From IMG/VR virus record IMGVR_UViG_3300017714_000120, positions 1 through 27,599 of that record: 27,599 nucleotides of DNA. The stretch is one strand, 5' to 3'. A program made the translations under genes and the position numbers. Shown here in pieces: positions 1 through 27,599 of the stretch (positions are counted from its first letter, which is position 1; each line of letters begins with the position of its first letter). Under the pieces are notes generated by a model. That model saw only the letters and a list, made by a program, of their open reading frames with translations, had not been told where the DNA came from and ran no database searches. Source of the DNA: a virus.

Positions 1-66
1 AGATTCCGTTATAAATCTCCAGACTGGAGAGATAAAAGAAAAAGAATAGAAGATGGCAAAAATTAG
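1..66 (+). CDS. 3' end of an upstream gene (frame uncertain)
   Basis: Two frames are open from the window edge. Frame 1 ends at TAG 64-66, overlaps the next start by 14 bases and would end ...YKSPDWRDKRKRIEDGKN. Frame 2 ends at TAG 47-49 and would end ...VINLQTGEIKEKE. I prefer frame 1 because its third codon positions are more A/T-rich, as in the neighbouring genes, and because it is rich in aromatic and basic residues. Only about 15-21 residues are visible, so no function can be given. Its place before the fibre gene suggests a virion or tail gene. Confidence 0.35.
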   Translation, partial: RFRYKSPDWRDKRKRIEDGKN

Positions 67-2455
67 CAATACTTTAGCTTACCCCAATCAGGTACCTATT
101 AACCCAGAGGATTATTTAATTGGAACAGACGCATTGTCAAATCCAATTGAGTTACAAACTAAAACGTTTACAATAGCTGGTCTTGCTGATTATATATTAA
201 ATACTGTTACCCCTCCTGCTTCATCAGAAACATTTATTGTAAATGGGATGTTTAAAGCAATAGGAAGTAATACAGGTGGTGGAGTTGGTCCTGAATTACC
301 AAAAGATTTTTTAGAATGGACATCTGCTGTTACACCTATTACACAAGTTCCTTTATGGAGAGTTCCTGTAACTCTAAAATTAAAATTAGTTACATGGGCT
401 TGGGTTTCGGATGTTGTTATGGATATTCCTCCAGGAGATACAATGACTGTATCTATAGGTGAAGTTGCTAATAATGCTATTTCTAATTATGCTAACTATT
501 CTAAAAAGGAAGATTTATTTGTTATATCTGACCTTTATGATAAATCATATCCAAGAGGGGAAGTTGATGTTTCTAATTTAGATATTGTTTTAAATGCATT
601 TGAAAATATTGGTGTAATATGTGAAGGCAGTTTAAACTCAGGAATAACTCCAACGTATGGAGATATGGAGTTATCATTCTATTTTGAAAAAACAAATTCT
701 ATAACACCTATACCTCCTGTAACCGTAACATTAAATCCTTTTAATAATAACATTATAGATAATACTCCAGGTGCACCAAACTATACTTTGGCAGGTAATG
801 AGTTAAATGACATTAAACAAGGACAACCAGGAGTTAGCTATCAGTTTATAACAAACGGACTAGCTAATACAGGATATCAGTTTAAAGCATCCGCTCCTTT
901 TACTGCGACTAATCCAGGAGGAATATTTACAGTAGATGGAACTGAAACTCAGACATTAACAGGTGAGATAGAGGTAGTGCCAATTACTCCTGTCGGACCA
1001 GAATGGACATCTACAGACCCTGTAGCTGCAAATACATATCCTAACTTAGAAGCAGGAGATACTTGGACATATAACTGGACAACAAGTGATGACAATACAC
1101 CATGTGCAGATTTAGATTATGTTATTACAGTAGATGGGGTAGAGATATTCCCTGCTGCAGGAGCTAGTTGGTTGGTTTTTACAGATAATAACGATTGCAC
1201 AGGAACGCTAACAGGAACATATCCTGGAGGAAATATTGATGTAGTGATGACAGTAACAGATAATGATGGATTATCAGCAACTCAAACTTTTATAATATCA
1301 GGATTAACAGTAACAGGAGATACTTACTTCCAGTTTTGGAGTGATACTAGTGGGTCTATGAACAATACAATAGAAGTGACATCTCAGATAGCTAGTATGA
1401 CAGGTATAAAGATATCTGCTTCAACCACTGCAAGTGGTGCAACTGTAATAAAAACACGAACAGTTGTAGGTGAATATGTAGGGCTAGCAACGAATTTTAA
1501 TGCTTCTACTCAATCTGGTGTTTTGGGTGCACATTTATTAGTTAGAGATGGAATGGAAATAACTGGAGCTGGGATACCTGCAGGGACTTTCGTTGTAACA
1601 GGACAAAATCCTTCTACCTCATTTGGTTTAGTAAATGCTAATGGTTCTCCTGTAGCACTACCTGCTCAAATAAACACAGGAGTTGAATTAACTTTTAATC
1701 TAACAGACGCTATTAAATCTGCTGATTATGCAGACACATCTAATTTAAGAAACTTACTTCAAGATTTCTATGCAACAGGAGGAACTGAAGCAAGTGGAAA
1801 TACAGACAGAGCTACTAACGGTAGTGATGAGTTTGAAGCTCGTGTGTACTGGGGGATGAGTTATGTAGAAAGACAAATAGGAATGCTTGCCAATAAAGGT
1901 TTGGGAGATACTATAGGACCTGGAGGATATTATCCAGATGCTGACAATGTAGTAATTCTTGCTTTTGGTGATGAATCTGGAGGCGGTAATGCACAAACCA
2001 ATTATGCTATGGATTGTAGTGGAAGTATTTGTTGGGAAAATAGAGATAATGCTACAAATCCTAATATGGTAGCTGATATAGGTGCTGTTAGAAGTTTTAT
2101 TTCTACACTTGAAACTGCAGCAGGGACTACTAATATATACAGGTCTAAGTTTTTCCATACACTTTCATCAAATGAACGTACTATAGCTCCTTTAGTATCA
2201 CCTAATGGAATGTTAGCCGCAGCAAACTTTAATAACCCTCCAGTTAGTGATAGTTATCCTGCAGGAGACCCAGGGAGTCCAGCTAGTATACCTGCTAATG
2301 CATATTCTAATATAACTATGTTAAATGATTACACGACAAGCACTCCACCAAGAATGTATTGGTCAGAAGATTTAGAGATTTCCCCTGCAAACCCTGAGCA
2401 GTATTGGTACGACCAAATAAAAGATACTTTAGTGACAATGGGCTTTAATGTATAA
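53..2455 (+). CDS. Fibre-like virion protein with Ig/PKD-like and vWA (MIDAS) domains
   Basis: This 800-residue protein has no signal peptide. Residues 1-50 contain YLIGTD...KTFTIAGLADYI, the style of N-terminus seen on phage fibres that attach to the virion. Beta-rich regions follow at about 85-210 and 222-320. A PKD/Ig-like domain lies at about 335-418 and ends in the pattern VMTVTDNDGLSATQTF. A vWA domain then starts at about 424. Its MIDAS residues are all visible: D431-T-S433-G-S435, TGGT at 575-578, and D640 after the hydrophobic strand VVILAFG. vWA domains bind protein or carbohydrate partners through a divalent metal, so I infer an adhesion or receptor-binding role. A beta-rich segment of roughly 100 residues separates the DxSxS motif from the rest of the fold. 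The gene ends 16 bases before the next start. Which virion part carries it (head or tail) cannot be told. Confidence 0.8.
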   Translation: MAKISNTLAYPNQVPINPEDYLIGTDALSNPIELQTKTFTIAGLADYILNTVTPPASSETFIVNGMFKAIGSNTGGGVGPELPKDFLEWTSAVTPITQVPLWRVPVTLKLKLVTWAWVSDVVMDIPPGDTMTVSIGEVANNAISNYANYSKKEDLFVISDLYDKSYPRGEVDVSNLDIVLNAFENIGVICEGSLNSGITPTYGDMELSFYFEKTNSITPIPPVTVTLNPFNNNIIDNTPGAPNYTLAGNELNDIKQGQPGVSYQFITNGLANTGYQFKASAPFTATNPGGIFTVDGTETQTLTGEIEVVPITPVGPEWTSTDPVAANTYPNLEAGDTWTYNWTTSDDNTPCADLDYVITVDGVEIFPAAGASWLVFTDNNDCTGTLTGTYPGGNIDVVMTVTDNDGLSATQTFIISGLTVTGDTYFQFWSDTSGSMNNTIEVTSQIASMTGIKISASTTASGATVIKTRTVVGEYVGLATNFNASTQSGVLGAHLLVRDGMEITGAGIPAGTFVVTGQNPSTSFGLVNANGSPVALPAQINTGVELTFNLTDAIKSADYADTSNLRNLLQDFYATGGTEASGNTDRATNGSDEFEARVYWGMSYVERQIGMLANKGLGDTIGPGGYYPDADNVVILAFGDESGGGNAQTNYAMDCSGSICWENRDNATNPNMVADIGAVRSFISTLETAAGTTNIYRSKFFHTLSSNERTIAPLVSPNGMLAAANFNNPPVSDSYPAGDPGSPASIPANAYSNITMLNDYTTSTPPRMYWSEDLEISPANPEQYWYDQIKDTLVTMGFNV

Positions 2456-2471
2456 TTAAATTAAATAAATA

Positions 2472-2696
2472 ATGGATATAAGAAAAATATCTGTCGGTCC
2501 TGATTATAAGTCAGGGGCTATGCATTATATAGTAGGACAAGACGTGCTTAGTGGAAGTCATAAGATTCATTTAATCAAATTTGATTCTGAATTAAATTCC
2601 TATAAAATATACATAGAGGACAATGATGTTGTAATTCTTTGGAAGGAGTTTAGCTCGGCTATGCCTGTATCCATTGAATATAATATAAATTTTTGA
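2472..2696 (+). CDS. Small conserved-looking protein of unknown function
   Basis: This 74-residue protein starts at ATG behind an A/T-only leader and ends with TGA, which overlaps the TTG start of the next gene (TTGA). It contains DYKSGAMHYIVGQ near residues 11-23, then alternating hydrophobic and charged residues that suggest a small beta-rich domain. There is no membrane segment and no cysteine. I do not recognise a catalytic motif. The tight coupling to the co-chaperonin-like gene and the packaging genes suggests a role in head assembly or packaging, but that is inference from position only. Confidence 0.7.
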   Translation: MDIRKISVGPDYKSGAMHYIVGQDVLSGSHKIHLIKFDSELNSYKIYIEDNDVVILWKEFSSAMPVSIEYNINF

Positions 2697-3256
2697 AATC
2701 ACCAACAGACTTTATAGTTACCCCAAAAGATAATAAGCGATACGCTAATACTAAAAATATTGGAGGTATAGATTTTCTAGTAAGCTCCTCGGAAGAGGAT
2801 GCTACATACTCTAATAGATATGCAGAGGTAAAATCATTACCTATAAATTACTGTGGTCCTATAGAAATAGGAGACACCCTTCTAGTTCACCATAATGTTT
2901 TTAAATTTTACAACGATATAAAAGGAAGACGTAGAAGCGGAAGAAGTTTTTTAAAAGATAACTTATTTCTAGTTGATTCAGACCAGTTCTTTATGTTTAA
3001 GAAGGGGGATGATTGGTATGCTCATGACAGGTATTGTTATGTTAAACCAATAAAAACAAAAGAATCTATTATATTTAAGAATACAAAAGAAGAACCTCTA
3101 GTTGGCAAAATGATTTATCCTAACACTAAATTAATTAGTCAAGGTGTTTCGAAAGGAGACATTGTATCCTTTAAACCTGATAGTGAATATGAGTTTGAAG
3201 TCGATGGAGATAAACTTTATAGAATGTATGACCACCAAATTACAATGATATTATGA
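2693..3256 (+). CDS. Tandem GroES (Cpn10)-like co-chaperonin, probable head-assembly factor
   Basis: This 187-residue protein uses a TTG start in a TTGA overlap with the previous gene; there is no in-frame ATG near the N-terminus. Residues 136-187 follow the C-terminal half of GroES: a LVGKMI strand, then GVSKGDIVSF, then YEFEVDGDKLYRMYDHQI at the position of the GroES end that reads roughly EEVLIMSESDILAI. The first half also fits a GroES barrel: NIGGIDFLV matches the mobile loop that docks on GroEL (IVL in GroES), followed by RYAEVKSLP and IEIGDTLLVHHNVF. The second copy seems to lack a mobile loop. Phage T4 gp31 is the known precedent for a phage-coded GroES substitute that folds the capsid protein with host GroEL. 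Its place before the terminase, portal and capsid genes agrees with that job. The next gene starts in an ATGA overlap. Confidence 0.7.
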   Translation: MKSPTDFIVTPKDNKRYANTKNIGGIDFLVSSSEEDATYSNRYAEVKSLPINYCGPIEIGDTLLVHHNVFKFYNDIKGRRRSGRSFLKDNLFLVDSDQFFMFKKGDDWYAHDRYCYVKPIKTKESIIFKNTKEEPLVGKMIYPNTKLISQGVSKGDIVSFKPDSEYEFEVDGDKLYRMYDHQITMIL

Positions 3257-3396
3257 GTAGAGAGTGGGATTGGATGGATGATGATGAATTTGATAATATT
3301 CCTTTGAAGAAAGTTAAAAGAATTAAAAATGAAATCAAAAGAAATAAAGTTAAAGATAATAGAAGCAGGGCACAGAGCGGTAGAACAACTAATTAA
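3253..3396 (+). CDS. Candidate 47-residue acidic-basic small protein
   Basis: ATG at 3253 overlaps the TGA of the previous gene (ATGA), which is the usual sign of translational coupling. The product starts MSREWDWMDDDEFDNIP and then turns strongly basic (KKVKRIKNEIKRNKVK). Its last 68 bases overlap the next gene in another frame. The acidic, tryptophan-rich head followed by a lysine/arginine tail does not look like random AT-rich translation, and without this ORF there would be an uncovered gap of about 70 bases in a very compact region. No function is recognised. Confidence 0.5.
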   Translation: MSREWDWMDDDEFDNIPLKKVKRIKNEIKRNKVKDNRSRAQSGRTTN

Positions 3397-3607
3397 AGTT
3401 GCAAAAGAAGCTATCATTAAGCATGACCCTGAAGACGACTTGTCTGCAGATAGATTAAAAAATGCTGCAGCAACAAAGAAGCTTGCTATATTCGATGCAT
3501 TTGAAATATTAAGCAGAATAGAAGCAGAACGAGAAGCTCTCGATTTATCTGGGACAAATAAAAAAGTAGATACAAAACAAGGATTTGCAGAACGAAGGTC
3601 AAAATAA
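3329..3607 (+). CDS. Candidate terminase small subunit
   Basis: This 92-residue, mostly helical protein ends 23 bases inside the large terminase gene. The assignment rests mainly on position: the gene just upstream of the large subunit is usually the DNA-recognition subunit, and small helical proteins of about 90-160 residues fill that role. The stretch from about residue 30 to 70 (HDPEDDLSADRLKNAAATKK and a following amphipathic helix) could form an oligomerisation helix. I do not see a clear helix-turn-helix. It is short for the family, so another packaging accessory role is possible. Confidence 0.5.
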   Translation: MKSKEIKLKIIEAGHRAVEQLIKVAKEAIIKHDPEDDLSADRLKNAAATKKLAIFDAFEILSRIEAEREALDLSGTNKKVDTKQGFAERRSK

Positions 3608-5834
3608 AGATTTATATAAAATATTAGAAGACTATATTCCTAAAGCTGTCCTTACTAATAAGAATAGGAATAAGAGCTGGACTTACGGCTACAATAAAAA
3701 ATATGATTTTATATGTATATCAAAAACTGGAGAGCTTGGAGATATACTAAACATACAAGGCGTTATAGTTGGCTTACCCAAGCAGCCTAAACAAATACAC
3801 AGTAGGTCTAAATCTAAGACAGACCAATACTGGGAGAGAATAGATATTCCTAAACAGCTAAGTAAAATTCAATCTATATTTCAATGGAATGAAATGCCAT
3901 CTGAATTTAAAAATAATTGGGTAGATTATATTGAGAATGAGTTTGATAGTAGAGAGCTAGGCTATTGGTTTATGAACAATGGAGTTCCTACATATATAAC
4001 TGGAGCACATTATATGTATCTGCAATGGACTAGCATTGACGTAGGATATCCAGATTACCGAGAAGCTAATAGAATATTTTACATATTCTGGGAAGCATGT
4101 AAGGCAGATAGTAGAAGCTTTGGAATGACATACCTAAAAATAAGACGGTCAGGATTCTCTTACATGGGGTCTTCGGAATGTGTTAATACAGGTACTCTTG
4201 CAAAAGATTCAAGAGTTGGGATATTATCTAAAACAGGTTCGGATTCCAAGAAGATGTTCACAGATAAAGTAGTTCCTATAGCTAATAGATTGCCTTTCTT
4301 TTTTAAACCTATACAGGATGGTATGGATAAACCTAAAACAGAACTTGCTTTTAGGATACCTGCATCTAAGATAACAAAGAAGAATATGTATGTGGCGGAC
4401 AAAGAAGAGTTGATTGGGTTAGACACAACAATTGACTGGAAGAATACAGATGATAACTCTTATGATGGTGAAAAGCTTTTATTACTGGTGCATGACGAAA
4501 GTGGAAAATGGATAAAGCCTAACAATATACTTAATAACTGGAGGGTTACAAAAACTTGTCTTAGACTAGGAAGTAGAGTTATAGGGAAGTGCATGATGGG
4601 TTCCACTTCTAATGCGTTGAGTAAAGGTGGTGGTAACTTTAAAAAACTTTACGAAGATTCAGACGCAACCAGTAGAAATTCTAATGGGCAAACTAAAAGT
4701 GGATTATATAATTTATTTATTCCTATGGAATGGAATATGGAAGGTTTTATAGATAGATATGGAATGCCAGTGTTTAGGAAACCTGAAAAAAAAACAGTAG
4801 GAGTAGATGGAGAGATAATAGATAATGGTGCGGTAGATTATTGGGAAGCGGAAGTGGACAGTTTAAAGAATGACCCAGATGCTTTAAATGAATTTTATCG
4901 TCAGTTTCCTCGAACAGAATCTCATGCGTTTAGAGATGAGAGTAAGCAGTCATTATTTAATTTAACAAAAATATATCAGCAGATAGATTACAATGATTCT
5001 ATGATAACAGAACATCACGTTACTCAAGGTTCTTTTTCTTGGAAGGATGGTATTAAAGATTCTTCTGTTGTATGGACACCTAATAATAGAGGTCGGTTTA
5101 GGGTTTCATGGACACCTAATAAAAACCTACAGAATAGAGTAATAAAACGAAACGGTAAGAATCTTCCAGGGAACGAACACTTAGGTGCTTTTGGATGTGA
5201 CAGTTATGATATATCAGGAGTTGTAGGAGGCGGAGGTTCTAATGGTGCTTTGCATGGGCTTACTAAGTTTAATATGGATGATGCACCTAGCAATGAGTTT
5301 TTTTTAGAATATGTTGCTAGACCTCAAACAGCAGAGATATTTTTTGAAGAAGTATTAATGGCTTGTGTGTTTTACGGAATGCCTATACTAGTGGAGAATA
5401 ACAAACCAAGATTATTATATCATTTTAAAAACAGAGGGTACAGAGGATTTAGTTTAAACAGACCTGACAAAACATATAATAAATTATCAAGAACAGAAAG
5501 AGAATTAGGAGGTATACCTAACTCTAGCGAAGATGTAAAGCAAGCTCACGCTGCAGCAATAGAGTCTTTTATAGAAAAACATATAGGATTAGATATGGAA
5601 AACACATTTAGAGATTCTGACCTAATGGGTACTATGCCGTTTACCAGAACTTTAGAGGATTGGGCTAAATTTGATATAAGCAATAGAACCAGGTTTGATG
5701 CCTCTATTAGTAGTGGATTAGCTATAATGGCATGTCAAAAGCATCTTTACACACCTGAAACAAAAAGCTCAAAAATTTCCATTAACTTTGCAAGGTATAC
5801 CAACAAGGGATTAACAAGCGATATTATAAGATAG
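3585..5834 (+). CDS. terL: Terminase large subunit (packaging ATPase-nuclease)
   Basis: This 749-residue motor protein pumps DNA into the prohead and cuts the concatemer. ATPase domain: the P-loop position reads KIRRSGFSYMGSSE (R187, R188, G190, S192) without the usual GK[ST] lysine. Walker B is LLLLVHDES with D304 and catalytic E305. The coupling motif is STSN at 340-343 followed by a glycine-rich segment and NFKKLYEDSD. Nuclease domain (RNase H fold): D539 in FGCDSYD, E604 in ILVENNKP and D705 in RFDASISSGLA fit the three metal-binding acids. The best start is TTG 3585, since an in-frame TAG lies at 3567-3569 and the next ATG is about 100 residues inside. The gene overlaps the preceding one by 23 bases, and its TAG abuts the portal ATG. 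Confidence 0.92.
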   Translation: MQNEGQNKDLYKILEDYIPKAVLTNKNRNKSWTYGYNKKYDFICISKTGELGDILNIQGVIVGLPKQPKQIHSRSKSKTDQYWERIDIPKQLSKIQSIFQWNEMPSEFKNNWVDYIENEFDSRELGYWFMNNGVPTYITGAHYMYLQWTSIDVGYPDYREANRIFYIFWEACKADSRSFGMTYLKIRRSGFSYMGSSECVNTGTLAKDSRVGILSKTGSDSKKMFTDKVVPIANRLPFFFKPIQDGMDKPKTELAFRIPASKITKKNMYVADKEELIGLDTTIDWKNTDDNSYDGEKLLLLVHDESGKWIKPNNILNNWRVTKTCLRLGSRVIGKCMMGSTSNALSKGGGNFKKLYEDSDATSRNSNGQTKSGLYNLFIPMEWNMEGFIDRYGMPVFRKPEKKTVGVDGEIIDNGAVDYWEAEVDSLKNDPDALNEFYRQFPRTESHAFRDESKQSLFNLTKIYQQIDYNDSMITEHHVTQGSFSWKDGIKDSSVVWTPNNRGRFRVSWTPNKNLQNRVIKRNGKNLPGNEHLGAFGCDSYDISGVVGGGGSNGALHGLTKFNMDDAPSNEFFLEYVARPQTAEIFFEEVLMACVFYGMPILVENNKPRLLYHFKNRGYRGFSLNRPDKTYNKLSRTERELGGIPNSSEDVKQAHAAAIESFIEKHIGLDMENTFRDSDLMGTMPFTRTLEDWAKFDISNRTRFDASISSGLAIMACQKHLYTPETKSSKISINFARYTNKGLTSDIIR

Positions 5835-8270
5835 ATGAAAGAAGTAAAAGTAAAAATTTCATCTGTAGGTTTTCCTAGTCAATTTGTGTCAGATGCAGAA
5901 AAAGCCACTGATGAGTTTGGCTTACAAATAGGGCAAGCGATACAGTATGAGTGGTTTAAAAAAGATGGTAACGGTTGTCGTTATTATTCTCAATGGAGAG
6001 ACTTTCATAAACTACGCTTATATGCAAGAGGTGAGCAATCTGTTGCAAAATATAAAAATGAATTAGCAGTTGATGGAGACTTATCTTACCTCAACTTAGA
6101 CTGGACTCCAGTTCCTATACTTCCAAAATTTGTAGATATAGTAGTTAACGGAATGTCCGACCGATTATTTAAGGTTAAGGCATACGCTCAAGATGCTTTA
6201 TCTCAAGGAAAAAGAAGTAAGTATCAAGATATGATTGAAGGTCAAATGGCTGCTAAAGATATCTTATTAGATATTAAAGAGATGACAGGAGCAGACCCTT
6301 TTACAATGGACCCTGATTCGTTACCTGAGAATGATGAGGAGCTTACTTTATATATGCAGCTTAACTATAAACCTGCTATTGAAATTGCAGAAGAAGAAGC
6401 TATAGATACTATGTTTGCTGAAAATCATTATCAGGATATTCGTAAGAGAGTTGATTATGATTTAACAGTATTAGGAATAGGAGTGGCGAAGCATGAGTTC
6501 TTACCAGGTTCTGGTGTAGAAGTTAAATATGTTGACCCTGCTAATGTAGTATATAGTTATACTGAAGACCCTCATTTTAAAGATTGTTTTTATTGGGGAG
6601 AAATTAAAAATGTTCCTATAACAGAATTACTTAAGATAGACCCTAAGCTTACTAATGATGATTTAGAAAAAATATCTAAATACAGTCAGAGCTGGTATGA
6701 TTATTATAATGTAGCACAGTATTATCAAAATGATATATTCTATAGAGACACTGTAACATTGATGTATTTTAATTATAAGACCACTAAGAAGATGGTATAT
6801 AAGAAAAGAATATCAGAGAACGGTGCTGTTAAAATGATAGAAAAAGACGACCAATTTAATCCTCCACCAGAAATGATGGAAGATGGAAAGTTTGAAAAAG
6901 TTTCTAAAACTATTGACGTATGGTACGAAGGCATTATGGTTATGGGAACGGATATATTATTAAAATGGGAACTTGCAGAGAATATGGTTAGACCCAAATC
7001 TTCTTCTCAGCATGCTCTCCCTAATTATGTAGCGGTAGCTCCAAGAATGTATAAAGGAGTTATTGAATCTTTAGTTAGGAGGATGATACCTTTTGCAGAT
7101 TTAATACAAATTACTCATTTAAAATTACAACAGGTTATAGCTAGAGTAGTTCCTGATGGTGTGTTTATAGATGCTGATGGATTAAATGAAGTAGATTTAG
7201 GTACAGGTCAGGCTTATAATCCTGAAGATGCCCTAAGGCTTTACTTTCAGACAGGTAGTGTTATAGGTAGGAGCTATACACAAGACGGAGATTTTAACCA
7301 GGCTAGAGTTCCTATCCAACAGCTTACATCTAATAGTGGTGCTAGTAAAACACAAATGCTAATTACAAACTACAATCATTATCTTAACATGATTAGAACT
7401 GTAACAGGGTTAAATGAAGCTAGAGATGGTTCAACTCCAGACCCTAATTCTTTAGTAGGATTACAGAAGTTAGCAGCACTTAATTCTAATACAGCTACAC
7501 GTCATATATTACAAGGTAGTTTATATGTTTATAGAACATTAGCCGAAGCGTTAACATACAGGGTGGCTGACATTTTAGAATATGCAGATTTTAAAGAAGA
7601 TTTTATAAGCCAGATAGGAAAATATAATGTGTCTATTCTAGGTGATATATCAGATTTATATATTTATGATTTCGGAGTTTTTATAGAGGTTTCTCCAGAT
7701 GAAGAAGAGAAGGCACAGCTTGAACAAAACATTCAAACTGCTCTGTCTAAGAGTGATATCAATCTTGAAGATGCAATTGATATAAGAGAATTAAAAAATA
7801 TAAAATTAGCTAATCAATTATTAAAAGTTAAGCGTAAGCAGAAGCAAGAGCGTGATGAAAAAAATGAGATGATGAAGCAGCAGATGTTAGCTCAGCAGCA
7901 ATTAAAATCTCAACAGATGGCAGCACAGGCATCTATGCAGAAATCTCAAGCGGAGATGAATGCTAAGATGCAGATTAAACAAGCGGAGATTGCTTTTGAA
8001 ATAGAGAAGATGAAGAATGAAGCTCAACTAAAAAGTCAATTGATGGCTCAAGAGTTTGAGTATAATCAACAATTAAGAGATATTTCGGAACAAGCTTTAG
8101 CTAATAGAGAGGTAAGTAGAGAAGATGCAAAATCATCTCGAATAAGTCAACAGAACTCTGAACAATCTAAGCTTATAAATCAACGAAAAAATAATTTACC
8201 TCCTCAAACATTTGAGTCTAATGAAGATAGCTTAGACGGCTTTGATTTAGCGGAATTTGACCCAAGGTAA
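5835..8270 (+). CDS. Portal protein with long glutamine-rich C-terminal coiled coil
   Basis: This 811-residue protein starts directly at the terminase stop codon. Portals form the twelve-subunit ring through which DNA enters and leaves the head. The middle region shows patterns usual in large podoviral portals, such as YNPEDALRLYFQTGSVIG and a later GLNEARDGSTPDPNSLVGLQ segment, the kind of helix region that lines the channel. From about residue 655 to 785 the protein becomes a charged, Q/K/E/M-rich helix, probably a coiled coil or barrel extending into the head. The length fits crAss-like and other large portals. The assignment rests on size, position between terminase and scaffold genes, and these patterns. 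Confidence 0.85.
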   Translation: MKEVKVKISSVGFPSQFVSDAEKATDEFGLQIGQAIQYEWFKKDGNGCRYYSQWRDFHKLRLYARGEQSVAKYKNELAVDGDLSYLNLDWTPVPILPKFVDIVVNGMSDRLFKVKAYAQDALSQGKRSKYQDMIEGQMAAKDILLDIKEMTGADPFTMDPDSLPENDEELTLYMQLNYKPAIEIAEEEAIDTMFAENHYQDIRKRVDYDLTVLGIGVAKHEFLPGSGVEVKYVDPANVVYSYTEDPHFKDCFYWGEIKNVPITELLKIDPKLTNDDLEKISKYSQSWYDYYNVAQYYQNDIFYRDTVTLMYFNYKTTKKMVYKKRISENGAVKMIEKDDQFNPPPEMMEDGKFEKVSKTIDVWYEGIMVMGTDILLKWELAENMVRPKSSSQHALPNYVAVAPRMYKGVIESLVRRMIPFADLIQITHLKLQQVIARVVPDGVFIDADGLNEVDLGTGQAYNPEDALRLYFQTGSVIGRSYTQDGDFNQARVPIQQLTSNSGASKTQMLITNYNHYLNMIRTVTGLNEARDGSTPDPNSLVGLQKLAALNSNTATRHILQGSLYVYRTLAEALTYRVADILEYADFKEDFISQIGKYNVSILGDISDLYIYDFGVFIEVSPDEEEKAQLEQNIQTALSKSDINLEDAIDIRELKNIKLANQLLKVKRKQKQERDEKNEMMKQQMLAQQQLKSQQMAAQASMQKSQAEMNAKMQIKQAEIAFEIEKMKNEAQLKSQLMAQEFEYNQQLRDISEQALANREVSREDAKSSRISQQNSEQSKLINQRKNNLPPQTFESNEDSLDGFDLAEFDPR

Positions 8271-8298
8271 ACTGAATAATTTATATTGTTTAATGTAC

Positions 8299-8306
8299 TA
8301 TATTTG
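8299..8306 (+). promoter_or_regulatory. Bacteroidota-type -7 promoter element
   Basis: TATATTTG is an exact match to the Bacteroidota -7 element TAnnTTTG. It lies in the only sizeable gap (53 bases) between portal and scaffold genes and ends 17 bases before the scaffold ATG. No -33 TTG is found at the usual distance of about 17-23 bases; the nearest TTG is about 10 bases upstream. It would allow extra transcription of the scaffold and capsid genes. Confidence 0.5.
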
Positions 8307-8323
8307 TACTAAAATTTAATCTA

Positions 8324-9412
8324 ATGGAAATAAAAGTAAAAGAAGTAGGTGTTATTGAAGAAAAATCAGCAATAGAAGTAGAAGAAACTCTACTAGAAAG
8401 TGCAGAACAACAACACGAAGCAGAATCACAACAAGAGGTTGTAGATAATAGTACATCACAAGAGGAAACTCAAAGTACTGAATTAAAAGAAGAAGACGTT
8501 CTTAGTTTTATTAAGAATAGATATGATAAAGACATATCATCAGTAGGTCAATTGTTTGATGAAAAACAAAACAACGAACCATTACCTGAAGATGTGTCAG
8601 CTTATTTTGAATATAAAAAGAAAACTGGTAGGGGGATTGAAGACTATGTTAAGTTAAACAGAGATTTTGATTCTTTAGATGGAGACCAGATTTTAACTGA
8701 GTATCTTTTAGCCACAGAGGAAGGCATTGATAAAGAAGATGTTGAATTATTAATGGAAGATTATTCATTTGATGAGGATGTGGATGATGAATCTGATGTA
8801 AAAAGAGCTAAGTTAAAAAGAAAGAAGGCAATTGTAAAAGCAAAGAAGTTCTTTAACGAACAGAAAGAAATGTATCACCAACCGCTTGAGTCAAGTAGTG
8901 TTGGTATTTCTAATGATAGTGAAGAATATAAGGCTTATAAACAATATGTTGATAATGCAAAAACTCAAGACGAGGAAAGTCAAAGAAGGTCTGCGTTTTT
9001 TTTACAAGAAACAGACAAGGTTTTAAATCAAGATTTTAAAGGTTTTAAGGTCAGTATTGATGAAGCTAACTTATTGTATAATCCTGGAGGAACTGTGGAG
9101 GAAATTAAAAACTCTCAATCTAGTATCAAGAATTTTATTGATAGTCATTTAGATGAAAGTGGATTAGTTAAAAATGCATCTGAGTATCATAAAGCATTAT
9201 CGGCAGCAATGAACCCTGATAAGTTCGCAAGGTTTTTTTACGAACAAGGAATGGCGGCAGCAACAGAGGACGTGACAAGAAAAATAAAGAATGTCAATAT
9301 GTCCACACGTTCTGCTCCTGAAGTTACTTCAAAAGGAGGAACTCAGTTTCGTGCAATGAACCCAAGTACTGGAAAAGGTTTAAAAATTAGAAGTATAAAA
9401 AATAAAAATTAA
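8324..9412 (+). CDS. Probable head scaffolding protein
   Basis: This 362-residue protein lies between portal and capsid genes, the normal place of the scaffold. The first 60 residues are very rich in E, Q and S. The middle is charged and helical, with an acidic cluster near residue 145-155 (FDEDVDDESD) followed at once by a lysine/arginine run. The C-terminus ends in a basic KIRSIKNKN tail. An acidic, helical body with a basic C-terminal tail is the classic scaffold layout, where the tail binds the capsid protein. There is no protease motif that I can see, so self-cleavage is not supported. The upstream gap carries a promoter-like element. Confidence 0.75.
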   Translation: MEIKVKEVGVIEEKSAIEVEETLLESAEQQHEAESQQEVVDNSTSQEETQSTELKEEDVLSFIKNRYDKDISSVGQLFDEKQNNEPLPEDVSAYFEYKKKTGRGIEDYVKLNRDFDSLDGDQILTEYLLATEEGIDKEDVELLMEDYSFDEDVDDESDVKRAKLKRKKAIVKAKKFFNEQKEMYHQPLESSSVGISNDSEEYKAYKQYVDNAKTQDEESQRRSAFFLQETDKVLNQDFKGFKVSIDEANLLYNPGGTVEEIKNSQSSIKNFIDSHLDESGLVKNASEYHKALSAAMNPDKFARFFYEQGMAAATEDVTRKIKNVNMSTRSAPEVTSKGGTQFRAMNPSTGKGLKIRSIKNKN

Positions 9413-9430
9413 CATTTTAAAAAATTAAAA

Positions 9431-10915
9431 ATGGCAGGACAATTATTAGGACCAAATACTAACCCAGTAGGTCCAGGATTTCAATTACAGCCAGCACCAC
9501 AGCAAGTGCCGTTGGCTACTAATTACATTACTGATTTCAACTTTTTGAATCAGTACTTACCAGATACGTACGAGAAAGAGTTCGAGCGTTATGGTAATAG
9601 AACTATCTCTTCTTTCTTACGTTTAGTAGGAGCAGAGTTACCAAGTAACTCTGACTTAGTAAAGTGGGCAGAGCAAGGTAGATTACACACTAAATACACA
9701 CAGTGTGGTACAGCAGCAGTAGTTGCTGGAGACAATGTAACATTTGATATTAACGATGCGTTAGTACCAGACCGAGCTGCAACAGGCTTAACTGCTGGAA
9801 CAATTGCAATTCGTGTAGGTCAAACTGTTGTAGTTTCTAAAAATGACGGAACAGGAGAATTTAAAGGTATTGTTACTGCAGTAGGTGTAGCAGGTGGTTT
9901 AAACGCCAACCAAATCGTAGTTGCTTTTTACAATGCTCAAGGATTTACAGGTGGTACAGGAGCAGGAAATGCTGATGCAACTATCTTTATCTATGGTTCT
10001 GAATTTAAAAAAGGAAGCAACGGAATGCAAGGTTCTTTAGAGGCTGAAGATGAAATCTTCGATAACTCTCCAATTATCATAAAAGATAAGTACGCAGTAT
10101 CTGGTTCAGATATGGCTCAAATCGGATGGATTGAAGTAACTTCAGAGAATGGAGCTTCAGGATACTTATGGTATTTGAAGTCAGAGCATGAAACAAGATT
10201 ACGTTTTGATGACTACTTAGAAACAGCAATGATTGAAGCAGTACCAGCTGAAGCAGGTTCTGGAGCAATTGCAGCAGGAGGAGATGTAGGAAACAAAGGT
10301 TCTGAAGGTGTATTCCACGTAGTGGAAAACAGAGGAAACGTATGGGCAGGTGGAAACCCAACAGCTCTAGCGGATTTTGACACTATTATTTCTCGTTTAG
10401 ATAAGCAAGGGGCGATTGAAGAAAACGTACTTTTCTTAAACCGTCAGTTTGGATTTGACATTGATGATATGTTAGCTGAGCTTAACGGTTCTGCTCAAGG
10501 TGGTGGAGCTAATGGTACTTCTTACGGTCTATTTGACAATGATGAGGAGATGGCTCTTAACTTAGGATTTACAGGATTCCGTAGAGGATATGACTTCTAC
10601 AAGTCCGACTGGAAATACCTAAACGACCCAACAATGCGTGGAGGTCTTACTGGAACTGGTGCTGTAAACGGTATGTTAGTTCCTGCTGGTTCTACTACTG
10701 TATATGACCAAATCTTAGGAAAGAATGCTAAGCGTCCTTTCTTACATGTTCGTTATAGAGCTTCTGAAACAGAAGACAGACGTTACAAGACTTGGATTAC
10801 AGGTTCAGCTGGTGGTGCTGCAACATCTGATTTAGATGCAATGGAAGTAAACTTCCTATCTGAAAGATGTGTATGTACTATGGGAGCAAATAACTTTGTG
10901 ATTTTCCAATCATAA
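9431..10915 (+). CDS. Major capsid protein
   Basis: This 494-residue protein follows the scaffold gene by 18 bases. N-terminal residues 30-90 are helical (LNQYLPDTYEKEFERYGNRT) and lead to an acidic-aromatic core, as in HK97-fold capsid proteins. Residues of about 100-190 look like an inserted beta domain with VGQTVVV, GIVTAV and ATIFIYG strands. Codon choice differs from the neighbours: CGT for Arg, AAC, TTC, GAC and GGT are common here, as expected for the most abundant virion protein. Two stop codons stand in tandem (TAATAA), followed by a strong terminator. Identification rests on position, size and codon bias rather than on one diagnostic motif. Confidence 0.85.
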   Translation: MAGQLLGPNTNPVGPGFQLQPAPQQVPLATNYITDFNFLNQYLPDTYEKEFERYGNRTISSFLRLVGAELPSNSDLVKWAEQGRLHTKYTQCGTAAVVAGDNVTFDINDALVPDRAATGLTAGTIAIRVGQTVVVSKNDGTGEFKGIVTAVGVAGGLNANQIVVAFYNAQGFTGGTGAGNADATIFIYGSEFKKGSNGMQGSLEAEDEIFDNSPIIIKDKYAVSGSDMAQIGWIEVTSENGASGYLWYLKSEHETRLRFDDYLETAMIEAVPAEAGSGAIAAGGDVGNKGSEGVFHVVENRGNVWAGGNPTALADFDTIISRLDKQGAIEENVLFLNRQFGFDIDDMLAELNGSAQGGGANGTSYGLFDNDEEMALNLGFTGFRRGYDFYKSDWKYLNDPTMRGGLTGTGAVNGMLVPAGSTTVYDQILGKNAKRPFLHVRYRASETEDRRYKTWITGSAGGAATSDLDAMEVNFLSERCVCTMGANNFVIFQS

Positions 10916-10928
10916 TAATGTGAATACA

Positions 10929-10960
10929 GGGGAGGGTATTTATTGCCCTCCCTTTTTTTT
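10929..10960 (+). terminator. Intrinsic terminator after the capsid gene
   Basis: GGGAGGG at 10930-10936 pairs perfectly with CCCTCCC at 10946-10952 around a 9-base loop, followed by eight T residues. A GC-rich stem of this kind is striking in such AT-rich DNA. It lies 14 bases after the capsid stop codon. Confidence 0.92.
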
Positions 10961-10980
10961 AATAATTAAATTTTAATCAA

Positions 10981-11733
10981 ATGAAAAAAAATAATTTAGT
11001 CAATAAGACTTACAAACTTACCAAAGAAGCAGCACCACTTTCTTTTATGCTGCCAACTAGAAATTCAAGAAGATACCCTTTAATGCATTTTGATGAGGTC
11101 AAAGGTGAAAACAGAGCTTTGCGATATGCACGAAATCAAAAAAGCCCTTTTGAAGACGAGCAGGATGGAAACGCTATTGTGGAACCTGTTATTTTTGAAG
11201 ATGGTTTTTTACATGTATCTAGAACTAATCCAGTTCTTCAGGAGTTCTTACATTATCACCCAATGAATGGTGCTAAATTTGTAGAGGTTAATACAGAAAA
11301 AGATGCTCAGAAAGAAATGGATGTTTTAAATTCAAGAGTGGATGCTTTAATAGAAGCTAGACAATTAGATATAGACCAAGTGGAAGCATTAGCTAGAGTA
11401 TTGTTTAATACAGATGTATCTAGAACCACCTCAGCTGAGTTAAGAAGAGATATCTTAATTTTTGCAGAGCAGGAGCCAGCACAATTTTTAAATGCTGTTA
11501 AAGACCCTACATTAAAGTTAAATTCTTTAGTTCAAGAGTTCTTTTCACATAAGGTATTAATATTTAAAAATAATAAAAAAGATGTATACTTTAACACCCC
11601 TAAAAATAAGAAGAGGATGTTAAATCTTCCTTTTGGGGAAGACCCTTATTATGTTATCTCTTCCTATTTACAAACTGATGAAGGAGTTGACATATTAAAA
11701 TTTTTAGAAAAAAATCTAGAAAACAAAAGATAG
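10981..11733 (+). CDS. Head-region protein of unknown function, between two terminators
   Basis: This 250-residue protein has a proline- and arginine-rich N-terminal part (LSFMLPTRNSRRYP) and NPVLQEFLHYHPMNG at about residue 80. A long charged helical middle (about 105-180) follows, including AELRRDILIFAEQEP. The C-terminal part (about 185-250) contains FGEDPYYVISSYLQTDEG. There are no membrane segments and no cysteines. The architecture resembles a protein that I recall next to capsid genes in other marine phages, annotated there only as structural, so a head-completion, decoration or packaged role is inference. It starts 20 bases after the capsid terminator's T-tract and is followed by its own terminator, so its level is probably set by read-through from the capsid gene. 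Confidence 0.7.
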   Translation: MKKNNLVNKTYKLTKEAAPLSFMLPTRNSRRYPLMHFDEVKGENRALRYARNQKSPFEDEQDGNAIVEPVIFEDGFLHVSRTNPVLQEFLHYHPMNGAKFVEVNTEKDAQKEMDVLNSRVDALIEARQLDIDQVEALARVLFNTDVSRTTSAELRRDILIFAEQEPAQFLNAVKDPTLKLNSLVQEFFSHKVLIFKNNKKDVYFNTPKNKKRMLNLPFGEDPYYVISSYLQTDEGVDILKFLEKNLENKR

Positions 11734-11754
11734 TATTTCTATTAACGTTATACC

Positions 11755-11788
11755 AAGGGGTTGCAAAAATGCAACCTCTTTTTTTTTA
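11755..11788 (+). terminator. Intrinsic terminator closing the head-gene block
   Basis: AAGGGGTTGC (11755-11764) pairs with GCAACCTCTT (11771-11780) with a single G:T wobble and a 6-base loop, and a run of T follows through 11788. The stem's outer AA:TT pairs merge with the T-tract. It separates the head genes from the neck and tail genes, and a promoter element lies directly downstream. Confidence 0.9.
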
Positions 11789-11790
11789 CT

Positions 11791-11798
11791 TATCTTTG
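11791..11798 (+). promoter_or_regulatory. Bacteroidota-type -7 promoter element for the neck/tail genes
   Basis: TATCTTTG fits TAnnTTTG exactly. It starts just after the terminator T-tract and ends 18 bases before the ATG at 11817, which would give a short leader. No TTG lies at the standard -33 spacing; the nearest is in the terminator stem, 27 bases upstream. The same eight bases occur before the cupin gene at 19936. Confidence 0.6.
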
Positions 11799-11816
11799 TG
11801 GTAAATAATTTAACAG

Positions 11817-12773
11817 ATGAGCATTATTAATTCGGTACGAGAAACAGTGCTGTCGGTCCTTAATAAAAACAACTACGGATATATTACTCCTAGTGATTTT
11901 AACCTTTACGCAAAGCAAGCTCAATTAGATATATTTGAAGATTACTTTTATCAGTATAACTATCAAGTAAATCAAGAGAATGCTAGAAAATCAGGTATAG
12001 GACTAGCGGATATTAAAAAGATATATGAGGAAGCGATTGACTTATTTTCTGTAACAGCAGGATTATATAATCAGGTAGATAATACTTACTCTGTTCCTTC
12101 ACTAGCTACAACAGGTAGTGATTATTATTTATTAAACAAAGTTTTAGTATTTAATGAGGTTTTAGATGAAGGGACTACAACAGGGGTTAGTGGTGGACAA
12201 AATAGAATTATAGACGCTAATGCTGATTTTAGTGATATTAGTGTAGGGGATATTGTAGCAATTGAGAATAACGGTGTTCAATATCTAAAAGTAGTAACTG
12301 TAGTTAATAGCACTACACTACAGGTTTCACCTAATCTTACAGGTCCTGTTGGCACAAAATATTCTATATATAAAAAAGGAACACGTTTTAATGAAGCAGA
12401 AAGAGTTACACATACTAAAATAACAATGTTGAACAATTCTATACTTACATCTCCTAACTCTTCTTATCCAGCTTATACAACAGAAAGCGTATCGTTAGAT
12501 GTATTCCCTGAAGATGTAACCTCAATTGGTAGAGTTAAGTGTCAGTACATTAGATACCCTAAAGACCCTAAGTGGACATACGTGCAGTTAGTAGGAGGAG
12601 AACCTTCGTTTGATTCATCTAGTGCATTGTATCAAGATTTTGAGATTCCATTAGAAGATGAACCCACACTAGTTAATAAGATATTACAATATGCAGGAAT
12701 GTCTATAAGAGAAGCTCAAGTTACACAGTTTGCAACAGGATTGGATACTATTGAAACGCAAAAAGAAAAATAA
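11817..12773 (+). CDS. Head-tail connector / ring-type protein
   Basis: This 318-residue protein opens the tail operon after a promoter element. Residues 1-100 are helical with a tyrosine-rich segment (FEDYFYQYNYQVNQ), compatible with a connector that stacks on the portal. Residues of about 137-185 form a small beta module (DFSDISVGDIVAI ... KVVTVV ... TKYSIYK) of a type that I recall as a recurring insert in phage virion proteins. The C-terminal third has YIRYPKDPKWTYV, typical of connector or tail-tube gatekeepers. The gene shares one base with the next (TAATG). Position between head genes and the nozzle gene is the main support. Its exact place in the neck is unknown. Confidence 0.65.
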   Translation: MSIINSVRETVLSVLNKNNYGYITPSDFNLYAKQAQLDIFEDYFYQYNYQVNQENARKSGIGLADIKKIYEEAIDLFSVTAGLYNQVDNTYSVPSLATTGSDYYLLNKVLVFNEVLDEGTTTGVSGGQNRIIDANADFSDISVGDIVAIENNGVQYLKVVTVVNSTTLQVSPNLTGPVGTKYSIYKKGTRFNEAERVTHTKITMLNNSILTSPNSSYPAYTTESVSLDVFPEDVTSIGRVKCQYIRYPKDPKWTYVQLVGGEPSFDSSSALYQDFEIPLEDEPTLVNKILQYAGMSIREAQVTQFATGLDTIETQKEK

Positions 12774-13699
12774 TGGCATATATAAATGATTATACATATT
12801 ACGAAAATACAGGCAACCCACACACAGAACAAGCTAACTGGGGGTCTTACCAGTATGTAAGCTTATACGACATAGTAAATAACTTTATGTTAATGTATGC
12901 TGGTAACCACAGCTTAGTTAATAACGAGGAAAGATACAGAGTTCTATTTCACGCAAAACGAGCTATACAAGAACTTAACTATGATGCTTTTAAAGAAATA
13001 AAAATTCTTGAGTTAGATGTTTGTGAAAGATTACGATTCGTTCTTCCGCAGGATTATGTAAACTGGGTTAGAGTTTCTTTATATAAAGATGGTGTTCTAA
13101 GACCATTAACTGAAAACATACAAACAAACTGGAGTGACGCTTATCTTCAGGACCATACATGTAGAATATTATTTGACCATGATGGAAATATATTAAAACC
13201 TTCACAAGCTTTTATAGATTTACAAAGAGTAGAGGGAACTAAAAAAAGTATTTATCTTAACGACCAAAGTCCTTACAATAATAGAGAAGGTTATTGCGTG
13301 GATGGAGAGTGGTATTTTGATTATGGTGTTGGAGCACAGTATGGATTAAATACTGAAACAGCGAATGCTAATCCAACATTCAAGATAGACCCTAAAGGTG
13401 GTGTTATTAATTTTAGTTCTGATATGGCAGGGAACTTATGTATTGTAGAATATGTGTCAGACGGAATGGAAAATGGAGATGATTCATTAGTAACTGTCAA
13501 CAAACTTTTTGAAGAGTATGTATACGCTTACATTCAATATGCTATTTTAAATAGTAAATTTGGAGTTCAAGAATATGTTGTCAATAGAGCTAGAAAAAGA
13601 AGCTCTTCATTATTAAGAAACGCTAAAATTAGAATAAGTAATATACATCCAGGGCGATTGTTACAGAACATGAGAGGTATGGATAAGTGGATTAAATAA
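12773..13699 (+). CDS. Tail adaptor (T7 gp11 / P22 gp4 / ring-type) protein
   Basis: This 308-residue protein precedes the nozzle gene, the position of the adaptor in T7, P22 and crAss-like phages. Its pattern fits: an N-terminal helical segment of about residues 30-75 (ERYRVLFHAKRAIQELNYDA), a beta segment with LRFVLPQDYVNWVRVSLYKD around residues 83-110, and a long C-terminal helix (about 245-290) with YAYIQYAILNSKFGVQEYVV. Adaptors use such helices to dock on the portal ring. It starts in a one-base overlap with the previous gene and stops two bases before the next start. Confidence 0.75.
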   Translation: MAYINDYTYYENTGNPHTEQANWGSYQYVSLYDIVNNFMLMYAGNHSLVNNEERYRVLFHAKRAIQELNYDAFKEIKILELDVCERLRFVLPQDYVNWVRVSLYKDGVLRPLTENIQTNWSDAYLQDHTCRILFDHDGNILKPSQAFIDLQRVEGTKKSIYLNDQSPYNNREGYCVDGEWYFDYGVGAQYGLNTETANANPTFKIDPKGGVINFSSDMAGNLCIVEYVSDGMENGDDSLVTVNKLFEEYVYAYIQYAILNSKFGVQEYVVNRARKRSSSLLRNAKIRISNIHPGRLLQNMRGMDKWIK

Positions 13700-13701
13700 G
13701 C

Positions 13702-16700
13702 ATGGCAAAAACTACTAGGAATTTTATTGCAGGACGAATGAATAAAAGCGTTGACGAACGCTTGCTACCTAATGGCGAGTATGTTAATGCTATGAATCTT
13801 CGTCTAGGTTCAACTGAAGAATCAGAGGTTGGGTCTGTTGAAAACACAAAAGGAAATACTCAGTTAACTTCATTACAATATAATGGTGTTGATTTAAGCA
13901 GTCAGGCTAGATGTATAGGGGCTTACGAGGATGGTCAAAGAGAAACTCTTTATTGGTTTGTTCATGACCCAGCTCATTCTACAGCAGGTATTGTTGATTT
14001 AGTTGTTTCTTTTAATATAGAATCAAATATTTTAACTTATCATGTAGCAACAGAAGGTTTAACTAGTACAGTACTAAACTTTAATCCTGAATTTTTAATA
14101 ACAGGAGTAAATAGAGTAGAAGATTTAGTTTTTTGGACAGACAATTATAACCAACCAAGATTTATAAACATAAATAGAAATTATGATGCTGCTTCCCCTA
14201 CTCTAGAAGAGCAGTTATTAGTTATAAAAAAACCACCTGCTTCTGCACCTGAAATAGAATTAAGAAATTTATCAGGAGAAGAAAATTTCATAGAAGAAAG
14301 TTTTATAACGTTTGCATATAGATATAAATATGCTGATGGAGAATATTCTGCACTGTCTCAATTTAGTGAACCTGCTTTTATTCCTAAACCTTTTAATTAT
14401 TCTTTAAGTAGTGGTCTTAATGAAGGGATGGTTAATTCTTTTAATAATGTTGTCGTCTCATATAATGCTGGAGGTCCTTTAGTTAAAGATATAGAAGTTG
14501 TATTTAAAGAAACAAATTCGAATGTTATAAAATCAATTGAAGTTTTTAATAAAGAAAACTTAGGGTACGCAGACAATCAATCTTATGAATTATCTTTTGC
14601 TAACAGTAAAATTTTTACCGTTTTAAATCCTACTCAGCTTGTGCGTATATTTGATAATGTGCCTTTAAAAGCTCAAGCTCAAACTATTATGGGTAATAGA
14701 TTGATATATGGAAATTATGTAGATGGTTACGACTTAATAGACTTAAACGACAATCCTATTCGATTAGAGTATTTTTGTAATTTAATTTCAGAAGAAATTG
14801 AAACAGGAGGTTTTAGTGATAGAACTGAAAGTGTTACGTATACTATAGATGGAAGTCAAATAATTCCAAATGCTAAAGTATTTTTTGATTTAGATGAATT
14901 TGATTTAGTTAGTGGAGCTAGTATAACTTTTGATATAAGATTTAGTCATCATTCTTTTTCTGGCTCAGGGACTGCTCCAACACAAACTACTACTAACCAA
15001 ACATTAACTTTTTCCTTTATACTTCCTGCAGATTTTTCAAGTGTTTATGAGTTATCAGTAGACCCTTTATTTGTTAGTTTAGTAGGGGATGCTCTTAATA
15101 TACTTCCTGTATACGATGCTGTTCCTACCAATCCAACATCTTGCGAAGGAGTAACTCTTACTGATGAATTTAATTGTAATATACCTGCTAATTTAGATTC
15201 GTATATAAAATTTGCCAGTGGTATTAGTGCACCTGCACAACCAATAGAAATAATTTCTAGCCCTGCTAGTACAGAAATAGGTCTAGTGTTACTAGCTATG
15301 CGTTTTGTAGATGACCCTGTAACACCTACAACAGACGTTTATGAATATTATACTATTACTTTTGCAGAAGGTTCTTTTTCAGGTATAGGAAACCCTAAGA
15401 GTTTACATAGTGATAGAGATTATGAATTAGGTATGGTATATATGGACGAATTTAATCGTTCATCAACTGCATTAGTAAGTCCTAATAATACTGTTCACAC
15501 AGGGTGTTCAGTAGCTTTACTACAAAATTTTATACAAGCTACTATTCCACCTGCACAAATAGCTCCTAAATGGGCTACAAAATATAAGTTTGTGTTAAAA
15601 CCAAATAAAGAGGGTTATGATACTATATATACAAATTTTTATTTTGAAGACCCTACAACTAGTGCAACATACTTTTTGTTAGAAGGAGAGAATGCAAGAA
15701 AAGTAGAAGAGGGCGATAGGCTTAGAGTAAAGGCAGACACTGCTGGTCCTACTACAAGATGTCAGTACGCTACGGTACTTCAGAAACAAGCAGAAACAGA
15801 AAATTTTTTATCAGTTCCACCTGTAGACGAAGATGGGAATGATATACTTATTCCTGCTGGAACATACATGAAAATATTAGCTAATGATTTTCAAACTATT
15901 ACAAGCGACAATCCTACTGTACAATTTGGGCGTATAGGTGTATGTGTAGGAGGAGGTTCAAACCATCCTATAGTACGATACCCTGTTAATTTAGAAGACC
16001 CTGCAAGTCCAGGTAATTATATTGATTATACTATACCAGCTGGCTCTCGTATACAGATTGAGGCTGAATTTAAAAGGCGTGGTGGTCCTGGTAATCAATG
16101 TGACGGAAGAACGTATAATCTTTTATTAAATTTAGTTGCCTCTCGTGATTATGATAATTTTAAAGAATGGTGGGATGGAGATAATATACAAAGTAGATTA
16201 AATTCTGGAAGTGCTACAGTAAGCGGAAGTCCAGATTGCGACCCTCCTTACTTTGCTAACTATTATGACCCTACCGTAACCAATGATTTAAACGGTATTA
16301 ATCTTGAACGTTGTACATACAACTGGAGATTTTATGAAGACCTCAGTACCAATCAAAAGTTTTTAATGGCTTCAGGAACTAATGCTTGTAGTGGAGTCTT
16401 TTCTTCGTCTAGAAAAAAAGCTTGTGCTATATTAAACATTAAAGTTTTTAGAGCTGATAATACAATAGTTTTTGAAACAGACCCTGAAGAGGCTACTCCA
16501 GATTTATGGTACGAATCAGCAGATGTATTTAATATTGATAAAACTACAGGAAGACATGAAGGTAATGTACAGAATCAAACTGCTACATCTTCAGCTATAA
16601 TACAAACTGATTTTTTTAATTGTTTTAGTTACGGTAATGGTGTTGAAAGTTTTAAAATAAGAGATTCTTTAATTGGAGGAGAGTTTTCTCTAGGAGAGCG

Positions 16701-18129
16701 AACTGCTTCTACTTCAGAAGTAGAATTTAAACAAGCTCATCGTTTTGCTGATTTAACATATAGTGGGGTTTACAATGACGAGAGTAACGTAAATAAGTTA
16801 AATGAATTTAATTTAGGACTTTTAAACTTTAAGCCATGTGAAGATATTTATGGACCTATTGAAAAATTACATGGAAGAGAAACTGATATTCTTGTACTGC
16901 AGGAAGATAAAATATCTTATGTATTAGCAGGTAAGAATTTAATTAGTGATTCTATAGGTGGAGGAACGATAGCTTCAGTTCCTGAAGTTCTAGGTACGCA
17001 GATAGCTAGAGTAGAAGAATATGGTATTTCTAGGAATCCTGAAAGTTTTTGTTCATGGGGATTTGATAAGTATTTTACTGACGCTAAGCGTGGAGCATTA
17101 ATAAAATTATCTGGAAGTTCTGGTCAGAACGAACAACTCAGTGTTATCTCAGAAAAAGGTATGCGTTCATGGTTTAGGGATAGATTTAAAGATAGCTTAA
17201 ACAAGCAAAAAATTGGAGGGTATGACCCTTATATGAACGAATATGTTTTAAGTATAAATGATGAGGATTTACCTTCTGAAATTTTATGTGTAGATTGTGG
17301 AATTGAAAGAACATTTACATTTTCTGAAGATGAAATTATAGAGTATTGCGTTGATTTAGGTTTATATGTGGGTGATGTAGAAATTCAAGTAATCGCAACC
17401 ACACCTCCCTCTAGCAGTCCAAGTGCCATAACGGTATACTGGAATGGAAATACTGTTGTACCAACAACAGGAGTAGATAATGGGACATTTACTTTTAACT
17501 TCGATAAAAATATAGTTAATAAAACTCAGGCTCAGGTAATGATAAATGGTTTAGCAGGAACAACAGTTAGTGTTAGGGTAGACTGTCCTGTTTCAGACAT
17601 ACTGACGGTTTACCAAGTATGTTTAACAAACGCTACAGATGTAGGTAAAAAAATCCATAATGAATACAGATGGGTAGATGGAACCTATATATCCCCTCTT
17701 CATTCTGAACAGGTTAATTTTGTTGATGGTACTGATATAATTATTGTTAGTCAATTTAGTTCGGTTACTGCTCCACAAGGAGCTGGTGTTATACCAGCAA
17801 ACGGAGCTGATGTACAGGTTATTTGTAATAAAAGACCTGTCGATGATTTTAATTTTGACCCATCGGAAAATGAGTTTTTTGCACTAAGGACTAATACATT
17901 ATATACATCTAGTCCAGCAGATATAAATGCATTGATAGCAGCAGCAGGCTCAGCTCTTCCTTTAGACTCTTCTCTTGCACCACAACAATATGTAGGAGAT
18001 TATACTATGGCAACAACTGGTCAATATTTATATTTAATTTATGATTATAGACAGCCAACTGAAATAGATTTATGTTACAGCACAGCTGATATTTTTGATG
18101 CATGTTGTGAATGTATAACCACACCTTAA
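13702..18129 (+). CDS. Tail nozzle (muzzle) protein, T7 gp12-like role
   Basis: This 1475-residue protein follows the adaptor gene by two bases. The start region FIAGRMNKSVDERLLPNGEY followed by an N-[LV]-RLGSTE...VENTKGN pattern is what I expect for large nozzle proteins that wrap the tail tip as a beta-propeller. Residues of about 1064-1180 contain VLQEDKISYVLAGKN and SFCSWGFDKYFTDAKRGAL, blade-like segments also seen in such proteins. From about residue 1190 a cysteine-containing Ig-like region follows (LCVDCG, then YWNGNTVV). The protein ends in CCECITTP. It is about twice as long as T7 gp12 and closer to crAss-like muzzle proteins. No enzymatic motif is evident. Confidence 0.8.
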   Translation: MAKTTRNFIAGRMNKSVDERLLPNGEYVNAMNLRLGSTEESEVGSVENTKGNTQLTSLQYNGVDLSSQARCIGAYEDGQRETLYWFVHDPAHSTAGIVDLVVSFNIESNILTYHVATEGLTSTVLNFNPEFLITGVNRVEDLVFWTDNYNQPRFININRNYDAASPTLEEQLLVIKKPPASAPEIELRNLSGEENFIEESFITFAYRYKYADGEYSALSQFSEPAFIPKPFNYSLSSGLNEGMVNSFNNVVVSYNAGGPLVKDIEVVFKETNSNVIKSIEVFNKENLGYADNQSYELSFANSKIFTVLNPTQLVRIFDNVPLKAQAQTIMGNRLIYGNYVDGYDLIDLNDNPIRLEYFCNLISEEIETGGFSDRTESVTYTIDGSQIIPNAKVFFDLDEFDLVSGASITFDIRFSHHSFSGSGTAPTQTTTNQTLTFSFILPADFSSVYELSVDPLFVSLVGDALNILPVYDAVPTNPTSCEGVTLTDEFNCNIPANLDSYIKFASGISAPAQPIEIISSPASTEIGLVLLAMRFVDDPVTPTTDVYEYYTITFAEGSFSGIGNPKSLHSDRDYELGMVYMDEFNRSSTALVSPNNTVHTGCSVALLQNFIQATIPPAQIAPKWATKYKFVLKPNKEGYDTIYTNFYFEDPTTSATYFLLEGENARKVEEGDRLRVKADTAGPTTRCQYATVLQKQAETENFLSVPPVDEDGNDILIPAGTYMKILANDFQTITSDNPTVQFGRIGVCVGGGSNHPIVRYPVNLEDPASPGNYIDYTIPAGSRIQIEAEFKRRGGPGNQCDGRTYNLLLNLVASRDYDNFKEWWDGDNIQSRLNSGSATVSGSPDCDPPYFANYYDPTVTNDLNGINLERCTYNWRFYEDLSTNQKFLMASGTNACSGVFSSSRKKACAILNIKVFRADNTIVFETDPEEATPDLWYESADVFNIDKTTGRHEGNVQNQTATSSAIIQTDFFNCFSYGNGVESFKIRDSLIGGEFSLGERTASTSEVEFKQAHRFADLTYSGVYNDESNVNKLNEFNLGLLNFKPCEDIYGPIEKLHGRETDILVLQEDKISYVLAGKNLISDSIGGGTIASVPEVLGTQIARVEEYGISRNPESFCSWGFDKYFTDAKRGALIKLSGSSGQNEQLSVISEKGMRSWFRDRFKDSLNKQKIGGYDPYMNEYVLSINDEDLPSEILCVDCGIERTFTFSEDEIIEYCVDLGLYVGDVEIQVIATTPPSSSPSAITVYWNGNTVVPTTGVDNGTFTFNFDKNIVNKTQAQVMINGLAGTTVSVRVDCPVSDILTVYQVCLTNATDVGKKIHNEYRWVDGTYISPLHSEQVNFVDGTDIIIVSQFSSVTAPQGAGVIPANGADVQVICNKRPVDDFNFDPSENEFFALRTNTLYTSSPADINALIAAAGSALPLDSSLAPQQYVGDYTMATTGQYLYLIYDYRQPTEIDLCYSTADIFDACCECITTP

Positions 18130-18139
18130 TTAAAATACA

Positions 18140-19096
18140 ATGGCAAACCCAAACACATATTATTTAAACGGACCAACTTTAGGAGCTTCAACAGCGGTAT
18201 ATACTGATTCTAATTTAAGTATTTGTGCAGCAGACGGAATTTATTCTGATGGTGTTATAGCAAGAGAGCAATTAAACTGTCAGTTACTTGCACCTCAACA
18301 ATGTCCATCTTGTGCTCCACCTTGTGGATTACAAGCAGGTGAATCATCAAATATACAAGGGTCTTTTCTTGGTCAAATTAATGTTGGAACTGATTTAGGA
18401 GCAGTAGTTATTTATTCTATTGTTGGGAGTTCTATTCCTGATGGAATGTTAGCTACCTATAATAATCAAACATATAATAAATTAACTTTTATAAATAATA
18501 GTGACCGTCCAGTAGGTCTTAATACACCAGCTGGAACCCCAACTTATTATGGTTCGAGTAGTAATACTCCTGTAAGTACAGGAAATATTCCTATATACTC
18601 ATTACAAAATGATGGGTCTTATCTAAACACTGGAAATAATCAACCTATAACTGTTCAAGCTAGTCAGATAGATTTAAGAGGAGGAGGGGGAGCCACTGTA
18701 TATACTATGGTTGTTCCTAAAAACTCAGCAGTTGCTACAAATATGAATGTAGATATCTATGCTCCAATTCTAGGAACTTTTTTTTCTTGGAAAGCACTAT
18801 GTCCTGCTTTATTACCTAGTTTTACAGGCTCTGCATTACAAGATATAGACACATGTTCTACTGCAGACCAAACTTATTATTTTGCTCAGAATGCTACAAG
18901 TTCAGGTTCAGGTTCAGGTTCTGTTCTTACACCTCAAACGTTAACTCAACCAGCTGTGGGTAATTTGGTTTTTACAGATAGTTACGGAGCTAGCCCAATA
19001 AATCCTACAGATGTTAGTAGAGTTGTTGTGCTACCTAATAACGATTTATTAAGAATAAAAAATGGATTGGTAACAGCAGTAAGTACTTGCACTTAA
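18140..19096 (+). CDS. Structural, possibly fibre-type protein with cysteine-rich N-terminus
   Basis: This 318-residue protein starts 10 bases after the nozzle stop. Residues 5-45 (YYLNGPTLGASTAVYTD, then CAADGIYSDGVIAREQ) look like a small domain found on fibre or tail-tip proteins. Cysteines cluster in CQLLAPQQCPSCAPPC at about 48-63. The rest is rich in G, S, T and N with alternating hydrophobics, hence beta-rich. Around residue 254-260 there is a GS hinge (SGSGSGS) coded by a short hexamer repeat. It has no signal peptide or membrane segment. Role in the tail is inferred from place and composition. Confidence 0.6.
   Translation: MANPNTYYLNGPTLGASTAVYTDSNLSICAADGIYSDGVIAREQLNCQLLAPQQCPSCAPPCGLQAGESSNIQGSFLGQINVGTDLGAVVIYSIVGSSIPDGMLATYNNQTYNKLTFINNSDRPVGLNTPAGTPTYYGSSSNTPVSTGNIPIYSLQNDGSYLNTGNNQPITVQASQIDLRGGGGATVYTMVVPKNSAVATNMNVDIYAPILGTFFSWKALCPALLPSFTGSALQDIDTCSTADQTYYFAQNATSSGSGSGSVLTPQTLTQPAVGNLVFTDSYGASPINPTDVSRVVVLPNNDLLRIKNGLVTAVSTCT
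18901..18920 (+). repeat. Short hexamer repeat coding a Ser-Gly hinge
   Basis: TTCAGG is repeated three times in a row and then begins again. It codes the SGSGSGS linker between the two beta-rich parts of the 318-residue structural protein. Changes in copy number would keep the frame and only alter linker length. Confidence 0.7.
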
Positions 19097-19107
19097 AATA
19101 TATATAA

Positions 19108-19929
19108 ATGGAAAATTACACTTTAACATATAGCGAAGCAGCACAAGGGTTCCCTTCTTTTTATTCTTACTTCCCTGAGATAATAAAAGGAATGAATCAA
19201 TTCTTATATACCTTTAAAGGTGGTAACTTGTATAAGCATAATACAAATGAAACTAGAAATAATTTCTATGGTATTCAAGGTGTCTCTGAATTAACAAGTA
19301 TATTTAATGAGTCTCCCTTAGAAAATAAAAAGTTTAAAACTATTGCTTTAGAAAGTGATGACCCTTGGCAGGGCACATTTATTACTGATATACAAACTAC
19401 AGGATTTATAAATGCAGATTTATCAAACCCTAGTAATCAGTACTACGAGAAGAAAGAAAACGATTGGTTTGCTTACATACGAAATAGTGGTAATGTTCCT
19501 GCTAATCTAGACCAGTATGCTTTACGCTCACTAACTGGAATTGGTAACAGTACCTCATTTTTTATAAATGGACCAATTACAACTATTCTTTTTGAACCGC
19601 CTGTAAATATAGGTTCAATGTTATCTATAGGCGATGCCTTTTATTTTGGTGTAGCTAATGCTAGTGGTGATTTAGAACCTACTCTAGCAGGTATTGTAAC
19701 AACAGTTACATTTAGTAATATAGGTAATGTTTTGATAGAATTAGATAACACCGTAGCTGGAGTTGTACCTATTCCTAGTCAGACTGAGTATTTTTTATAC
19801 ATTAAGAACTCTATTGCTGAATCACAAGGAGTAATGGGACACTACTGTGAGTTTACATTAAGCAACGAATCAACGAGTGCTACAGAATTATTTGCAGTAA
19901 AAAGTGAGGCATTCAAAAGTTTCCCTTAA
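19108..19929 (+). CDS. Tail-associated structural protein of unknown function
   Basis: This 273-residue protein has the N-terminal pattern SFYSYFPEIIKGMNQFLYTF followed by GGNLYKHN, NNFYG and SIFNESPLENKKFKTI. I recall this combination from virion proteins of Bacteroidota phages (crAss-like and marine), where it is annotated only as structural. Residues 168-234 hold a beta module with SIGDAFYF, GIVTTV and TEYFLYI that resembles the module in the connector and capsid proteins. It starts 11 bases after the previous gene, and the promoter element of the cupin gene lies just after its stop. Confidence 0.65.
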   Translation: MENYTLTYSEAAQGFPSFYSYFPEIIKGMNQFLYTFKGGNLYKHNTNETRNNFYGIQGVSELTSIFNESPLENKKFKTIALESDDPWQGTFITDIQTTGFINADLSNPSNQYYEKKENDWFAYIRNSGNVPANLDQYALRSLTGIGNSTSFFINGPITTILFEPPVNIGSMLSIGDAFYFGVANASGDLEPTLAGIVTTVTFSNIGNVLIELDNTVAGVVPIPSQTEYFLYIKNSIAESQGVMGHYCEFTLSNESTSATELFAVKSEAFKSFP

Positions 19930-19935
19930 AATTCT

Positions 19936-19943
19936 TATCTTTG
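19936..19943 (+). promoter_or_regulatory. Bacteroidota-type -7 promoter element, very close to the cupin start
   Basis: TATCTTTG matches TAnnTTTG and repeats the element at 11791. It ends only 7 bases before the ATG at 19951, so transcription would begin at or next to the start codon and give an almost leaderless message. No -33 TTG is present at the usual spacing. Confidence 0.5.
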
Positions 19944-19950
19944 TAGAAAT

Positions 19951-20469
19951 ATGGAAACAGAAGTTTTATCTACTGATATATTAAGAGGAATTTCTACAGG
20001 CACTGGATTGCTTTGGGATGAAATTGAAAACTTTAAGAATCAGCTGATAGCTACAGGAAAGGTGGCGGTTCATAAAGCAGGTACTCCTCAAGGTGAAGAG
20101 TTAAAGAAAGTATATCCTTTAAAACAACATCTAGAAGGAGGTTTATATACTAGAGAGTTATTTATGCCAGCTGGTAATATAGTAATATCTATGGTTCATA
20201 AACAAAATCATCCTTCTTTTTTATTAAAGGGTAAGGTTTCATTTTTAACTGATGAGGGTACGGTAGAGACTATCACTGCTCCTCATCTTATACATACAAA
20301 GGAAGGAGCACAAAGAGTTTTACTTGTGCATGAGGATACCCAATGGTGTTGTGTGTATAAGACAGATGCAAAAACATTTGAAGAAGCTGAGGCGGATGTT
20401 TATGCAGATAGTTACAAGCAATTACCTCAGCATATTATTGAAAAAAGAATTTTATTATGTCAGGATTAG
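19951..20469 (+). CDS. Cupin-fold protein in the tail/ejection gene block
   Basis: This 172-residue protein has a double-stranded beta-helix pattern from about residue 65 to 135. Motif 1 is degenerate: H83-K-Q-N-H87-P-S-F-L-L-K-G keeps two histidines and the turn glycine but lacks the usual glutamate. Motif 2 is API-like, read here as APHLIHTKEGAQR with H112 and H115. These histidines could bind a metal. Cupins range from sugar isomerases and dioxygenases to pure binding proteins, and nothing here tells which. Its N-terminal 60 residues are helical. The gene has its own promoter element and overlaps the next gene by 13 bases, so it is co-transcribed with the ejection proteins. Confidence 0.75.
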   Translation: METEVLSTDILRGISTGTGLLWDEIENFKNQLIATGKVAVHKAGTPQGEELKKVYPLKQHLEGGLYTRELFMPAGNIVISMVHKQNHPSFLLKGKVSFLTDEGTVETITAPHLIHTKEGAQRVLLVHEDTQWCCVYKTDAKTFEEAEADVYADSYKQLPQHIIEKRILLCQD

Positions 20470-21344
20470 CAATAGCAAGTTTAGCGATAACTGTTGGAAC
20501 TACAACTAATAGTTTTATACAGGCAGGGAAACAAAAAAGATTAGCTAGAGATGCTGAGAGAGCTGCAGCTATGGCAATGGCTGAGGTTGAGAAAGAGCTT
20601 ACTAAGAATGAGATGGAGGCTTTATCTGTTAATCAGTTACCTTATGAAATAGAACGACAACAAATAGATACTACTATAAAAACTCAGATGGACGCTATTA
20701 GAGAGGGAGACCAGCGTGGAGCTTTAGCAGGTTCATCACGAGTTCAGGCTGCTGCAAAGGAAGCTGCACAGGGACAGCGTGTAGGTATGGCAACAGAAAT
20801 GTCTGAGCTTGATAGATTGTCTGCTGATGAAGCAACAAGGAAGAGTGATATAAAAGCTCAAATAAAATTAGGAGAAGTGCAAGGTGCTCAAAAGGCAATG
20901 GCTGATGCTACAGAGCAGGCTGCTATTGCAAAGCAGCAGGCTATTCAAGGTGTGGCAAATGTTGCTCAGCAAGGCTTAGCTATGGTTCCCACTTATGGTA
21001 AAAGTCAAGGAGCACGACAGATTAATAAGGCGGCTAGACAAAACAGAAGAGTTGATAAGTCAGCTTTTTTAGCAGGTGGAGGAACAAGAGCTGATTTTAG
21101 AGCAGCTAATCCTAGGTCTGCTATGATGAGTAATTTACAGTCTAAAGTGCAGGGACAACTTGGAAATCCTTTAGCATCAGGATTAGAAATCAGTGCTCAA
21201 GCTCAGCCATTTGGGGGGATACAAGATTCACAATATAGCCCAGTTATATCAGACTCTAATATGCAGATAGGAGATTTTCAAGCAGCTTTATTAGATATGT
21301 CTCCTTCAGAAAGACAACAATTATTTGCTAGTGTAGGATTATAA
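20457..21344 (+). CDS. Internal virion (ejection) protein, T7 gp14-like type
   Basis: This 295-residue protein starts with a short hydrophobic segment (GLAIASLAITVGTTTNSF, about residues 3-20) followed by a basic and then long A/Q/E/K-rich helical region (about 25-175). That layout, a small membrane-active N-terminus followed by coiled coil, is usual for the first ejection protein of podoviruses, which forms the outer-membrane pore. Residues of about 180-260 are basic and glycine-rich, including NPRSAMMSNL. The end, DMSPSERQQLF, is a short helix. It overlaps the cupin gene by 13 bases and precedes two larger ejection-type genes, matching the order gp14-gp15-gp16. Confidence 0.65.
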   Translation: MSGLAIASLAITVGTTTNSFIQAGKQKRLARDAERAAAMAMAEVEKELTKNEMEALSVNQLPYEIERQQIDTTIKTQMDAIREGDQRGALAGSSRVQAAAKEAAQGQRVGMATEMSELDRLSADEATRKSDIKAQIKLGEVQGAQKAMADATEQAAIAKQQAIQGVANVAQQGLAMVPTYGKSQGARQINKAARQNRRVDKSAFLAGGGTRADFRAANPRSAMMSNLQSKVQGQLGNPLASGLEISAQAQPFGGIQDSQYSPVISDSNMQIGDFQAALLDMSPSERQQLFASVGL

Positions 21345-21358
21345 AATAAAAAAAACAA

Positions 21359-23221
21359 ATGAGTTACTACGGATACGTTGAAAGAGAAAACGCTTCACAA
21401 ATAAACTGGGCAGAAGTTGGTGAAAACCTAACTGGTGTACTTAAAAAAGCTAGTGATGACCGACAAGCAAAACGAAATGCTTTTGACCAGTCAACTAAAG
21501 ACTTCCAAGAGACTTTAAATAACTCTCCTTCTGGAGATTTTAAGACCGCTAACGCATTTGCTCTAAACCATGCGGCAGACGCTTCTAAAACTAGGCTTAT
21601 TCAGGACCGATTACTTAAGAGTGGTCTTATGAAAGATAGAGATTATACTGTTGCTCGTCAGAATTTAGTTGATGGAACCAAGCAGATGTTTGGATTATCA
21701 GAAGAGTATCAGAAAGAGTATGCTGCAAAAATGAAACGAATGGAAGCTGGCGAGAGTCAGGAGTTAGAATCCTGGCTGATGGGGCAGATAGAGGGACTGG
21801 GAAATCTTACTGATGTAAAGTCTTTTATAAACCAGGAGGATGGTAGTGTAAGTATTGGTAAGCTAGTAGATGGACCAAATGGTACAAGAGTTTTAAGTAA
21901 AAACCCTAATGATTTTCTAACTGTTAATCAGCTTAAAAATAGATACGCAAAACAGTATGACAAATTTAGGGTAGGAGAAACAATGGCGGTAGAGGCTGAT
22001 AGGCTAGGTAGTTTTATAAACACCATCCGAGATGCTGGAGGTCAAGAGTACGCAGGTCAAATTACCAAGATGCTTGACGCAACCCTTAGAGGAACTTTAG
22101 ATAAGAATCAGAAGAATGCTGTCGATAATTTTGAGAAGATGGAGAGGAATATGATTAACAGCTATCTAGAATCTAATCCACTAAACATACTATCTGTTCT
22201 TACTAATTATATTGGTGTTGATTCAGAGGGAAATAGTTTTACACCTACATTTGATGCAGCTGAAGCAGCTAGCGACCCTAGTAAAATACTAGTTAAGGAT
22301 AACGGTAGTGGTACAATTGAGTTCGCTGGAACTGAACCGCAGAAAAAATTAGCATTTGAAGCGGTTCAGAATAACTTCAGAAACCAGATAGACAGAGAGA
22401 AAACAATCAGCACCTATACTGAGCCTAAACCAAGTGCAACTCAAGTTAATCAAGATAATAAAGAAGCTCAGGATACGGAAGTGACAACAAATATAGCTCA
22501 GCTATACTACGGTAATGACGCACAGGTTCAGGAGGCTGAAGATTATTTAAGAAGTATTAACCCTAATATCTCCACAATTGATAGAACAGGTGAGAACATT
22601 ATTCTAACATTCAATGATGATAGAGCTGATGAGGTAATAGCTTTTAGAGACGATTCTGGAAAGGAACTAGACCAAGCAGCTTGGATAACTGCTTCAGCTA
22701 ACTTCTTCTTAGGAGATAAGCAGAAGATAACAGATATAGATAAGATTATAGGTCTGTCAAAAATAGACACAAGCTTAGCTTTTAATCCAGAATCTACAGG
22801 ATTTAGTGGTGGGGTTATAGAGGTAGAAGAAACAGCAATGGAAGCTATCATGAGAGGATTGAGTGATGATATTCCAAATAACCATACAGCGTATGCTCAG
22901 TTAATAACTGAGGATAAAGATGCAAATGGAAAATTTGTAGAGGACTATAAAGATAAAATTCCTGCAGGATTTACGCTAGAAGAAGGGACTGGAATTTATG
23001 AAGCAACGAGACAAAGACTTGTAAAATTTGGTAAAAAAGATAAGATTGAAATTGATATTACTAAACCTGACGCTGTTAAAAAAATGTTAGATTATATAAA
23101 GAAAAATATTGACCTAGTTGGTAAAGATTCTGCGGATGTGAATCTTATGATTAAATACCCAAAACAAAAAAGTAAAGTAAAACAAAAAGGTAGAGGCAAG
23201 ACAGGTGAACTAGACGAGTAA
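21359..23221 (+). CDS. Internal virion (ejection) protein, T7 gp15-like type
   Basis: This 620-residue protein has the N-terminus MSYYGYVERENASQINWAEV, followed by mostly helical, charged sequence to about residue 360. A linker rich in T, Q, N and E follows (about 340-385). After that comes a mixed alpha/beta part with ITEDKDANGKFVEDY and a second acidic segment. The tail is very basic (KQKSKVKQKGRGK). No lysozyme, protease or membrane motif is visible. It lies between a gp14-like and a giant gp16-like protein, which is the gp15 position in T7-type phages. The assignment is by order and helical composition only. Confidence 0.6.
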   Translation: MSYYGYVERENASQINWAEVGENLTGVLKKASDDRQAKRNAFDQSTKDFQETLNNSPSGDFKTANAFALNHAADASKTRLIQDRLLKSGLMKDRDYTVARQNLVDGTKQMFGLSEEYQKEYAAKMKRMEAGESQELESWLMGQIEGLGNLTDVKSFINQEDGSVSIGKLVDGPNGTRVLSKNPNDFLTVNQLKNRYAKQYDKFRVGETMAVEADRLGSFINTIRDAGGQEYAGQITKMLDATLRGTLDKNQKNAVDNFEKMERNMINSYLESNPLNILSVLTNYIGVDSEGNSFTPTFDAAEAASDPSKILVKDNGSGTIEFAGTEPQKKLAFEAVQNNFRNQIDREKTISTYTEPKPSATQVNQDNKEAQDTEVTTNIAQLYYGNDAQVQEAEDYLRSINPNISTIDRTGENIILTFNDDRADEVIAFRDDSGKELDQAAWITASANFFLGDKQKITDIDKIIGLSKIDTSLAFNPESTGFSGGVIEVEETAMEAIMRGLSDDIPNNHTAYAQLITEDKDANGKFVEDYKDKIPAGFTLEEGTGIYEATRQRLVKFGKKDKIEIDITKPDAVKKMLDYIKKNIDLVGKDSADVNLMIKYPKQKSKVKQKGRGKTGELDE

Positions 23222-23229
23222 AAATAATT

Positions 23230-26200
23230 ATGGATAAACTAAAAACTTTATTTGACGTATTAACTAGAGACGGATATTACACTAAATCTTTTGAAGAGTT
23301 TCAAACACAGTTCCAAGATTCTTCTTATAAAGACAAAGTATTTAATGTTGTTTCTAGAGATGGTCTTTTTACAAAATCAAAAGATGATTTTTTAAATATG
23401 TATCAGGTTACTGAAGTTGAGCCTGTAAAAAAAAAAGAAGTTACGGAGTCCACTTCGGAAACTGGTTCTTCGGATTCATTCGAACCTCTTGAGGGCGATG
23501 AGCTTATAGCTCCTGAAGGTGTTTCTGATGTTGATGCAAGAGGGGAAAGCCCTTTGTCCTCACAAGACTTTCAAGTTCAAGACGAGAGACAGCAGGCTGC
23601 TCAGCAAGCAGACAACACACAACTACAACAAGCTCCAGTTCCTGTTACTCCAGAGGAACAACAAACCGCAGTAGATGCAAGGGAAGATTTTGAGCAACAG
23701 CGAGCTATTGATATGGAAAATTATCTTGCTCAGCAAAAAATTGAGCAGGACCTAATAGCAGAAAAAACACAGGAAAATCAACAGCTACTTCTAAAGAGTG
23801 ATGGATTTAAGGCTGACCTTGATATTATCAACGAAGAGTTAATAGCTCAGGCTGAACAGCCTGTTGTTGAGGAACTTACAAGAAGGTTTACAAAATATGG
23901 ATTGACATTTGAAGAGACAGGCATGGGTGATGCTATGGTTGTTTCTAATTTTGATAACTCTAAAACAGTAAGAATAAACCTAGACCCTAATCTTTCTAGC
24001 GATGAAATTCTAGAATCTAAAAAACTAAAAGACTTTATAGTAGACAACAGTCTAGAGGTATATGAGGATAACGACTCCTTAGAGTTCGATAACCAAGCTG
24101 AGAAAGCAAGAAGCATCAGAAGAAATCACTTAATAAATCCAGATGGTTCTTTTTCTACTGTTAAATTTACATCATACGAAGAGGATGGCAAGCACAAAGT
24201 TATACCTACTCTGTTTCCAAAGGACAATAATTTTTATGGAACTATAGCTGATGATTGGATGGAGCTTGAGTTTGATGATGCTAAGCAAGTAGCCGAGGAA
24301 AGAGGTGAGGTATTTAGTTTTGAAACCGCTGAGGAGGCAGAATTATTTGCTGAAGGGGAATGGAAAGATATTCATACTACAGATGCTTTAGGGAAGTCCT
24401 TGTACTCAGAGATAGATAAGAACTACAAGTTCGAAACAGCTAGATATGATGAGTATCTTAGAGTCAGAGATGAAATAGATTTTATAGAATCCCAGCTTGG
24501 AGATTTTGGTATTGATACAGAAGACGAGCTAACTGACCAGCAGAAAAAAAAATACGGAAACTTATATGTTGAGGGTATACTTAGAGATGATGCCTCTCAA
24601 ATTTTAAAAGAACTTAAAGAGAAGGAAGACGCTCTATATTCAGAAGTGAATACAGAGGAGCTTATAGAGATGAGAGAGAAGTTTGACCTTGCTCTAAATA
24701 AAAAGTATGACATGCTAGCTCAAGAGGCGGCTATGGCAAATGGTGAAACACAAGTTTACCAAGACGCTTTAAATGAGCAGTCTATTTCTTTATTTGGTGT
24801 AGAGCTTAAGGACCTTACAGATATTATTCCTAAAGATGAGCAGGACGCTTTACTATTAGATGAGTTTAAAACTCAAGCCGCTCTTATCAACTCAGAGAAG
24901 GTTCATGCTGCTAGAAAATATGAGAACGCTTTAACTTTCTACGACAGGAAGTTTGATAAGTCTATTACTGAAGAATACGAAACAGGTATAGCTGCAGTAT
25001 ATGGTGAGATACAGAAAGGTTTAAAGGATGGTAATGCCTCTGAGGTTATCCTTCAGCTATCTACAGGCATGCCTTTCGATATGAAATCTTTAGATATAAA
25101 CAACCCAGAAGATGTTAGAAAAGCAGCAGAGATGATTGCTAGTCTTAAGGGTGGCAGCCAAAAGGGGAAACAAGGTAGACAGATGGCAAGATGGAACAGG
25201 GCTGTAGGTTTTAGAGAATCGCTAGATTCATTTCTTAGAAACCCACGTGAATTAGCATTATCATTAGCTGCTAACTCTATATCAATGATGTTACCTTATG
25301 GAGTTGAGCTAGTAGCAGGTAGTGCTGCAACAGGAGCTACGCTCGGTAGTATTATTCCAGGAGCTGGAACAGTTGCTGGAGGTATAAAAGGAATGAGAGT
25401 AGGTATGGCAGCTACTAATTTTTCTATGGAATATACCAATGAGTTCTTTGATGCGATGCAGGCTAATGGGTATGATGTACTAGACCCTGACGATGTGGTG
25501 GAAGCAATAAATAATGATAAAGTATGGGCTACCGCTAAGGAAAGAGGAATGAAACGAGGTATACCTATAGCTGTCATGGATTACATTAGTTCTGGATTAG
25601 TAGGTAGAGTTTTTCAAGCTGGTAGCGTAGCAGCCAAAGGAAGACGTTTGGCTCTTGCCGCTGCCGAGCGTGGTATTGTTGACCCTGCTATGGAAGGTGC
25701 TGGGGAAGCTGCTGCTCAGTTGGTTGCAGACGGAACATTAGATGGAAAGGAAATTGGTGCAGAGATGATTGGTGGTTTTGGTTCTAACGCATCTACTGCT
25801 GCAGTAAATAAGATGTTTAATGTTCGCAGTAAAAGTAATATAGAGCTAGCCAATAGGCTTACTGATATAAACTTTATAGCCTTCGAGAAAAGTTCTGACA
25901 CTAGAATATCTAAGTGGACTAACAACATGCTAAAGCTAGGAAAGATTAATTCTGAACAAGCTCAGCGTATACAAAAGAATTTAGGTCTTTCTAAGGATGC
26001 AGATAACCTAGTGGACTTCGGTATGTCTAAAAACAAACCTAAGAACAAAAGAGTTAAGGCTAGATTAATGGAACTTCTAGCTGCAAAGGAAGAGTATTCT
26101 GCTGATGTGAACCGTAGAGAAATCTTTGGACAGAAGATAAAGGATATTAATGCAGAGATTGCTTATCTTGTAGAGAATAAAACCTTAGCACCTGACGGTC

Positions 26201-27599
26201 AGCGAGCTAAGATAGAGTCTATAACTTCACCAGGAGTTGAGGTTAGTGATGTAAGAGCTGGTATATCAGAGTATATAATTGATGGTAAATCATATACCAA
26301 GGAAGCATTCCTAAAAGAGATTGGAAAAAGAACCGCTAAACAGATGAGTAAGTTTAATGGGAAGGTGGTTAATGATGAGGAAGTTAGTAAACAATTAGCA
26401 GAAAAAATAGAAACCAAAACAGATACAGATGCCGTTCAAATCACAGAAACAGAGAGCGTGGATGCACGCCAACAAGCCGCAATTGGCGAAGGAGTGGGAA
26501 CAGGAGTACCCACAGCAGAAACCACAGAACTTGAGACCACAGAAACGGAACAAATAGAAGAGCCTACAACTAAGCCACAGACTATCGTTGCTGTTGCCCC
26601 ATTCTTTGATACTACAATAGAGAGTGCTGAACAGGCACAGACTTTGAGAGAAAGTGAGGGGTATCAGCAGTACAAAAATAACTTAACTGGTATAGGTCAA
26701 CAACTAGGATTAGAGGTTGAGGTTGAAGAGGGTATTGGTGGATACAAGAATGACGCAGGTACAGAGATAGTAGAGATATCTAATAGAGTTGTACTTAAGA
26801 ATGCGACAATAGAACAAGCTCAAGAGTACGCTGCGTTAACAGCAGCCTTAGCTCCTGAAACACAAGAGAGTAGCATAGCTGCTGAGTTTGTGGAAGAGGG
26901 TTCTGAAAAACATAATGGAAACGAATACATATTAAATGTATCAGATACTCAAGGTGTAATGAATGCCTTGAAAAAAGCAGGGATAACAGACTATAGTATT
27001 AATGAAGATACAGGGGAAGTAAGTTTTATAAATATATTTGACTTTGATGACCCAACTCTTCAAGATAAAATTGGTATCTTTGTACAGGAATTAGAAGCTA
27101 ATAATATTAATTATGAAAAACAAAACTACCGAGCAGTCAACTCCGTCTATGTCGACCAGGGAAAAAGGAAAGAAATTCTTGGAAGAGCTGCGAGCCAAAG
27201 GTCCGCTGACAGACAAACTGGGTCAGACGTTTATAGTTCGCTCCTCCAAGCAATAGAGAACGATGCTAAGTTCGAGGGAATAACTACTGAAGAATACTTC
27301 CCAGGATTTAAAGAACTACAAGCCAGCTCAACTGCAGCGGCTCAAGAGGTGGCAGACTTGGAAGCCACACTAGATGATACAGATTCAAAAGTAGATTTTA
27401 GAAAGAAAGATGATGCTACATTTATCCCAATAAAAGATGAAGTAGACGCTGTAACTAAAGCTATTAACGATACCCCTTCAGGTAATGTGTCCACTAATTT
27501 AGTGGTAACGCCAGAGGGTAGTATTGATGTTACAGAATTAAATTCTAGAACTGATAGGGAGCTTCCATCAATAAAAGACTTAAGTGTAATCAATGGTAT
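23230..27599 (+). CDS. Giant multidomain ejection / polyvalent protein (5' part, runs off window)
   Basis: The frame is open from ATG 23230 to the window edge: 1456 codons without a stop. Residues 7-28 and 37-58 are two copies of a 30-residue-spaced repeat, (L/V)F(D/N)V(L/V)(T/S)RDG(Y/L)(Y/F)TKS. A Q/E/A-rich linker follows to about 190. Residues of about 298-382 carry NPDGSFSTVKFTSYE, KVIPTLFP and later FETAEEAELFAEGEW, a module that I recall from internal virion proteins of many phages. Residues 660-730 are hydrophobic and Gly/Ala-rich, followed by RGIPIAVMDYISSGLVGR (776-793) and GAGEAAAQL (824-832), a membrane-type module common in very large phage proteins. A T/E-rich linker covers 1058-1117. 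A further domain from about 1125 contains GGYKNDAGTEIVEISNRVVL. I infer a gp16-like ejection protein. Two alternate-frame ORFs are nested in it. Confidence 0.8.
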   Translation, partial: MDKLKTLFDVLTRDGYYTKSFEEFQTQFQDSSYKDKVFNVVSRDGLFTKSKDDFLNMYQVTEVEPVKKKEVTESTSETGSSDSFEPLEGDELIAPEGVSDVDARGESPLSSQDFQVQDERQQAAQQADNTQLQQAPVPVTPEEQQTAVDAREDFEQQRAIDMENYLAQQKIEQDLIAEKTQENQQLLLKSDGFKADLDIINEELIAQAEQPVVEELTRRFTKYGLTFEETGMGDAMVVSNFDNSKTVRINLDPNLSSDEILESKKLKDFIVDNSLEVYEDNDSLEFDNQAEKARSIRRNHLINPDGSFSTVKFTSYEEDGKHKVIPTLFPKDNNFYGTIADDWMELEFDDAKQVAEERGEVFSFETAEEAELFAEGEWKDIHTTDALGKSLYSEIDKNYKFETARYDEYLRVRDEIDFIESQLGDFGIDTEDELTDQQKKKYGNLYVEGILRDDASQILKELKEKEDALYSEVNTEELIEMREKFDLALNKKYDMLAQEAAMANGETQVYQDALNEQSISLFGVELKDLTDIIPKDEQDALLLDEFKTQAALINSEKVHAARKYENALTFYDRKFDKSITEEYETGIAAVYGEIQKGLKDGNASEVILQLSTGMPFDMKSLDINNPEDVRKAAEMIASLKGGSQKGKQGRQMARWNRAVGFRESLDSFLRNPRELALSLAANSISMMLPYGVELVAGSAATGATLGSIIPGAGTVAGGIKGMRVGMAATNFSMEYTNEFFDAMQANGYDVLDPDDVVEAINNDKVWATAKERGMKRGIPIAVMDYISSGLVGRVFQAGSVAAKGRRLALAAAERGIVDPAMEGAGEAAAQLVADGTLDGKEIGAEMIGGFGSNASTAAVNKMFNVRSKSNIELANRLTDINFIAFEKSSDTRISKWTNNMLKLGKINSEQAQRIQKNLGLSKDADNLVDFGMSKNKPKNKRVKARLMELLAAKEEYSADVNRREIFGQKIKDINAEIAYLVENKTLAPDGQRAKIESITSPGVEVSDVRAGISEYIIDGKSYTKEAFLKEIGKRTAKQMSKFNGKVVNDEEVSKQLAEKIETKTDTDAVQITETESVDARQQAAIGEGVGTGVPTAETTELETTETEQIEEPTTKPQTIVAVAPFFDTTIESAEQAQTLRESEGYQQYKNNLTGIGQQLGLEVEVEEGIGGYKNDAGTEIVEISNRVVLKNATIEQAQEYAALTAALAPETQESSIAAEFVEEGSEKHNGNEYILNVSDTQGVMNALKKAGITDYSINEDTGEVSFINIFDFDDPTLQDKIGIFVQELEANNINYEKQNYRAVNSVYVDQGKRKEILGRAASQRSADRQTGSDVYSSLLQAIENDAKFEGITTEEYFPGFKELQASSTAAAQEVADLEATLDDTDSKVDFRKKDDATFIPIKDEVDAVTKAINDTPSGNVSTNLVVTPEGSIDVTELNSRTDRELPSIKDLSVING
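23248..23403 (+). repeat. Two-copy protein repeat at the N-terminus of the giant protein
   Basis: The translated units at residues 7-28 and 37-58 share xFxVxxRDGxxTKSxxxF at a spacing of exactly 30 residues. The DNA has diverged, so this is an old duplication at protein level. I recall similar tandem xYTKSxEEF units at the N-termini of large proteins in other Bacteroidota phages, which suggests a docking or targeting element. Confidence 0.75.
26429..26557 (+). CDS. Overprinted small ORF of the MPFKS-QR-W type
   Basis: ATG 26429 to TAG 26557 encodes 42 residues in the +1 frame relative to the giant gene. It begins MPFKSQKQRAWMHANKP and goes on LAKEWEQEYPQQKP, ending basic. The pattern MPFKS, then QR, an aromatic, A-N/K-x-P and a later A+xW is one that I know from free-standing small phage proteins of unknown function. 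In the main frame the same bases give a low-complexity T/E/Q linker, and the local G+C is raised. Both suggest that selection here acts on the +1 frame. It has no Shine-Dalgarno, like the other genes here. Expression is unproven. Confidence 0.6.
   Translation: MPFKSQKQRAWMHANKPQLAKEWEQEYPQQKPQNLRPQKRNK
27113..27256 (+). CDS. Candidate second overprinted small ORF
   Basis: ATG 27113 to TAG 27256 encodes 47 residues in the +1 frame relative to the giant gene, the same relative frame as the ORF at 26429. The product starts MKNKTTEQSTPSMSTREKGK and continues KFLEELRAKGPLTDKLGQTF before IVRSSKQ. It looks like a disordered head followed by a short basic helix and a strand. By my count 67 of 144 bases are G or C (about 47%), well above the surroundings. 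In the main frame this stretch is an R/S/Q-rich run (GRAASQRSADRQTGS). I do not recognise a family, so chance is possible. Confidence 0.35.
   Translation: MKNKTTEQSTPSMSTREKGKKFLEELRAKGPLTDKLGQTFIVRSSKQ

Follow-up and report, generated by a model that had tools for sequence, protein, structure and literature searches.

The last open reading frame of the window, by which we mean the whole 27.6-kb virus fragment analyzed here, encodes a giant virion protein, and its +1 frame very probably holds a genuine, independently initiated phage gene, termed S, that overprints a disordered linker of the giant gene; no expression data are available. Homologues of S are found both as genes of their own and inside other virion genes. 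S is likely to be older than the linkers that read across it, a well-supported inference since S is found where no host frame exists and the linkers are less well conserved than it is. In the mechanism that we propose, a neighboring reading frame would have been extended through S, capturing it, and S would later have passed from one host gene to another among related phages (the linker of the scaffold-like gene in some, that of the giant gene in others), its phase unchanged and its copy number one. By weaker inference, S, a predicted hairpin with a basic tail, would be a small morphogenesis protein made together with the late virion genes, and its head-module location suggests that it may act in head assembly.

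S lies within a giant virion gene

The features of the window on which the argument rests are as follows.

5835..8270, + strand: portal gene (phrog_6547), basis of the tree and of the unbiased sampling of relatives
8324..9412, + strand: scaffold-like gene, 362 aa, in the portal-to-major-capsid interval; homologue of the ~390-aa S host in relatives, without S
9431..10915, + strand: virion structural protein (phrog_13704); from synteny and its location behind the scaffold-like gene, the probable major capsid protein
23230..27597, + strand: giant virion gene (family I), host of S; last ORF, running off the contig
26425..26559, + strand: host-frame stretch overprinted by S, an acidic T/E/Q-rich linker (DAVQITETESVDARQQAAIGEGVGTGVPTAETTELETTETEQ)
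26429..26557, + strand: nested gene S, a 42-aa basic small protein, ATG start, stop included, in the +1 frame of the giant gene

PHROGs profiles match a terminase large subunit, a portal, and several virion structural proteins in the window, and the kin of its portal gene come from Flavobacterium, Cellulophaga, and Maribacter phages and a podovirus from Manatee Spring. The relatives of giant family I are 3,000–3,900 aa long. The preliminary description had called the host an ejection gene, a label that is plausible but has not been shown: the gene belongs to the virion module, and its relatives are annotated as structural protein or, for giant family II, as putative internal virion polymerase. 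In two distant giant I members, sub-threshold DUF6861 matches (L010, residues 700–743; L073, residues 303–371) lie ~375 codons ahead of S; the matched stretch is conserved, hydrophobic, and rich in glycine, and is perhaps membrane-active.

The ATG of S is at 26429, its stop codon ends at 26557, and its product, MPFKSQKQRAWMHANKPQLAKEWEQEYPQQKPQNLRPQKRNK, is read in +1 relative to the giant ORF (23230→27597). A complete 42-residue ORF at 26429–26557 and a T/E/Q-rich main-frame linker of higher G+C than its surroundings had both been proposed from sequence alone, and both held, the former with exact coordinates and the latter with a G+C of 0.50 for S versus 0.39 for the giant gene. S meets the architecture criterion for an embedded gene (a complete small ORF, on the same strand and in another frame, within a longer gene), and 119 loci have S fully embedded in this way. 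Length was discarded as evidence, since two longer +1 ATG ORFs (48 and 47 codons) share the giant gene and that of S is unexceptional within the window. What sets S beyond chance is its conservation in 10 of 10 relatives and the position of a third-position trough on the ORF, both described below. The window's S has the family motif, M1, P2, S5, Q8, P17, and W23, and the basic C-terminal tail. Members of the family are basic (median pI 10–12), whereas the peptide read from those bases in the host frame is acidic in four of the five groups compared.

Selection acts on the S frame

A search for relatives with the giant protein, made without selection for S, returned 11, of which 10 reach the site, and all 10 keep the start, frame, and sequence of S. 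The flanking host-gene sequence is often unrelated among the S-carrying giant relatives. The refuting case, a +1 frame broken while the main frame is conserved, was looked for, and no relative that keeps the surrounding giant-gene region shows it.

Across 16 relatives, the median of host third-position differences in the giant gene falls from 0.456 to 0.045 at 26425–26515, where the third/first-position ratio is 0.21; no second third-position trough is found elsewhere along the gene in this set. Nor is a comparable inversion seen in any other of the 12 window structural genes scanned in nine phages. The S trough is shallower in that scan (0.195) because of fewer sequences and a quicker alignment, and an apparent zero at 23488 is a no-data window due to an alignment gap. 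Codon-position scans of phage structural genes are, more generally, able to expose hidden genes.

The same pattern is seen in five nested groups, where differences are lowest at the second and highest at the third position of the S codons (Wilcoxon p = 1.5e-5 to 4e-3) and host third positions vary less than the flanks do (p <= 3e-6). The S-frame pN/pS is 0.14, 0.24, 0.17, 0.23, and 0.31 in the five groups, versus 1.83, 2.89, 1.10, 1.14, and 2.66, in the same order, for the host frame over the same bases. The p-values are indicative only, as they derive from simple site counts on related sequences; the difference between the frames is large and recurs in independent groups. Protein-level purifying selection acts on the S frame but not on the host frame that shares its bases. 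These codon-position and pN/pS statistics support the preliminary proposal of overprinting, with a linker dictated by the overlapping gene.

A referee might object that what is conserved is DNA and not the +1 protein, the giant gene containing a recombination patch or a cis-acting site of which the S ORF is a by-product. The swapping of host-gene flanks around a constant S in related phages is consistent with this notion. However, changes are concentrated at third positions of S codons, serine TCA/AGC swaps (three bases) preserve S and alter the host peptide, and the S protein is recognizable at 30–50% identity in distant phages whose DNA is unlike; we regard this explanation as virtually ruled out. 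Alternatively, the host-frame peptide could be the selected product, with the S frame passively conserved, and similar peptides (xAVQ...VDA...VGE) do recur in different host genes. The host-frame pN/pS of 1.1–2.9 and the least variable host third positions are, however, the opposite of the pattern that this requires, and S exists without any host frame, leaving this alternative almost no room. Selection on the S protein remains the preferred reading.

S carries its own initiation signals

S starts with ATG, or with GTG in a few loci. A strong Shine-Dalgarno sequence precedes S in 15 of 15 giant family II loci (mean −10.3 kcal/mol versus −2.2 for internal ATGs) and in 16 of 16 loci of the ~125-aa group, coil125 (mean −8.6 kcal/mol versus −2.7 for internal ATGs). 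In two giant I groups and the scaffold-like group, which are of Bacteroidota type, no Shine-Dalgarno sequence is found at S or at the host-gene start, and for that reason it was discarded as a universal criterion. Since it is missing even from the host-gene starts of these phages, an A-rich signal is the proper control there. Ribosome profiling and reporters in Flavobacterium johnsoniae, whose phylum is without Shine-Dalgarno sequences, have established that A at −12/−13, −6, and −3 promotes initiation (PMC6847099). The Bacteroidota-type groups have A at −13 (0.91–1.0), −12 (0.82–1.0), and −6 (0.76–0.95) before S, and the corresponding region of the window is as follows.

26409..26428, + strand: S initiation region, A-rich and Shine-Dalgarno-free, with A at −13 to −10 and −6 and C at −3

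This region matches the F. johnsoniae determinants (PMC6847099) at −13/−12 and −6. At −3 the window's S has C, not A, and most of its subgroup is likewise without A there. S carries initiation signals of its own that are of its lineage's type, a result that concerns sequence signals only.

Programmed +1 frameshifting from the giant or scaffold-like frame would instead yield a truncated host protein with S at its C terminus and no free protein. Two observations favor it: the +1 phase is uniform in 137/137 overlaps, and the S frame of a few loci extends without a stop far upstream of the start codon (163 codons in L035). Against it stand an ATG/GTG start that is conserved and closely preceded by an initiation signal matched to the lineage, the S-frame stops that most loci have directly or a few codons upstream of the ATG, which leave only a very short interval for a shift site, and the stand-alone S genes, which begin at the same residue. 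We consider frameshifting highly improbable and favor independent initiation of S.

S occurs in unrelated host genes in a single phase

Profile searches recovered at least 167 distinct S loci, counts that are not prevalence estimates, as the searches were limited to the top 80 and the queries were chosen. An ORF of at least 90 aa overlaps S in 137 of these loci, and S is in the +1 frame of that ORF in every case. The overlapping ORFs form unrelated clusters: a scaffold-like gene of 380–410 aa in the portal-to-capsid interval, with S ~40–65 codons after the gene start (55 loci); giant family I (49 loci); a ~125-aa gene, about the last 28 codons of which are overlapped by S (16 loci); and giant family II (15 loci). 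Two further overlapping ORFs are single cases.

Thirty S loci have no host frame, in-frame fusions included. Among the fusions, S is part of a protein with a Mu gpF-like domain in L079 and forms the N terminus of a 258-aa protein in the portal-to-capsid interval in L089/90/93/94. Stand-alone S genes were found in phage 023Pt_psg01 (URG13095.1), Streptomyces phage FlowerPower (gp48), phage C75C1 (as an unannotated ORF), and many viral contigs, often in the head module, and they start at the same residue as nested S; the proposed match of the nested ORF to independent small phage genes thus held. A tblastn search of phages with short stand-alone S gave no match. Two further observations concern these loci. 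The stand-alone S gene of C75C1 (L012) lies unannotated in the CDS0043–CDS0044 interval. The fusion protein of L079 (5851–9828; 1,325 aa) combines its S-like domain with an inorganic-pyrophosphatase-like domain in addition to the Mu gpF-like domain, and it has weak intein (Hint) matches.

In an unbiased sample of seven long portal-selected contigs, four carry S, all in the +1 frame of the giant gene, and S was undetected in the other three (L299, L300, and L301; 44–57 kb, giant genes of 2,700–3,300 aa). S is also absent from Maribacter phage Panino and Cellulophaga phage phi38:1. The giant genes of S-less distant relatives match the window in short N-terminal stretches or nowhere. It is possible that S is not essential in every relative, that it has been replaced there, or that it is too divergent to be detected.

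Given the S protein, a host-type frame is open in only 3–11% of random synonymous codings in the embedded groups, a result that rules out an intrinsically open host frame as the source of the constant phase. In the loci themselves, the host-type frame is open in 119/119 embedded cases versus 0/30 stand-alone or in-frame cases. The unused phase is open far more often (65–80%) for the S proteins of giant II and of the MHAN variant of giant I. The fixed +1 phase can therefore be put down neither to accident nor to ease of coding, and its simplest reading, by inference, is that both frames descended together.

By contrast, each nesting could have arisen de novo in its host gene, with the likeness of S due to convergence and without any swallowing or moving. 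The host genes are indeed unrelated between clusters. However, the start codon, the motif with its six invariant residues, the hairpin, and the basic tail are common to nested and stand-alone members, and convergence does not explain such shared features of 42-residue proteins, so that de novo origin is as good as excluded and common descent of S is retained. A bolder reading, which we hold to be less likely than not, is that S and the frame through it form a portable dual-coding cassette, since a +1 phase that is fixed despite the more often open other phase in two giant groups fits joint inheritance. If so, one frame would encode a basic morphogenesis protein and the other a usually acidic, stop-free, flexible linker, and the gene could move, spliced in phase, from one structural gene to another (scaffold, giant, or other) and leave each of them intact.

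Proposed capture and relocation of S

A single copy of S is present in 40 of 40 records searched. The 362-aa gene of the window is ~33% identical to the S-hosting scaffold-like gene and occupies the same portal-to-capsid place, without S. In the portal tree, phages with scaffold-hosted S form one supported clade and those with giant-hosted S the rest; together with the S-less scaffold homologue, this topology indicates at least one change of host gene between relatives. The MHAN and WDC variants of S in giant I are interleaved on the same tree, and therefore replacement of S, or divergence at its site, has also taken place within giant I. The nesting of S in other host genes and its relocation lay beyond what the preliminary description could see.

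One near-intermediate is L035. Here giant family II is divided between two genes: its N-terminal part is encoded by a 927-aa gene of its own, with S near the 3′ end of that gene, and its C-terminal part is encoded 4 kb downstream. The two parts of L035 occupy 3513–6296 and 10283–12130, with about five other ORFs in between. S likely marks the junction of the fused giant gene, judging from L035, an arrangement that fits capture by read-through or fusion. That S was swallowed and not born inside its hosts is inferred from two facts: S is widely found with no host frame, and the host linkers are poorly conserved. The direction of the earlier suggestion, a small gene swallowed by a growing frame, is thus supported by that occurrence and by the unfused N-terminal part in L035.

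Further observations were made on the sequence around S. S sits at mosaic joints of the giant gene, where adjoining host sequence is swapped between relatives and S is unchanged; such swaps distinguish L001, L003, and L022/L023 from other giant I members, and L099 from L101, L103, and L127. Blocks that adjoin S in one phage are found 130–290 codons away in another. Directly upstream of the scaffold-like gene start is a conserved AT-rich block (about TTATAATATTATAT; L104, L108, L118, L130, L149, L160, and L167), a possible promoter or initiation element.

Predicted structure and possible function

The AlphaFold2 model of S, built from an alignment that left out two rows from annotated records, is a hairpin with a loose tail (mean pLDDT 80).

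26444..26506, + strand: predicted helical hairpin of S (AlphaFold2), helices at residues 6–15 and 17–26, followed by the basic tail

Neither a PDB sequence search with S nor a fold search with its model gave a PDB match, and S has no match in Pfam. A fold search of a viral library returned only small uncharacterized phage proteins (E >= 0.09), several of which (40–53% identity) are probably relatives of S. PHROGs matches are weak only, that to phrog_1375 having E = 0.0033 over 21 residues (profile positions 17–37 of 70).

Where stand-alone or in-frame S has nameable neighbors, they belong mostly to the head module, chiefly the portal-to-major-capsid interval. No portal, terminase, or capsid probe protein was found near S in the coil125 phages. 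Our best guess is that S is a small late head-morphogenesis factor, an inference that we hold tentatively and that is by a narrow margin more likely wrong than right; a virion-packaged or DNA-binding role, also inferred, is a close alternative. Its partner might be the acidic scaffold-like protein, the portal, or DNA.

Comparison with known systems

Searches of the literature found no paper on the peptide MPFKSKAQ, and the S family is unreported in the literature on nested and overlapping phage genes that was searched, the scope of which excluded most subscription papers. Stand-alone small phage proteins of the form MP(F/Y)KSxxQR.(W/Y)MHAN.P..A..W share the N-terminal 26–33 residues, the start, and the predicted hairpin of S; they occupy intergenic loci of their own, and the would-be host frame is closed in 30/30. 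The family phrog_1375, of unknown function, is matched only from profile position 17 onward and over less than one-third of its profile. The giant structural protein of Flavobacterium elemo phage (NC_062743, YP_010356528.1) is encoded by a homologous host gene, which has a divergent S variant (MPFKSKAQMKACYSQDNPKWDCKKW...) in +1 at the corresponding linker. This variant is found in 68 of 68 Flavobacterium records, and in the rows examined only the giant "structural protein" is annotated over it. In the cultured Flavobacterium phages that were inspected, annotation has overlooked S, a real, widespread gene.

Few fully embedded genes in double-stranded DNA phages are both conserved and backed by several independent lines of evidence; Rz/Rz1 is the classic example. 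Like S, the "embedded" spanin pair of lambda (PMC6139136) has a small gene wholly inside another, in +1 and with its own start. Systems of the Rz/Rz1 type occur in embedded, overlapped, and separated arrangements, as does S, and the embedded gene is usually missed by gene callers; loss of the stop codon of the upstream gene has been sketched as a route to embedding (PMC6139136). S was considered as a spanin (o-spanin, Rz1) and rejected: it starts with MPFKSQKQ, has no signal peptide or lipobox, and lies in a virion module, not a lysis cassette. Spanins are lysis lipoproteins that act with the product of the host gene, whereas S is basic and without lysis features. Unlike Rz1, S is hosted by mutually unrelated virion genes (giant, scaffold-like, and ~125-aa), and its host gene changes between relatives.

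Members of one small gene family are thus found inside no fewer than three unrelated virion genes and overlapping one more, in a single phase, and the family's stand-alone relatives and near-intermediates (L035 and the 3′-end overlaps) trace a route from a separate to a swallowed gene. The embedded architecture is known from lambda Rz/Rz1; what is new is that the hosts are virion genes, that they are diverse, that the phase is fixed, and that S relocates.
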